Positions 1 through 57,561 of a stretch of DNA of 57,561 nucleotides are shown piece after piece (the first letter of the stretch is position 1; each line of letters begins with the position of its first letter). The position numbers and the translations under genes were made by a program. A model generated the notes under the pieces. The model had not been told where the DNA came from. It saw only the letters and a list, made by a program, of their open reading frames with translations, and searched no databases. Origin of the DNA: Lachnospiraceae bacterium (GTDB lineage Bacteria; Bacillota; Clostridia; Lachnospirales; Lachnospiraceae). The DNA lies in assembly GCA_910573755.1 (NCBI GenBank), contig CAJTBO010000030.1, positions 1-57,561 on the forward strand, read 5' to 3'.

Positions 1-89
1 TTGGTGTTAGAATATAAATAGTACAAGTTAAACATGGCAAGTTTCAGAAATATCCGTATAATAGAAACGGATACAGGAGGAGATTTTCC

Positions 90-377
90 ATGAGTAAACA
101 GTTTGATAAGCAGTTTAAAGAAAATGCAGTACAGTATTACCTTGAACATAGGGAACTTGGATGGAATAAATGTGCAGAGAACCTTGGGATAAGTCGGAAT
201 GCCATTCGGAACTGGGTAAAGGCGGCATCTGAGAACGCCGGGGAAGTACCCGTACGGGGATCCGGGAACTATGCAAGTGATGAAGAGAAGGAAAATGCCC
301 GGCTGAGAAAAGAACTCAGGGACACGAAAGATGCGCTTGAAATACTAAAAAAAGCCATCGGCATTCTGGGAAACTGA
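90..377 (+). CDS. IS3-family transposase OrfA (helix-turn-helix protein)
   Basis: This 95-residue protein has an N-terminal helix-turn-helix region (about residues 5-45, with the motif GISRNAIRNWV) and a leucine-rich helix at the C-terminus (about 65-92). That is the usual IS3 OrfA plan of DNA binding plus a leucine zipper for multimerisation. The start at 90 follows AGGAGGAG with good spacing. Near its end the heptamer A AAA AAA (347-353) lies in the phase needed for -1 slippage. The -1 frame is open from there into orfB, so most functional transposase is probably an OrfAB fusion. OrfA alone normally regulates transposition. Confidence 0.9.
   Translation: MSKQFDKQFKENAVQYYLEHRELGWNKCAENLGISRNAIRNWVKAASENAGEVPVRGSGNYASDEEKENARLRKELRDTKDALEILKKAIGILGN
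347..353 (+). other. Probable programmed -1 frameshift site between orfA and orfB
   Basis: Seven adenines form A AAA AAA in the orfA frame (codons CTA AAA AAA GCC). Reading the -1 frame from here gives an uninterrupted chain through 458 into orfB with no stop, while orfA itself stops at 375-377. This is the standard arrangement for making IS3-family OrfAB by ribosomal slippage. No downstream pseudoknot was worked out. Confidence 0.75.
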
Positions 378-457
378 CACAGGCCATCTTCCAGGCAACC
401 GAGAGGGAAGAAGAACGGTTAAAGGAAGAGGGGAAACGCCGTCTGAATGTCAGCGGG

Positions 458-1291
458 GTGCTAAGGATTTTAGGCGTTTCAAGGAATGGCTATAACACTT
501 TCAGAAAACATATGCCCTCTGCCGGCCAGGAAAAAAAGGAGCGGCGGATGGCAGAAATCAAAACAATATATGAGGAATCGCACGAAATTTATGGGGCTCC
601 CAAGATAGCTGCAAAGATGCGGCAGAAAGGCGACAGGGTAAGCGGGAGGACTGTGGGGAAGTACATGAAGGAGATGGGAATCCGGGCATGTTACAGGAAA
701 CACCGGACCCGCACGACCAGGGAATGTGATTTCAGCAGCGAATTAAAAAACATACTGAACCGGGATTTCCAGCCCCAAAGGCCGGATGCGTCATGGTGCA
801 CGGATATCACCTATCTATGGACCGACGGGGGCTTTGTATACCTGGCCAGCATCATGGACCTGTATTCGAGGAAGATCATTTCCTGGACACTGGGGGAAAC
901 GCTGGAGGCAAAGTGGGTATTGGAGGCCGTGGAAAAAGCGAAAAAGGAACGGCGCGTAAGCCAGCCGCTGGTGATACACAGCGACCGGGGAGTGCAGTAT
1001 ACCTGCGGGGATTATGAGGAAGCGACGGAAGGGATGGAACGCAGTTATTCGTCGAAAGCCTGTCCATGGGACAACGCCTGCATAGAAAGCTTCCATTCCC
1101 TGATCAAGAGAGAATGGACCAGCCGGTTCCATATCATAGATTACAGCCATGCATACAGGCTCGTGTTTGAATATATAGAAGCGTTCTACAATACAGTGAG
1201 GATCCACAGCCATTGTGGATACCGCTCCCCCGGCGAATATGAAAAACAATATCTGGCCAGGATGGAAGCGAAAATGAAGGAAACAGGTTAA
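458..1291 (+). CDS. IS3-family transposase OrfB (DDE integrase domain)
   Basis: This is the catalytic half of the transposase. The protein starts with an HTH_21-like region (IYGAPKIAAKMR) and has an rve-type integrase core. The acidic triad is visible as D in WCTDITYL, D in VIHSDRGVQY and E in DNACIESFHSLIKREW. Residues after the second Asp and around the Glu follow the IS3 consensus. GTG at 458 is only a nominal start: the frame is open back to the slippery run at 347-353, so the protein is probably made as an OrfAB fusion. No frameshift or stop interrupts it, so the element may still be active. Confidence 0.88.
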   Translation: MLRILGVSRNGYNTFRKHMPSAGQEKKERRMAEIKTIYEESHEIYGAPKIAAKMRQKGDRVSGRTVGKYMKEMGIRACYRKHRTRTTRECDFSSELKNILNRDFQPQRPDASWCTDITYLWTDGGFVYLASIMDLYSRKIISWTLGETLEAKWVLEAVEKAKKERRVSQPLVIHSDRGVQYTCGDYEEATEGMERSYSSKACPWDNACIESFHSLIKREWTSRFHIIDYSHAYRLVFEYIEAFYNTVRIHSHCGYRSPGEYEKQYLARMEAKMKETG

Positions 1292-1353
1292 GCGTTGTCA
1301 TGAGGAGCGGAGCCAAGGGGTGGGATAGATAAAAAGGAAGGAGGTACTGCCGG

Positions 1354-1518
1354 ATGAAGTCAAAAAACGTGGAAACATTAATCCAGGAGAGGGAAAATCT
1401 GCGCGATCTGCTGGAAGACATCATGGAACGGATTCAGGAGTTTCGTGAGGAAGTGTTAACCGGATTGGATGATCTGGAAGACATGATTGCGGAAAACAGC
1501 GGAATCGGATTCCGTTGA
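1354..1518 (+). CDS. Small passenger ORF inside the IS3 element (54 aa, unknown)
   Basis: An ATG at 1354 follows AAGGAAGGAGG at 1335-1343 with normal spacing and opens a 54-codon frame ending at TGA 1516-1518. It starts MKSKNVETLIQERENLRD and continues as an acidic, heptad-like helical protein without cysteines. It lies wholly inside the IS, between orfB and the right terminal repeat, so it is a candidate accessory gene of the element. IS3 elements normally need only orfA and orfB. I do not recognise the protein. It could be a small regulator or coiled-coil partner of the transposase, but that is a guess. Confidence 0.5.
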   Translation: MKSKNVETLIQERENLRDLLEDIMERIQEFREEVLTGLDDLEDMIAENSGIGFR

Positions 1519-1561
1519 TTCGGCGAAAAAGTCCACGTTTAACTTGTACTTTTTCTTGACA

Positions 1562-2254
1562 TAGTACCACCTGCAGGTTTTCACACACATAAGTGGATTC
1601 GGGTAAAATGTGCTGTGAGATCTGATTCTGCATTTCCGCAACACTGGAAGGGATTGCGTAGGAATTACAGACAACGATATTCTCCAGGTAAAGTTCCTCT
1701 TTTGACAGTTCGGATCTGGCCCTATAGGGATGTGTATCGGGAACGATACAGCACAGGGGTATCCTGAATAACTCTTTATAGACTGTATCGTTCTTTATGG
1801 GAATATCATTCTGGAAACCAAACAGCAGATCCAACTCATCCTGGTAGAAAAGATTCAGGATGGATCTGTGAGGGATTACTTTCAGGAATGGATAAAGCTC
1901 CGGCATTTGCTCTCCGCAGGATTTCAGTATCCTGCAGAGCAGGTCCAGATTGGCCTCGTTCTGGCATCCGATGGTTAGGATCTGCATGTTTGTGCTTTGG
2001 TGGCGCTGCAGTTTCTGCCCGGCAATTTTCAGTCTTCCCATAACATGTTTCGCGTCTTCCAGAAAGCTGATCCCGGCGGGGGTAAGGGTAACGGTCCTGG
2101 TAGTGCGGTGCAGAAGCTTTGTCCCCAGTTCATCTTCCAATGAGTGGATCTGCCGGGAAACGGCCGACTGGGTAATCTTTAAAATTTCAGCAGCTCTCGC
2201 AAAGTTCAGGTTTTCGGCAACCTGGATAAAGCTCTTTAACTGGTCTGTATTCAT
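1562..2254 (-). pseudogene. LysR-family regulator truncated by the IS3 insertion
   Basis: The start at 2254 has a GAGG ribosome site and gives a typical LysR N-terminus: a winged helix-turn-helix in residues 1-60 (FIQVAENLNFARAAEILKIT then QSAVSRQIHSLEDELG). The first part of the substrate-binding domain follows. Only about 231 native residues remain. The reading then runs into the right end of the IS and ends in unrelated residues at 1421. A full LysR protein has about 290-300 residues, so the end of the effector domain is missing and the gene is probably dead, although the DNA-binding part is intact. It is divergent from the MATE gene, a layout in which LysR proteins often control their neighbour. 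Confidence 0.85.
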
Positions 2255-2304
2255 GGTTTACCTCGATTATTGCATTTTTGTCATTGATAATACCATATTT
2301 TCAA

Positions 2305-2333
2305 TTCACAATCAAGTGTAAATGTGGTTAAAT
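2305..2333 (+). promoter_or_regulatory. Probable sigma-A promoter of the MATE operon
   Basis: TTCACA at 2305-2310 and TTAAAT at 2328-2333 are 17 bases apart. The predicted start of transcription is near 2340, which puts the CIRCE element at 2348-2374 just inside the transcript, where HrcA usually binds. Confidence 0.5.
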
Positions 2334-2347
2334 AGGTATTGCAAAGG

Positions 2348-2374
2348 TTAGCACTCAAAAAAAGAGAGTGCTAA
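2348..2374 (+). promoter_or_regulatory. CIRCE element (HrcA operator)
   Basis: The sequence TTAGCACTC, nine spacer bases, then GAGTGCTAA is an exact match to the consensus controlling inverted repeat of chaperone expression. HrcA binds this site and represses groESL and hrcA-grpE-dnaK operons in Firmicutes. Here it lies 27 bases upstream of the chosen start of a MATE efflux gene instead. A GTG at 2368 lies inside the element, so it is not a likely start codon. Confidence 0.9.
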
Positions 2375-2400
2375 CAACAGTAAGAAAGGCAGGTAAGAAG

Positions 2401-3759
2401 ATGGATACAACAGTAACAAAAACAAATCCGCTTGGCACGGAACGGATCGGAAAGCTGATCTTTACGTTTGCTGTTCCAAGCATCATTTCCATGGTGGTCA
2501 ACGCTTTGTACAACATTGTTGACCAGATTTTTATCGGTCAGGGGGTAGGGTATCTTGGCAATGGCGCCACCAATGTGGTCATGCCCATGACGGTGATCGC
2601 GATCGCGTTAAGCCTGCTGATCGGTGACGGAGCCGCGGCCTACCTGAGCCTGAAGCTGGGCGAGGGGGATGAAGAGTCAGCGGCCAGGGGCATAGGATGC
2701 TCTATTTCGGTCATGGCAGTGGCGGGCATTGTCCTCTGCGTGCTGTTCAACCTGTTTCTGGAACCGTTATGCAGGCTGTTTGGCGCGACAGAAGACATCC
2801 TGCCTTACGCGATGGATTATGGACGGATCATTTCCTATGGGATCCTGTTTTCTTCCATTGATTCCGGCATGGCAGGCATGATCCGTGCGGACGGCAGCCC
2901 GAAATACAGTATGGCAGGGCTTCTGGTGGGCTGTATCACCAATATCATCCTTGACCCGATCTTCATTTTTGTGTTCCATTGGGGCGTAAAAGGAGCGGCC
3001 TGGGCAACGATCGCAGGGCAGATACTGAACGCTTTTCTGTATCTTGCCTATATTTGGAAATTCAAGAGCATTAAGCTGGATAAGAAGTGCTTCCGCATTT
3101 CTGGGAAAGTGATGGCGAAAGTCAGCAGTCTGGGCATATCCAGCTTTATCACGCAGATTGCCATTGTGCTGGTCATGGCGGTCACCAATAACATACTGGT
3201 ATCTTATGGCGCGCGGTCGAAATATGGTGCGGAGATCCCCCTGACGACTATAGGTATTACCATGAAGGTGAACCAGATCGTCTCAGCCGTCCTTCTTGGA
3301 CTGGCAACAGGCGCGCAGCCTATCTGGGGCTACAATTACGGCAGCGGGCAGAAGGACAGGGTAAAGCAGGCATACCGTATTATACTTACTGCGTCAACGA
3401 TCATGCTGGTTCTGGCATTTCTGGTGTTCCAGTTCGCCCCTATGAGCATTGTCCGGCTCTTTGGTTCGGAATCAGAACTGTACAATGAGTTCGCGGTGAA
3501 ATGTTTCCGCATCTTCCTTCTGGCGTGTCCGATCAACGGGCTGCAGATGGCAACAGGCATTTTCTTTCAGGCGATCGGAAAACCGACACAGGCAACCGTA
3601 CTGTCCCTGTCCCGCCAGATCGTTTATCTGCTCCCGGCGACCTTATTGTTGCCGCTGGTATTAGGGGTGGAAGGGGCATTGTGGGCAGGTCCGCTGGCAG
3701 ATGCGCTTGCGTTTATCACAACTTTGATCATGTTGAAATTATATTGGAAAAAGATTTAA
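2401..3759 (+). CDS. MATE-family multidrug efflux transporter
   Basis: The 452-residue protein has about 12 hydrophobic segments and the N-terminal MATE pattern (PLGTERIGKLIFTFAVPSII, then NALYNIVDQIFIG). The two halves are related, as in the DinF/MepA-like branch. It should be an inner-membrane antiporter that expels cationic drugs or toxic metabolites using an ion gradient; the substrate cannot be told from sequence. ATG 2401 was chosen because upstream in-frame starts fall in or beside the CIRCE operator. The gene is followed after 10 bases by the cytidylate kinase-like gene, so the two probably form an operon. HrcA control is strongly suggested, and the truncated divergent LysR may once have regulated it too. 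Confidence 0.9.
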   Translation: MDTTVTKTNPLGTERIGKLIFTFAVPSIISMVVNALYNIVDQIFIGQGVGYLGNGATNVVMPMTVIAIALSLLIGDGAAAYLSLKLGEGDEESAARGIGCSISVMAVAGIVLCVLFNLFLEPLCRLFGATEDILPYAMDYGRIISYGILFSSIDSGMAGMIRADGSPKYSMAGLLVGCITNIILDPIFIFVFHWGVKGAAWATIAGQILNAFLYLAYIWKFKSIKLDKKCFRISGKVMAKVSSLGISSFITQIAIVLVMAVTNNILVSYGARSKYGAEIPLTTIGITMKVNQIVSAVLLGLATGAQPIWGYNYGSGQKDRVKQAYRIILTASTIMLVLAFLVFQFAPMSIVRLFGSESELYNEFAVKCFRIFLLACPINGLQMATGIFFQAIGKPTQATVLSLSRQIVYLLPATLLLPLVLGVEGALWAGPLADALAFITTLIMLKLYWKKI

Positions 3760-3769
3760 GGAGGCATCT

Positions 3770-4393
3770 ATGGAAGGAAGAATTATCACCATAAGCAGGC
3801 AGTGCGGAAGCGGCGGGCACAGCATTGGGAGCGAACTGGCCAAAAGGCTGGATGTGCCGTTCTATGACAGGGAGATCATTGAGATGGCGACAAAGGAAAG
3901 CGGGTTTCACAAGGAATTTGTTGAGGAAAAAGGGGAGCATATGAACAGCAGCCTGCTTTATAATATCGCCCGTTACGCATCATATGGGGGAAGAGGGCGG
4001 TATGAGGAGTATCAGCCGCTGCAGGATCAGCTTTACTTTGCGCAGGTAAAGGTCATTAAGGAGCTTGCGGGGAAAGGCCCCTGTGTCATAGTGGGCAGGT
4101 GCGCGGATTATATCCTGCGGGACAGGAAGGATGTGCTGAACGTCTTCATCCATGCGGATATGGCGTTCAAAAAGAAGCGCTGTACGGAGAGGGGGCAGTT
4201 TTCGGGCGAAAACGCGGATGACATGATCCGCAGGAGGGATAAACTGCGGGCAGACCATTACCGGTACTACACAGACCGGAAATGGGGGGATTCCTTAAAC
4301 TACCATTTATGTCTGGACAGCGGCATATTCGGTATTGGGAAATGTGTCTCCCTGATCGAAGACGCCTGTAGAGGGATGGGTGTCGTGCTATAA
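3770..4393 (+). CDS. Cytidylate kinase-like family protein
   Basis: This 207-residue protein begins RIITISRQCGSGGHSIGSEL, the start of the cytidylate kinase-like family common in clostridia, followed by DVPFYDREII as in nucleotide kinases. The P-loop is unusual: the position expected for the Walker A lysine is not a GK[ST] motif (GSGGHSIG), a known trait of this family whose substrate is unknown. C-terminal residues RCTERG...RRDKLRADHYRYYTDRKWGD resemble a LID/NMP-kinase segment. It follows the MATE gene by 10 bases and likely shares its CIRCE-controlled promoter. Whether it phosphorylates CMP/dCMP cannot be said; essential cytidylate kinase is normally a separate gene. Confidence 0.8.
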   Translation: MEGRIITISRQCGSGGHSIGSELAKRLDVPFYDREIIEMATKESGFHKEFVEEKGEHMNSSLLYNIARYASYGGRGRYEEYQPLQDQLYFAQVKVIKELAGKGPCVIVGRCADYILRDRKDVLNVFIHADMAFKKKRCTERGQFSGENADDMIRRRDKLRADHYRYYTDRKWGDSLNYHLCLDSGIFGIGKCVSLIEDACRGMGVVL

Positions 4394-4456
4394 TAAAGTT
4401 GTAACGGGAGCGGCTGATGAGATATAATCAAAATCACGAGGAAAGAGGTACTCATT

Positions 4457-4760
4457 ATGTCGCAAAATTACACCCCCGAATATATAAAGAAAATTGTTCG
4501 TCTTCATGAAGAAGAAGGACGAACCTACAAAAGCATCACCGCTGAATATGGTGTATTCAGGGCCGGCATCTCCAAGCGGTGCAGCGAATGCGGCAAAGAA
4601 TGCCAGACAAATCCTCAAGCCTAAGAAGATTATGGCTCTATGAAGGAGGACCTTCGGCTAAAGCGGGAGAATGAAGAATTACGAAAGAAGGCAGTCGCTC
4701 TCTTTGAACCTGTTTCAATCTGTTTTATCGAAAATATAGCTTATCGGAGGCAGATATGTT
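4457..4760 (+). pseudogene. Remnant of an IS3-family orfA
   Basis: ATG 4457 opens MSQNYTPEYIKKIVRLHEEE with a following TYKSITAEYGV, the helix-turn-helix of an IS3-type OrfA. The frame stops at 4622-4624 after 55 codons. A second frame then continues with LRLKRENEELRKKA, the typical OrfA zipper, and decays. There is no orfB after it. It is a dead fragment with at least one frameshift. Confidence 0.75.
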
Positions 4761-4794
4761 AGAATAGGGATCAGAGGAGAAAAGAGCCTTTTTT

Positions 4795-4887
4795 ATGGAA
4801 ATTGGGAATACACTGGCAAAAAATATTACAGCGGCTGGGGAAAAGACCGCATATGAGAACAATTTGCTGTGGGAAATTTTTTTGTAA
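4795..4887 (+). pseudogene. Short remnant resembling the N-terminus of an Rpn-type nuclease/transposase
   Basis: The 30-codon frame begins MEIGNTLAKNITAAGEKTAY and stops soon after. From memory it resembles the N-terminus of PD-(D/E)XK (Rpn-like) proteins common in Lachnospiraceae, but this is a recollection, not a measured match. The catalytic domain is absent, so at best it is a 5-prime fragment. The following stretch to about 5020 shows nothing recognisable. Confidence 0.3.
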
Positions 4888-5024
4888 GAGGGAAAACGGG
4901 AGGACGTTTGCCGGCACGTTATTCTGCAGATGACAGACATAGGAATTATTAAATGTATTGGTCACAGATCGTAATGCTGCAATAATTATTGATAGCGATA
5001 AACGCAGTAAACATTCACGCATTA

Positions 5025-5237
5025 ATGATAAAAAAGAGAGTTAAAGCAGAGCTTGAAAAGTATCAAATTTTTTGCTGGATTACCCAAGGAAAGGAAATCA
5101 AAAATCATATTCCATATATTGCAATAGAGCGGGCAAAAGCAAATGAAAAAATTGATAGATACGATTCGAAAATGGAATCCGAGTTTTGTAATTACACCAA
5201 GGTGAGAAAAGAAAACACAAAGGAGAAGCTGAAATGA
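5025..5237 (+). CDS. Small protein of unknown function, first gene of an AT-rich cassette
   Basis: The frame encodes about 70 residues, rich in Lys and Glu, with a central hydrophobic/aromatic stretch (YQIFCWITQGKEI) and a charged helical end. The start is uncertain: ATG 5025 has no good ribosome site, and an in-frame TTG at 4989 is no better, so the 5-prime end may be lost. Its stop overlaps the next start as ATGA (5234-5237), which implies translational coupling. I do not recognise it. Codon use and AT content match the two following genes and differ from the GC-richer genes on either side. Confidence 0.45.
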   Translation: MIKKRVKAELEKYQIFCWITQGKEIKNHIPYIAIERAKANEKIDRYDSKMESEFCNYTKVRKENTKEKLK

Positions 5238-6292
5238 TGGAAATCCTGTATCGTTCTTTACATAACTTGGATTTGAGTAAAGAAAATCCAGTTCGGAAGG
5301 AGGTTCCCTCAGACTTTAATTCTTATATTGTGGAGTACATTAAGTTTGCAACTACCGAAAACAAGATATCCAAAGTATATTTTGTTCCGGATCATAATAC
5401 TACAGTTATGCATTGTATTGCTGATTTGTCTGCGAATGTTGTTCGACAGGGAAATGCAGTGACAGATGAAACAGTTCCCATGGAATTATCAGATAGTATA
5501 GCACGGAAGCTTCTTGCTATTGAGCGGATTGTCCAAACGAGAATGGCGCATATTACGAATGTGCAGCGAGGCAGCATTGTACAGGCACTCATTCTGGAAG
5601 ATGGAGAGTATCGATTTATTATTGCGAAAGTTGAACATTCCGAATGGTATGATGGAGAGACTTTAGCTAAAAACTTTGGTTTTCCCGGTGAAAATAAACG
5701 TGTGTGGAAATCAGCAGTTGTAGATTTATCGATTGAGGATGGAAATGTAATACATGGAAATATAAAAGTATTTTGTAATACAGGAGCTCAGTATTGGACG
5801 AGGGATTTTCTCGAGGTTAAAGAAGCGAATTCCGATAAGGTAAATACAGAGAATGTTTTAAGTATAGTGGTGCGTGAACTGAAACGGTCAGTGAAGAAAA
5901 AATCACTTTATGATTATTACAATCTGAAAAATTCTCTGAATCATGCCTTACAGTCAGACAAAATGATCAACTATCCTGATTTGATAGGGGACTTGTTTGA
6001 TACATATCAGCCATCGGATCCATCTATTAATAAGGAAGCTGTTAGGAGAAAATTGCTTAGTCATGCTGACGGCGGGAAATTCGACACTCAATTTCATGCA
6101 GATCCGAGTGTGGTTAAAAAGAATAGCAAGACAAAATATCGTGTCAACGCATATGTTAATCTGATTGTGGAGGAACTACAACCTGACAGAGAAGCTTTGA
6201 TTAAGGCAGAGCGATGGCTGTCAGGTGAACAGGTACTTATAGTTGCATGTGATGATGAGGACACATTTGAAGCATTCTACAAAGAAGAATAA
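5234..6292 (+). CDS. Unknown 352-aa protein, possibly distantly related to 37-kDa nucleoid-associated proteins
   Basis: The start has AAGGAG eight bases upstream. The protein is soluble, with no signal peptide or membrane segment. A central block (about residues 110-205) contains the pattern IVQALILEDGEYRFIIAKVE, then an aspartate-rich turn, GFPGENKRVWKSAVVDLS and YWTRDFLEVKEANSDKVNTE. That arrangement reminds me of proteins annotated as nucleoid-associated (NA37/NdpA-like), which bind nucleic acid, but the likeness is weak. The last 60 residues look like a separate small domain. It is coupled by ATGA to the small gene before it and followed after 27 bases by a membrane protein, so the three probably work together. 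Function unknown. Confidence 0.75.
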   Translation: MMEILYRSLHNLDLSKENPVRKEVPSDFNSYIVEYIKFATTENKISKVYFVPDHNTTVMHCIADLSANVVRQGNAVTDETVPMELSDSIARKLLAIERIVQTRMAHITNVQRGSIVQALILEDGEYRFIIAKVEHSEWYDGETLAKNFGFPGENKRVWKSAVVDLSIEDGNVIHGNIKVFCNTGAQYWTRDFLEVKEANSDKVNTENVLSIVVRELKRSVKKKSLYDYYNLKNSLNHALQSDKMINYPDLIGDLFDTYQPSDPSINKEAVRRKLLSHADGGKFDTQFHADPSVVKKNSKTKYRVNAYVNLIVEELQPDREALIKAERWLSGEQVLIVACDDEDTFEAFYKEE

Positions 6293-6319
6293 TAGCAGAA
6301 AACAGAAAGAGGTAGGGAC

Positions 6320-7873
6320 ATGACAGATATGATGCAGATTTCAAATGAAATATTTGGAGAATCATGCCTTATCACGTGTAAAGAAGTTTTATACAGTTTC
6401 CAGATTAAGTACAAGATAACCGCCTTGGTTTTGCCTGCTGCTGAAAAATTAGCTGAGTTATGTGATAGATGCTTTAGATATGATGATATTGAGATTCGAT
6501 TTGATAGCGTTGAGAAATTCAGCTTTTCGAATAAGGATAGTTCAATACAGAGTGCATATGATAGATATAGATGCTCGTTGGAGCCGGACGATACGGTTGA
6601 AGCGGTTATTGATATTAAAAAGAAATTTAAAGATAACGCTATCAGTGTTTATAGCATTGAAAAATTTACAGAATTTTTATGTGGACTGAAAATAGAAGAG
6701 AGCCTTCATTTATTTGCTGATTTATTTGAGAAGGAAAAACAGCATATTTATTTCCGGATTTTGAACTGTGATAGCTGCATTCATACAAACTCTATAGCCT
6801 TTGGGGGAGAAGCTTGGAATTGGGATGGAACAACGGATCGTGATAACTATATTAGAAACTGTAATTACTCCAGTGTGTTCTTTGGAAGAGAGCAGTATCC
6901 GGTAGTTCCACAGGATTTTACGGTTATTGAACAAATGTATGACAGCCGTCTAGATAGAATAAAAGGATTGTTTGATAAGCTGAGGAGTGTTTTGTCGTAT
7001 ATGTATATTGCAAATACTTCTAATATTGTTGGAAATCAGGCTATTCTACAATTTGGTTTAGATATGAACGGAAATAAATATGAATTAGACCAATTAAGCG
7101 GAAATTTATATGTGTGTAAATTATATGATTGGATATATAAGGAGGAAGGCTGTATAAATCGTGCCAGTATTGCCAGAAATATTATTAATGTATATTGTAG
7201 AACGAAAGAGGATATTTTAAATATTGGTGAGAACGTTTACAATTCGTCTATTGCAAATTATACGATATATCAGAAAAAGCATACAGAACAATATATCGAA
7301 CTGAAGAATAAACTGTCTGGATTTATTGTAGAATCGGCTGGACAGCTTCAGGAACTTGCACATGATCTGGTGGAGGGTTTTAGAAATAATTTTGTTGCTG
7401 TAATCGTATTTTTAATGACTGTATTACTCACGGATTCGATTGATTTTAGTAATTTTACACAGACTAAAGTTTCAGCAAATATTGTTGCAGTATGCGGCAT
7501 TTTCACATTTACTTCGATATTGTACATGATAGTTACCATTATAACAGGGAATACGAAGTGGCGATGGATTGAGAAATCATATTGTGATTTAAAAGAGAAT
7601 TATAGCGGAGTGCTTGACAGACGGGATATTGAAACTGCGGTAAAAAATGATGCCGCATTTAAGAATACAGAGAAAGAGTATAAGAAAGTTCGTTTTTTGA
7701 TCAGTGGTGTTTGGGCACTAGCCATTATTGGAATGTTGGTTTTTACATCGATTATTTGGTTCAATGGCCGGCGTAATGAAATACTATCAACGGGGGCATA
7801 TCAGTCAGAGGGCCAAATAGATTCGCTGGAAGAGAAAATATCGGAAACAAGAGTAGATGTGGAAATGGAATAA
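6320..7873 (+). CDS. Unknown 517-aa protein with C-terminal membrane segments
   Basis: Start at 6320 follows AAAGAGG. Roughly the first 350 residues are hydrophilic and without a signal peptide. Membrane segments follow near residues 355-375 (FVAVIVFLMTVLLTDSIDF), 388-410 (ANIVAVCGIFTFTSILYMIV) and 465-485 (FLISGVWALAIIGMLVFTSI), and then a short acidic tail. This plan, a large cytoplasmic domain anchored by a C-terminal membrane bundle, is common in membrane-acting effectors, including those of phage defence systems, but I recognise no named domain. The gene is AT-rich, lies in a patch of dead mobile elements and is the last of the cassette. The role is an inference from layout only. Confidence 0.75.
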   Translation: MTDMMQISNEIFGESCLITCKEVLYSFQIKYKITALVLPAAEKLAELCDRCFRYDDIEIRFDSVEKFSFSNKDSSIQSAYDRYRCSLEPDDTVEAVIDIKKKFKDNAISVYSIEKFTEFLCGLKIEESLHLFADLFEKEKQHIYFRILNCDSCIHTNSIAFGGEAWNWDGTTDRDNYIRNCNYSSVFFGREQYPVVPQDFTVIEQMYDSRLDRIKGLFDKLRSVLSYMYIANTSNIVGNQAILQFGLDMNGNKYELDQLSGNLYVCKLYDWIYKEEGCINRASIARNIINVYCRTKEDILNIGENVYNSSIANYTIYQKKHTEQYIELKNKLSGFIVESAGQLQELAHDLVEGFRNNFVAVIVFLMTVLLTDSIDFSNFTQTKVSANIVAVCGIFTFTSILYMIVTIITGNTKWRWIEKSYCDLKENYSGVLDRRDIETAVKNDAAFKNTEKEYKKVRFLISGVWALAIIGMLVFTSIIWFNGRRNEILSTGAYQSEGQIDSLEEKISETRVDVEME

Positions 7874-8088
7874 AGCAAGAGAATTCTGCGGTATCGGAGT
7901 ATTCAAGTACCAAAAGCAGAGAAAGTTAAATATATCGGGATGTTGAAGAGAAAGTTTTGATGAAAGGATGTTTTAAGTCAGTGCGTATTTTACCAATTCA
8001 AAATATCCCTCATCCTCGCATAAACCCGTCGTTCCATCCCGAAGGTCGCAAAATAGACGGGCATGTAATTCCAATCTCATAAAAAAGC

Positions 8089-8127
8089 AAAACGCTGGAA
8101 ACACACATGGTTCCAGCGTTTTTTGGG
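8089..8127 (+). terminator. Rho-independent terminator downstream of the AT-rich cassette
   Basis: AAAACGCTGGAA (8089-8100) and TTCCAGCGTTTT (8111-8122) form a perfect 12-bp stem around a 10-base loop, followed by more T residues. The A-run on the left side makes it able to work on both strands. Confidence 0.8.
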
Positions 8128-8131
8128 GTTT

Positions 8132-8408
8132 GTGCGCCATGGGCGGCTCTAACGGGTGTAAGTTCCGAACATGCCCGGGGAGTGGGAAATGTAAAAGCAG
8201 AGTAGATGGCTTCCGTCCGGCCAGATGTGCACAGCAGGCAGTCACTAAGGCATTAGAGATGATGAATGATGGACACAGCCGGATTATAGACGTTGACCCT
8301 GCAAAGTTCTTTGATACTGTAAACCATGACAAGCTGATGACTATTTTGGGCAGGACTATCAAGGACGGCGATTTGAGAACGGTCAAAAACCTGCCGGATA
8401 GAAAATAG
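8132..8408 (+). pseudogene. Deleted group II intron with reverse-transcriptase fragment
   Basis: GTGCGCCATGGGCGG at 8132 resembles the 5-prime end of bacterial group II introns and is followed by a typical GGGTGTAAG segment. From about 8210 the frame reads GFRPARCAQQAVTKALEMMN, then DVDPAKFFDTVNHDKLMTILG, the core of group II intron-encoded reverse transcriptases (LtrA-like). Nearly all of the ribozyme, most of the RT and the whole maturase region are missing, so this is a deletion remnant. The 7874-8088 stretch before it holds no gene that I can see. Confidence 0.8.
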
Positions 8409-8409
8409 C

Positions 8410-8438
8410 TTGACACATAAATCCTACAAATGTAATAT
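8410..8438 (+). promoter_or_regulatory. Promoter of the class D beta-lactamase gene with BlaI/CopY-type operator
   Basis: TTGACA (8410-8415) and TAATAT (8433-8438) have a 17-base spacer. The palindrome TACAAATGTA (8425-8434) overlaps the -10 box and matches TACA-N2-TGTA, the core bound by repressors of the BlaI/MecI/CopY family. A looser half site (ATACAT) lies just downstream. No blaI or blaR1 gene is in the window, so the regulator would act from elsewhere. Confidence 0.7.
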
Positions 8439-8521
8439 TATTTTATACATTGCATTCCTGACAGAGATTTTAAAAATATTAAAATATTATATGATGATCA
8501 GGAAAACAGACAGGAAAAAGG

Positions 8522-8657
8522 GAGCTATTGGAAGATAACAGGCAGGGAAGAAAGAGAGCTATTGGAAGATAACAGGCAGGGAAGAAAGAGAGCTATTGGA
8601 AGATAACAGGCAGGAAAAAGAGGGCTATTGGAAGATAACAGGCAGAAAAAAAGAAAG
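8522..8657 (+). repeat. 34-bp tandem repeat in the leader of the beta-lactamase gene
   Basis: Units starting GAGCTATTGGAAGATAACAG begin at 8522, 8556 and 8590, with a fourth, slightly changed copy near 8623 and a decayed fifth running into the ribosome site. Each carries AGGCAGG-like purine tracts resembling Shine-Dalgarno sequence. There is no start codon in frame with them, so they appear to be untranslated leader. Confidence 0.85.
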
Positions 8658-8683
8658 CTGTCAGAAGAAAACAGGAGGTAATG

Positions 8684-9769
8684 ATGAAAAGAAAGGGCAA
8701 TCATTTTAAAGTGATATGCGGGTTCTTTTTATGTGCAGTTATTCTAACAGGCTGTTCCGGCGGCCATCAGGCGGCAGAAGAAATTTCCGTAGAAGACGGG
8801 AGAGAAGAGCCGAAGGAAGGAATAGCGGATGCGGGAAAAACGGATACAGGAAAAACGGAAGAAACAGAAACGGGGAATCGGGAGGCAGAGCCGAAGAGCG
8901 CTTCTATAGAGGCAGACAGAGAGGCTTCCAAGAAGGATATTGTGATGGAACAGGGAATGATCACTCCGGAGGTCATCAGCACAGACTGGTCGGAATATTT
9001 CAACGGGCTGAACGGGACGGCAGTTATATATGACGCTGCCCACGGAAAATATGCAATATATAATGATGGTCCTGCGTTGGAGAGAAGGTCTCCATGCTCC
9101 ACGTTTAAGATCGTTTCCTCCCTGATCGCACTGGAAAACGGCATTATCATACCGGAGGATTCCACCCGGGTGTGGAGCGGTGAGATATTCTGGAATGAAG
9201 ACTGGAATAAAGATATTGATTTCGGGGAAGCATTCCGCACTTCCTGCGTATGGTATTACAGACAGGTCATAGATGATATCGGAGAGGATATGATGCAGAA
9301 AGAACTGGATAAACTGCAGTACGGCAACAGTGATATTTCCGACTGGGAGGGGAGGCTGAACACAAACAATAATAACCGGGCTTTAACCGGTTTTTGGCTC
9401 GAATCGTCTTTAGGGATATCCCCTAAGGAACAGACGGAGGTAATGGAACATATCTTTGGCGAGGATTCGGATTATTCAGAAAAAACGCTGGATGAGTTGA
9501 AGCGGGTCATGCTGGTATCGGAACAGGAGCGGGAAGATATTTCCATATACGGGAAGACAGGAATGGGAAAAGCCGGGGGCGTTGTCGTCGACGCATGGTT
9601 TACCGGATTCGCGGAAAGCACGGAGGGGAAGATATACTTTTGTGTGCATCTTGGAAGAACAGACGGCATGAATGTATCCAGCGCGGGGGCAAAGGAGATC
9701 GCGCTTCAAATCGTGTCGGACTATTATGAGGAAGAAGCCGAAGAATGGACTGATACAAAAAGCGGATAA
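8684..9769 (+). CDS. Class D (OXA-type) beta-lactamase-like lipoprotein
   Basis: The protein (361 aa from ATG 8684; ATG 8681 would sit too close to AGGAGG) starts with a lipoprotein signal ending in LTGC, so it should be anchored to the outer face of the membrane. A Glu/Lys/Thr-rich linker of about 70 residues leads to a penicillin-binding domain. The class D motifs are present, counting from ATG 8681: STFK (140-143, catalytic Ser and carbamylated Lys), SCV (188-190), YGN (214-216), WLESSL (omega-loop Trp, 239-244) and KTG (292-294). It should hydrolyse or bind beta-lactams, like the intrinsic class D enzymes of clostridia; the spectrum cannot be predicted. The BlaI-type operator upstream supports induced expression. 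A BlaR1-like sensor role is unlikely because there are no extra membrane segments. Confidence 0.88.
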   Translation: MKRKGNHFKVICGFFLCAVILTGCSGGHQAAEEISVEDGREEPKEGIADAGKTDTGKTEETETGNREAEPKSASIEADREASKKDIVMEQGMITPEVISTDWSEYFNGLNGTAVIYDAAHGKYAIYNDGPALERRSPCSTFKIVSSLIALENGIIIPEDSTRVWSGEIFWNEDWNKDIDFGEAFRTSCVWYYRQVIDDIGEDMMQKELDKLQYGNSDISDWEGRLNTNNNNRALTGFWLESSLGISPKEQTEVMEHIFGEDSDYSEKTLDELKRVMLVSEQEREDISIYGKTGMGKAGGVVVDAWFTGFAESTEGKIYFCVHLGRTDGMNVSSAGAKEIALQIVSDYYEEEAEEWTDTKSG

Positions 9770-9786
9770 AGTTGCAGGCGGATTGA

Positions 9787-9815
9787 TTGATACCGGCTGT
9801 AAAAAATGTTAAAAT
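9787..9815 (+). promoter_or_regulatory. Probable promoter of the DHH phosphoesterase gene
   Basis: TTGATA (9787-9792) and TAAAAT (9810-9815) are 17 bases apart and lie about 40 bases before the gene's ribosome site. Confidence 0.5.
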
Positions 9816-9857
9816 GTTGTATATTTTATATGTATTATACAAAGGAGAAGGATTACG

Positions 9858-10847
9858 ATGAGTGATTTTCCTGATTTAGTGGAATTATGCAAAGGACACA
9901 ATATTTACATCCAGACACACAATTTTCCGGACCCGGACGCGATCGCTTCTGCTTACGGGCTTCAGAAACTGCTGCTTTTTTATGAGATACCTTCAACGCT
10001 CTGTTATGACGGCAGAATCGATAAACTAAGCGCGTCGAAGATGCTGGAGGTATTTCAGATACAGATGCTGTCTTATGAAAGCCTGCTGCCGGATATGCAA
10101 AAGGACGATTATATCATATGTGTGGATTCCCAGAAGCACAGCGGTAATGTTACTGATTTTGTGGGGGATGAGGTGGCATGTATCGACCATCACCCTACCT
10201 TTGTACAGATGGATTATCGATATCAGGATATCCGCATTACGGGAGCGTGTGCTACTTTGATTGCTGAGTATTATAAGAAAGCGGGAAAGGAGCCGGACCG
10301 CGATACGGCGACAGCGCTTCTTTACGGATTAAAGATGGATACACTGCAGTTCACGAGAGGGGTGACAGGGGCTGACATTAAGATGTTTGAATTTCTGTTT
10401 CAATACTGTGATCAGGAAAAACTGGCAGATTTAGAGAGAAATAATATGGAGTTTGACGATCTGAAGGCATACGGCGCGGCGATCGAGAGCATAGAACTCT
10501 ATGATAAAACAGGATTTTCCTGTATTCCGTTTTCCTGTCCTGATGCGTTGATCGCGATACTTTCGGATTTTATCCTTGCGTTGATTGAGGTGGAGGTTGC
10601 GGTTGTATTTTCTTACAGAGAGGACGGGATAAAGCTTTCCGTGCGCTCTGAAGATCCGAAGATTCATGCGGGAGATATGATCCATGATGCTCTTCTGGGT
10701 ATAGGAAACGGCGGCGGACATGCCTCTATGGCGGGAGGGCTGATCAAAAAGGAGAATGTGGGAGCGCTGGGGCGTTATCCGAAGGATGCGGTCAGAAATC
10801 TGTTTTTAAAAGTATTAGAAGGAAAAGAGGCAGTACATGTTGAATAA
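9858..10847 (+). CDS. DHH-family phosphoesterase (NrnA-like)
   Basis: The 329-residue protein has the DHH-DHHA1 plan. The N-terminal motif THNFPDPDAIASAYG supplies metal-binding aspartates, CIDHHP is the DHH signature, and GNGGGHASMAGG near the end is the DHHA1 substrate loop. Members of the NrnA group degrade nanoRNAs, dephosphorylate 3-prime-phosphoadenosine 5-prime-phosphate or cleave linear dinucleotides, all as cytosolic Mn-dependent enzymes; which substrate applies here cannot be told. It lacks the membrane and PAS parts of GdpP. It is followed after 23 bases by a response regulator, so co-transcription with the two-component system is possible. The start has AAGGAGAAGG upstream. Confidence 0.85.
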   Translation: MSDFPDLVELCKGHNIYIQTHNFPDPDAIASAYGLQKLLLFYEIPSTLCYDGRIDKLSASKMLEVFQIQMLSYESLLPDMQKDDYIICVDSQKHSGNVTDFVGDEVACIDHHPTFVQMDYRYQDIRITGACATLIAEYYKKAGKEPDRDTATALLYGLKMDTLQFTRGVTGADIKMFEFLFQYCDQEKLADLERNNMEFDDLKAYGAAIESIELYDKTGFSCIPFSCPDALIAILSDFILALIEVEVAVVFSYREDGIKLSVRSEDPKIHAGDMIHDALLGIGNGGGHASMAGGLIKKENVGALGRYPKDAVRNLFLKVLEGKEAVHVE

Positions 10848-10870
10848 AAATATGCAGGGAGGATACCGGA

Positions 10871-11548
10871 ATGCGCATTCTGATCGCTGAGGATGAATCA
10901 GAACTTGCAAAGGGGTTAAAGTTTTTGCTGGAAAAGAATAAATTCTCTGTGGACATAGCCGCTGACGGGGCGGAGGCGCTGGATTATTTTTGCGGCGGGA
11001 ATTACGACGTTATTATACTGGATATTATGATGCCGAAGATGAACGGGCTGGAGGTTTTAAGGAGCATCAGAAGGACGGGGGCAAATGTGCCGATCCTGAT
11101 GCTGACGGCTAAAGCGGAGATCGAGGACCGGGTGGCAGGGCTGGAGGCTGGAGCGGATGATTATCTGCCGAAGCCGTTTGCGAGCCGGGAGTTTATTGCC
11201 AGGGTAAAGGCGCTTTCGCGCAGGAATACGGGATACGCGGAGCAGCTTTTATCCTTCGGGGATGTAAAGCTGGACTGTAACCGGTATGAACTTATCTGCG
11301 GGAAAGAAAAGATACGACTGAACAATAAGGAGTTCCAGCTGATGGAACTGTTCATGCGGCATCCGCATTTTGTATTTTCAGCAAATCATCTGATGGACAG
11401 AATCTGGGGGCAGGATTCCGAATCGGATATCAGCGTGGTCTGGACTTATATCGGGTTTATCCGGAAGAGGCTGAAACAGGTTAATGGCGGCATTGAGATC
11501 AGGACTGTCCGCGGCGCGGGATATTCACTGGAGGAGGAGGCATGCTGA
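10871..11548 (+). CDS. OmpR/PhoB-family response regulator
   Basis: This 225-residue protein has a receiver domain in residues 1-115 with the acidic pocket (AEDE), phosphoacceptor Asp51 in VIILDIMMPKMNG and the conserved Lys in DYLPKPF. The C-terminal winged helix (about 128-225, ending RTVRGAGYSLEEE) is of the OmpR type. It overlaps the start of the sensor kinase by 7 bases, so the pair is translated together. The targets are unknown. The nearby VTC-DUF4956-CotH cluster is a plausible one by position only. Confidence 0.93.
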   Translation: MRILIAEDESELAKGLKFLLEKNKFSVDIAADGAEALDYFCGGNYDVIILDIMMPKMNGLEVLRSIRRTGANVPILMLTAKAEIEDRVAGLEAGADDYLPKPFASREFIARVKALSRRNTGYAEQLLSFGDVKLDCNRYELICGKEKIRLNNKEFQLMELFMRHPHFVFSANHLMDRIWGQDSESDISVVWTYIGFIRKRLKQVNGGIEIRTVRGAGYSLEEEAC

Positions 11549-12765
11549 AGAAGATGCGGAGGCGGTTCATGTTATCCGCAATGGCGGCTTTCGGAGCGGT
11601 GATGCTGGTAATCGTCATCGGGATCAATGCGGTGAATTATGCGCAGACCAGATCCGTGCAGGATGATTTGATCCGGAATCTGTTGGAGTATGAGCAAAGG
11701 GCCCTGACGGAGCCGAAAAAACCGCGGCCGCCTATCGGGGAGATGCCGGGACGGGGACCGGAGGATGAGTTTACGACCCGGTTTTTTACGGTACACTGCG
11801 ATCTGTCCGGGGAAGTTAAGGGGATTTCCAGAGACCATATTTCTTCGGTGGATGAAGAAACGGCGAAAGCCTATACGGAAAAGATACTTCTGAAAGGGAA
11901 GGAAAAAGGATACTACGGAGAATATCGTTATCAGGTAAAGACGGATGCGTCCGGGATCACGGTTTTGTTTTTAAACGTTGCGAAAGATATGCAGTTTATG
12001 AGGACGCTGCTATTGGTGTCTTTGGTCATAGGGGTCTGCAGTTTTCTGGTTGTTTTTGTCCTGATCTTCGTTTTTTCCGGATATGCGGTGCGGCCCTATA
12101 TCAAAAATATAGAGCGGCAGAAGAGGTTTATTACGGATGCGGGGCATGAACTGAAGACGCCGATCACTTCCATTGTGACCAGTGCGGATATCGCGGCGAT
12201 GGAGCATGAGGGCGATGAATGGATCGCCAATATTCAGAAGCAGAGCGCACGGCTGTCGAAGCTGGTGGGGAATCTTGTGGCGCTGTCAAGGCTGGATGAG
12301 GAGATGCCTTTTCCGGAAAAGGATACGTTTTCCCTGAGCGATGCGGCGTGGGAGAGCGCGGAGCCCTTTGCGGTCATCGCAAAGGCGGAAGGAAAGAAAT
12401 ACAGGCAGAATATAGAGGAAAATCTGGCATTGTACGGGGAGCGGAATGCCGTGCAGCAGATGCTGTCCATTCTGCTGGATAATGCGGTGAAGTATTCTGA
12501 CAGAGGCGGGGAGATCCGATTGGATATTTACCGCAGGAAGAAAAAAATTTATATAGAAGTATTTAATACCTGTGATCTGCCGGATGTTTCCGAGTTGGAG
12601 AGGGTGTTTGACCGGTTTTACCGTCTGGATGAATCCAGATCGGCGGCCGGTGGCGGAACGGGGATCGGGCTGTCCATGGCGCAGGCTATCGCGGAAAATC
12701 ACGGCGGCAGGATCGAGGTAAAAAGTCAGAGCGGGAAGACGATCCGGTTCAGGGCTGTTTTGTAA
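11542..12765 (+). CDS. Sensor histidine kinase
   Basis: The 407-residue kinase has one N-terminal membrane segment (about 10-30), an extracytoplasmic sensor region of about 120 residues with a Pro-rich stretch, and a second membrane segment (about 155-180). No clear HAMP is visible before the HisKA domain with His202 in DAGHELKTPITS. The ATPase domain shows the N box (ILLDNAVKYSD), the F-like segment FDRFYRLDESR and GTGIGLSMAQAIAENHGG. It should phosphorylate the upstream regulator in response to an unknown envelope signal. A terminator hairpin at 12770-12795 ends the unit. Confidence 0.92.
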   Translation: MLKKMRRRFMLSAMAAFGAVMLVIVIGINAVNYAQTRSVQDDLIRNLLEYEQRALTEPKKPRPPIGEMPGRGPEDEFTTRFFTVHCDLSGEVKGISRDHISSVDEETAKAYTEKILLKGKEKGYYGEYRYQVKTDASGITVLFLNVAKDMQFMRTLLLVSLVIGVCSFLVVFVLIFVFSGYAVRPYIKNIERQKRFITDAGHELKTPITSIVTSADIAAMEHEGDEWIANIQKQSARLSKLVGNLVALSRLDEEMPFPEKDTFSLSDAAWESAEPFAVIAKAEGKKYRQNIEENLALYGERNAVQQMLSILLDNAVKYSDRGGEIRLDIYRRKKKIYIEVFNTCDLPDVSELERVFDRFYRLDESRSAAGGGTGIGLSMAQAIAENHGGRIEVKSQSGKTIRFRAVL

Positions 12766-12769
12766 AGAG

Positions 12770-12795
12770 GCATCGGGGTATCCGGTGCTTTTTTC
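12770..12795 (+). terminator. Terminator of the two-component operon
   Basis: GCATCGG (12770-12776) pairs with CCGGTGC (12782-12788) around GGTAT, followed directly by six T residues. Confidence 0.8.
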
Positions 12796-12835
12796 ACGAA
12801 AAATACACAGACTATTTTAAGTACATTTCAGGTGG

Positions 12836-12960
12836 CTTTCTTATACTTTTTCCGTGCACCGGAAGTAACGGAAAAGGATAAGAAAGCTTTTTTGTGCCGG
12901 AAGTAAGGGAAAAGGTATAAGAAGGTTTTCTATGTACCGGGAGTAACAAAAAGTCGAATG
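12836..12960 (+). repeat. Long hairpin plus direct repeats before the VTC gene
   Basis: CTTTCTTATACTTTTTCCGT (12836-12855) is nearly fully complementary to the segment at 12868-12886 and gives a stem of about 19 bp followed by CTTTTTT, so it could be a terminator or attenuator. The right arm is then repeated with changes: the unit CCGGAAGTAA-CGGAAAAGG-ATAAGAA recurs near 12897, and a third, shorter copy (ACCGGGAGTAAC) lies near 12937. Confidence 0.7.
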
Positions 12961-12991
12961 TGACAGGAAGGGATTATTAAAGGGGCATCAA

Positions 12992-13684
12992 ATGGAACAG
13001 AAAGAGCATTTCCGTCATGAACTGAAATATCGGATTGCATATCCGCAGTATCAGGAACTGCGGAGCCGCCTGAGGACAGTCATGCGGCCGGACCTGCATA
13101 CAGGAGCTGACGGCAGGTATCTGATCCGGAGTATTTATTTTGACAATTACAAAGATAAAGCCCTGCAGGAGAAAACGGAGGGCGTCGCCAGACGGGAAAA
13201 ATTCAGGATCAGATATTATAATGACGATTTTTCATTTATCGTACTGGAAAAGAAAAGGAAGGATAATAATCTTTGCTTAAAGTTTGATGCAGAGATCACC
13301 GAGGAGGAGTGCCGGCAGTTGCTGGAGGGCAGTCTGAACTGGATGAGAGGACATCCGTCAGAGCTGGTGCGGGAACTGTATGTAAAGATGCATACGCAGA
13401 TGCTGCGGCCGAGGGTGCTGGTATCCTATGTACGAGAGCCTTATATTTACAGGGCAGGGAATGTCAGGGTGACATTCGATTCTCAGGTCAGGACAACACT
13501 GTATCACAGAAGGTTTCTGGAGGAGAAGGTGATTGATATCAGTGCTTTTGATGAATCGCGGGATATGATACTGGAAGTCAAGTATGATGCTTTTTTGCCG
13601 GAGGTGGTACGGGGAATGCTTCAGACCGGTGTGATGCGGCAGGAGGCGTTTTCCAAATATGCGGCATGCAGAAGATTTGGGTAG
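12992..13684 (+). CDS. VTC-domain protein (probable polyphosphate polymerase)
   Basis: The 230-residue protein is a single VTC domain. Its basic tunnel residues are visible in the order RHELKYRI, LIRSIYFDN, REKFRIRYYN, LEKKRK and ILEVKYDAFLPE. In the family these line a channel that binds polyphosphate and ATP, and characterised members make polyphosphate. Bacterial copies next to DUF4956 and CotH genes are common and their product is not settled. The protein is soluble, so it would act in the cytoplasm, perhaps at the membrane with the DUF4956 protein encoded about 100 bases downstream. A hairpin in the leader may modulate expression. Confidence 0.87.
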   Translation: MEQKEHFRHELKYRIAYPQYQELRSRLRTVMRPDLHTGADGRYLIRSIYFDNYKDKALQEKTEGVARREKFRIRYYNDDFSFIVLEKKRKDNNLCLKFDAEITEEECRQLLEGSLNWMRGHPSELVRELYVKMHTQMLRPRVLVSYVREPYIYRAGNVRVTFDSQVRTTLYHRRFLEEKVIDISAFDESRDMILEVKYDAFLPEVVRGMLQTGVMRQEAFSKYAACRRFG

Positions 13685-13700
13685 GAATCAGGAGGGCGGA

Positions 13701-13778
13701 TGCAGTGGAAGGGCGTCTGCGGAACTGGAAAACGGCAGATGTACTGGAAGGGTATCTGCGGAACTGGAATAGGAGGAC
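13701..13778 (+). repeat. 39-bp imperfect tandem repeat before the DUF4956 gene
   Basis: TCTGCGGAACTGGAA occurs at 13716 and again at 13755, a period of 39 bases, each preceded by GTGGAAGGG or CTGGAAGGG. GCAGAT and ATCTGC inside it can pair. The repeat runs straight into the ribosome site (AATAGGAGGACA). The same GCGGAACTGGAATAG string ends the hairpin repeat before typA at 39.9 kb. Confidence 0.75.
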
Positions 13779-13785
13779 ATAATTC

Positions 13786-14457
13786 ATGACATTTAATGAC
13801 ATTTTTAAATCCGGCTTTCTGGAGAATATTACGGAGTTTTCAGCGGTGGATACGCTGATCGGGATGTTGTTTGCGCTTGTGATCGGGCTGTTTGTGTTTA
13901 TGGTGTACAAAAAGACATTCAATGGCGTGATGTATTCCAGCGGATTTTCGCTGACGCTTGTCGGGCTTGCCCTTGTGACAACACTGATCATCATGGCGGT
14001 GACATCCAATGTGGTGCTTTCCCTCGGAATGGTCGGCGCGCTTTCGATTGTCCGGTTTCGGGCGGCAATCAAGGAACCGATGGAGATCGTGTATCTGTTC
14101 TGGGCGATCGCGGCAGGGATTGTGATAGGGGCCGGGATGATTCCGCTTGCCGTGATCGGTTCTGCGATCATAGGGGTGGTACTGATCCTTTTTGCGAATC
14201 GTAAGGTGCATGAAAATCCTTATATCCTGATCATGAACTGCACGGATGAAGGGGCGGAAGAAACGGCGTTGAATCTGACGGAAAAGGCGGTGGAACGGTT
14301 TGTGGTGAAATCCAAGACGGTAAATGCGGGAGGGATCGAGCTGACTGCGGAGATCCGGATGAAGGATGCGGAAACTTCCTTTGTCAACAGGCTGGGAGAT
14401 ATCGACGGAGTGAGTGATGTGACGCTGGTAAGCTACAACGGGGAGTATATGTCCTGA
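13786..14457 (+). CDS. DUF4956-family membrane protein
   Basis: The 223-residue protein has three to four membrane segments in residues 20-140. The central segment holds GMVGALSIVRFRAAIKEP, the family signature that places charged residues next to a membrane helix. A cytoplasmic domain of about 80 residues follows. The family has no settled function but is repeatedly found beside VTC and CotH genes, as here, so it probably forms the membrane part of that system. The start at 13786 follows AGGAGG. The gene ends 14 bases before cotH. Confidence 0.87.
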   Translation: MTFNDIFKSGFLENITEFSAVDTLIGMLFALVIGLFVFMVYKKTFNGVMYSSGFSLTLVGLALVTTLIIMAVTSNVVLSLGMVGALSIVRFRAAIKEPMEIVYLFWAIAAGIVIGAGMIPLAVIGSAIIGVVLILFANRKVHENPYILIMNCTDEGAEETALNLTEKAVERFVVKSKTVNAGGIELTAEIRMKDAETSFVNRLGDIDGVSDVTLVSYNGEYMS

Positions 14458-14471
14458 GGAAGGAGGTATAT

Positions 14472-15986
14472 ATGATTACCCATAGAAATATAACAGGAGT
14501 TGTCGGCAGCCTGATGGCGGCAGCGGTTCTGGCCTGCTTTGTTGTGATGGCATTTCCGCAGAAGGCGGTAGAAACACTGGGCGGAAATGCGATAGCCATG
14601 GAGTATGAATCGGAGCTATTTGACACGGATCAAATCATTCAGATCGATATTCAGATGGAAGAGGCGGACTGGGAGGAGATGCTGGCTGAGGCGATGGCAG
14701 AGGAGTATTATGCCTGCGATGTTGTGATAAACGGTTGGAAGATCTGTAATGTGGGAATACGGCCGAAGGGGAATACCAGTCTGTCATCTATTGCCTCAGA
14801 CCCTGATACAGACAGATTTTCGCTGAAACTGGAATTTGACCATTATACGAAGGGTCAGACCTGTTTCGGGCTTGATAAACTGATCCTGAATAATAATTAT
14901 GCGGATGCGACCAATATGAAGGAGGCAATCGTATACGATATGTATCAGTATCTGGGAGCGGACGCGTCGCTGTACAATTATGCGGAGATATCGGTGAACG
15001 GAGTATATTGGGGAGTATATCTGGCGCTTGAGGCTGTAGAGGAAAGTTTTTTGCTGCGAAATTATGGTACGGAGGACGGAGAACTCTATAAGCCGGAAAA
15101 TATGGACGGAGAGCGAAACGGGCAGGAGAGGCCGGAAGGAGAAGCGCCGTTCGGAGGCGGGATGCCGGAGCCCCCGGAAGAAGAGGCGCCGTTCGGAGGT
15201 TTTTCTAAGGACAATGGAGGCGCGGACCTGAATTATACGGATGACGCGATGGAAAGCTATTCCGTGATATGGGACGGAGAAGTGACAGATGCCACTGATC
15301 AGGATCACCGCAGGGTTGTCACAGCCCTGAAAAATATAAGTGAAGGAACAGATTTAGAGAACTATCTGGATGTGGACAATGTGCTGAAATATATGGCAGT
15401 GCACACATTTTCCGTGAATATGGACAGTCTTTCCGGAAATATGACGCACAATTATTATCTGTATGAGCATAACGGACAGTTGAATATCCTTCCCTGGGAT
15501 TATAATCTGGCTTTCGGCGGAATGGGCGCAGGAATGGGAGGAGCGGGCAGAGGACAGCAGGGGCAGGATACAGGCGCTTCGGCTGTGATCAATGATGCCG
15601 TTGACACGCCTTTTCAGGGGACGGAATTTTTCGATGCCCTGCTGGAAAATGAGGAATATCTTTCCCGATACCATGAGTACCTCAGACAGCTTACAGAAGA
15701 GTATGTTTTTGGAGGAAAATTTGAGGAAACCTATCTCCGCATCAGAAGCCGGATCGATGTACTGGTTCAGAATGATCCCACAGCATTTTATTCCTGTGAG
15801 CAATACGAGGCGGGTGCGGCTATGCTTTATCAGACCGTTATGCTGAGAGCGGAAAGCATTCAGGGACAGATAGATGGCGTGATCCCGTCTACGGATGAGG
15901 GGCAGATGGCGGATGATTCTGATCTTATGGATGCATCGGAGATCGATGTGAATGTGATGGGAAGTTTTGAAAAAGGACGGAAATAG
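14472..15986 (+). CDS. CotH-family protein kinase-like protein
   Basis: The 504-residue protein begins with a signal or membrane anchor (residues 8-30), so the rest lies outside the membrane. The CotH fold is recognisable from GIRPKGNTSLS, RFSLKLEFD, the long block LDKLILNNNYADATNMKE, SVNGVYWGVYLALEAVEE, LYKPEN and the metal-binding ILPWDYNLAFGG. CotH of spore formers phosphorylates coat proteins. Non-sporulation members next to VTC and DUF4956 genes have unknown targets. An internal acidic Pro/Gly/Glu-rich insert (about 210-250, repeats of EEAPFGG) and a Gly-rich patch (GGMGAGMGGAGRG) after the metal motif are unusual and probably disordered. A strong terminator follows. Confidence 0.87.
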   Translation: MITHRNITGVVGSLMAAAVLACFVVMAFPQKAVETLGGNAIAMEYESELFDTDQIIQIDIQMEEADWEEMLAEAMAEEYYACDVVINGWKICNVGIRPKGNTSLSSIASDPDTDRFSLKLEFDHYTKGQTCFGLDKLILNNNYADATNMKEAIVYDMYQYLGADASLYNYAEISVNGVYWGVYLALEAVEESFLLRNYGTEDGELYKPENMDGERNGQERPEGEAPFGGGMPEPPEEEAPFGGFSKDNGGADLNYTDDAMESYSVIWDGEVTDATDQDHRRVVTALKNISEGTDLENYLDVDNVLKYMAVHTFSVNMDSLSGNMTHNYYLYEHNGQLNILPWDYNLAFGGMGAGMGGAGRGQQGQDTGASAVINDAVDTPFQGTEFFDALLENEEYLSRYHEYLRQLTEEYVFGGKFEETYLRIRSRIDVLVQNDPTAFYSCEQYEAGAAMLYQTVMLRAESIQGQIDGVIPSTDEGQMADDSDLMDASEIDVNVMGSFEKGRK

Positions 15987-16040
15987 CGGGAAAGAAATAA
16001 TCAAAGAGAAATTAAAAGAGGGGAGTAAAAAGAGAGAAGT

Positions 16041-16081
16041 AAAAAGAGAGAAGCCGGATTTGGATGCGGTTTTTCTCTTTT
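16041..16081 (+). terminator. Terminator of the VTC-DUF4956-CotH unit
   Basis: AAAAAGAGAGAAGCCG pairs with CGGTTTTTCTCTTTT around GATTTGGATG. The T-rich right arm serves as the U tract. Confidence 0.8.
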
Positions 16082-16178
16082 GCGTCTGTCGGCTAATCTG
16101 TAAGGCAAGAAAGAAGAGATGGTTTTTCAGCAGGGGATTTTTCGGAAAGTTTTTTCATAACAGGTGTAATAAACCGCC

Positions 16179-16207
16179 TTGAGTATCGCAGTGACATGTA
16201 GTAGAAT
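16179..16207 (+). promoter_or_regulatory. Probable promoter of recD2
   Basis: TTGAGT (16179-16184) and TAGAAT (16202-16207) with a 17-base spacer lie just before the GTG start at 16239. Confidence 0.5.
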
Positions 16208-16238
16208 GATTTTATAAAATCGAAGTTCGGGGGATATT

Positions 16239-18521
16239 GTGAAAGTACGCTGTGTAGTCGAGAGAATTACATATCAGAATCCGGATAACGGATATACCGT
16301 GCTGAAAGTGCGCATCAAAGGTTATGATGATCTGGTGCCGCTGGTCGGGAATCTTTTTGATGCCAATGTGGGATCTGTGCTTCTGGCGGAGGGAAACTGG
16401 AAGGTGGACGCGAAGTACGGCAGGCAGTTTGTGGCGGAGAGCTGGGAAGAGACCATGCCTGCCACGATTTACGGCATTGAAAAATATCTGGGTTCCGGGC
16501 TGATCAAGGGGGTCGGGCCGAAATTCGCAAAGCGGATCGTGCAGAAGTTCGGCACGGACACGCTGGAGATCATTGAAACAGATATCAAAAAGCTTCTGGA
16601 AGTGGAGGGCATCGGCAAAAAGCGGGTGGATCAGATTGCCGAGAGCTGGGAGCGGCAGAAGGAGATCAAGAATGTGATGCTGTTTCTGCAGGATCACGGC
16701 GTGAACACTTCCTACGCGGCGAGGATATACAAACAGTATGGCAATGAGAGTATAGCAGTTGTCAGGGAAAATCCGTTTCGTCTGGCGGATGATATCTGGG
16801 GGATCGGTTTTCGCACCGCAGACCAGATCGCGCAGAAGCTGGGCGTTCAAAAGGAAGCCTATATGCGCCTTCGGAGCGGCATCATGTATGCGCTCAGCGA
16901 TCTTGCGGAGCAGGGACATGTTTACGGAGAGAAATATCAGCTGGCGCGCCATGCGGCAGAACTTCTGGAGGCGGAGGAGTCTTCCGTGATCATGACGATG
17001 GATCAGATGCTGAAGGACAGGGATCTGATACAGGAGACGAAGATCAGCTTTCAGGAGGAAGTGGGAGATGATGTCAGGCTGGATGCCGTTTATCTGCCGC
17101 CTTTTTTCTTTGCGGAAAGGGGAACAGCCGGTAAACTGAAGAAACTGCAGGCGGCGCCGGCGGGGGACAGGCTCTGGAGCAGGCTGATGGAGGCGAGGGA
17201 AAAAAACGGGAATGATCATCTGTCGGTGGATGTGTCTTATATAGAACAGTTTGTTCATATGGAGTATGATGAGGTGCAAAAGGACGCGATCCGCAGGGCG
17301 GCGGTATCTAAAGTGATGGTCCTGACCGGAGGGCCGGGAACCGGAAAGACCACGACGACGCAGGGGATCATTGCGGCTTTTCGCGCCTACGGCTTAAAGA
17401 TTCTTCTGGCGGCGCCGACAGGACGGGCAGCACAGCGGATGAGTGAGGCGACAGGCCTTGTGGCGAAGACGATCCACAGGCTGCTGGAGTGCAAACCGCC
17501 GGAAGGATATCAGAAAAATGAAGAGAATCCGTTAGAGGGCGATGTGCTGATCGTGGATGAGTGTTCCATGATCGACATTATATTGATGAATTCACTGCTC
17601 AAGGCAATCCCGCAGGGGATGCGGCTGATCCTGGTGGGAGATATCGATCAGCTCCCTTCGGTGGGGGCGGGAAATGTTCTGCGGGATATCATTGATTCAG
17701 GATGTTTTCCGGTGATACGGCTGACGAGGATATTCCGGCAGGCACAGACCAGCAGGATCGTTATGAATGCCCATCGGATCAACGGCGGGAAAATGCCGGA
17801 TATTTCTAACGGAAAAGAGACGGATTTTTTCTTTCTGGAGCGGGAAGAGCCGGAGGCGGTGCTGCCGGAGATCGTTGATCTGGTAAAACGCAGGCTTTCC
17901 GGATATTACCGGATGAGCCCCACGCAGATTCAGGTGCTGACACCGATGCAGAGAGGCGTGGTGGGGGCGGCAAACCTGAATATCGCCCTGCAGGAAGCGC
18001 TGAATCCGGGAGGGGATGGACTGCGCAGGAGCGGTGTGGTCTTCCGGCTGCATGACAAGGTGATGCAGATCAAAAATAATTATGATAAGGAAGTTTTTAA
18101 CGGGGATATCGGGATCGTGGAAGAAGTGGATATGGAGGAGCGGGAACTTACCGTCCGGTTTGATGAGAGGCAGGTTGCTTACGATGTGACGGAACTGGAT
18201 GAACTGGTGCTCGCCTATGCGACCACGATCCATAAGGCGCAGGGGAGCGAGTATCCGATCGTGGTGATGCCGGTCCTGATGACACATTTTGTGATGCTGC
18301 AGAGAAACCTGATCTATACCGGGATCACCCGGGCGAAAAAGATACTGGTCATGGTGGGAACAAAAAAGGCGCTCGCCTATGCGGTGCGGAATCTGACTGT
18401 GACAAGGAGAAATACGATGCTTAAGGAGAGGCTTGCCGGGGAAATTCCGGTGAAAGGGGAAAAAAAGCCGGCGGCGGTTTATCCGTTTGAGACGGAGCGG
18501 AAAGAGGGAGAGAATGAATAA
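16239..18521 (+). CDS. recD2: RecD2-like ATP-dependent DNA helicase
   Basis: The 760-residue protein has the RecD2 plan: an N-terminal OB-like and helix-hairpin-helix region (GSGLIKGVGPKFAKRIVQKF, VEGIGKKRVDQIAESW), then a superfamily 1 helicase core. Walker A GGPGTGKT lies at residues 364-371, the DEAD-like box is VDECSMID, and the C-terminal UvrD-like motif is YATTIHKAQGSEYP. It should unwind DNA 5-prime to 3-prime in repair without RecB and RecC. A GTG start with GGGGGAT upstream fits the family N-terminus. The TAA stop is completed by the first base of an IS element that landed exactly there; the coding sequence itself is intact. In the ancestor its end overlapped the next gene by eight bases. 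Confidence 0.92.
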   Translation: MKVRCVVERITYQNPDNGYTVLKVRIKGYDDLVPLVGNLFDANVGSVLLAEGNWKVDAKYGRQFVAESWEETMPATIYGIEKYLGSGLIKGVGPKFAKRIVQKFGTDTLEIIETDIKKLLEVEGIGKKRVDQIAESWERQKEIKNVMLFLQDHGVNTSYAARIYKQYGNESIAVVRENPFRLADDIWGIGFRTADQIAQKLGVQKEAYMRLRSGIMYALSDLAEQGHVYGEKYQLARHAAELLEAEESSVIMTMDQMLKDRDLIQETKISFQEEVGDDVRLDAVYLPPFFFAERGTAGKLKKLQAAPAGDRLWSRLMEAREKNGNDHLSVDVSYIEQFVHMEYDEVQKDAIRRAAVSKVMVLTGGPGTGKTTTTQGIIAAFRAYGLKILLAAPTGRAAQRMSEATGLVAKTIHRLLECKPPEGYQKNEENPLEGDVLIVDECSMIDIILMNSLLKAIPQGMRLILVGDIDQLPSVGAGNVLRDIIDSGCFPVIRLTRIFRQAQTSRIVMNAHRINGGKMPDISNGKETDFFFLEREEPEAVLPEIVDLVKRRLSGYYRMSPTQIQVLTPMQRGVVGAANLNIALQEALNPGGDGLRRSGVVFRLHDKVMQIKNNYDKEVFNGDIGIVEEVDMEERELTVRFDERQVAYDVTELDELVLAYATTIHKAQGSEYPIVVMPVLMTHFVMLQRNLIYTGITRAKKILVMVGTKKALAYAVRNLTVTRRNTMLKERLAGEIPVKGEKKPAAVYPFETERKEGENE

Positions 18522-20121
18522 CTCAAACTTCGCACATAGATTTTAGCTATGCACCTTGAAAATTCAATATCTGGCAGTGATTCAATTATCAAAGAACAGT
18601 CTTTTATGCCGCTATGCTGCAACTAATTGCGATTGTAGCAGAGATGGCAACGTGCTGATGAATGCTTCAACCAGTTCATCTATCTTTTCATCAACGAGAT
18701 CGCAGTGTTCCTCTAAAAGTTTCCGGAACATTTGGAGCAGCATCTGAAATGCCTGTATCCATGTAATGTCAGACATTTCGTCAGTAAAGTATAGAAATAA
18801 TTCCCCAAGAGACCGGTTGTCCTTTGATTCCCTGTTTTCGATGGACAGCATCATATATCTGGTAAAGACAACCGCTGTGTGGGCGCTCATTGCATCAAAA
18901 GAAAGGGAATGGCATTCTTTGCTGAGCCTGAGATAACTCTTGCAGACTTTGAAGAATACTTCGATATCCCAGCGTTTCCCATAAAGGCGGATGATTTCTT
19001 CTTCACTTAAAGACATATCCGTTGAGATAAGGCACAGGTACTCTTTCCGCTTATTCCGGTTGCGGACATATACGACTCTGGCGGGGATGGATTTTTCTCC
19101 CCTGATCACTTCCACTTCTACTGATAAGAGATATCTGGAACGACCCCTGCGTTTCTTGTTCTTCTTGTAGATATGGATAAGTGAAAGGGCTTCTCCATTG
19201 TACCGGAAGAACATCTTTGGTGTCTTCTTGATCATTCCGATTACTTCATAACCAAGATTTTTTACAGCATGAAGCGATTTTGGAGAAGAAAACCAGCTGT
19301 CAAAGAGAACATATTTTGCAGGAATGTCAGCATTTTTAGCGGCTTTGAGAAGTTCTAACATAGCCTGCGTCCCTTTTGTCATAGAAAGTTTGCGGCGCTT
19401 ATAACCAACGGTTCTCTTATCAAGGCTGACGGCTTCATTCACACGGTTTTTCTTATTGTCCGTGGATAAAAGGATGCTGTTTATGGGAAGGAATGTAGTG
19501 CCGTCTGTCCATCCAAGGGTCAGCATACGGAATCCAAATTGATAGGCATGTTTTGCATGGTCGTAAGTTTTTGCAAGGAGTTCCACCTTTTTGGAACGGT
19601 TCCTTTCAAACATGGAATCATCAATACAGAGTACATTTGTCCTGCACGCATCATTCAGCGGCACAACGGCGTCCCGGATGATCCTTGATGCAAGTACCGT
19701 TGTGAACCTGATCCAGTTGATCTGTGTAGATTTCATAAAACGGTATACAGTGTCTTTTGCGAAAGAAGGCGTATTTCTTCCGGACAGAAGATGCATGTAC
19801 ATGCTTCTGTTTGAAAAGATCAGGAGAAACAGGTACTGGAAAATCTGTGTCACAGGCGTGCCTTTCTTATGGTAAGCGCCGGATGCCTTTAAAGCAGACG
19901 TCACATGGAATCTGGAAAAAAATCTTTTGATAGTTTTAGAGATCTGGTTATCATTCTGGTTGTCTTGTGTTATACTGTTATTCATAGCATGAGCCTCCGG
20001 TGGTATTTTGTTTTTGGACAACTCAATTATACCAAAACCAGAGTGTTTCATGCTATTTTATTGCCAGTTATGATTGAATTTTCAAGGTGCATAGGCACTT
20101 ATTCAAGTGCGAAGTTTGAGT
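18521..20121 (-). mobile_element. IS4-family insertion sequence at the recD2 stop codon
   Basis: The ends are inverted repeats starting ACTCAAACTTCGCAC on both sides, with a second block CTATGCACCTTGAAAATTC in common after a variable spacer. A 5-bp direct repeat GAATA (18516-18520 and 20122-20126) flanks the element, which fits a target duplication. It carries one intact transposase on the minus strand. Confidence 0.88.
18612..19985 (-). CDS. IS4-family transposase
   Basis: This transposase has 457 residues from the ATG at 19985, which follows GGAGG; an in-frame ATG 22 codons upstream lacks a ribosome site. It is a DDE enzyme of the IS4 type. The first Asp is in VLCIDDSMFERN, the second in YVLFDSWFSSPKSL, and the catalytic Glu sits in the YREK signature YGKRWDIEVFFKVCKSYL. 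No stop or frameshift interrupts it. It cuts and pastes its own element by recognising the terminal inverted repeats, and it reads towards recD2. Confidence 0.9.
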   Translation of the reverse strand: MNNSITQDNQNDNQISKTIKRFFSRFHVTSALKASGAYHKKGTPVTQIFQYLFLLIFSNRSMYMHLLSGRNTPSFAKDTVYRFMKSTQINWIRFTTVLASRIIRDAVVPLNDACRTNVLCIDDSMFERNRSKKVELLAKTYDHAKHAYQFGFRMLTLGWTDGTTFLPINSILLSTDNKKNRVNEAVSLDKRTVGYKRRKLSMTKGTQAMLELLKAAKNADIPAKYVLFDSWFSSPKSLHAVKNLGYEVIGMIKKTPKMFFRYNGEALSLIHIYKKNKKRRGRSRYLLSVEVEVIRGEKSIPARVVYVRNRNKRKEYLCLISTDMSLSEEEIIRLYGKRWDIEVFFKVCKSYLRLSKECHSLSFDAMSAHTAVVFTRYMMLSIENRESKDNRSLGELFLYFTDEMSDITWIQAFQMLLQMFRKLLEEHCDLVDEKIDELVEAFISTLPSLLQSQLVAA

Positions 20122-20130
20122 GAATAATTA

Positions 20131-21711
20131 GTGTCTGCTGAACAACTTAAAATATTGATAAATACTGAATTTTCCAGCATTTTTTGTTATAATAATTGCA
20201 TGGAACAAAGATATAATCGCTTTATTTTCTTGCAGAATTTTTATAAAAGTCAGGAGATGCCATGTATAAGACACCAGATAAAAGCCAGCCCTCACTACTT
20301 GATTTTGACCAGCCCCTCGGACTCCGGATGAACCCAGATAACCGCTGGGTGCAGCTTGCGGACAGGGCTCCGTGGGGCATATTTGAAGAAAAATATGCCG
20401 CCCTCTTCCCCAGCGGAACAGGGAACGTGGCAAAGCCGCTGCGCCTTGCACTCGGCTCCCTGATCATCCAGAACAGGTTCCAGTATTCGGACCGGGAGCT
20501 TGTGGAACAGCTTTCAGAAAACCCCTACTTGCAGTATTTTATCGGCCTTCCGGGATACCAGCCCCAGGCACCGTTTGACGCCAGCACGCTTGTATGGTTC
20601 CGTAAGAGGATCACCATGGATATCCTGAATGAGGCTAATGAATATATGCTCGAACACAAGGACGATGACGGCCCGGCGCCGCCGGCATCCGGCGGCCCCA
20701 GCGGGGATGCCCCGCAGGGGGAAGAAGCCGCAAACAGCGGGACACTCATCATAGACGCCACCTGTGCCCCTGTGAACATCCGGTACCCACAGGATATTTC
20801 CCTCCTGAACGAGGCAAGGGAAAAGCTGGAATATATCATTTACCGGATGTGCAAGTCCTATGGGCTCACCCTGCCGCGCCGTTACCGCCGGAACGCAAGG
20901 AAAGACTACCTGGCATTCGTAAAGAGCAGGAAGCACACAGAGGAGAAAGTCCGTGAAGCGGTAAAAAAACAGCTTTCCTACGCGCGCAGGGACATCAGGT
21001 ACCTGGAGGGCTTCTTCAGCCAAGGGTATGCCCCGGATAAGAAAGACATCCCATTGCTGGTGACGATCTTCCGCCTGTGCCAACAGCAGGAGTACATGTA
21101 TAAAAACCATGTCCATTCGGTGACGGACCGTGTCGTCAGCATACGCCAGCCATGGATCCGCCCCATTGTCAGGGGGAAAGCCAGCGCACCGGTGGAATTC
21201 GGGCCGAAGCTGGATGTCAGCATCGACAGCGGGGGCTATGGGCGGATCGAAAAAGTCTCTTTTGACGCTTATAACGAAAGCGGCAGTCTGGCTGCGGCGC
21301 TAGAGCGGTATCGGGAACGGACAGGACGGTACCCCGAACGCGTACTGGCAGACAAAATATACCGGACAAAAGAAAACCGTGCTTACTGCCGCAAAAACGG
21401 CATAAGGCTTTCCGGCCCAAGACTCGGCAGGCCATCCAAGGATAACAGGGCTGACAAAAAACAGGAATATCAGGATAACACAGACCGGATAGAAGTGGAA
21501 CGGTTCATCAGTCGGAGCAAACGCTGCTTTGGCATGGGACTTATTGTCACAAAGCTTGAAACAACACAGCTTACGTCGGTTGCGTTATCTGTATTCGTGT
21601 CGAATCTTTTCAGGATTCAGAGGCGAATATTTGCAGTCATTTTTAGTATACACTATAAATTTATAGTATGTGTTGCCTGAAGCAAGCTAAAACATCTTGT
21701 TCAGCAGACAC
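20131..21711 (+). mobile_element. IS1182-type (IS5/IS1182 group) insertion sequence
   Basis: Terminal inverted repeats GTGTCTGCTGAACAA (20131 onward, and complementary at the right end to 21711) are flanked by TAATTA on both sides (20125-20130 and 21712-21717), a 6-bp target duplication that is itself a palindrome. Only nine bases separate it from the IS4 element. Confidence 0.87.
20262..21680 (+). CDS. IS1182-type transposase (DUF772 N-terminus)
   Basis: The 472-residue protein opens with the DUF772 domain (FEEKYAALFP ... LVEQLSENPYLQYFIGLPG). The DDE core follows, with the first Asp in GTLIIDATCAP, a second acidic site near VSIDSGGYGRIEKVSFDAYN and the last Glu in DRIEVERFISRSKRCFG. A Gly/Pro-rich insert (about residues 135-160) precedes the core and is typical for the group. 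It is uninterrupted and starts after AGGAG, so the element may be active. Confidence 0.88.
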   Translation: MYKTPDKSQPSLLDFDQPLGLRMNPDNRWVQLADRAPWGIFEEKYAALFPSGTGNVAKPLRLALGSLIIQNRFQYSDRELVEQLSENPYLQYFIGLPGYQPQAPFDASTLVWFRKRITMDILNEANEYMLEHKDDDGPAPPASGGPSGDAPQGEEAANSGTLIIDATCAPVNIRYPQDISLLNEAREKLEYIIYRMCKSYGLTLPRRYRRNARKDYLAFVKSRKHTEEKVREAVKKQLSYARRDIRYLEGFFSQGYAPDKKDIPLLVTIFRLCQQQEYMYKNHVHSVTDRVVSIRQPWIRPIVRGKASAPVEFGPKLDVSIDSGGYGRIEKVSFDAYNESGSLAAALERYRERTGRYPERVLADKIYRTKENRAYCRKNGIRLSGPRLGRPSKDNRADKKQEYQDNTDRIEVERFISRSKRCFGMGLIVTKLETTQLTSVALSVFVSNLFRIQRRIFAVIFSIHYKFIVCVA

Positions 21712-21712
21712 T

Positions 21713-21991
21713 AATTATTACGTTATAAATCTGGAGGAAGTTGATATAGAGGAAGATCATCCATATACTTTGATATTTAAGGGATATATTCCTGCCTTTG
21801 GCGGCAGCAGGCTTTATACCTTTAAGTATGACGGAGCTGTTACTTATACAGATGCAGCGATAGCCGAAGATATTAAAGAAGATTTTGCAGAACAGTTATC
21901 AGAAGATTACGGATGCGGATACAAGTTTGATCTGACCGAAGTAAAAGAAAAACTGGAGGCTAAACATCAGTATAGGATGAAGATGGTATGA
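21713..21991 (+). pseudogene. Small gene beheaded by the two IS insertions
   Basis: The frame continues NYYVINLEEVDIEEDHPYTL and ends at 21991 after about 92 codons, but it has no start codon here. If both IS elements and their duplications are removed, the recD2 end reads AATGAATAATTATTACG. An ATG at 18514-18516, overlapping the recD2 stop, then continues in frame (MNNYYVINLEE...). The ancestral gene thus had about 94 codons and was coupled to recD2. The product is acidic with no membrane segment and no family that I recognise. It is now probably silent unless an internal start is used. Confidence 0.7.
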
Positions 21992-22144
21992 TGTCTGCAT
22001 AAAATAGTAAAAAAAGGATAACATCTGTTAACTATCCTGTTGTTTTGACCGATATAAAAATTGAGTATGATTTTATTAGAGAATGGTGTCAAATACTCAC
22101 TGAAACGGATTTCAGTAAAAAGATCACGGAGGATAGATCAAAAT

Positions 22145-22951
22145 ATGGGCATGATGATAGGAGCGGATGGTGTTGTGATACGGACAGCGAATCCGTATGG
22201 AAGTAATAGCAGCAACACGCGCAACATAAAGACAACAACAAATAAAAAGAAGAAATATAAGAAGTTAAATTATAATTACAGGGAGGTTTCCGGAAGGATC
22301 CTCCGCGCAAAAACTTCTGTCAGCACAAGACAGGTAGTGACGCATGCGCGGACAGTGGTGGCGATGCTCCGCAGGAGATACGGGTGCGGGGAGTACAATG
22401 ACAGGGATCTGGAGATCGCTATTATCCATGCGGAAAAAATGGTGAGGATCGCCAAAAAGAAACTGAAAAATATAAAGGCGGAAGAGCTTGCACAGCGTAC
22501 CTCTGAGGCGGAAAAAATAACAGAGGAGCGGGAGGAAGAAAATGCATCCGAAACGAAGGAGACGCAGCCTGAGAGCGGTGAGATGAGCGAAGAAGAACTG
22601 CGTAAAATGATACGCCGGCTGCAACAGGAACTGCAGGAACTGGCGGCGGAAAATAGTATGGATGAACTGACGCAGGAGTGTTACGGCGGCGGTGGCAGGA
22701 TGAATGAAGAAGAGCTGAAGCTGATGAAAAAGAAACACCGCTGTGATGAAATGCGTCAGATCGTGGAAGCGGATATGAAATACCTGAAAGCTATGTTTCA
22801 GCGTATGATGCAGGAGCAGCAGGAGATAGCAAGCGCTGCCACATTAGAACTCAGCGGTGCGATGGTGAGTGCGCCTGCCGGTGTTTCGCCGGCGGCAGGA
22901 GGAAGTGCACCGGCAGCGATGGAGGGGCAGGCGTTAGATACATCTGTTTGA
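22145..22951 (+). CDS. Unknown 268-aa coiled-coil protein
   Basis: ATG 22145 follows GGAGG at a somewhat long distance; an upstream in-frame start at 22061 has no ribosome site. The N-terminus (GADGVVIRTANPYG) and an Asn/Lys-rich linker lead to a conserved-looking block (EVSGRILRAKTSVSTRQVVTHAR, YGCGEYNDRDLEIAIIHAEKMVR). Two Glu/Lys-rich coiled-coil regions and an Ala/Gly/Pro-rich tail follow. There is no signal peptide or membrane segment. I have a memory of similar hypothetical proteins in clostridia but no function. It stands alone between the IS pair and a strong terminator. Confidence 0.7.
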   Translation: MGMMIGADGVVIRTANPYGSNSSNTRNIKTTTNKKKKYKKLNYNYREVSGRILRAKTSVSTRQVVTHARTVVAMLRRRYGCGEYNDRDLEIAIIHAEKMVRIAKKKLKNIKAEELAQRTSEAEKITEEREEENASETKETQPESGEMSEEELRKMIRRLQQELQELAAENSMDELTQECYGGGGRMNEEELKLMKKKHRCDEMRQIVEADMKYLKAMFQRMMQEQQEIASAATLELSGAMVSAPAGVSPAAGGSAPAAMEGQALDTSV

Positions 22952-22990
22952 CGTGTGGTCATTGCGTTTTGACACATAAATACCTATAGT

Positions 22991-23036
22991 AACTCTATTA
23001 TCATTCGCCGGGAGCGGAGTGATAATAGAGTTTTTT
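22991..23036 (+). terminator. Terminator after the 22.1-kb gene
   Basis: AACTCTATTATCA pairs with TGATAATAGAGTT around a GC-rich loop, followed by six T residues. The rest of 22952-23230 holds no gene that I can see. Confidence 0.85.
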
Positions 23037-23230
23037 AATGGCTGAATATTCGGATTAAAAAAGTTACGACATTTTTGGAAGAATTCTTGTGATACATTAT
23101 GGTTTTCAGCCAATTTGCCAATTTAAAATACATCGGGCTGTCAATCATCACAAATCAGGAGCTCCGGTAATCTATTTTGTTTTCCGCAATCTTATATTTT
23201 GCTTTTTTAAAGTATGATATAATTTTTATA

Positions 23231-23261
23231 TTGACATGAAGTGCACTTCATAGTTTATTCT
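23231..23261 (+). promoter_or_regulatory. MerR-type promoter with 19-bp spacer and operator
   Basis: TTGACA (23231-23236) and TATTCT (23256-23261) are 19 bases apart. The perfect palindrome ATGAAGTGCACTTCAT (23236-23251) lies in the spacer. This is the classic arrangement for activation by a MerR-family protein twisting an over-long spacer, and it sits directly before a merR-like pseudogene. Confidence 0.8.
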
Positions 23262-23282
23262 AAATGAAACGGGGCGGGTGAA

Positions 23283-23590
23283 ATGTATTCAGCTGAAGAA
23301 GCCGCAGAAATAACAGGGCTTTCCGCGGCAACTATAAGATACTACGAGAGAGAATGATTATTGCCGCAGATAGCCGGAAGCAGTTCAAAATATAGACAAT
23401 ATACTGATGAGGATATTGAGCGGATAAAAATGATACAGTGTATGCGTATGGCAAATATGCCCATTCAATCTATTAAACAGTATGTTTCATTGCTGATGCC
23501 ACAGGAGGAAACTGTTGTGATTGCTTTTTATATAATCCGGCGTGGAGAAATCCACGGTTTGGTACAATTCAGGGCAGGACGAAGTATCTA
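23283..23590 (+). pseudogene. MerR-family regulator with an internal stop
   Basis: ATG 23283 gives MYSAEEAAEITGLSAATIRY then YERE, the DNA-binding head of a MerR protein. TGA at 23355-23357 stands where the family has Gly (EGL), so a single GGA to TGA change explains the stop. The same frame continues LLPQIAG, KYRQYTDEDIERIKMIQCMR and MANMPIQSIKQYVSLLM as expected for MerR. The protein then breaks off into unrelated residues after about 85 codons, so the dimer helix and any sensor part are lost. The gene is dead, although its own promoter is well preserved. Confidence 0.8.
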
Positions 23591-23786
23591 AGACCTGTTC
23601 TTTTCCGAAATCACACGTCAGCCGCCGCAAGCCGGGGACAGTCAGCACCGGGCAGAGGGAACGGGCAAGGCAGATGATGATTGAGAAAAACGAAAGGAAG
23701 ATATCTTAAGCGTTATTTAATGGAATTATAAAAGGGCTTGTGATAGAATGAATAAATCGAAAAATGAAACGGAGGTTATGTAAAGT

Positions 23787-24782
23787 ATGAAAAAAATTTC
23801 CTGTTTATGTATATTTTTGATTTTGTTGCTTTGTTCTGCTTGCGGAAATACAGAAATACCATTTACAACAGAAGATAATCAGGAAAGTAGCCAGACGAGT
23901 GATGAAGTTCCGGGTAATCAGAATATAGATGTTGTTTTTCAAGATAAATTAACATATTCAAATTTAGACAGTGAATCATCTATGGGTGAAGTAAGGGATA
24001 TTTTGACCAAAGCTGGTATTCAGACAAATCATGTTGATACTGTATTGAGCTGGGTAACAGATTATAATGACAGTATGAGGGAATGTCCGTCTTTTTCTTT
24101 AATTGGGGATTTTGTTACAGTAGACGGAATGACAGTAGATTATGGAGAATATCCGCCCATGTCTGTACAGTGGTACAAGCATAATAACCGGAATTACCAT
24201 GATGTTCTTTGCAGGATTGTAGCTTATGAGCTGAATCATGACAATATTTCAGTAGGGAATGTAATTAAAGAGGAAAATTTTGATTGTTGGGACGAGAATA
24301 CAGCATGGCTTTATACAGACGGCGATATTCTTTTCGGACGGGAAGCCGTAGAGGGCGAACATAAAGCGTATGTTCCTTTTCCGCTGATTGAGTGGAGTAA
24401 AGATATGCAGGCAGAATATTTTACCCTGTTTAATCCGGTTCACATTACAGAGCAATGCAGTGAACAGGAAATGTTTCAAGCCATTCAAGAAAAATGGAAT
24501 GAGCAGGAAATTTCATTCAAAGAAAATGCATTTTCTTTAATTACTTTTTGGACGCAAAGTGGTGACAGAATATGTGCTTCACATGCTGCTGCTTTGATAG
24601 AAATAGATAATGGATATTTGCTGTTTGAAAAAACCAATCCGGAATCTCCTTATGCGGCAGCAAAATTTTCTTCTACCGATGAAGTAAAGCAATATTTATA
24701 TAACATGATGAATTTAGATTATTCAAGATATAATGACCAGATTGGAACTTATATTATTTTGCAAAATGATAAGTTGTTTTAA
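23787..24782 (+). CDS. DUF4300-like lipoprotein
   Basis: The 331-residue protein has a lipoprotein signal (MKKISCLCIFLILLLCSAC, Cys near residue 19), so it is anchored outside the membrane. The mature part opens with an acidic Ser/Thr linker, then LTYSNLDSESSMGEVRDILT and a folded domain with CRIVAYEL and HAAALIEIDNGYLLFEKTNP. This fits my memory of DUF4300 proteins of streptococci and clostridia, whose role is unknown; the His/Asp/Asn arrangement recalls papain-like folds, which is speculation. Upstream, GGAGG is followed by ATG TAA nine bases before the real ATG, a start-stop pair that may lower translation. The gene is AT-rich relative to its surroundings. Confidence 0.65.
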   Translation: MKKISCLCIFLILLLCSACGNTEIPFTTEDNQESSQTSDEVPGNQNIDVVFQDKLTYSNLDSESSMGEVRDILTKAGIQTNHVDTVLSWVTDYNDSMRECPSFSLIGDFVTVDGMTVDYGEYPPMSVQWYKHNNRNYHDVLCRIVAYELNHDNISVGNVIKEENFDCWDENTAWLYTDGDILFGREAVEGEHKAYVPFPLIEWSKDMQAEYFTLFNPVHITEQCSEQEMFQAIQEKWNEQEISFKENAFSLITFWTQSGDRICASHAAALIEIDNGYLLFEKTNPESPYAAAKFSSTDEVKQYLYNMMNLDYSRYNDQIGTYIILQNDKLF

Positions 24783-24969
24783 TGTAATTACTTTTCACAA
24801 TAGGGAAAGGGTTATTGTTATTTTCCGTACAAGAATATTTGAATTATCTGGAAAAGGTATTACCCCTATACATGGAAAAATTCTTGATATATCCCATGCA
24901 GAAAATAAAGAAAATGGGAATGAACTGATTAGCTATGCAAAAAATTATGTAAAACCAAGGCTTTGAGAG

Positions 24970-25042
24970 AGCTGATGACGGGAATCGAACCCGTGACCTC
25001 CGCACTACCAATGCGACGCACTACCGACTGTGCTACATCAGC
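24970..25042 (-). tRNA. tRNA-Thr (anticodon GGT)
   Basis: On the minus strand the sequence starts GCTGATGTAGCACAGTCGG and ends CGTCATCAGC. It folds into a full cloverleaf with T loop GGTTCGATTCC and anticodon stem TCGCA/TGCGG around loop TTGGTAG. Anticodon GGT reads threonine codons ACC and ACT. The CCA end is not encoded. Confidence 0.95.
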
Positions 25043-25314
25043 TTGCAGACAATCTTTCATGACTGCCGAAAATTATTGTATCAAATCGAATGCGGTCTGT
25101 CAATGAATTTTTAAGATATTATTGATCAGATATTATTAGTCATTTCATGGAAGGTTTTTACATCCTGAAAAATTTATACAACCTGAAAGCGGAACAGAGT
25201 TTACATGTTTTTACTAATTTGCTATGATAATTATATTATGAATCAGGAGAAAACAGTGTGGAAAATAAGATTTTCATTGCTGTTTGTGGCTGGGTAGAAC
25301 GAAAGGAATGAGTG

Positions 25315-25827
25315 ATGGACATGAAAAAAACATTGATCGTAGTAGATATGCAGAATGATTTTATTGACGGCGCCCTCGGAACAAAGGAGGCGCAGGCGAT
25401 CGTTGGCAACGTAAAGAAAAAGATTGAAGAATATCACGCCCGCGGGGACGAGATCATTTTTACAAGGGATACTCATCAGGAGGATTATCTTGAGACGCCG
25501 GAAGGGAAAAAGCTGCCTGTGAAGCATTGTATTTATGGTACAAAAGGCTGGGAGATCGCAGAGGGGCTGGAAGTGCCGGACGGTATTTATATTGATAAAC
25601 CTACATTCGGCTGGGTACATTGGAATGAGAGGGAGTTTGATGAAATCGAACTGGTCGGATTATGTACGGATATCTGTGTGGTTTCCAATGCACTGATCTT
25701 AAAAGCCATGTTTCCGGAGGCGGAGGTTACGGTTGATGCGTCATGCTGTGCGGGTGTGACACCGGGGACTCATAAAGCGGCGTTAGAAACGATGAAGATG
25801 TGCCAGATTCAGGTGACAGGGGAATAA
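25315..25827 (+). CDS. Isochorismatase-family cysteine hydrolase (nicotinamidase-like)
   Basis: The 170-residue protein shows the family pattern: LIVVDMQNDFIDG with the catalytic Asp, a Lys after PEGKKLPVKH, and ELVGLCTDICVVSNAL with the catalytic Cys near residue 120. His and Asp residues of a nicotinamidase metal site may be present (DTHQEDY), so conversion of nicotinamide to nicotinate is the best guess, but other amides are possible. ATG 25315 is eight bases after AAAGG; ATG 25321 and GTG 25312 are alternatives. It stands alone after the divergent tRNA-Thr. Confidence 0.85.
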   Translation: MDMKKTLIVVDMQNDFIDGALGTKEAQAIVGNVKKKIEEYHARGDEIIFTRDTHQEDYLETPEGKKLPVKHCIYGTKGWEIAEGLEVPDGIYIDKPTFGWVHWNEREFDEIELVGLCTDICVVSNALILKAMFPEAEVTVDASCCAGVTPGTHKAALETMKMCQIQVTGE

Positions 25828-26142
25828 ATAAGGAAGTCTGTGCAAGATCGGCAGTACACTGTTTTACGGGGGACAGGGCAACTCCGGATCAATATCTTTC
25901 CATGGGATTTTCCGCATAAGATCCGAAGCTGACAACGGTTGAAGACCGCGGTGTTTCCCCTTTTACAACAGAAAGCCGCTGTCCTTGATTTCCGTTTTCC
26001 GATCCATTCTTTTCCCTTCCTTTCCGTATTTGCTGAAGTGATAAGATTCGGAGCAGGCATGGGGATTCCTTGTTTTTTAATACGGGGAAGTTAAAAAAAT
26101 GCCGGCGCCATAGAATAGATCAGCAAAATTTTTTTTGATCCA
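25828..26142 (+). other. Intergenic stretch without a recognisable gene
   Basis: I see no ribosome site with a credible frame, no RNA gene and no clear repeat here. A minus-strand frame across it has basic, Cys-rich content typical of chance reading. Confidence 0.5.
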
Positions 26143-26197
26143 TTGACAAATTTTCTGATTTGCGGTATTATATAACAGTGATATATAACGCTGTTAT
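26143..26197 (+). promoter_or_regulatory. Promoter and likely TetR operator of the efflux regulator gene
   Basis: TTGACA (26143-26148) and TATTAT (26166-26171) have a 17-base spacer. Directly after the -10 box lies a 26-bp near-palindrome (26172-26197) with arms ATAACAG and CTGTTAT, 22 of 26 positions symmetric. Its position over the start of transcription fits self-repression by the TetR protein encoded downstream. Confidence 0.75.
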
Positions 26198-26213
26198 GAG
26201 CGGGGGTGAAAAA

Positions 26214-26831
26214 ATGAGCGGAGCAGAACAGACAACACTACACTTAATTCTTTCAGCCGCTATGCAGGAATTTCTTGAAAAAGGTTATAAGTCTGCTTCC
26301 CTGCGGAACATTGTCAAAACCGCGGGTGTGACAACGGGCGCATTTTATGGCTACTATAACAGCAAGGAAGATTTATTTGAAGCACTGGTAAGCGAACACT
26401 ACAACTTTTTATTGAACCTTTTTTGCAGGGCGCAAAGAGAATTTGCAGAAATACCGCCGGAGGAACAGCCAGACAATCTTACTTCTACTTCCGGCGTGTA
26501 TATGTATGAAATGCTCCTGTACGCCTATGAACACTTGAACGAATTTAAACTCATACTTTGCTGTTCAGAGGGAACTCGTTTTTCAAAACTGATTGATGAA
26601 ATGGTGGAAATAGAAACAAAGGGCACACATGATTATTTGGCGGTTCTTGAAAAGTTAGGCAGACCTGCGCCGCCCATTGATGAACGGTTGGAGCATATCT
26701 TGATTACAGGAATGTTCAATACATTTTTTGAATTGATTATACATGAAATGCCGCTTGAAGAAGCGAAGCATTATCTGAAGGAAATGAGGGCTTTTTATAC
26801 CGCCGGGTGGATGAAAATTATGGGACAGTAA
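26214..26831 (+). CDS. TetR/AcrR-family regulator
   Basis: The N-terminal 50 residues are a TetR helix-turn-helix (ILSAAMQEFLEKGYKSASLR, then VKTAGVTTGAFYGYYNSKEDLFEALV). The remainder is a helical ligand-binding domain. ATG 26214 follows GGGGGTGA; ATG 26196, in frame, overlaps the operator and is less likely. It probably represses itself and the ABC exporter pair downstream, releasing them when a toxic compound binds. The 270-base gap to the exporter genes contains several hairpins. Confidence 0.88.
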   Translation: MSGAEQTTLHLILSAAMQEFLEKGYKSASLRNIVKTAGVTTGAFYGYYNSKEDLFEALVSEHYNFLLNLFCRAQREFAEIPPEEQPDNLTSTSGVYMYEMLLYAYEHLNEFKLILCCSEGTRFSKLIDEMVEIETKGTHDYLAVLEKLGRPAPPIDERLEHILITGMFNTFFELIIHEMPLEEAKHYLKEMRAFYTAGWMKIMGQ

Positions 26832-26922
26832 AAAGCGGGCAAGCTTGATCACAAATAAATTCGTCAGGCGATCTGCCCTGTAATTCATACTTATTAGACT
26901 ACTAATATCCAATAAGATTTGA

Positions 26923-27067
26923 TAATGGAAAGTGTAAACTTTCCATTATATTCGGCACAAAGGTTAGTTGCTACTAACTGGGAAAAGGCTCAACTAATTA
27001 AATGAGGATATTCGGGGGCGGTTATTTAGTCCTCATTATCATAACCTTATTGGGCAGACTCAATAAG
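26923..27067 (+). promoter_or_regulatory. Hairpin-rich leader of the ABC exporter operon
   Basis: Four inverted repeats follow one another: TAATGGAAAG/CTTTCCATTA (26923-26948), GTTAGT/ACTAAC (26963-26978), AATGAGGA/TCCTCATT (27001-27037) and CTTATTG/CAATAAG (27046-27067). The last is followed by an A- and T-rich run, ending in TTTTT, before the ribosome site. The first could be a protein-binding site. The set looks like an attenuator-type leader, but no leader peptide was identified. Confidence 0.5.
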
Positions 27068-27099
27068 CTGAAAAATTTTTAAGCAGGAGGTTTTTTTCA

Positions 27100-28944
27100 A
27101 TGAAAAAACAGTCTAATCTATCAAGATTGATGGGCTATGCCGGAGGGCACAGAATATTGACCTATCTTTCCTGGGTACTGTCTGTAATGAGTGCGCTGCT
27201 TTCTCTTGTACCTTTTTGGTATATATGGCGTATCATTCACGACATACTGGAAGTTTCCCCGGACTTCTCAAAAGCGGGGGATGTCATAAGCTGCGGTTGG
27301 TCTGCGGTGCTGTTTGCGGTTATCTCTGTTGTTGTCTATATAGCCGCTTTGATGTGTTCGCACATGAGCGCGTTCCGGGTTGCCGCAAATATCAGAAAAG
27401 AGCTTATGCGCCATATTACAGCGTTGCCGCTTGGAGTGACGGAAAAATACGGGAGCGGAAAGCTGCGGAGAATAGTAAATAGTTCCAGTGCCGCTACGGA
27501 AACATATCTTGCACACAGGCTCCCCGACAAAGCAGGTGCAATTGCCACCCCTATAGGGCTGCTTTTCCTGCTGCTTGCCTTTGACTGGCGGTTAGGGCTT
27601 TTAAGTCTTGTTCCCGTTGTGCTTGGTTTTCTGATCATGATGAAAATGACAGGAAAAGACATGGAAAAGCGAATGGAGCAGTATCAAAATGCGCTTGCCG
27701 ATATGTCGAATGAAGCCGTCGAATATGTACGGGGCGTACCCGTAGTAAAGACTTTCGGACAGACAATCTTTTCTTTCAAACGCTTCAAAGACGCGATAGA
27801 CAATTACGAGACATGGGTAATCGCATATACAAAGGGGCTGCGTCTGCCTATGATGTTCTATACAACGGCAATCAACGGCGTATTCGCGTTTCTGATTGCA
27901 GGTGGTATTCTCTTTACAAGGGGCGGCGTATCAAATGAACTGCTGCTGAACCTTATCTTCTATATTGTGATTACGCCTGTTATTGGTACAACACTTACAA
28001 AAATTATGTTTATGAGCGAGGACTCAATGATCGTAGGCGACGCAATTGGCAGGATTGATGAAGTATTGAACGAAAAGCCATTGTCTGAAAGTAAAGTGAA
28101 TAATATCCCTGAAGATAACGGGATTACATTGGAACACGTCAGTTACGCTTATGACAGGGAATCGCGGGCGATTCTACAGGAACAGGTTCCTGAAAAAAAC
28201 GCGCTCAATGATGTATCACTGAGGGTAAAGCCGGGGCAGACAATCGCATTGGTAGGAGCGTCCGGCGGCGGCAAGACAACACTTGCTAATATCATTACAA
28301 GATTTTTTGACCCGGGGGAGGGGCGCATACTGATAGGGAATATCGACATACGCGACATTCCGAAAGAAACATTGATGAATAAGGTGTCTTTTGTATTTCA
28401 GAACAGCCGTCTCATCAAAGCGTCCATATTGGAAAATGTGCGTATGGCAAAGCCTGATGCTGCACGTGAAGAAATCACCCGTGCGCTGGAAGCTGCACAG
28501 TGCCAGGATATTATCGAAAAATTACCGAATGGCATCGATACGGTTGTCGGCGGGGGAGGCGTGTACCTGTCCGGCGGTGAACAGCAAAGAGTAGCGATTG
28601 CCCGCGCGATTTTGAAAAATGCGCCCATCCTGATTCTTGATGAAGCGACCGCGTTTGCCGACCCCGATAATGAGGTACGCGTTCAACAGGCTTTATCTGC
28701 ACTTTCAAAAGGAGAATCAGAGGATTCTCCAGGAAAGACCGTCATTATGATTGCACACAGGCTGTCATCAATCACAGACGCGGATTGTATTTATGTGCTG
28801 CAGGACGGTGAGATTGTCGAAAGCGGCACACACAGCGAACTGATAGAGAGAAATGGTATATTTACGCGAATGTGGAAAAATTATTCCAAAGCGGCAGAAT
28901 GGAAAATCTTGAATGAAAGTAAAGGATTGGAGGTAAAGGCATGA
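27100..28944 (+). CDS. ABC exporter half-transporter (permease-ATPase fusion), first subunit
   Basis: The 614-residue protein has an N-terminal membrane domain of about six helices (residues 15-310) and a C-terminal ATPase. The ATPase shows Walker A GASGGGKTT, Q-loop VFQNSRL, signature LSGGEQQR, Walker B ILILDEATAFAD and the H-loop in IAHRLSSI. In the Walker B region Ala-Phe-Ala-Asp replaces the usual Ala-Ser-Leu-Asp. It overlaps the next gene by ATGA, so the two form a heterodimeric exporter in the plasma membrane. The TetR gene upstream suggests induction by a toxic substrate; drug, peptide or siderophore export is possible. Confidence 0.92.
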   Translation: MKKQSNLSRLMGYAGGHRILTYLSWVLSVMSALLSLVPFWYIWRIIHDILEVSPDFSKAGDVISCGWSAVLFAVISVVVYIAALMCSHMSAFRVAANIRKELMRHITALPLGVTEKYGSGKLRRIVNSSSAATETYLAHRLPDKAGAIATPIGLLFLLLAFDWRLGLLSLVPVVLGFLIMMKMTGKDMEKRMEQYQNALADMSNEAVEYVRGVPVVKTFGQTIFSFKRFKDAIDNYETWVIAYTKGLRLPMMFYTTAINGVFAFLIAGGILFTRGGVSNELLLNLIFYIVITPVIGTTLTKIMFMSEDSMIVGDAIGRIDEVLNEKPLSESKVNNIPEDNGITLEHVSYAYDRESRAILQEQVPEKNALNDVSLRVKPGQTIALVGASGGGKTTLANIITRFFDPGEGRILIGNIDIRDIPKETLMNKVSFVFQNSRLIKASILENVRMAKPDAAREEITRALEAAQCQDIIEKLPNGIDTVVGGGGVYLSGGEQQRVAIARAILKNAPILILDEATAFADPDNEVRVQQALSALSKGESEDSPGKTVIMIAHRLSSITDADCIYVLQDGEIVESGTHSELIERNGIFTRMWKNYSKAAEWKILNESKGLEVKA

Positions 28945-30671
28945 TTAAGACATTGCAAAGACGTTTTGCGTTATCAAGACAGGGGGCTGTCGATTTGATA
29001 AAAGGCTGTGTTGCCTGTGTTGCACAGGATATATCCTTTATGCTCCCTGTCGGGCTGCTCTATTACTTTGTCATTGACACCATGAACGGGAGCGTGAATG
29101 GAGGCCGCGCCCTCTTTTATGCGGTTGGTGCTTTGGCTTGCCTTGCGCTTATATTTATTGTGACCTGGTTTCAGTATAATGCTACTTATTTAGCTACTTA
29201 TGCAGAAAGCGGAGTAAGGCGTATTTCCTTAGCCGAGCAGTTACGCAAAATCCCGTTGTCCTTTTTCGGTAAAAAAGACCTTGCCGATTTGACGAATTCG
29301 ATTATGGGCGATTGTGCTACACTGGAAACGGCATTTTCTCATTATGTACCCGCTTTGGCGGGTTCCCTTATTTCCACAACACTGATTGCGGTCTGCCTTT
29401 TTGCCTATGACTGGCGTATGGCTCTTGCGGCTGTCTGGGTTTTGCCGATTGCATTTATAATCACATTTTTTTCAGCCCGTATACAGGAATACTTCAACCG
29501 TAAATCAGTAGCGGCAAATGTCGCGCTTGAAAGCGGCGTACAGGAGTGTATTGAAAGTTTGCAGGACTTAAAGGCGAACAATGCAGAAGAAAGCTATCTG
29601 AAAGGGCTTGGCAAAAAAATTGATTATGTGGAAAAACGTCACATTATAACAGAGCTTGGAACGGCACTTTTTGTTGTTTCCTCTACGCTGATACTAAAGT
29701 TTGGGATTGCTACGGTTGCTCTTGCAGGTTCTGCGCTGCTCATTCGCGGGGAGATTGATATTCCGCTGTTCTTTATGTTTCTGCTTGTAGCTTCAAGGCT
29801 GTATGCCCCGCTTGAGGGTGCATTGCAGAACCTTGCCGCGGTAATCTCTACCAAAACGAACATAAACCGTATGAATGAAATCCTTGACCAGCCTATCCAG
29901 ACAGGAACGGACAGGGTAACAAATAAAGGCTATGACATTGTATTCGACCATGTAGGATTTGCTTATAATACCGGGGAAACGGTGTTGAAAGACGTGTCTT
30001 TTACGGCTAAACAGGGAGAAGTTACCGCTCTGGTCGGACCGTCCGGCGGCGGCAAAACTACGGTATCACGTCTTGCCGCGCGGTTTTGGGATATAAACAA
30101 AGGAAAGATCACTGTCGGCGGTATGGATATATCGAAAATAGAGCCGGAAACTTTGTTGTCGCTGTATTCTATTGTATTTCAAGATGTGACGCTGTTTAAC
30201 AATACGATCATGGAGAATATCAGAATAGGCAGAAAGGACGCAGCCGACGAGGAAGTAATTGCAGCGGCAAGACTGGCAAATTGTGAAGAATTTGCGGCAA
30301 AGCTCCCGGACGGGTATCACAGTATGATTGGTGAAAACGGCTGTGAGCTGTCCGGCGGGGAAAGGCAGAGAATTTCAATCGCCCGTGCTTTCCTCAAAAA
30401 TGCTCCTGTCATTTTACTTGATGAAGCAACGGCAAGCCTTGATGTGGAAAATGAAACATTGATACAGGCTGCTTTATCAAGGCTGATAAAGGATAAAACC
30501 GTACTTGTTATTGCCCATCGTATGCGAACTGTAAGCGGTGCGGATAAAGTGGTCGTGCTTTCAGACGGTTCTGTTGCCGAACAGGGAACGCCTGAAGAGC
30601 TGATGAACACAGGCAGGATTTACCCGCATATGGTCAGGCTGCAGATGATCAGCAGGGATTGGGGGATTTAA
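28941..30671 (+). CDS. ABC exporter half-transporter (permease-ATPase fusion), second subunit
   Basis: The 576-residue partner has the same plan: six-helix membrane domain, then an ATPase with Walker A GPSGGGKTT, Q-loop VFQDVTL, signature LSGGERQR, Walker B VILLDEATASLD and H-loop IAHRMRTV. Its ATPase motifs are all canonical, so both composite ATP sites could work. It is coupled to the first subunit by a 4-base overlap and followed by the KTR gene after one base. Confidence 0.92.
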   Translation: MIKTLQRRFALSRQGAVDLIKGCVACVAQDISFMLPVGLLYYFVIDTMNGSVNGGRALFYAVGALACLALIFIVTWFQYNATYLATYAESGVRRISLAEQLRKIPLSFFGKKDLADLTNSIMGDCATLETAFSHYVPALAGSLISTTLIAVCLFAYDWRMALAAVWVLPIAFIITFFSARIQEYFNRKSVAANVALESGVQECIESLQDLKANNAEESYLKGLGKKIDYVEKRHIITELGTALFVVSSTLILKFGIATVALAGSALLIRGEIDIPLFFMFLLVASRLYAPLEGALQNLAAVISTKTNINRMNEILDQPIQTGTDRVTNKGYDIVFDHVGFAYNTGETVLKDVSFTAKQGEVTALVGPSGGGKTTVSRLAARFWDINKGKITVGGMDISKIEPETLLSLYSIVFQDVTLFNNTIMENIRIGRKDAADEEVIAAARLANCEEFAAKLPDGYHSMIGENGCELSGGERQRISIARAFLKNAPVILLDEATASLDVENETLIQAALSRLIKDKTVLVIAHRMRTVSGADKVVVLSDGSVAEQGTPEELMNTGRIYPHMVRLQMISRDWGI

Positions 30672-30672
30672 C

Positions 30673-30858
30673 ATGAATACCGAATGGGTCATATGCCCCG
30701 TATGTCAAAGCAAAACGAGGTTAAAGATACGGAGCGATACCGAACTGAAAAACTTTCCCCTGTACTGTCCGAAATGCAGACAGGAAACCCTTATAAATGT
30801 ACAACAAATGAATATATCGGTTATCAAAGAGCCGGACGCACAGACGCAGAGCCGATAA
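30673..30858 (+). CDS. Cysteine-rich KTR-domain protein
   Basis: The 61-residue protein begins MNTEWVICPVCQSKTRLKIR and has a second pair YCPKCRQET, giving a CxxC...CxxC zinc-ribbon-like fold with the Lys-Thr-Arg that names the family. Such proteins are common on integrative elements of gut Firmicutes, often beside TetR or ABC genes; their job is unknown. The start is one base after the ABC stop, so it belongs to the same operon and its translation probably depends on the gene before it. Confidence 0.85.
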   Translation: MNTEWVICPVCQSKTRLKIRSDTELKNFPLYCPKCRQETLINVQQMNISVIKEPDAQTQSR

Positions 30859-30898
30859 CACGCAGATTAAAAAAGCGGTTATCGGCTCTTTCTTTTTG
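30848..30898 (+). terminator. Terminator of the TetR-ABC-KTR module
   Basis: AGAGCCGATAAC (30848-30859) pairs with GTTATCGGCTCT (30878-30889), followed by TTCTTTTT. The left arm includes the stop region of the KTR gene. Confidence 0.88.
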
Positions 30899-31033
30899 GT
30901 AACACTTATAAGCCGCTGTTTCTTCAAAACGAACAGCGGGGGACTTTCAGAAACCATGACTGATAATGCGGCGGTATCAGGAGGTACCGTCGTGTTATTT
31001 GAAAAAGAAACTTTATCACTGACATTTCCAATG

Positions 31034-31152
31034 TTGATATTTTAATAATTTTTAAATATAATAAATGAAAAGGCAGAGGGGAGTGTTTTGAGAGAAGAAA
31101 ATTATGGGTATAACAGCTTTCTTACAAGCCGGATAATATAAGTACGGCTTGT
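31034..31152 (+). promoter_or_regulatory. Orphan promoter with mini-ORF and hairpin
   Basis: TTGATA (31034-31039) and TATAAT (31057-31062) have a 17-base spacer. Downstream, AGGGGAG precedes a TTG at 31088 that opens 17 codons (MREENYGYNSFLTSRII, stop 31139-31141). The end of that frame overlaps a hairpin ACAAGCCG/CGGCTTGT (31124-31152) followed by AAAAATAT. No gene follows in this direction. It is either a small RNA or leader, or the head of a deleted gene. Confidence 0.4.
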
Positions 31153-31180
31153 AAAAATATATCTGTAAAGATACATATAA

Positions 31181-31224
31181 AAGTAAAAGTCCTGAAAACC
31201 GCGTATTTACGCCGTTTTCAGGAC
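31181..31224 (-). terminator. Terminator of tRNA-Ala
   Basis: Read on the minus strand, GTCCTGAAAAC pairs with GTTTTCAGGAC (31189-31199 with 31214-31224), extended by GCG/CGC, and is followed by TTTTACTT. Confidence 0.85.
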
Positions 31225-31233
31225 ATAAAAAAA

Positions 31234-31306
31234 TGGAGATAGGGGGACTCGAACCCCTGACCTATACGTTGCGAACGTATCGCTCTCCCAACTGAGCTAT
31301 ATCCCC
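31234..31306 (-). tRNA. tRNA-Ala (anticodon CGC)
   Basis: On the minus strand the gene starts GGGGATATAGCTCAGTTGGG and ends CCCTATCTCCA. The D and T arms are standard (GGTTCGAGTCC), and the anticodon stem ATACG/CGTAT encloses TTCGCAA, giving anticodon CGC for the alanine codon GCG. One G-T pair occurs in the acceptor stem. CCA is not encoded. Confidence 0.93.
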
Positions 31307-31553
31307 GTGACATAATCATTATAGTCCATTTGCGGAAAGAATGCAAGGAGAAGATTGTAGAAAATTTGCGGTAACAGTTTCGGGGTACAGGTTTTAGGGC
31401 AACAGTCAGGGGCTGCAGTCTGGATGAAAACAAAACAGGTCTGAGGACTGTTGAAAAGGAAAGAGATTTTGATCAGCGGCAGGAAGGCGGGACGGAAAAA
31501 TAACGGATGTTATCGTATCAAATGTTATCAAGATGTTATTTAAGGAGGAATGG

Positions 31554-31820
31554 ATGATCGAAGCGGAACATTTTAAGCATCTGAATTATATAAAGAAGGA
31601 ACCTCTGAGCGGCAGCATGGACGGGATGCGTTATATGCTGATGAAAAAGACAGAGGGTGAGGAAACTTATATGGAAGGTATCGTCTGGCCGGAGCCTCTG
31701 GGTTATGCCAAAACACCTGAGGAGCAGAAGACAAGAAAGCGGTTTTCTCTGGATGCGTCTGGAATAGCGGAGGCGATAGCGTGGCTGAATGAGATGTATC
31801 AAAAATTCCGGGAGGAGTGA
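31554..31820 (+). CDS. Small protein of unknown function (88 aa)
   Basis: ATG 31554 lies five bases after AGGAGG. The protein begins MIEAEHFKHLNYIKKEPLSG and is a compact, mixed-charge protein with the segment YMEGIVWPEPLGYAKTPEE and a helical end. It has no cysteines, signal or membrane segment. I recall similar short hypothetical proteins in Lachnospiraceae but no function. It precedes a stretch of 17-bp repeats. Confidence 0.65.
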   Translation: MIEAEHFKHLNYIKKEPLSGSMDGMRYMLMKKTEGEETYMEGIVWPEPLGYAKTPEEQKTRKRFSLDASGIAEAIAWLNEMYQKFREE

Positions 31821-31837
31821 GTATTTCATTCGGTTCA

Positions 31838-31905
31838 AATAATAGTTTGGAATAAATAATAGTTTAGCAAAAATAATAATTTGGCATAAATAACAAATTG
31901 TGATA
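31838..31905 (+). repeat. Four 17-bp AT-rich tandem repeats
   Basis: Four consecutive 17-base units begin AATAATAGTTTGGAATA and AATAATAGTTTAGCAAA, then AATAATAATTTGGCATA and AATAACAAATTGTGATA. They differ at a few positions each and lie in the spacer before the 32.05-kb gene. Confidence 0.75.
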
Positions 31906-32053
31906 TGATTGTTGCAGAGAAAAAACAGGCTTCTCCGCGGGAAATATTTGTTTTTATCTCATTAACGAGTAAGTATTCAGATGTGGAGGGCAGCGGGGGG
32001 CTGTGCAGGCGCTCAGTCAATAAGCGTTCAGACAGGCAGTAAGAGGCAGAAGT

Positions 32054-32338
32054 ATGGAAAAACGGGAATATCCCTGTGCGGCAGGGGACATATTATACAG
32101 GATCATGGATAACTGCGGCGGTTGTAAGTTCGAGACAGAGGTCTGTCAGCAGCGCACCTGTAAGCATTACCGGAAATATGTGGAGCCGATGACTGTAAAA
32201 ACTGTAGAAGTGCGGCGCAGCAGCGGGGATGATCTGTTCTATATTCACGGGCAGGAGAACGGTACAGACGCACTTTTTGGCTGGACGGCGTTTCGGACAA
32301 AGGAAGAAGCTTTGGCGCGGCTGGAGAGTTTTAACTGA
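32054..32338 (+). CDS. Small cysteine-containing protein of unknown function (94 aa)
   Basis: The protein has a cysteine at residue 8 and a cluster NCGGCKFETEVC...CKHY in residues 20-37, which could hold a metal. A basic/beta region (VKTVEVRRSSGDDLFYIHGQ) and a helical C-terminus follow. No family is recognised. The start is not preceded by a strong ribosome site (AAGAGGCAGAAGT). It lies about 100 bases before the SUF genes and could share their transcript; a link to iron-sulfur metabolism is a guess from the cysteines and position. Confidence 0.6.
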   Translation: MEKREYPCAAGDILYRIMDNCGGCKFETEVCQQRTCKHYRKYVEPMTVKTVEVRRSSGDDLFYIHGQENGTDALFGWTAFRTKEEALARLESFN

Positions 32339-32441
32339 GAACGCTCCGGGTGGATAAAGCTGTCCGCAGATCTCCGGGATGGGAGAGCATATCAGACAGT
32401 TTTTCATAGAAGTATACCGTCATTATAGAAAAGGAGTCAGC

Positions 32442-33179
32442 ATGTTAGAATTACAGAATATACAATATGATGTAGAGGAAAATAAAGAGATCCTGAAAGA
32501 CGTCAATCTGAAGATAGAGGAGCGGTTTGTGGCGGTGACAGGACCGAACGGAGGCGGGAAATCCACGCTGGCAAAGATCATAGCCGGTATCGTAAAACCC
32601 ACTGCCGGGCGGATACTGTTGGACGGGGAGGACATTACGGAGGCATCCATCACGGAGCGTGCCAACAGGGGCATCAGCTATGCCTTCCAGCAGCCTGTCC
32701 GCTTTAAGGGGCTTACCGTAAAGGATCTGCTCACTCTGGCGGCCGGAAAAAATACCAGTGTGCAGGAGGCCTGCAGTATATTATCGGAAGTGGGGCTCTG
32801 CGCAAGGGATTATATCAACCGTGAAGTGAACGCTTCCTTATCGGGAGGAGAGTTAAAGAGGATCGAGATCGCCATGATCATAGCAAGAGGAACCCGGTTT
32901 TCCATTTTCGATGAGCCGGAGGCGGGAATCGATCTTTGGAGTTTTAACAGTCTGATCAATGTGTTTGAGAAAATGTACCGGGAGATGGGTGGTTCCATCC
33001 TGATCATTTCCCATCAGGAACGGATCTTGAATATAGCGGACCGGATCATCCTGATCGCGGACGGCAGGGTGCAGAAGAGCGGTACAAAGGAAGAGGTTCT
33101 GCCGGAACTTCTGGCAACGACCGGAGGCGGCGCCTGTGACGTGCTGCTTTCGAGGGTGGAAGAAAACAGGAAAAAATAG
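32442..33179 (+). CDS. sufC: SufC/SmsC-type iron-sulfur assembly ATPase
   Basis: The 245-residue cytosolic ABC ATPase has Walker A GPNGGGKST, Q-loop AFQQPVRFKG, signature SLSGGELKR, Walker B FSIFDEPEAGIDLW and H-loop IISHQERI. The acidic EPEAGID stretch and lack of membrane partners identify the SufC group. It should drive cluster assembly on the SufB-like scaffold encoded 11 bases downstream. There is no sufS, sufU or sufD in the window, so this resembles the minimal two-gene SMS (SmsCB) system of anaerobes. ATG 32442 follows AAGGAG. Confidence 0.88.
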   Translation: MLELQNIQYDVEENKEILKDVNLKIEERFVAVTGPNGGGKSTLAKIIAGIVKPTAGRILLDGEDITEASITERANRGISYAFQQPVRFKGLTVKDLLTLAAGKNTSVQEACSILSEVGLCARDYINREVNASLSGGELKRIEIAMIIARGTRFSIFDEPEAGIDLWSFNSLINVFEKMYREMGGSILIISHQERILNIADRIILIADGRVQKSGTKEEVLPELLATTGGGACDVLLSRVEENRKK

Positions 33180-33190
33180 GAGCAATCAAT

Positions 33191-34108
33191 ATGGATATCA
33201 TACAAAAAACATTACTGGAGGAAGTAGCGGGGCTGCATGAGGTGCCGGAGGGCGCTTATAATATCAGAGCCAACGGTGAACTGGACAGCAGGCAGACAAC
33301 CGCCAATATCAATATTGTAACAAAAGAGGACAAACCCGGCATTGACATTATCATTGCGCCGGGTACAAAGCATGAGAGTGTGCATATCCCCGTTATCATC
33401 TCCCAGACCGGATTAAAGGATCTGGTCTATAATGATTTTATCGTGGGGGAGGACGCGGATGTAACGATCATAGCGGGCTGCGGCATCCACAACGGCGGAG
33501 ATCAGGATTCCGCCCATGACGGCATCCACAGTTTTTATCTCGGAAAAAACGCGAAGGTGCGGTATGTGGAAAAGCATTACGGTTCCGGGGACGGAAACGG
33601 CCATAATATGATGAATCCCACCACCATCATCGAACTGGCGGAAGGCGCCAGCATGGAGATGGAGACAGTGCAGATCAAGGGCATCGATTCCACCACCAGA
33701 GTGACCAGGGCGAGGCTTCGGGAAGACTCCAATCTTGTGATCAGGGAAAAGATCATGACTCACGGAACGCAGTCTGCGGTCACGGATTTTACGGTGGATA
33801 TGGACGGGGCGGGCAGCAGAGCCAATGTGATGAGCCGCTCCGTGGCAAAGGAAAAATCCCATCAGAAGTTTGTTTCCGCGATCAACGGCAACAACCGCTG
33901 CGCAGGACACACGGAATGTGACGCGATCATAATGGACAACGCCAGTGTGACTGCACTTCCGGAACTGACCGCAAACCATGTGGACGCGAATCTGATCCAT
34001 GAGGCGGCGATCGGCAAGATCGCAGGGGAGCAGCTTATAAAGCTGATGACTCTGGGACTGACGGAAAAAGAAGCGGAAGAGCAGATCGTAAACGGATTTT
34101 TGAAATAG
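33191..34108 (+). CDS. sufB: SufB/SmsB-type iron-sulfur scaffold protein
   Basis: The 305-residue protein belongs to the SufB/SufD beta-helix family, but it is much shorter than SufB of the full SUF pathway (about 470). The C-terminal core is conserved: GAGSRANVMSRSVAKEKSHQ, then RCAGHTECDAIIM with a Cys at the place of the catalytic Cys of SufB, and LTANHVDANLIHEAAIGKI. As scaffold it would form a complex with the SufC-like ATPase and build Fe-S clusters in the cytoplasm. A shared terminator follows. Assignment to SmsB rather than SufD rests on the two-gene layout and the retained Cys. Confidence 0.85.
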   Translation: MDIIQKTLLEEVAGLHEVPEGAYNIRANGELDSRQTTANINIVTKEDKPGIDIIIAPGTKHESVHIPVIISQTGLKDLVYNDFIVGEDADVTIIAGCGIHNGGDQDSAHDGIHSFYLGKNAKVRYVEKHYGSGDGNGHNMMNPTTIIELAEGASMEMETVQIKGIDSTTRVTRARLREDSNLVIREKIMTHGTQSAVTDFTVDMDGAGSRANVMSRSVAKEKSHQKFVSAINGNNRCAGHTECDAIIMDNASVTALPELTANHVDANLIHEAAIGKIAGEQLIKLMTLGLTEKEAEEQIVNGFLK

Positions 34109-34148
34109 TGGAATTATATAAAAATCCGCAGAGATAAGGAGAAGGAAA

Positions 34149-34180
34149 GAGACCGGCTAAAATAACCGGTCTCCTTTTTA
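34149..34180 (+). terminator. Terminator between sufB and the penicillin-binding protein gene
   Basis: GAGACCGG (34149-34156) pairs with CCGGTCTC (34166-34173), followed by CTTTTTA. The genes converge here, and the GC-rich stem could act in both directions. Confidence 0.85.
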
Positions 34181-34230
34181 TTATCAGTATTTAAGCCTGC
34201 TCTGTTTATCCGGATGCCGCCGGAGCAGGA

Positions 34231-36951
34231 TCACTCCTGAGGCGGGGGAGTAACTGTATCCTCCGCGGGCGGCTGCTCTTCCGGCATACCGTAACCGATG
34301 CCTGCGGCTGCCATTTCCAGCTGTTGTAATTGCAGCAGGCCTTCATAGCCCGGCGTTGCAAAGAACATGGCATTGTGCTGGCAGGTAACAGTGGGTGTCT
34401 GCGCTGCGGCAAGGGCTGCCGGATCCTCCAGCGTATCCTGCGGCTGCGTTGCACCGTCTTCCGTGCCATCCTCGGTGGGAGGCGCCAGCGTATCGGGATT
34501 TAAGGTCAGTACGCCTGGTATCTTAAACGGACATTCCGGACTGGCAGGCGTAGGGCTGGTCAGATAGCTGTATGCGCAGATCGCTCCTGCATAATGGACA
34601 TTGCAGGATGTGGCGGGCACGGTGCCTTCCGCAAAATACTCGGTTCTCGTTGAACCGTCGCAAAGTCCCGGTACCGGCAGTTTGCCGGATTGGGAACAGA
34701 CTACGGCGGTGACGATGCCGGACGGAGTCGGGAAGGACTCGTTCGGCAGTTCCGCATGGATCTCGGACATAACGACACGCCAGAGCTTTTTCGCCAGATT
34801 CTTCTCGTCGGAACCGGAGAGCTTTGTGGAAGATAACGTATTGTCATAACCTGCCCAGACCGAAGCGGTATAGTAGGGGGTATATCCGGTAAACCATACG
34901 TCTACATAGTCGGAAGTCGTACCCGTTTTTCCGGCAATGGACATATTTCCGAAATTGACGGAACCGCCGGTACCGCTTGTCACAACGTCCTGCATGGCAT
35001 TTGTCAGAAGGAAAGAAGTGCTTTCCTTCATAACCCGTCTGGTCTGCTGGGTCGCTGTTTTATCAATGATGATATTGCCGTCATGGTCTGTGATCTTTGT
35101 GTACAGGATCGGCTCGTTATACACACCGCCGTTTGCAATGGCGGCATAGGCGCCGGTAAGTTCCTGATTGTACACACCCACTGTAACACCGCCGAGAGCC
35201 AGTGACTGCTGGATATCGGAATAAACCTCATCCCCGACGACCTTGTCTGTAACAAGGGTGGTAAAGCCGAGGCTCTGCAGATAATCGAAGCCGAGCTGAG
35301 GCGTGATCTGCGTCAGTGTTTTCACGGCGATAATGTTCAGGGAGTCCCGGATACCGTCCCGGAGGGAACAGATCCCGCGGTAGCCGCTGTACCAGTTGCT
35401 GACAGGCCTGCCGCCCTCGTAAGAGTAAGGCTCATCCATGTGTACGTCCGCCAGAGTCAGTCCCGCGCTGTCCAAAGCGGGGAGGTAGGTGGAAACGATC
35501 TTAAAGGTGGAGCCGGGCTGCCTTGCGGCATCGGTGGCGCGGTTCAGTGTCCTGCTGGCGGTTTTCTGTCCTCTGCCGCCGACCATCGCCACCACATGCC
35601 CCGTACTCTGGTCTTCGATCACGATAGAAACCTGCGGCTGGGGTGTCAGAGTGATGTTTTCGCCGTATACCTCATCGCCCTCCTGCATGATCGCGTCTTT
35701 GTAAAAATCAATGTCTGTCTGTGCCGCTTCCATGGAGGGGTAGAGCAGTGTGTAATTGCTCTTTACGGTCTCTTTATACCATTTGAGCATTTTCTGCGCA
35801 TTGAAGTTTTCCAGATCGCCGTTGGGGTGCTGGATCGTCAGTTCGTAGGCAAGCTCCCATTTTGTGTTGGCAGGGAAGTTTTCCTCGTTGGTAAAGGCAT
35901 CGTCACAGATCTTCTGTATCGCGGGATCCTGCGTGGAATAGATCTTTAAACCGCCGCTGTAGAGCAGGTAAAATGCCTGATTTTCGGTATAGCCTGCATT
36001 GATCAGATCTTCCAGTACGTCATCTACAAGGGCATCCACAAAGAAGGAGTTGACGGTATCGTCCTCCACCTCGAGATTGACGCTCTGGATACGGGAATAG
36101 GGATCGTCCGCCATCGCTTCATCGTATTCCGCCTGATTGATATAACCCTGTTCGAGCATATGGTCGAGCACGTCGTCCCGCCGTTCCTTATTATAATCGG
36201 GATGGGTGATCGGATTGAATTTGGAAGGATTCTGGGTAATGCCGGCGATCACGGCGCATTCCGAAAGGTTGAGCTGGCTCACATCCTTATTAAAATAACG
36301 TTTGGACGCCGCCTGCACACCTAAAGTATTCTGACCGAGGTTGATCGTATTCATATAGTTTTCCAGTATCCGGTCCTTGTCCATGGTTTTTTCCACTTCC
36401 AGAGCGAGATACTGTTCCTGTACCTTACGTCTTACCTTTTCGGAGAAATGCTCCTCGCTGGTCCAGCTTGTCAGCACGTTGTTTTTAATCAGCTGCTGGG
36501 TGATGGTGCTGGCGCCCTGGGAAAAGTGCCGGTTTTTAATGCCGATCCATGCGGCACGGAAGATACCCTGAATGTCGATGCCGTTATGCTGGTAAAAACG
36601 TTCGTCCTCGATAGCGACAAAGGCATGCGCCATGTTTTCGGGAATCTGGGACATGGGCACCGGTTCCCTGTTGGAATCAGAGGATACCAGTTTGCCGATC
36701 TGGCGGCCGTCGATATCATAGACAAAGGTAGAAAAGCCGGAGGGAGAGACATCGATGTTCTCCATGCTCGGCGCTGAGGCAAGGATGCCTTTGAAGGCGC
36801 CGAAACCTGCTGCGGCCCCGATGATACCGGCTGAAATAAAAGCAGCCAGAAAAAGTTCCAATGCAAAAAGTATGATTTTTTTGCCCCAGCGGCCATGATG
36901 CGCGTTCAGTTCTTTCTGCCGCCTGCGGACACCTTTTTTTCCGTAGTTCAT
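34231..36951 (-). CDS. Class A penicillin-binding protein (transglycosylase/transpeptidase)
   Basis: The 906-residue protein has a short basic cytoplasmic head, one membrane segment (about 28-50), and then a GT51 glycosyltransferase domain (FVAIEDERFYQHNGID, GASTITQQLIKN, ALEVEKTMDKDRILENYMN, LNLSECAVIAGI). The transpeptidase domain has STFK (QPGSTFKIVSTY), the SLN motif in RDSLNIIAVK and KTGTT. It polymerises and cross-links peptidoglycan outside the membrane. The last about 150 residues are a Pro/Thr/Glu/Ala-rich tail with several cysteines and PPTEDGTED-like stretches, of unknown use. A strong promoter lies upstream. Confidence 0.92.
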   Translation of the reverse strand: MNYGKKGVRRRQKELNAHHGRWGKKIILFALELFLAAFISAGIIGAAAGFGAFKGILASAPSMENIDVSPSGFSTFVYDIDGRQIGKLVSSDSNREPVPMSQIPENMAHAFVAIEDERFYQHNGIDIQGIFRAAWIGIKNRHFSQGASTITQQLIKNNVLTSWTSEEHFSEKVRRKVQEQYLALEVEKTMDKDRILENYMNTINLGQNTLGVQAASKRYFNKDVSQLNLSECAVIAGITQNPSKFNPITHPDYNKERRDDVLDHMLEQGYINQAEYDEAMADDPYSRIQSVNLEVEDDTVNSFFVDALVDDVLEDLINAGYTENQAFYLLYSGGLKIYSTQDPAIQKICDDAFTNEENFPANTKWELAYELTIQHPNGDLENFNAQKMLKWYKETVKSNYTLLYPSMEAAQTDIDFYKDAIMQEGDEVYGENITLTPQPQVSIVIEDQSTGHVVAMVGGRGQKTASRTLNRATDAARQPGSTFKIVSTYLPALDSAGLTLADVHMDEPYSYEGGRPVSNWYSGYRGICSLRDGIRDSLNIIAVKTLTQITPQLGFDYLQSLGFTTLVTDKVVGDEVYSDIQQSLALGGVTVGVYNQELTGAYAAIANGGVYNEPILYTKITDHDGNIIIDKTATQQTRRVMKESTSFLLTNAMQDVVTSGTGGSVNFGNMSIAGKTGTTSDYVDVWFTGYTPYYTASVWAGYDNTLSSTKLSGSDEKNLAKKLWRVVMSEIHAELPNESFPTPSGIVTAVVCSQSGKLPVPGLCDGSTRTEYFAEGTVPATSCNVHYAGAICAYSYLTSPTPASPECPFKIPGVLTLNPDTLAPPTEDGTEDGATQPQDTLEDPAALAAAQTPTVTCQHNAMFFATPGYEGLLQLQQLEMAAAGIGYGMPEEQPPAEDTVTPPPQE

Positions 36952-37095
36952 ATGATAAATAACCTGTGCCTTTCTAAATGTGTTTTTATAAATCAGATGA
37001 TATAAAAATACGGGAAACTTCTCAATCTGCCATGCAGATCAGGAAGAAGCGGATAGTTTCGCTGCGAACAGCTTCGCTACGCTCAATTATCCTTT

Positions 37096-37124
37096 ATTAT
37101 AATATAATCCGGCAAAAATGGCAA
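37096..37124 (-). promoter_or_regulatory. Promoter of the penicillin-binding protein gene
   Basis: Read on the minus strand, TTGCCA (37124-37119) and a perfect TATAAT (37101-37096) are 17 bases apart. The transcript would have a leader of about 140 bases. The rest of 36952-37336 contains no gene that I can support. Confidence 0.7.
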
Positions 37125-37336
37125 ATTAAGGTTTTATTACAAATATGTACAAGATTTTAAATTTTATGCCGGATATGTGAAGGAATGAAGAAGAAGGGGA
37201 AAACTCTGTGATCCTTTGCCTGCATGTACCGAGTACAAAATGTCGGGTTTTGCGGGCTTGCATAGTTGGAAAAATTCAGGTATTTTATTTAGGGAAGAGA
37301 AAATGTTGTCAAAGCCGGCGGAAAAGGAAGGGCTGT

Positions 37337-37990
37337 ATGGAAAAAGAGGGAAGATCAGAAAAAACGATGGAATATCGCGTGTTGTTAAAAGAGTGCACAG
37401 GGGAGATCGAGGAGAAGAAGTCCCGGTTTATCTGTGTGATAAGGCCGGTGCATTCGGAGCAGGAGGCGTCAGCGTTTATAGAGGAAATGAAGAAAAAATA
37501 CTGGGACGCGCGGCATAACTGCTCTGCTTTTGTGATCGGAAGCAGGCAGGAGCTGACGAGGTGCAGCGACGACGGGGAGCCCGGCGGGACGGCGGGGCGC
37601 CCCATGCTGGAGGTATTGTCGGGGGAAGGACTCTGCGATGTGGCGGCGGTGGTAACCAGGTATTTCGGCGGAACGCTGCTTGGAACGGGGGGACTGGTAC
37701 GCGCCTACAGCGGAGCCGTGAAGGAGGCCCTCGCCCATGCGGAGACAGGGATGATGCGCTACGGGGTCAGACTGAAGATCGGGACGGATTATAACAGCGT
37801 GGGAAGGATCCAGCATCTGCTCGGAAAAAGAGGCATTTTGCCGGAGGCGGAATACGGGGAGGCTGTCAGCTTTTTGGTAACGGTTCCGGCAGGGGAGGCG
37901 GAGGCTTTGCGGAAAGAGATCACAGAGGCGACAAACGGAAAAGCGGTGCTGACAGAGCAGGAAAAAATTTATTTCGTTGACAAGGAATAA
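37337..37990 (+). CDS. YigZ/IMPACT-family protein
   Basis: The 217-residue protein has the UPF0029 signature: EIEEKKSRFICVIRPV, then DARHNCSAFVIG, RCSDDGEPGGTAGRPMLEVL and VVTRYFGGTLLGTGGLVRAY, followed by the small C-terminal domain. Bacterial members are cytosolic and resemble eukaryotic IMPACT; suggested roles are in translation under stress, and no reaction is firmly assigned. ATG 37337 follows AAGGAAGG; ATG 37370 is the alternative. It is transcribed away from the penicillin-binding protein gene. Confidence 0.87.
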   Translation: MEKEGRSEKTMEYRVLLKECTGEIEEKKSRFICVIRPVHSEQEASAFIEEMKKKYWDARHNCSAFVIGSRQELTRCSDDGEPGGTAGRPMLEVLSGEGLCDVAAVVTRYFGGTLLGTGGLVRAYSGAVKEALAHAETGMMRYGVRLKIGTDYNSVGRIQHLLGKRGILPEAEYGEAVSFLVTVPAGEAEALRKEITEATNGKAVLTEQEKIYFVDKE

Positions 37991-38084
37991 AGCGATCACT
38001 ATAATAAGAGAAGTTATCGGGAATTTGTAACGGATTCCTTCTATAATAAAAGAAAAAAGGCAGTTCGGAAAGGTGGTGGTTTTT

Positions 38085-38213
38085 ATGAAAAAGAGTACGG
38101 CGAAATGCAGCAGCGATAACCCTCTCCCTCGAAGTAGGTGCATAAAGATCACAACTGAAAAGGAGAGCTGCTATGGAAATGATACAGGAAGAAAGAACCC
38201 AGCAGGAAATTAA
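38085..38213 (+). CDS. Candidate leader ORF overlapping the start of mgtE
   Basis: ATG 38085, preceded by AAAGGTGGTGG, opens 42 codons (MKKSTAKCSSDNPLPRSRC ... stop 38211-38213) and runs 41 bases past the mgtE start at 38173 in another frame. Translating ribosomes would cover the mgtE ribosome site (AAGGAGAGC), so the two must compete or be coupled. Leader peptides control some Mg transporter genes in enterobacteria (mgtL, corL), but no homology is claimed. It may also be chance. Confidence 0.35.
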   Translation: MKKSTAKCSSDNPLPRSRCIKITTEKESCYGNDTGRKNPAGN

Positions 38214-39531
38214 GGAACTGCTGGACGGGAAGCAGTATACCAGACTCCGCCAGAGGGCAGCCGAGTTAAATGACGCGGATATCGCGGCGGCGATGGAGGA
38301 GATGGAAGAGAAAGATCTGTTAAAGATGTTCCGTATACTGCCCAAAAGCATGGCTGCTGATGTATTTTCCTATCTCGAGGTGGAAAGTCAGCAGTTTATT
38401 ATTACTTCTTTGTCCGAGCGGGACGCGGCAGACATCATCGACAATCTGATGTCGGATGACGCGGCGGATCTGCTGGAGGAGATGCCGGCGAATGTGGTGA
38501 AAAAACTGCTTGCCGGGGCAAGTCCCGATACGAGAAGGGATATCAACCACCTGCTTCGTTATCCGGAGGATTCCGCGGGCAGCATTATGACCGTGGAGTT
38601 TATGGACTTCAAGGAAGACTACACCGTGGCGGACGCCATTGCCAAGATCCGGAAAACCGGTATGGATTCCGAAACCATCAATATCTGTTATGTGCTGGAT
38701 AAAAAGCGGACGCTCGTGGGAACGGTGGCGCTGCGCTATCTGCTTCTGAGTGAATCGGACGCGATCATCGGGGAGATGATGCATGAAAATGTGATTTCCC
38801 TGCATACCCTGATGGATCAGGAGGAAGTGGCGAGACAGTTTAAGAAATACGATTTTACATCCATGCCTGTGGTGGACAATGAAAACCGGCTGGTGGGCAT
38901 TATCACCGTCGATGATATCATGGATATCGTGGAGGAGGAGACCACAGAGGATATCGAAAAGATGGCGGCTATCGTTCCTTCGGACAAGCCATATATGAAA
39001 ACAAGTGTTATTGAAACATGGAAAAAAAGAATGCCCTGGCTGCTTCTTCTGATGATATCCGCCACCTTTACCGGCAGGATCATCACCTCTTTTGAGGGGG
39101 CGCTGAGTGCCTATGTGGTGCTGACCGCCTATATTCCGATGCTGATGGACACGGGCGGCAACGCTGGCGGACAGGCGAGTGTGACGATCATCCGAAGCAT
39201 TTCGTTAAATGATGTTGAATTTGGGGATCTGCCCAAAGTCATCTGGAAAGAGTTCCGGGTGGGGATCATCTGCGGTATTACGCTGGCGGCGGCGAATTTC
39301 TGCAAGCTGCTTTTGCTGGATAGGGTTTCGGTGATGGTGGCGGCGGTGGTCTGCCTGACATTGCTGGTGACGTTGATTGCCGCGAAGTTTATCGGCTGCG
39401 TACTGCCGATGCTGGCGAAAAAGATCGGCTTTGACCCTGCGGTGATGGCGAGCCCGTTTATCACAACGATCGTGGATGCGGTGTCGCTGATCACCTATTT
39501 CCAGATCGCGACGGTGCTGCTGGGGCTGTGA
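38173..39531 (+). CDS. mgtE: MgtE-family magnesium transporter
   Basis: The 452-residue protein has an acidic N-domain (about 1-130, helical repeats such as ERDAADIIDNLMSDDAADLLEEM), a CBS pair (about 135-255) and a C-terminal membrane domain with five segments. The pore signature is visible in AYIPMLMDTGGNAGGQASV. In the family the cytoplasmic domains bind Mg and close the channel when Mg is plentiful. The start follows AAGGAG. The leader contains an overlapping small ORF; I looked for an M-box riboswitch and did not recognise one. Confidence 0.92.
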   Translation: MEMIQEERTQQEIKELLDGKQYTRLRQRAAELNDADIAAAMEEMEEKDLLKMFRILPKSMAADVFSYLEVESQQFIITSLSERDAADIIDNLMSDDAADLLEEMPANVVKKLLAGASPDTRRDINHLLRYPEDSAGSIMTVEFMDFKEDYTVADAIAKIRKTGMDSETINICYVLDKKRTLVGTVALRYLLLSESDAIIGEMMHENVISLHTLMDQEEVARQFKKYDFTSMPVVDNENRLVGIITVDDIMDIVEEETTEDIEKMAAIVPSDKPYMKTSVIETWKKRMPWLLLLMISATFTGRIITSFEGALSAYVVLTAYIPMLMDTGGNAGGQASVTIIRSISLNDVEFGDLPKVIWKEFRVGIICGITLAAANFCKLLLLDRVSVMVAAVVCLTLLVTLIAAKFIGCVLPMLAKKIGFDPAVMASPFITTIVDAVSLITYFQIATVLLGL

Positions 39532-39541
39532 CCGGCGGACG

Positions 39542-39696
39542 CCGGGAGGAAAATCAAATCCTCCGTCGCCGCGCTCTCGTGGGCTCTGTTTTTCAAGAGC
39601 TTGTGAAACAGCGCAGCGGACACTAAGCTCGTGAGGGACCTCGCTAAGTGCCGGCGCTTTTTAAGGGGCTCCTTGAGGATTTGATTTTCCTCCCGG
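39542..39696 (+). repeat. 155-bp element with 22-bp perfect inverted repeats
   Basis: The left arm CCGGGAGGAAAATCAAATCC (with two more bases, 39542-39563) is exactly complementary to 39675-39696. The interior has further short complementary pairs (for example CACT...AGTG around 39620-39648). It starts 10 bases after the mgtE stop and may also serve as its terminator. There is no coding frame that looks real, so a miniature mobile or structural RNA element is likely. Confidence 0.85.
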
Positions 39697-39707
39697 CTGG
39701 TTGCCGG

Positions 39708-39935
39708 TATGCGGAACTGGATAAAAACAGCATACATCCGGAGAGTGCACAAGACGATATGCAGACGCGAAAGCGCCTGAATATTGTCTTCCACTTAGGT
39801 GCACTGGGAGGATGTATGCGGAACTGGATAAAAACAGCATACATCCGGAGAGTGCACAAGACGATATGCAGACGCGAAAGCGTCTGAATATTGTCTTCCA
39901 CTTAGGTGCACTGGGAGGATGTATGCGGAACTGGA
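39708..39935 (+). repeat. Two and a fraction copies of a 107-bp hairpin-forming repeat
   Basis: Units start with TATGCGGAACTGGA at 39708, 39815 and 39922, an exact 107-base period; the third is cut after about 14 bases. Within each unit, GCATACATCC pairs with GGATGTATGC, AGTGCAC with GTGCACT, AGAC-ATAT with ATAT-GTCT, and CGC with GCG around a GAAA tetraloop, giving a hairpin of about 90 bases. Copy one has GCGAAAGCGCCTG and copy two GCGAAAGCGTCTG; the second restores full pairing. The array ends at the typA ribosome site. Confidence 0.92.
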
Positions 39936-39953
39936 ATAGAGGAGTTTAATATT

Positions 39954-41786
39954 ATGAATCAGAAAAGAGAAGACGTAAGAAACATAGCGATCATTGCCCA
40001 TGTAGACCATGGCAAGACGACACTGGTGGATGAACTGCTGAAGCAAAGCGGTACTTTCCGGGAAAACCAGGCGGTGGCGGAGCGTGTCATGGACTCCGGC
40101 GATATCGAGCGGGAGAGAGGGATCACGATCCTGTCCAAAAATACCGCGATCACCTACAAGGACACAAAGATCAATATCATTGACACGCCGGGCCATGCGG
40201 ATTTCGGCGGCGAGGTGGAGCGTGTGCTGAAGATGGTAAACGGCGTGGTGCTTGTGGTGGATGCTTTTGAGGGCCCCATGCCCCAGACGAAGTTTGTGCT
40301 GAAAAAGGCGCTGGAGCTGGATCTGGCGGTGATCGTCTGCATCAACAAGATCGACAGGCCCGAGGCAAGGCCGGAGGAAGTGGAAGAGGAGGTGCTGGAG
40401 CTGCTTCTGGAACTGGAGGCGAGCGATGAACAGCTGGATTGTCCTTTTGTATACGCTTCTGCGAAGAACGGCAGCGCTACAAGAAGGCTTACCGTAAAGA
40501 ATAAGGATATGACGCCCCTGTTCGATACGATCCTGGAGTATATTCCTGCCCCCGAGGGCGATCCCGAGGCGGGAACCCAGGTACTGATCAGTACCATCGA
40601 TTATAATGAGTATGTGGGGAGGATCGGCGTCGGCAAGGTGGATAACGGTATTGTGAAGGTCAATCAGGAAGTTGTGATCGTGAACCACCATGAGCCGGAG
40701 AAGCAGAAAAAAGTAAAGGTCAGCAAGCTCTATGAGTTTGACGGGTTAAATAAGGCGGAGGTAAGGGAAGCCGGCATAGGCTCCATTGTGGCGATCTCCG
40801 GTATCGCGGATATCCATATAGGCGATACGCTCTGCTCCCCGGAACATCCGGAGCCGATCCCGTTCCAGAAGATCTCCGAGCCCACCATCGCCATGGACTT
40901 TATCGTCAATGATTCCCCTCTGGCGGGGCAGGAAGGGAAGTATGTGACGAGCCGCCATATCAGGGAAAGGCTGTTCAAAGAGTTGAATACCGACGTTTCC
41001 CTCAGGGTGGAGGAGACGGAAAACACGGATTCCTTCAGGGTTTCCGGCAGGGGGGAGCTGCATTTGTCCGTACTGGTTGAAAATATGCGCCGTGAGGGAT
41101 ATGAGTTTGCGGTCAGCAAGGCGGAAGTGATCTATAAAAAGGACGAAAGCGGCAAATTGTTAGAGCCTATGGAAACGGTTTATGTGGATGTACCGGAGGA
41201 GTTTTCCGGCGTTGTCATAGAAAAGCTGAGCCTTCGGAAAGGCGAACTGCAGAATATGGGCAGGGCTTCCGGCGGCTATACAAGACTGGAATTCTCCATT
41301 CCTTCCAGAGGGCTGATCGGCTACCGCGGCGACTTTTTGACGGATACAAAGGGAAACGGCATTATGAATACCCAGTTTGACGGCTATGGCCCTTATAAAG
41401 GGGATATCCAGTATCGTAAACAGGGTTCCCTGATCGCCTTCGAAGCAGGGGAGGCCATTACCTACGGGCTGTTTAATGCACAGGAGAGAGGAGCCCTGTT
41501 TATCGGGCCCGGTGAAAAGGTTTATGCCGGCATGGTGGTCGGGCAGACCGGCAAGGCGGAGGATATCGAGGTCAATGTCTGCAAGACAAAGCACCTGACC
41601 AACACCCGTTCCTCCAGCGCGGACGAGGCGCTGCGCCTTGTGCCGAAGAAGATCATGAGCCTGGAGCAGGCGCTGGATTTCATCGACACGGACGAACTGC
41701 TGGAGGTGACGCCGAAGACGCTGCGGATCAGGAAAAAGATACTGGATACCACGATGCGTAAGCGGGCGGCGATGAAGAAGGGATAA
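39954..41786 (+). CDS. typA: Ribosome-associated GTPase TypA/BipA
   Basis: The 610-residue GTPase starts with G1 AHVDHGKT (residues 15-22), switch I RERGITI, G3 [14 protein letters not shown] and G4 NKID, followed by EF-G-like domains II, III and V and the BipA-specific C-terminal domain ([19 protein letters not shown]). It acts on the 50S ribosomal subunit, helping assembly and stress adaptation. ATG 39954 follows AGAGGAG; the reading frame is open further upstream, through the repeat array, but that is not needed by the family. The hairpin array directly before it will be part of its leader if the promoter lies upstream. A terminator follows. Confidence 0.95.
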
Positions 41787-41835
41787 GGAACAGAATAGTT
41801 AAATCAATCTTTTCATGAACAGGAAAGCAAAGAGG

Positions 41836-41896
41836 AAAGCATCTTTTTTTGGAGTCTTGGTCTTATGACTTTGATTCCGAAAAAAGATGCTTTTTA
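41836..41896 (+). terminator. Terminator of typA
   Basis: AAAGCATCTTTTTT (41836-41849) pairs with AAAAAAGATGCTTTTT around a 30-base loop that itself contains a pairing AGTC/GACT. The T tract follows. Confidence 0.8.
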
Positions 41897-41910
41897 TATA
41901 AATTTCAACT

Positions 41911-41971
41911 TGACATATTATCATTATGATATTATCATATTAATAATAAAAACGGGCAATCATATATGATA
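41911..41971 (+). promoter_or_regulatory. Promoter with overlapping ATCAT/ATGAT palindromes
   Basis: TTGACA (41911-41916) and TATCAT (41934-41939) have a 17-base spacer. Three half sites lie across it as TATCAT-T-ATGATA-T-TATCAT (41920-41939), making two overlapping perfect palindromes. A further perfect palindrome, ATCATATATGAT, is at 41960-41971 just before the AAGGAAGGAGG site. The Nudix/winged-helix protein encoded by the operon is the natural candidate to bind them. Confidence 0.7.
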
Positions 41972-41988
41972 AGGAAGGAGGAAATAGT

Positions 41989-43005
41989 ATGGGAATAGCA
42001 TACAGAAAATTTGATCCGACAGAATATGTAATCAGGGTAAAGAAGGGAAAAGTTGTCAGGGAGGGGCTGGGATTGTCCTTTTTCAGCAATACGATGACAG
42101 AAAGCATGATGGTGATTCCGACCACAGCTTTTGATGCAGGTTTTGCGTTTAACGATATCATGACCTTGGATTTTCAGTGCGTTAATGTACAGGGAGATAT
42201 TTCCTATGTTATTACGGATTATGAAATGGCGTCCAAGATGGTCGATTTTTCCTATAAGGATAAAAAGGACTATAAATCGGTTCTCTCGGAAGCCAGACAG
42301 AAGATGTCAAAGCGTATCATGAATATTGCAAAAATCTATGTGGCTAAATTTATCAGCGGCAAAAGCGTGCGGGAAGCGATCATATCCGCCGATGAACTGG
42401 CAAAAACGCTGAAGGCGGACATGAAAAATGATGAGACGATCCGGAAATTCGGCATGGAACTGATCTCTGTCTCCATTCTTGGTATTCTTGCCCAGATCGA
42501 TACAAGGAAAGCGCTGGAGGCCGCCGCAAGGGAAGAAATATTGAAACAGCAGGACGATGCGATCTATAAACGCAGAAATTCCGCCATCGAACAGGAACGT
42601 ATTGTCAGAGAGAATGAACTGAATACGGAGATAAAGGTTGCGGAAAAGCAGAAAGAGAAGAGGGAAAAGGAGATGGAGATGAAACGTCTTGTGCAGGAAA
42701 AACAGGCTGAACTGGATGCGCGGAAACTGGCTGATAATATCCGTCTGGAAGAAGAAAACTGCAGGTTTGTGGATCTGCAGACGGAAAACGAGAGGAAGAA
42801 ATCCGATGCGAAAGCATATGATTCGGAAGTCATTTTAAAGACCTTTGCGGGGGTGGATAAGGATGTGATCAAAGCGCTTGTGACAAGCGGAATGGACAGC
42901 AGGGCGCTGATCGCCAAAGCGTTTGTGGAGATAGGAAATAAGGCGGATAAGATCGGTGTGCTGAATGTATCGCCGGATCTGCTTGAAACATTATCGAATG
43001 CGTGA
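41989..43005 (+). CDS. SPFH-domain (band 7-like) protein
   Basis: The 338-residue protein has an SPFH-like N-terminal region (about 1-165; EYVIRVKKGKVVREGLGLSF, VNVQGDISYVITD). A long charged coiled coil (about 180-275; repeats of EKQKEKREKEMEMKR type) and a small C-terminal helical domain follow. It has no membrane helix or signal, unlike many stomatins, so it may attach peripherally or be cytosolic. SPFH proteins form rings and scaffolds. It is the first gene of a probable operon with a NAD kinase-like protein and a Nudix regulator, which suggests a role linked to NAD metabolism or stress. Confidence 0.82.
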   Translation: MGIAYRKFDPTEYVIRVKKGKVVREGLGLSFFSNTMTESMMVIPTTAFDAGFAFNDIMTLDFQCVNVQGDISYVITDYEMASKMVDFSYKDKKDYKSVLSEARQKMSKRIMNIAKIYVAKFISGKSVREAIISADELAKTLKADMKNDETIRKFGMELISVSILGILAQIDTRKALEAAAREEILKQQDDAIYKRRNSAIEQERIVRENELNTEIKVAEKQKEKREKEMEMKRLVQEKQAELDARKLADNIRLEEENCRFVDLQTENERKKSDAKAYDSEVILKTFAGVDKDVIKALVTSGMDSRALIAKAFVEIGNKADKIGVLNVSPDLLETLSNA

Positions 43006-43085
43006 CGAAAAGGAAATAAGTTTTTATAAGAGGGCGGCGGCTTTCTGATAGAAATCGATGCGGTGTGAGAGGGAGTATGACAGAT

Positions 43086-44012
43086 ATGGAGAGAGGCATG
43101 AACAAAGTTGTTCTTGTCACAAGAAAGACAAGGCTGAAAGAACTGATCTATAAATATAATATGGTGGAGCAGGCGCAGTTTTATATGGAACATATGGGGG
43201 CGGATTTTTCGGATTATCTCAGGGAAGACCAAAACTATCAGGAGGCAGTGGCGAAGGCGGCAGGCGTGGCGGAAAAATATGCCAGAGTGCAGCAGATCGA
43301 CCGTGAATTTTTGCCGCATATGATTTTTGGAGAGAAGGATATCGTCATTGTCATCGGGCAGGACGGACTGGTTGCGAATACTGTAAAATATCTGAACAGA
43401 CAGCCTCTGATCGGTATAAATCCGGACCCTGCCAGATGGGATGGCATCCTGCTGCCTTTTGAAGCGGGACAATTAGAGGCGGTTTTGCTCAAAACGATCG
43501 CCGGAAATTATGCGGCAAGAGAGGTTACAATGGCGCAGGCGGGAACACGGGACGGGCAGATCCTGCTTGCCGTCAATGATCTGTTTATAGGCCGGAAAAC
43601 GCATGTATCTGCAAGATATGATATTACGTGGAATTGCAGAACGGAGCATCACTCTTCCAGCGGTATTATTATTTCAACAGGGCTTGGCTCCACCGGCTGG
43701 TATAGATCCGTGATCACACAGGCGGCAGGAATTTCCCGGGAGTTTGCGGGGCGGGGCTTTAAGGCTGACAGACACGGATGGGATGAGAATAAGCTGTTTT
43801 TTGTGGTGAGGGAGCCTTTTCCGAGCCGTTCCACACAGACGGATATTGTTTTCGGAAAAATAGGTGAGACGGATCATTTCAGGGTATTGTCGCAGATGCC
43901 GGGAAACGGCGTTATTTTTTCGGACGGCATTGAGAGCGATGCGATCGAATTTAATTCCGGCACGGAGGTCACGATAAAAATTGCTCCTCAAAAAGGCGTA
44001 CTTGTTGTATAA
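43086..44012 (+). CDS. NAD kinase-like protein
   Basis: The 308-residue protein resembles the NAD kinase fold. The conserved GGDG is GQDG here (residues 91-94), keeping the catalytic Asp, then NTVKYL, GINPDP and SSGIIISTGLGSTGW, which corresponds to the TPTGSTAY-type loop. It lacks the usual Thr after GGDG, so specificity may differ and it could act on another nucleotide or a sphingoid/diacylglycerol-type substrate. It lies 80 bases after the SPFH gene and 26 bases before the Nudix gene. ATG 43086 is 10 bases after GGGAG; 43077 and 43098 are alternatives. Confidence 0.72.
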   Translation: MERGMNKVVLVTRKTRLKELIYKYNMVEQAQFYMEHMGADFSDYLREDQNYQEAVAKAAGVAEKYARVQQIDREFLPHMIFGEKDIVIVIGQDGLVANTVKYLNRQPLIGINPDPARWDGILLPFEAGQLEAVLLKTIAGNYAAREVTMAQAGTRDGQILLAVNDLFIGRKTHVSARYDITWNCRTEHHSSSGIIISTGLGSTGWYRSVITQAAGISREFAGRGFKADRHGWDENKLFFVVREPFPSRSTQTDIVFGKIGETDHFRVLSQMPGNGVIFSDGIESDAIEFNSGTEVTIKIAPQKGVLVV

Positions 44013-44038
44013 TAAGTTGTGACAGGAGAGTGAAGCAT

Positions 44039-44959
44039 ATGAATCGGATCAGTCAGGAAGAAGAAGAATTTTTGAAGCAATACGATCTCACGAAATACGA
44101 CCGTCCATCCGTTGCCGCGGATATGGCTGTTTTTTCGGTGATGGGGGAGCAGGGAGAAAAGCAGGCAAGGGATAAGGAAAACTATCGGAAGCTTCCGAAA
44201 AGGAGGCTGAAGATACTGCTGATCAGGCGGGGAGACCACCCCTACAGGGGGGATTGGGCGCTGCCCGGGGGATTTGGCAGGAGAAGCGAGGAGATTTATG
44301 AGACGGCGAAGCGGGAGCTGTTTGAGGAAACGCAGATCTCGGAGGCATACCTGAAGCTGATCGGCGTCTTCGGCAGGGAGGGGAGAGATCCGAGAGGCTG
44401 GATCATCTCCCATACCTTTCTCGCGCTGATCGACGGGGAGAAGTATCAGGTCAGAGGCGGGAGCGATGCCCGGGACGCGGCATGGTTTGAGGTGGAGTTT
44501 ACGCAGGAAAAGGTATCGGAAAAGCGGGAGAAGGACCGTCCCGGAAGAAGTACGCTTTACAGGCTGAGGCTGGTATGCGAAGAGAAGGAAGAGCCCGTTG
44601 TACTGCAGGCTCTGATCCGGAAAGAGGATGTGATACGGCATTTTCACACGGAGACAGAGTATTTTGTGGAGGAAGAGGAGGGCCTTGCATTTGACCATGC
44701 AAAGCTGATCTGCTATGCCCTGTTATCTTTGAGGCAGGAAGTGGAGTCGGACGGAAGGATCGTGTTTGACCTGATGCCGGAATATTTTACGCTGACGGAG
44801 TTGCAGAAGGTGGTGGAGATCATTCTGGACAAGGCGCTTTTAACCGCCAATTTCCGCAGGAAAATGGCAGTCTATGTGGAGGAGACCGACCGGATGATAA
44901 CCGGGGCGGGGCATCGGCCGGCGAAGCTGTTTCAGCGGAAAGATCCGTTTGGTTCCTGA
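44039..44959 (+). CDS. Nudix hydrolase with C-terminal winged helix (NrtR-like regulator)
   Basis: The 306-residue protein has a Nudix domain (about 55-190) with the box GGFGRRSEEIYETAKRELFE then ETQI, which matches G-x5-E-x7-REUxEExGU apart from Gln for Gly near the end. A C-terminal domain (about 230-300) follows with LTELQKVVEIILDKALLTAN and FRRKMAVYV, the winged helix of NrtR-type regulators. NrtR senses ADP-ribose-like products and represses NAD genes. Here it could sense a nucleotide made or consumed by the NAD kinase-like neighbour and bind the palindromes at 41920-41971. The Nudix box looks catalytic. ATG 44039 follows AGGAG. Confidence 0.8.
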   Translation: MNRISQEEEEFLKQYDLTKYDRPSVAADMAVFSVMGEQGEKQARDKENYRKLPKRRLKILLIRRGDHPYRGDWALPGGFGRRSEEIYETAKRELFEETQISEAYLKLIGVFGREGRDPRGWIISHTFLALIDGEKYQVRGGSDARDAAWFEVEFTQEKVSEKREKDRPGRSTLYRLRLVCEEKEEPVVLQALIRKEDVIRHFHTETEYFVEEEEGLAFDHAKLICYALLSLRQEVESDGRIVFDLMPEYFTLTELQKVVEIILDKALLTANFRRKMAVYVEETDRMITGAGHRPAKLFQRKDPFGS

Positions 44960-44998
44960 TCAGGGGGCATATAACGGGGCATAGCCGGAGGAATGGAT

Positions 44999-45901
44999 AT
45001 GACATTACAGCAATTAAAATATGTGATAACAGCAGCGGAAAAAGGTTCTATCACAGAGGCGGCAAAAGAATTGTTCATTTCACAGCCAAGTCTTTCCGGG
45101 GCGGTCAAAGATGTGGAAAATGAAGCCGGGATCACTATTTTTAACCGCTGCCGGGCGGGCATTGCATTGACTGCGGAAGGTATGGAGTTTTTGGGATATG
45201 CACGTCAGGTGGTACAGCAGATGGGACTTCTGGAATCCCGGTACATAGATAATCAGCCGGAAAAGCAGAGGTTTTGTATCTCCACGCAGCATTATACATT
45301 TGCTGCCAATGCTTTTGTGGAACTGGTGCAGCGGTTCGGTCAGGAAAGATATGAGTTTATTTTGAATGAGACACAGACCTATCAGATTATTATGGATGTC
45401 AGAAATCGTTTCAGTGACCTTGGGGTGCTTTATCTCAGCAAGGCAAATGAACATATATTGACGAAAGCTTTTGAAGAGTACGATCTGAATTTTCATGAAC
45501 TGTTTACGGCGGCTCCGCATGTGTTTCTGCGGAAAGGCCATCCGCTGGCGGATCGGGGGAAGATCGGCCTGGAAGATCTGAAACCATATCCAAGGCTGAA
45601 CTTTGTGCAGGGGGCTTATGAATCTTCTAATTTTGCGGAGGAATTATTCGGTAATGAGACTACGGAAAAGAACATTAAGATCAGTGATCGTGCCGCTATC
45701 GTGAATTTTATGATCGGGCTGGATGGCTATACCATTTCAAGCGGTATCTTCCCCAGATATCTCCATGGGGATTCCATCATTTCCATTCCTTTGGAAGAGG
45801 ACGAAACCATGCGGATCGGATATATCCTGAATAAAGACAGGGAATTATCCCGGCTGGGTGAAATTTATGTAGAAGCACTGAAACAGTATCAAAAAGATTG
45901 A
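44999..45901 (+). CDS. LysR-family regulator
   Basis: The 300-residue protein has the LysR winged helix in residues 1-60 (QLKYVITAAEKGSITEAAKE, SQPSLSGAVKDVENEAGI) and a full substrate-binding domain. ATG 44999 is seven bases after GGAGG; ATG 44993 is too close. It is followed in the same direction by a LysE-type exporter, the usual target of the ArgP/LysG type, so it probably activates that gene in response to an amino acid; the effector is unknown. Confidence 0.9.
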   Translation: MTLQQLKYVITAAEKGSITEAAKELFISQPSLSGAVKDVENEAGITIFNRCRAGIALTAEGMEFLGYARQVVQQMGLLESRYIDNQPEKQRFCISTQHYTFAANAFVELVQRFGQERYEFILNETQTYQIIMDVRNRFSDLGVLYLSKANEHILTKAFEEYDLNFHELFTAAPHVFLRKGHPLADRGKIGLEDLKPYPRLNFVQGAYESSNFAEELFGNETTEKNIKISDRAAIVNFMIGLDGYTISSGIFPRYLHGDSIISIPLEEDETMRIGYILNKDRELSRLGEIYVEALKQYQKD

Positions 45902-45995
45902 AATATAGGCGCAGCCTATGTTTTGACATAAGGAATCGGTATTACCTATCATATGGTCTTTTGCTGTACAATCGTAAGTGAAAGGAGGCGTTATT

Positions 45996-46580
45996 ATGCC
46001 GGGCTATGTGATAGGTAATTTTTTTATTTATTCTGTGATCAATGCGTTCACGCCGGGGCCGGGTAATATCCTGGCTTTAAATACCGTGACGAATTATGGC
46101 TGGAAGAAGGGGGCGCCCCTCTTTTTCGGTATATTCTCCGGGTATTATGTGGTGCAGATGATCTGTGCGGTATTTGTCTATGGGGTGAGTGCGCTGCTGC
46201 CGGGTATGCCGGGGGGAATGAAGTATGTGGGAGCCGCTTATATCCTCTGGCTGGCAGCCCATATCGCTGTCAGCCGTCCGGATAGAGATGGCAAAGAGAG
46301 GTCGGCCTCTTTTTTAAAAGGATTCATGCTGCAGTTTGTGAATGTGAAGATCTATCTTTTTGGAATCACGGCATTGACCGGATATGTGACAAACTACAGT
46401 ACGGCTCTGCCGGTATTGGTTTTCTTTGAATTTGTGATAGCAACGATCGGAACAGCCGCTACTTCTGCGTGGATCGGTGCAGGGATGGCGATCCAGAAGG
46501 TTTACCTGCGGCATTACCGTCTGATCAACATCATTCTTGCCGTTACTTTATTGGAATGTGTATACAGCATATTGAAATAA
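45996..46580 (+). CDS. LysE/RhtB-family amino-acid exporter
   Basis: The 194-residue protein has about six membrane segments and the family head FTPGPGNILALNTVTNYGWK. It exports amino acids or derivatives to prevent over-accumulation. ATG 45996 follows AAAGGAGG; a start at 45978 would lie before the ribosome site. The LysR gene upstream is the likely regulator. The 3-prime end overlaps a small minus-strand frame. Confidence 0.88.
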   Translation: MPGYVIGNFFIYSVINAFTPGPGNILALNTVTNYGWKKGAPLFFGIFSGYYVVQMICAVFVYGVSALLPGMPGGMKYVGAAYILWLAAHIAVSRPDRDGKERSASFLKGFMLQFVNVKIYLFGITALTGYVTNYSTALPVLVFFEFVIATIGTAATSAWIGAGMAIQKVYLRHYRLINIILAVTLLECVYSILK

Positions 46581-46718
46581 AGGCTGCAGCAGGCCGATGA
46601 GGCCGGCGGGCGTTTCGGGTTCCTCCTGGTCCATTTCAAAGCGTGCCCTGCTTCTGCTGCAGCGCAGGGCATCTGCGGGACACCGGTTTCCGCATTGACC
46701 GCAATACTGTTTGTTCAT
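46548..46718 (-). CDS. Candidate small zinc-ribbon-like protein
   Basis: A minus-strand ATG at 46718 opens 56 codons beginning MNKQYCGQCGNRCPADALRC, a CxxC...C...C pattern like short zinc ribbons, then a Pro/Glu-rich middle and a hydrophobic end. The ribosome site (AAGCGGA) is weak, and the last 33 bases overlap lysE in a convergent way. The cysteine spacing speaks for a real gene, but chance is possible. The remainder of 46719-46969 shows no gene. Confidence 0.35.
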   Translation of the reverse strand: MNKQYCGQCGNRCPADALRCSRSRARFEMDQEEPETPAGLIGLLQPLFQYAVYTFQ

Positions 46719-46969
46719 AAAAAAATCCGCTTTTTCTGTTTCATCTTTTCGTAATCGCAGAACGCTCCGTGCGATGCCTTACAAGTCTACCATCTGGTTT
46801 TCCCGCATATATTTATAATACACAGAGACAAATTCTGCCAGGCGGATAAAAACACCGGCGCAGATGGTGCAAGGTACTCACTCCCGGCAGGAAAAAAGAC
46901 CGGAAACTACATTTTCGGAGAAAGGTAAGCGGCGCCGTATGAAAAGCATACCGCCCAAAGGAGGAAAGC

Positions 46970-47596
46970 ATGATGGATAAAGTAATTGAAAACAATCAGG
47001 TAACAGTGATGGGAAAGATCGTAAGCGGATTTTTCTACAGTCATGAGATTTACGGGGAAGGATTTTACATGATGGATGTGGAGGTGGAGAGGCTCTCTGA
47101 TTCCACGGATATCATTCCGGTGATGGTGTCTGACCGCCTGATCGATGTGACACAGGATTATACAGGCGTGAACGTCAGTATAGGAGGACAGTTCAGATCC
47201 TACAACAGACACGAGGAAAAGAAAAACAAACTGGTGCTCTCCGTTTTTGCGAGAGAAATCGATTTTATTGAAGAAATGGAAGAGAACGCCAAGACAAACC
47301 AGATCTTTCTGGACGGTTTTATCTGCAAAGAGCCGATCTACAGAAAAACGCCTTTGGGCAGGGAGATCGCGGATCTGCTGCTGGCAGTGAACAGGCCCTA
47401 TGGAAAGTCGGATTACATCCCCTGCATCTGCTGGGGAAGAAACGCCCGGTTTGCCAGCACCTTTCAGGTGGGGGACCGCTGTATGATCTGGGGGCGTATC
47501 CAGAGCCGTGAATATATGAAGAAGATTACGGAGGAGGAACTGGAAAAGCGGATCGCCTATGAGGTATCCGTCAGCAAGCTGGAGACAGGGGAATAG
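46970..47596 (+). CDS. Single-stranded DNA-binding-like protein with two OB folds
   Basis: The 208-residue protein appears to contain two OB-fold units: residues 7-95 (NQVTVMGKIVSGFFYSHEI ... VLSVFAREIDFIEE) and 110-205 (NQIFLDGFICKEPIYRKTPL, GREIADLLLAVNR, YIPCICWGRNARFASTFQVG). The second has the SSB pattern of GREIADL...VNR and CICWG, while the first is more diverged. No acidic C-terminal SSB tail is present, so it is not the main SSB. It probably binds single-stranded nucleic acid in the cytosol. The start follows AAAGGAGG. Confidence 0.75.
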   Translation: MMDKVIENNQVTVMGKIVSGFFYSHEIYGEGFYMMDVEVERLSDSTDIIPVMVSDRLIDVTQDYTGVNVSIGGQFRSYNRHEEKKNKLVLSVFAREIDFIEEMEENAKTNQIFLDGFICKEPIYRKTPLGREIADLLLAVNRPYGKSDYIPCICWGRNARFASTFQVGDRCMIWGRIQSREYMKKITEEELEKRIAYEVSVSKLETGE

Positions 47597-47638
47597 ACCG
47601 TAATTTTAAAATTTTAAAAATTGTTCGGTACAGGTACA

Positions 47639-47667
47639 TTGACACTGACATTAGAAAATGATATATT
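47639..47667 (+). promoter_or_regulatory. Promoter of the dapA-dapB operon
   Basis: TTGACA (47639-47644) and TATATT (47662-47667) have a 17-base spacer and stand directly before the lysine riboswitch. Confidence 0.75.
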
Positions 47668-47672
47668 GGACT

Positions 47673-47838
47673 TTAGATAGAGGTTGCGCCTGCTATCAGT
47701 CATCTGTCTGATGTGGCAGTCACAGAGGAGGGCGGATAAAAGGAGCCGGCGCCGAAGGAAGTGATCTGCTGCGGATCGTTTCCTGGGCATATGCTGAATA
47801 AGTATATGACTGTCATCGGGCAGATGGGGCGCTATCGT
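47673..47838 (+). promoter_or_regulatory. Lysine riboswitch (L-box)
   Basis: The leader begins TAGATAGAGGTTGCGCC and ends GGGGCGCTATC, which pair to close the aptamer. Between them lie the L-box landmarks: ATCAGT followed by CTGATG (first arms), the purine-rich AGGAG and AAGGAGCCGGCGCCGAAGGA blocks, GTTTCCTGGGC and the stem CATATGCTGAATAAGTATATG. It is followed by an intrinsic terminator and then dapA. Binding of lysine should favour the terminator and shut off lysine/diaminopimelate synthesis. Confidence 0.88.
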
Positions 47839-47854
47839 AACAAAGTCTATTTGG

Positions 47855-47881
47855 CGGCTCATGTTGCATGGGCCGTTTTCT
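47855..47881 (+). terminator. Riboswitch-controlled terminator before dapA
   Basis: CGGCTCATG (47855-47863) pairs with CATGGGCCG (47867-47875) around TTG, followed by TTTTC. An upstream competing antiterminator was not worked out. Confidence 0.8.
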
Positions 47882-47963
47882 AGTACGTATTACATAACAG
47901 GCAGAATAAGGAAAGGACCCGTCACTATACTATTTATATCATTCACAAAAATGGAGGAAGAAT

Positions 47964-48857
47964 ATGTCAGTATTTACAGGAGCAGGCGTGGCGATCGTCA
48001 CACCATTTCACGAGGATTACAGTATTAACTACGAAGCATTTGCGGAACTGATCGAATATCAGATCGCAAATTCCACGGACGCCATTATCGTAATGGGTAC
48101 TACGGGAGAATCCGCTACTACAAGCATTGAAGAACATATAGAGGCGATCCGGTTTTGTGTAAAGACCGTAAACGGAAGGGTGCCCGTTGTGGCGGGAACC
48201 GGCTCCAACGCGACGGATACGGCGATCCATTTATCAAAGGAAGCGGAAAGATGTGGCGCGGACGGCCTGCTTACCGTGTCCCCTTATTACAACAAGGCGA
48301 CACAGAACGGTTTATACAAACATTTTAAGGCGATCGCGGATTCTGTAAAGCTTCCGATCATCCTGTATAACGTACCCGGCAGGACCGGCTGCAATATCCT
48401 GCCGGAGACGGTGGTGAGGCTTTGCAGGGATGTGGAAAATATCGTGGGAGTGAAGGAAGCCAGCGGTAGTATCTCCCAGATCGCGAAACTGTTTGCTTTA
48501 GCGGACGGGGCGGTGGATGTCTATTCCGGCAATGACGACCAGATCGTGCCGATCCTGGCGCTTGGCGGCAAGGGTGTGATCTCCGTACTTTCCAATGTGG
48601 CGCCGCAGCAGACACACGATATCTGCCAGCTTTATTTTGACGGAAAAACGAAAGAGAGCGCGGCACTGCAGTTAAAAGCCATTCCCCTTGTGGATGCGCT
48701 CTTTTGTGAGGTGAACCCGATTCCGGTGAAGAAGGGCGTAGCCCTGATGGGCATCGCGGCAGGCCCGCTTCGGATGCCTCTTTCGGAGATCGAGCCGGCA
48801 CATGAAGAGGTGCTCAGAAAGGCAATGACAGAGTTCGGATGCGAGATAAAAGCGTAA
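47964..48857 (+). CDS. dapA: 4-hydroxy-tetrahydrodipicolinate synthase
   Basis: The 297-residue enzyme shows the DapA motifs GTTGESATTS, YYNKATQNGLYKHF, LYNVPGRTG (catalytic Tyr) and VGVKEASGS (Schiff-base Lys). It condenses pyruvate with aspartate semialdehyde, the first step of the diaminopimelate/lysine branch, in the cytosol. The start follows TGGAGGAAG. Lysine control acts through the riboswitch upstream. dapB follows after 66 bases in the same direction. Confidence 0.95.
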   Translation: MSVFTGAGVAIVTPFHEDYSINYEAFAELIEYQIANSTDAIIVMGTTGESATTSIEEHIEAIRFCVKTVNGRVPVVAGTGSNATDTAIHLSKEAERCGADGLLTVSPYYNKATQNGLYKHFKAIADSVKLPIILYNVPGRTGCNILPETVVRLCRDVENIVGVKEASGSISQIAKLFALADGAVDVYSGNDDQIVPILALGGKGVISVLSNVAPQQTHDICQLYFDGKTKESAALQLKAIPLVDALFCEVNPIPVKKGVALMGIAAGPLRMPLSEIEPAHEEVLRKAMTEFGCEIKA

Positions 48858-48923
48858 GCTTACAACAGATAAATGAAGTCTGCCTGCGCCCTTTGGCGCA
48901 GGCGCAGAGAGGGAGGTGTTTTT

Positions 48924-49688
48924 ATGATCAGAGTGATTTTGCATGGCTGTAACGGAAAGATGGGACAGATCGTCACGGAGTTATGCAGTCAGGAGGAAGA
49001 GATCAGGATTGTGGCAGGCGTTGACGCATTTCAGCATGGAACAGGAGAATATCAGGTTTACCGTGATATTTATCAATGCAATATAACGGCGGATGTAGTG
49101 ATCGATTTTTCCATGGCTCCCGCGGTTGAGGGGCTGCTGAATTATTGTGCGGAGAGAAAGCTTCCCTGTGTATTGTGTACCACCGGATTATCACCGGAGC
49201 AGTTGGAAAAAGTAAAAGAGGCATCGGAGAAGACGGCAATACTGCGTTCCGCTAATATGACTCTTGGAGTCAATCTGCTGATGAAACTGCTGAAAGAGGC
49301 CGTGGCGACTCTGGCGCCGGCGGGGTTTGATGTGGAGATCTTGGAAAAACATCATAACCAGAAGGTGGACGCGCCCAGCGGCACGGCGATCGCATTGGCA
49401 GACGCGATGAACGAGGAGATGGACGGCGCTTACGAGTATGTCTATGACAGAAGCTGGGTGCGCCAGAAAAGAGATAAGAAGGAGCTGGGTATCTCCGCGG
49501 TCCGCGGCGGTACCATTGTAGGCGACCATGATGTGATCTTTGCCGGGATGGATGAAGTCATTACTTTTTCCCACCGTGCCTATTCCAAAGGCGTATTTGC
49601 CAAAGGCGCGATTCAGGCGGCAAAGTATATAGCCGGAAAACCCGCCGGCCTCTACACCATGTCCGACGTCATCGAAAATAGAGAATAG
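48924..49688 (+). CDS. dapB: 4-hydroxy-tetrahydrodipicolinate reductase
   Basis: The 254-residue protein has the nucleotide-binding start VILHGCNGKMGQIV and the catalytic block EKHHNQKVDAPSGTA. It reduces the DapA product with NAD(P)H. ATG 48924 follows GGGAGG; an upstream in-frame start lacks a ribosome site and would extend the protein beyond the family start. It is the second gene of the riboswitch-controlled operon. Confidence 0.95.
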   Translation: MIRVILHGCNGKMGQIVTELCSQEEEIRIVAGVDAFQHGTGEYQVYRDIYQCNITADVVIDFSMAPAVEGLLNYCAERKLPCVLCTTGLSPEQLEKVKEASEKTAILRSANMTLGVNLLMKLLKEAVATLAPAGFDVEILEKHHNQKVDAPSGTAIALADAMNEEMDGAYEYVYDRSWVRQKRDKKELGISAVRGGTIVGDHDVIFAGMDEVITFSHRAYSKGVFAKGAIQAAKYIAGKPAGLYTMSDVIENRE

Positions 49689-49782
49689 ATGAGCCGGAAG
49701 GCGAATCTATTCGATACGGTGCGATCTGCAAAGCAGATAGCAGCGGGTCCCGTGAGGATGAGCCGGCAGAGGAATAACAACC

Positions 49783-51741
49783 ATGAATGAACTGGAATTA
49801 AATTTTTTGAGGAGCCTGTCCAACCAATATCCCACGATCGCTTCCGCGTCCACGGAGATCATCAATCTGCAGTCCATTTTGAATCTCCCGAAGGGGACGG
49901 AGCATTTCATGACGGATATTCACGGGGAATCGGAGCAGTTTAACCATATTTTAAAAAACGGCTCCGGTTCGGTGCGCCGCAAGATCAATGAAGAGTTCGG
50001 CAATACCATGAGCGAGCGGGACAAAAAGGCGTTGGCGACACTGATCTATTACCCGAAGGAGAAACTGGATATTGTCCTGCAGAGTGAGGATAATATAGAA
50101 GACTGGTATAAGATCACGCTGCACCGGCTGGTACAGATCACAAAGCGGGTGGCGTCAAAGTATACCCGCTCTAAAGTGCGGAAAGCGCTGCCGCCGGATT
50201 TTGCCTATATCATTGAAGAACTGATCACGGAGAAGGCGGAACTGTCGGATAAAGAGGCTTATTATAACGAGATCATCCATACGATCATCCGTCTGGACCG
50301 GGCGCAGGAGTTTATTATAGCCTTAAGCTATCTGATCCAGCGGCTTGTTATCGACCATCTTCATATTGTCGGGGATATCTATGACAGAGGTCCCGGCCCC
50401 CATGTGATCCTGGATACCCTCAGCGGATATCATTCCGTGGACGTGCAGTGGGGAAACCATGATGTGGTATGGATGGGTGCGGCAAGCGGACAGGGCGCCT
50501 GTATCTGCAACGTGATCCGGATGGCGGCGAGATACGGCAACCTCGCCACGCTGGAGGAGGGGTACGGCATCAATCTGATCCCCCTTGCGACGTTTGCGCT
50601 GACAACTTACGCGGATGCGGATTGTGACGCGTTCAGGGTGCACTATGATAACGATTACAATACGAAGGATCTTGCGCTGGATACCCGGATGCACAAAGCG
50701 GTTACGATTATGCAGTTTAAGCTGGAGGGGCAGGTGATCCGCAGGAATCCCTGCTTTGAGATGGAGGACAGGCTTTTACTGGATAAGATCGACTATGAGA
50801 AAAAGACGGTTCTGATCGACGGGAAAGAGTATGCGATGAAAGATGTGGATTTCCCGACAGTAAATCCGGAAGACCCCTATGCGCTTTCGAGAGAAGAACT
50901 GGAAGTGATGAAGCGGCTGATCAAAGCCTTTATGAACTGCGAGAAACTGCAGAAGCATGTGCGGTTTTTATTTGCAAAGGGCGGGCTTTACAAAGCCTAT
51001 AACTCCAACCTTCTCTACCACGGCTGTGTGCCGATGGATGAAGAGGGGAATTTCCTGAGAGTCAATTTATTCGGAAAGACCTACAGCGGCAGGGAACTGT
51101 ATGACGTGCTGGAGCACTATGCCAGAAGGGGATATTACTCAAAGCACCATCCGGAGGAGAAGATGAAGGGGCAGGATATCATGTGGTATATCTGGGCGGG
51201 ACCGAAGTCTCCCGTGTTCGGTAAAGATAAGATGGCTACCTTTGAGCGGTACTTTGTGGCAGACAAGGAAACCCATAAAGAACAGAAAAACGCCTACTAC
51301 AGACTGCTGGATAACGAAGAGATCATCAATAAAATACTGGAAGAATTCGGACTGGATACCAATGAATCCCATATTGTTAACGGGCATGTGCCGGTGGAGG
51401 CAAAGAAAGGGGAATCGCCCATCAAATGCGGCGGAAAACTGTTTATCATTGACGGGGGTTTTTCAAAAGCCTATCAGGGCAAGACCGGTATTGCGGGCTA
51501 TACGCTGGTCTGCAATTCCTACGGGATGCGGCTTGTCGCCCATGAGCCCTTTGAATCGGCGGATGCCGCGATCAAAAACGAATCCGATATTTTTTCGGAC
51601 AGCGTGATCGTGGAGACGATGAAACGGCGTCTGCGGGTGGCGGATACGGATATCGGCATGGAGATCCGGGAGCGGATCCATTCGCTGGAGAATCTCCTGC
51701 AGGCGTACCGGGACGGCAGTCTGGTTGAGAAAAATATATAG
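49783..51741 (+). CDS. fbp: Class III fructose-1,6-bisphosphatase
   Basis: The 652-residue protein is the Firmicute-type FBPase. Its metallophosphatase core is visible as TDIHGESEQFNHIL, GDIYDRGPGPHVIL and WGNHDVVWMGAASG, then NGHVPVEAKKGESP with the metal-binding His. It hydrolyses fructose 1,6-bisphosphate in gluconeogenesis. The ribosome site is weak (AGAGGAATAACAACC). It stands alone after dapB and ends in a strong terminator. Confidence 0.94.
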   Translation: MNELELNFLRSLSNQYPTIASASTEIINLQSILNLPKGTEHFMTDIHGESEQFNHILKNGSGSVRRKINEEFGNTMSERDKKALATLIYYPKEKLDIVLQSEDNIEDWYKITLHRLVQITKRVASKYTRSKVRKALPPDFAYIIEELITEKAELSDKEAYYNEIIHTIIRLDRAQEFIIALSYLIQRLVIDHLHIVGDIYDRGPGPHVILDTLSGYHSVDVQWGNHDVVWMGAASGQGACICNVIRMAARYGNLATLEEGYGINLIPLATFALTTYADADCDAFRVHYDNDYNTKDLALDTRMHKAVTIMQFKLEGQVIRRNPCFEMEDRLLLDKIDYEKKTVLIDGKEYAMKDVDFPTVNPEDPYALSREELEVMKRLIKAFMNCEKLQKHVRFLFAKGGLYKAYNSNLLYHGCVPMDEEGNFLRVNLFGKTYSGRELYDVLEHYARRGYYSKHHPEEKMKGQDIMWYIWAGPKSPVFGKDKMATFERYFVADKETHKEQKNAYYRLLDNEEIINKILEEFGLDTNESHIVNGHVPVEAKKGESPIKCGGKLFIIDGGFSKAYQGKTGIAGYTLVCNSYGMRLVAHEPFESADAAIKNESDIFSDSVIVETMKRRLRVADTDIGMEIRERIHSLENLLQAYRDGSLVEKNI

Positions 51742-51759
51742 CGGATACGGATCATATGT

Positions 51760-51790
51760 AAAACCTCAGCTTTTCGGGCTGAGGTTTTTT
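51760..51790 (+). terminator. Terminator of fbp
   Basis: AAAACCTCAGC pairs with GCTGAGGTTTT around a short loop and is followed by a T run. The A-rich left side lets it also serve the convergent lipoprotein gene. Confidence 0.9.
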
Positions 51791-51799
51791 GAGAAGATA

Positions 51800-52357
51800 T
51801 TAGTTTGCAGTACCTGCCGCACTGTTTACGCCGTTTGCCACACCGTTTGCCATATCATCTACAGCGTTTGCGGCGCCGTCCACAACATCTTCCACAGCGC
51901 CTGCCGCGCCGTCAGCTACATCGCCGACTGCGTTGCCTATGTTGCTGCCTGTTGAATTTCCGTTAGCAGAGCCTGCGTTGCTGCCGTTCGTTGTGCCGTT
52001 ATTTGTTGTTCCGTTGCCGGCAGTGTTATTGGTATTGCTGCCGTTTGCGGTACCGTTGCCTGTGGTAGTATTGCCTGTAGTGCCGTTTGTGGTACCGTTG
52101 CCTGTGGAGGCATTGTCTGCAGTACCGTTTGCGGTTCCGTTACCGGTGGTGTTGTTGTCATCCGCAGCGGTGCCGTCGTTCTCGTTGTCTGCAGCATTGT
52201 TGTTATCCGTGTTGTCGTTATCTGCCGCAGCGTTATCGTTCTCTGTCTGATTATCAGCCATGTCTCCTTCATTTCTGTCTGTGCCGCAGCCGTAGAGGGC
52301 GAAGGCGGACATCAGAATAAGCATGGAAACAGCCAGAGCGGTTCTGAACTTTTTCAT
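51800..52357 (-). CDS. Asn/Thr/Gly-rich low-complexity lipoprotein
   Basis: ATG at 52357 follows AAGGAG on the minus strand; in-frame starts upstream lack one. The 185-residue protein starts with a lipoprotein signal ending ALYGC (Cys near residue 25). The mature part is acidic (DNDNTDNNNAADNEND) and then almost entirely Asn, Thr, Gly, Ala and Ser in loose repeats such as TGNGTANGTADN. It ends in an Ala/Val/Asp-rich helix-like tail (VGDVADGAAGAVEDVVDG). It must be disordered or fibrous at the cell surface. The repeats make length variation by slippage likely. Function unknown. Confidence 0.78.
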   Translation of the reverse strand: MKKFRTALAVSMLILMSAFALYGCGTDRNEGDMADNQTENDNAAADNDNTDNNNAADNENDGTAADDNNTTGNGTANGTADNASTGNGTTNGTTGNTTTGNGTANGSNTNNTAGNGTTNNGTTNGSNAGSANGNSTGSNIGNAVGDVADGAAGAVEDVVDGAANAVDDMANGVANGVNSAAGTAN

Positions 52358-52805
52358 AATATGAATGCTCCTTTCCATAAATGAATCGACGTGTATTTCT
52401 ATGGATCTTTCCACGAAAATTTCAAGGGAAAATTCCATTCGTCAAGGTTAGTATGGACAAAGAAGAGAATTCTATGTACTATGAAAGAAAAAATTTAAAA
52501 AATTTTGACAGGCAAAAGAGCCGGCGGAAAACTGCGTGTGATTCAGGAAGAGATAGCGCTGGAATACGCAGGCGGGGAGGAAGAAAGGCCCGGGGCAGCT
52601 GCGAACTGGTGCCGGGGATATGGTTTTGGGGAGATCCCGGCGTATCAGCCGCCGGATAAAATAGATGCGGAGCGGCAGATAAGTACACCGTGAGTACAGC
52701 GGATACGCACAGGCATCCCGGGGGAACATGTGTTATTATGGAAAATGTAAACTGTGAACAGAAACAAATATGTCGCTTTGCGGCTGCGGAAGGAGAGGAG
52801 TCGGT
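52358..52805 (+). other. Intergenic stretch with only weak coding potential
   Basis: It holds the lipoprotein gene's promoter region on the minus strand and a palindrome-rich GAAAATT/AATTTTC patch near 52419-52434. A 62-codon plus-strand frame (TTG 52505 to 52693) lacks a ribosome site. I do not call a gene. Confidence 0.4.
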
Positions 52806-53585
52806 ATGAAATTCAGGCCTTGTATAGATATCCATAACGGGAAGGTAAAACAGATCGTGGGGGCAAGCTTAAAGGACGCGGGGGATCGGGCGGCGGAGAA
52901 TTTTGTCTCGGATCAGGACGCCGCATACTATGCGAAATTATATCGGAAATGCGGTCTGAAAGGCGGCCATGTTATTCTGCTGAACGGGAGGGACAGCAGT
53001 TTTTATGAAGCCACAAAAAGACAGGCTTATCTTGCGCTCTCGGCATATCCGGGAGGCCTGCAGGCGGGCGGCGGGATCACGGCGGAAAACGCGGCGGAAT
53101 TCATCGGGGCAGGGGCATCCCATGTGATCGTCACATCCTATGTGTTTCAGGGCGGGGAGATTCTGGAAGAAAACCTGAAAAAGCTGGTAAAGGCGGTGGG
53201 GAAGGAACATCTGGTGCTGGATGTGAGCTGCAGGAGAAAACAGGACGGATACTGTATCGTGACGGACAGATGGCAGAAGGAGACGGATATTAAGATAACG
53301 CCGCATCTTCTGGAGAGGCTTTCCGCTTTTTGCGATGAATTTCTGATCCATGCGGTGGATGTGGAAGGGAAAAAGAACGGCATTGAGGAGAGGCTGCTGA
53401 GCGAACTTGCCGGATGGCAGGGAATTCCGGTCACTTATGCGGGCGGCATCCGGAATCTTAAGGATTTGAAAAAGCTGAAGGAGGCAGGAGGGGGGAAGAT
53501 CGATGTGACGATCGGTTCGGCGCTTTCTGTTTTCGGGGGGGATCTGGATTTTGAGGAGGTAGTCAGATACTGCGGGGAGAGATAA
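52806..53585 (+). CDS. hisA: Eukaryotic-type HisA isomerase (HIS6-like)
   Basis: The 259-residue beta/alpha-barrel protein starts KFRPCIDIHNGKVKQIVG, then GGHVILLNG, LQAGGGITAENAAEFIGAGA, LVLDVSCRRK, IHAVDVEGKKNGIEE and VTYAGGIRNLKDL. The CIDIHNGKVKQIVG head and the overall layout fit the fungal/plant HIS6 type more than standard bacterial HisA. It should isomerise ProFAR to PRFAR in histidine synthesis. No other his gene lies near. ATG 52806 follows AAGGAGAGGAG. A related barrel enzyme with another substrate cannot be excluded. Confidence 0.82.
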   Translation: MKFRPCIDIHNGKVKQIVGASLKDAGDRAAENFVSDQDAAYYAKLYRKCGLKGGHVILLNGRDSSFYEATKRQAYLALSAYPGGLQAGGGITAENAAEFIGAGASHVIVTSYVFQGGEILEENLKKLVKAVGKEHLVLDVSCRRKQDGYCIVTDRWQKETDIKITPHLLERLSAFCDEFLIHAVDVEGKKNGIEERLLSELAGWQGIPVTYAGGIRNLKDLKKLKEAGGGKIDVTIGSALSVFGGDLDFEEVVRYCGER

Positions 53586-53586
53586 A

Positions 53587-53745
53587 CGGATATGCTTCCG
53601 GACGGCGGATTGCCGGATGGGAAGCAGCCGGATACTGCTGGGAGGGAAAAGCGGATATGCTTCCGGACGGCGGATTGCCGGATGGGAAGCAGCCGGATAC
53701 TGCTGGGAGGGAAAAGCGGATATGCTTCCGGACAGTGAACTGCCT
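53587..53745 (+). repeat. 65-bp tandem repeat after hisA
   Basis: CGGATATGCTTCCGGAC begins at 53587, 53652 and 53717, an exact 65-base period. The first two units are identical except for their junctions, and the third decays after about 28 bases. Each contains GCTTCC...GGAAGC and AGCAG...CTGCT pairs, so the transcript could form two hairpins per unit. Confidence 0.9.
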
Positions 53746-53761
53746 GATGAGAAGAATATAG

Positions 53762-53798
53762 AAAAAACAGCCCCCTGACGAGGAGCTGTTTCTTTTTA
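53762..53798 (+). terminator. Terminator after hisA
   Basis: AAACAGC (53765-53771) pairs with GCTGTTT (53785-53791), followed by CTTTTT. From 53799 to 53954 I see no gene. Confidence 0.8.
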
Positions 53799-53954
53799 AT
53801 CCTTATGACAATATTGCAAATTCCAAATAAAATGCAAATAAAGATATTTCTGTTTTTTTAGAACTTCTTAATTTATATTATATTTAAGAACGGGCACAAA
53901 TTGTAATACTGATTAATAGCTGCATATAATTCCGAAAACGATCAGTGTTCTGAA

Positions 53955-54155
53955 TTATAACTTGGTTACGTTTACAGCCTGAGGACCTTTAGCACCGTCA
54001 ACTACTTCATATTCAACAGCAGCGCCTTCCTCAAGAGATTTAAAGCCTTCCATGTTCAGTCCGGAATAATGTACGAATACATCATTGCCGTTCTCGTCAG
54101 AAATGAAGCCGTAACCTTTCTGGTTGTTAAACCATTTTACTGTACCTTTGTTCAT
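53955..54155 (-). CDS. Cold-shock protein (CspA family)
   Basis: The 66-residue protein is a single cold-shock domain with RNP1 KGYGFIS and RNP2 DVFVHY. It binds single-stranded RNA or DNA and acts as an RNA chaperone. The start follows GGAGGTATC on the minus strand, and a good promoter lies about 80 bases upstream. Confidence 0.95.
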
Positions 54156-54236
54156 GATGATACCTCCAAAAAATAATATAAAATTAAAAATGTGTTGTGC
54201 GGAATATATTGTTTAAATAAATTCAGCAACACGCTT

Positions 54237-54265
54237 AGTATATCATGAAAGATTATGAATGTAAA
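54237..54265 (-). promoter_or_regulatory. Promoter of the cold-shock gene
   Basis: On the minus strand TTTACA (54265-54260) and TATACT (54242-54237) are 17 bases apart. The leader of about 75 bases is AT-rich. Confidence 0.65.
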
Positions 54266-54353
54266 GCAGATAAAATACTTTTTTATTGGAAAAACATAAA
54301 AATAAATCGGACTGAAACGATAGCTGTTCCGAAGAAATTTATGGATTTCTTTT

Positions 54354-55724
54354 TTATTTCCCTGTTGCCCGTTCGATCCGCAGGGAGTGCTGCGGGGGTG
54401 TCTTCTTCGGTTCCGGCAGCAGGTTTGTGTTGCGGTACACGGAAAGGATGATGCCCATAAACAGGAAATTGACAACGCTGCAGTACAGGCCGTAAGTCAA
54501 GAACGGCATATCGATGCTTACCGTGAGGCCGATACCGAAGTTCATCGCCACATAGACAACGGTTTTCAGGATCAGGATGCTGCTGCAGGAGACGCCCAGC
54601 AAAAAGCCCAGACGGTTGCTCTGCATCAGGGAGATATGCAGCGCCCGCAGGAAATAGGCGGCGATGATCCCGATGACAAGAAAAGCGACGATCAGGCCGA
54701 AGTAGGCGGTTAGACAGATCAGCACATAGTCGCACCAGGCGCCGCTGAGTTCGCCGACCTTCCCCACGGTTCCGCCGCCGAGAAGAGAAGCGCTGGAGAG
54801 CTGGTCCCGCACCAACATGGTCTGGTAACCCGCCTGAGCCGCATAGGCGGCAGGATTGAGCATCACCCGGATGCGCTGGATCTGGTATTCCGCCAGAAAC
54901 AGGAAACGGCCGTCAAACAGCAGGACATCCCCGAAAAACAGCAGGGGGATTCCGATAATAGAGGCGGTAAGTATGCTCCCCTGAAGATTTTTGCGCCCGC
55001 CGAAGACGCCTCTGTAAGCGGCGGCGCACAGGGTGATCAGGCAGGTCATAAAAGAAAGGAGCATGGTTGCCGAAGTAAAGGCGCCTGAAAATAAAAGAAA
55101 CAGTATATTAAATAGAAGCAATCCAAACGCCTTTAAGATGCCTTTTCCCTTCTGTTCCCTGAATCGGTAGCAGAATACGGCAAACAGGGGGACAAACAGT
55201 ATGTGGATTGCCTGCCCGAAGCGTAAATGCTGATAATACTCGCCGAAGGCGGGAGTGTGCAAAAAGAATACGCTGCCTGCAAGGTATACGCCGTAGATCG
55301 GCCATATAAATCTGTTCAGGAGGCGGTAATCTGCAAAATAGACGATCGCCATGACCAGAAGTCCGATCAGATTGTAATAGATGGTCCGCGTATGATATGT
55401 ATTCTGGATAACGGAGAGATCATTGTATTGCAGGCAGATAATGGATTGCATGACGATCCCGATCAGGGTAAGGACGAGCATTGCCGCGAGCATCCACACA
55501 TCTGTTTTCGGCCTGTGTATCTTATCAAGCTGCACGCCTGTATCCACCGGATTTCCCATTTCCTTTACCGCCATCTCTTCCGCCTCGTCTTCCCCCATTC
55601 CATCAAGAAGATAGGCCTGCTTCTGATCCTCGATGTGGGCGGTGATCTCCTCGAGTACCAGCGTTTTTGCGTTTTTATTACGGATCTGTTCGGTCAGGCT
55701 TTTTAAATATTCCGTTCTGTTCAT
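54354..55724 (-). CDS. HAAS-domain/SEDS (FtsW-RodA-like) fusion membrane protein
   Basis: The 456-residue protein starts with a soluble HAAS (DUF1700-like) domain in residues 1-70 (RTEYLKSLTEQIRNKNAKTL, GMGEDEAEEMAVKEMGNPVD). About ten membrane segments of the FtsW/RodA/SpoVE type follow. SEDS features include GYQTMLVRDQLSSASLLGGGT and, after it, a loop with Asp in AWCDYVLICLTAYFGLIVAF, near the place of the catalytic Asp of SEDS glycosyltransferases. SEDS proteins polymerise peptidoglycan. The HAAS head is normally found on proteins controlled by PadR regulators, and a PadR gene lies directly upstream. ATG 55724 follows GAGGAAT. Confidence 0.82.
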   Translation of the reverse strand: MNRTEYLKSLTEQIRNKNAKTLVLEEITAHIEDQKQAYLLDGMGEDEAEEMAVKEMGNPVDTGVQLDKIHRPKTDVWMLAAMLVLTLIGIVMQSIICLQYNDLSVIQNTYHTRTIYYNLIGLLVMAIVYFADYRLLNRFIWPIYGVYLAGSVFFLHTPAFGEYYQHLRFGQAIHILFVPLFAVFCYRFREQKGKGILKAFGLLLFNILFLLFSGAFTSATMLLSFMTCLITLCAAAYRGVFGGRKNLQGSILTASIIGIPLLFFGDVLLFDGRFLFLAEYQIQRIRVMLNPAAYAAQAGYQTMLVRDQLSSASLLGGGTVGKVGELSGAWCDYVLICLTAYFGLIVAFLVIGIIAAYFLRALHISLMQSNRLGFLLGVSCSSILILKTVVYVAMNFGIGLTVSIDMPFLTYGLYCSVVNFLFMGIILSVYRNTNLLPEPKKTPPQHSLRIERATGK

Positions 55725-55821
55725 TATATTCCTCATTTCTGCGCACAAAGGTTTCTTTGACAGGATTTATATGCCGGATCTGTGCAGGTGCGCACGGACA
55801 CAGATCACAGAAGTTACGCGT

Positions 55822-56151
55822 TTATACTCCGCAGCAGAGAACACTTGCCACTGCATGGGAGTATTCCTGCCATGAATTTTTCCGCTCCTGCAGTTCTTTT
55901 CTGCCTTTTCCGGTGATGGAATAATATTTCCGTACCTTACCTTGAAATTCCTGTTCATAACAGGTTAAAAGTCCCTTATCCTCCATGCCGTGGAGCAGGG
56001 GATACAGAGTGCCCGCCTTTAAAGCGAAGACGTTTTCCGAACGTTTTTTCAGCTCTTCGATCATTTCGTAACCGTACATATCCTTTTCGGATAGAAGTTT
56101 CAGCAGCAGCATCGTGGTACTGCCGGAAACAAGGCTTTTGTCAACTGCCAT
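55822..56151 (-). CDS. PadR-family regulator
   Basis: The 109-residue protein is a PadR winged helix (MLLLKLLSEKDMYGYEMIEE, FALKAGTLYPLLHGMEDKGL, GKVRKYYSITGKGRKEL) with a short dimerisation helix. ATG 56151 follows GAGGAAAAAT; an in-frame ATG at 56163 lies before that site. It precedes the HAAS-SEDS gene in the same direction and probably represses the pair. Several PadR proteins respond to cell-envelope stress or drugs. Confidence 0.9.
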   Translation of the reverse strand: MAVDKSLVSGSTTMLLLKLLSEKDMYGYEMIEELKKRSENVFALKAGTLYPLLHGMEDKGLLTCYEQEFQGKVRKYYSITGKGRKELQERKNSWQEYSHAVASVLCCGV

Positions 56152-56257
56152 ATTTTTCCTCATTTCTGCATGGCTCTGGGTGTATCAGGTCTGCGGATGC
56201 CATGCTGACGCATACCTGGGAATTAAAAGGGCTGCTTTTTTGGCGGAATTATTTCTG

Positions 56258-56311
56258 TCTGATGATGTATATAAATCTGATGATGCATACAAATCTGATG
56301 ATGCATACAAA
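56258..56311 (+). repeat. Three 18-bp tandem repeats in the padR leader
   Basis: TCTGATGATGTATATAAA is followed by two copies of TCTGATGATGCATACAAA with no gap. They lie between the padR promoter and its start codon. The period is a multiple of three and would read SDDAYK on the plus strand, but no supported gene is there. Confidence 0.8.
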
Positions 56312-56351
56312 TAGGAAATAATCCATGCAGCTCAAATGAATAGATAGATTT

Positions 56352-56400
56352 TCGATATATCGATTATCTACAATATATATCGAGAAGAGATATATGTCAA
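56352..56400 (-). promoter_or_regulatory. padR promoter with palindromic operator
   Basis: On the minus strand TTGACA (56400-56395) and TATATT (56377-56372) have a 17-base spacer. TCGATATATCGA (56352-56363), a perfect 12-bp palindrome, lies at the expected start of transcription, and a related TCGATATATA lies in the spacer. This fits self-repression by PadR. Confidence 0.7.
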
Positions 56401-56586
56401 GAGGATTTATAAAAATTTATTTCCGGAATGATCTGCAAAGCCGGTCATACAACGCAGATGAAGGCGGCAAGGATAAAATTATTTAAAAAAGAAGCATATT
56501 TTTTTATGATTCGGGGCAGATTATATATGGTCTGTAAGCTATTTTTCAGACTGTTTGCAATCGGAAAACAAGGGGGGTATTTTTAT

Positions 56587-56790
56587 ATGAAAACATTAAA
56601 TATAATTGCTCTGACAATCGGTATAATCGGCGCCGTGAACTGGGGGCTTATCGGCTTTTTCAATTTTAATCTGGTCGAGTTTATCTTCGGGGCCGGCTGG
56701 ATCGCACGGATCATCTACGGAGCGGTAGGTTTATGCGGATTATATCTTTTGACCTTCTATACCAGATCAGGGGAAGGCGTTTGTGAATGA
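56587..56790 (+). CDS. DUF378-family small membrane protein
   Basis: The 67-residue protein has two membrane segments (IIALTIGIIGAVNWGLIGFF and WIARIIYGAVGLCGLYLLTFY) with the NWGL motif of DUF378. It has no known function; such proteins are widespread small inner-membrane proteins. The ribosome site is a G-rich AAGGGGGG. A strong terminator follows. Confidence 0.88.
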   Translation: MKTLNIIALTIGIIGAVNWGLIGFFNFNLVEFIFGAGWIARIIYGAVGLCGLYLLTFYTRSGEGVCE

Positions 56791-56804
56791 TCGTACTAAA
56801 ATGG

Positions 56805-56843
56805 CCGGGACGGTGCAGATACACCGTCCCGGTTATTATATTT
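56805..56843 (+). terminator. Terminator of the DUF378 gene
   Basis: CCGGGACGGTG (56805-56815) pairs perfectly with CACCGTCCCGG (56822-56832), followed by TTATTATATTT. Confidence 0.88.
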
Positions 56844-57038
56844 GCAGACCTTTTTCCCGGAATCGATCCGGGCGGGGGAGACGGCTGCTGTTCACGGCCC
56901 GGGAGCTGTTTATAGTAACGGTTCAGGGCGATATCGAAAGTTTTGCCGCAGGGGAATCGCCCCGGATTGGAATCATGTTCTCAGGGAACGCGCAGTAAAT
57001 GCGCATTCCCGCCCTGTGAAAAAACGCAGGAGGTATTA

Positions 57039-57506
57039 CAAAAATATGCGGGGGACGATACGAAAAAATGTAATGCCCCGGTGCAAAAAAATGTACCACC
57101 TCATACAGAAAACTGTAGGACAAATACATATATTACAACAGAGAATACAGACATAGAATCAATCAACCTTATCCATCAGTCTGACAGCGAAGATAACAGG
57201 GAGAAACGGGATAATGATATGATGGATGTGATGGATGAGGCTAATGCCTATATGGAGATTATCAAAGAAAATATTGAATACGAGTACCACATGAAGTACG
57301 ATAGCTTTCAAGACAGGGACTTGTTTGAGGAACTGTTTGGAGTAATCTGTGATGTAGTATGTGTCAGGCGCAAATCTGTGAAAGTGAATGGGGAGGATTA
57401 TCCGTATGAACTCGTAAAATCTAAATTTTTGAAGCTGGGCAGCGGTCATCTTGAGTATGCTATTGATTTAGAAAAACATAAAAATAAAACAGTAATACCT
57501 GTATGA
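57039..57506 (+). pseudogene. Fragment of a mobile-element replication initiator (DUF6017 end)
   Basis: The frame reads through a linker with DTKKCNAPVQKN and ENTDIESINLIHQSD into a DUF6017-like domain: YMEIIKENIEYEYHMKYDSF, FEELFGVICDVVCVRR and YPYELVKSKFLKLGSGHLEY. This domain ends replication-initiator proteins of integrative elements and plasmids of gut Firmicutes. The N-terminal RepA part is missing, and no clear start is present. It marks an old integration or the edge of a deleted element. The start coordinate is approximate. Confidence 0.7.
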
Positions 57507-57521
57507 AAGCACAAGTATTCT

Positions 57522-57544
57522 ACCTGTCCGTCAGGCAGGTTTTT
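57522..57544 (+). terminator. Terminator after the replication-protein fragment
   Basis: ACCTG (57522-57526) and CAGGT (57536-57540) form a short stem followed by four T residues. Confidence 0.55.
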
Positions 57545-57561
57545 CAAAGAATATTAACAGG

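Follow-up and report, generated by a model that had tools for sequence, protein, structure and literature searches.

The stretch of DNA analysed here (57,561 nucleotides, hereafter the window) carries a gene for a MATE family exporter followed, after a gap of 10 bases, by a Cytidylate_kin2 gene (P-loop kinase-like). The pair is preceded by a putative promoter, a predicted HrcA operator of the CIRCE type and a short leader, and a lysR gene, split by an insertion sequence (IS), runs divergently on the other side (Table 1).

Table 1. Features of the window; an empty cell means that no value is given.
Feature	Position	Strand	Basis
IS3-family insertion sequence splitting the divergent lysR	2..1569	+	NF033516 1.8e-80; 22-nt inverted ends
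IS OrfA	90-377	+	PF01527
IS transposase	458-1291	+	part of the IS3-family element
LysR-family regulator gene, 5' part only, ~228 of 292 residues	1570..2254	-	PF00126/PF03466
Putative promoter TTCACA-17-TTAAAT	2305..2333	+	by eye; 12 intergenic regions aligned
CIRCE (predicted HrcA operator), exact	2348..2374	+	TTAGCACTC-N9-GAGTGCTAA
Leader and ribosome-binding sequence taken over from groES2 (AGAAAGGCAGGTAA), now directly ahead of the MATE start	2375..2400	+	alignment with relatives
MATE family exporter, 452 aa	2401..3759	+	PF01554 4.4e-36; TIGR00797 168.1 bits, cut-off 147.4
Cytidylate_kin2 (P-loop kinase-like) gene	3770..4393	+	PF13189 3.5e-56, 190.6 bits, cut-off 28
55-aa frame, transposase-start-like	from 4457		by eye
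Two adjacent ORFs, 352 and 517 aa	5234-7873		
Weak reverse-transcriptase fragment	8130-8408		RVT_1, under cut-off
Penicillin-binding transpeptidase domain	8681-9769		
VTC-type polymerase-like gene	12992-13684		by eye
DUF4956-like membrane protein gene	13786-14457		by eye
CotH kinase protein	14472-15986		4.3e-60
Two different DDE transposase genes, adjoining, on opposite strands	18612-21680		
Lysine riboswitch	47670-47842		111.7 bits
dapA-like gene	47964-48857		by eye
dapB-like gene	48873-49688		by eye

The PF01554 matches fall in two stretches that span a full-length MATE protein, which is predicted from its sequence to export drugs or metabolites; in NCBIfam it scored far under the cut-offs of the named drug pumps FepA and MepA. 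By homology its start is the ATG at 2401, while the GTG start at 2368 in the list of open reading frames falls within CIRCE. A kinase match behind MATE was also found in 41 of 80 loci of relatives. In Parablautia muri (L017, 4369-4738) the Cytidylate_kin2 beside MATE is without its inner part (residues 48-124), and in L019 the region behind MATE gave no kinase match. The preliminary description had placed a MATE pump and a cytidylate kinase-like gene behind CIRCE, and both domain assignments held.

CIRCE had also been described as exact, and so it proved: its letters are TTAGCACTC-AAAAAAAGA-GAGTGCTAA, and it is the sole match in the window at up to three mismatches, where dinucleotide shuffles gave a mean of 0.01. 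As RNA it would lie near the 5' end of the predicted transcript as a 10-bp hairpin (fold -17 kcal/mol, z -4.44) and may thereby influence how long the transcript lasts. The "good promoter" claimed in front of it is plausible. TTCACA (2305-2310) and TTAAAT (2328-2333; TTTAAT in relatives) are separated by 17 bp, the promoter ends 14 bases before CIRCE, and CIRCE ends 26 bases before the MATE ATG. A consensus scanner, which requires A at position 2 of the -10 element, did not list this pair and reported TTGATA-17-CACAAT at 2284-2312 instead; it counted 4 promoter-like sites in the region against 3.1 in shuffles, so that the promoter is regarded as putative. Alignment of 12 intergenic regions revealed that the promoter region is also common to lysR-linked relatives without CIRCE. 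Downstream, the window leader could be aligned with those in front of groES2, or of what is left of it, in L016, L017, L019, G264, G374, G013 and G150, while the MATE leader of five relatives (AGGAGGTAA) differs from that of the window. The leaders of groES2 and of MATE each contain AGGTAA, and this short repeat offers a possible route for the deletion in the window.

Aligned over 249 residues, of which the final ones are encoded by the IS, the truncated LysR shows 85.5% identity to its intact counterpart in L017. The missing part was found in L176, at the end of contig C19 against the left IS end, and contigs C19 and C30 appear to meet at the IS in lysR. Fragments identical or 99% identical to the IS ends also occur at the ends of contigs C19, C38 and C48. 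When the IS ends were compared by eye with L176 and L177, CCT was seen to flank the element on either side, as a target duplication of three bases would leave it. The marR gene found in relatives is gone from the locus. With MarR gone, lysR split and HrcA intact, CIRCE is the one operator in front of the pump for which an intact regulator is seen; the sequence on the lysR side persists, and other regulators are possible. Other family members (L136 and L137, from about 500) have a LysR of this subfamily, with a similar promoter region, divergent to ABC exporter genes (Pfam was applied to one L136 gene only), and this LysR type thus accompanies several exporters.

A number of other features were recorded in the window. 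The 55-aa frame behind the kinase gene had no Pfam match, and the two ORFs after it, the second with membrane-like stretches by eye, had no Pfam, NCBIfam or PADLOC matches. The reverse-transcriptase fragment is possibly a group II intron remnant. For the transpeptidase-domain protein, all 25 NCBIfam matches listed were under their cut-offs, the best being class D beta-lactamases (CDD family) and BlaR1 sensors. The CotH gene stands in a row with the polymerase-like and DUF4956-like genes, and the lysine riboswitch lies just before the dapA-like and dapB-like genes. A plasmid origin was considered and rejected, PLSDB yielding one weak 104-bp match.

Whole-genome analysis revealed five CIRCE sites within three mismatches, all of them exact, compared with one match to a reversed control pattern. 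The other four precede hrcA (L001, with a grpE-like frame after it, by eye), an hsp20-type gene (L002), htpG (L003) and groES-groEL (L004). NCBIfam assigned the products in L001, L003 and L002 as HrcA, HtpG and Hsp18-like, the last under its cut-off. The window CIRCE is thus the only one of the five without a heat-shock gene behind it. HrcA is intact (TIGR00331, 313.8 bits, cut-off 197.2), and the genome, which is 95% complete, holds one groEL, at the main locus. According to two publications, GroEL keeps HrcA active and unfolded proteins titrate GroEL (PMC3828012; PMC3842655). In Clostridium acetobutylicum, the first describes HrcA operators for groESL and the dnaK operon as well as for htpG and for one membrane-protein gene adjacent to groESL (CAC2705), those before htpG and CAC2705 being predictions (PMC3828012). 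Another family genome, G204, showed 12 matches to CIRCE-N{5,35}-AGG, the highest number seen among 299 genomes, some perhaps double-counted; its HrcA regulon is perhaps large.

It had been proposed that CIRCE before this pump widens the HrcA regulon. As a statement about a class of genes this did not survive comparison, and a general HrcA-MATE regulon was rejected, since CIRCE was exact in only 3 of the 80 genome_contigs loci (L016, L017, L019), most of whose MATEs are 47-60% identical to that of the window. One further locus (L049) has a three-mismatch site ~2.9 kb upstream. In the remaining 76, whose upstream DNA was for some as short as 131 bases, no CIRCE was found within three mismatches; this count includes L022, whose upstream region is uninformative because only residues 170-452 of its MATE are present, the 5' end being cut off. 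Among the seven best loci from the 299 family genomes besides that of the window, G264 and G013 have CIRCE upstream and G194 has it behind MATE, while G149, G208, G296 and G026 have none within four mismatches. In the genus of the window, a MATE at E 1e-120 or better was present in one of eight other genomes and was only 47% identical. Given the 3 of 80 exact sites, the link between CIRCE and MATE is a local rewiring and not a general extension of the regulon. No paper uniting CIRCE, HrcA and "MATE efflux" was found in the open-access literature searched.

Orthologs were gathered from these 80 loci and from genomes of the same family. All five full-length orthologs that are 93-96% identical carry CIRCE between the divergent lysR and MATE (four exact, one with one mismatch). 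The check proposed beforehand, a search for CIRCE ahead of orthologous MATE genes, thus found it in the closest orthologs; in these five, however, it heads groES2-groEL2 or their remains, at a different stage of decay in each (Table 2), and lies 160 to about 1,370 bases from MATE, compared with 26 in the window. No new operator arose; CIRCE was inherited, because in the relatives it heads the second chaperonin operon or what is left of it. In the window the groES2 leader lies directly before MATE while groES2, groEL2 and MarR are gone, and the locus is therefore an end stage of the decay.

Table 2. State of the lysR-MATE region in the window and in relatives. L017 (G405) and G408 carry the same sequence and were counted once.
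Locus	CIRCE	Genes
G150	two mismatches	lysR; complete groES2-groEL2, besides main groESL
L017 (Parablautia muri)	exact	groES2 complete, groEL2 broken, then MarR
G264	exact	groES2 complete, groEL2 broken, then MarR without its first residues
G374	one mismatch	groES2 frameshifted, running into second half of MarR
L019	exact	first 26 codons of groES2; MarR end by eye
L016	exact	no groES; 21-codon groEL scrap; MarR
G013	one mismatch	scraps only; 60% identical version of MATE behind the same lysR region
Window	exact	groES2, groEL2 and marR gone; groES2 leader joined to MATE ATG
G412	lost	same lysR-side region; 59% identical MATE retained
L018	none	LysR, MarR, MATE, kinase

In a groES tree of 19 short proteins, most forks of which are otherwise weak, the groES2 of G150, G130, G405 and G264 formed a cluster (support 96/92) that excluded the L020 copy and 14 main groES. 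DNA identity to the window genome was 83.5-88.5% for MATE, 75.5-79.5% for the main groEL and 71.8-81.1% for lysR; this comparison covers four genomes (L016, L017, L019 and G264), the groEL values for G374, G013 and G406 being left out. The higher identity of MATE than of the main groEL suggests possible horizontal transfer, but the range of lysR is lower than that of MATE, so that the parts of the locus differ in history. Either groESL2 was put into a lysR-marR-MATE locus or MATE was joined to lysR-groESL2.

The conservation of CIRCE was also assessed. Among seven MATE-linked loci retaining it, 1 of 18 arm sites varies compared with 7 of 9 spacer sites (Fisher 0.0003), and among the five with broken or lost groES the figures are 1/18 and 6/9 (P 0.0017), in tests that are uncorrected for shared descent and include the time before groES was lost. 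However, a control set, the three loci in which groES2 is whole, gave a like result (2/18 arm and 6/9 spacer sites; P 0.006), so the contrast does not single out the pump. Comparison of the arms with the 84 bp upstream, which comprised 6 and 4 sequences as G013 has no upstream letters there, was not significant (P 0.065 for the seven loci and 0.18 for the five). Retention is not strict either, because G412 lost CIRCE and G374 and G013 have one mismatch. Selection on the operator for the sake of the pump may plausibly have acted.

Several explanations may be put forward for an exact CIRCE in this position. The element could be a non-functional relic that has not yet decayed, with the pump running from the promoter on the lysR side and any control by HrcA being useless. 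Each of the five closest relatives has broken or partly lost genes between CIRCE and MATE, lysR of the window is split by the IS, G412 has lost CIRCE, and conservation of the arms does not significantly exceed that of the sequence upstream, all of which agrees with such a relic. Yet the arms are exact in the window, L016, L017, L019 and G264 despite differing spacers, and even a useless operator could repress; we find this explanation quite unlikely. A palindrome of 27 bp might, on the other hand, serve chiefly to stabilise the transcript as a hairpin at the 5' end of the mRNA, and the 10-bp stem and its folding energy (-17 kcal/mol, z -4.44) are in keeping with that. The arms nevertheless match CIRCE exactly in sequence and not just in pairing, and HrcA is encoded in the genome along with four further CIRCEs ahead of heat-shock genes, which makes such a role very improbable. 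A chance palindrome is refuted and its probability negligible: 0.01 matches within three mismatches would be expected in the window, the sites of the genome are all exact, and the orthologs share the place and the leader.

A stronger form of the explanation that we favour holds that CIRCE was selected before the pump because toxic compounds are countered jointly by chaperones and export, the chaperone genes being dispensable riders. Chaperone genes do recur beside the MATE group in other layouts: in L020 LysR-hsp20-groES-groEL adjoins MATE-kinase, in G194 a one-mismatch CIRCE and hsp20 lie behind MATE, and in G013 and L017 hsp20 is beside lysR. This leaves room for a real chaperone-export link. 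However, just a handful of loci is concerned, and among the 80 loci, some with short flanks, groES, groEL or Hsp20 matches were found only in L016, L017, L019 and L020. We regard this stronger form as doubtful, if worth keeping in view.

The explanation that we favour, with a probability of about 0.72, is that CIRCE is the surviving groES2-groEL2 operator and that pump and kinase are transcribed through it, subject to repression by HrcA and relief by unfolded proteins. A second chaperonin operon would once have stood between the divergent lysR promoter and a marR-MATE-kinase operon. As the comparison of relatives shows, deletions took out groES2, groEL2 and marR and brought the groES2 leader up against the ATG of MATE, and an IS3-family element, traced across two contigs, additionally split lysR. 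Transcription of pump and kinase therefore probably starts at the old promoter on the lysR side and passes through CIRCE. Following the known HrcA mechanism, free GroEL would keep HrcA active, and HrcA would bind CIRCE just past the start site and, by analogy, repress the pump in vivo; once unfolded proteins occupy GroEL, HrcA would release and the pump would be made. Expression would accordingly be low under calm conditions and rise when proteins unfold. The pump thus probably gained control by protein-folding stress through gene loss. It is further conceivable that, in a group of gut Lachnospiraceae, successive deletions of the riding groESL2 operon and the IS in lysR took the exporter out of the drug-sensing control of LysR and MarR and placed it under protein-folding control by HrcA, and that the operator outlived its own genes because it was useful for the pump; this we offer only tentatively, leaning somewhat against it.

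The locus resembles the class I operons of the HrcA/CIRCE system (groESL, hrcA-grpE-dnaKJ) in having an exact CIRCE in the leader behind a predicted promoter, in a genome with intact HrcA and GroEL, and htpG of this genome carries CIRCE, as is predicted for Clostridium acetobutylicum (PMC3828012). Unlike class I heat-shock operons, the window CIRCE precedes MATE and Cytidylate_kin2, and the chaperonin genes that brought it are gone. The LysR-MarR-MATE-kinase locus of L018, which is presumably regulated by LysR and MarR, has a similar divergent lysR promoter region and the same MATE-kinase order, but lacks CIRCE and retains MarR. The second groESL beside lysR in G150 and L135 shares with the window the lysR promoter region, CIRCE (with two mismatches there) and the groES leader AGAAAGGCAGGTAACA; there, however, groES2 and groEL2 are complete, and the 9.5 kb read holds no MATE match. 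Judged by its sequence, the window MATE-kinase locus is a predicted addition to the operons of HrcA type, and the evolutionary path that led to it is well documented.

The locus is a caution that a perfect CIRCE found in front of an unusual gene may be all that is left of a lost chaperonin operon. It also offers a visible, step-by-step case of how a gene may enter an old, highly conserved regulon via the loss of the genes between an operator and the next gene. If the operator did outlive its own genes through its use to the pump, the decay series represents operator capture by gene decay, with several stages present in living species. If HrcA controls the pump, export would rise with unfolded protein, and chaperone load would be linked directly to efflux in gut anaerobes.
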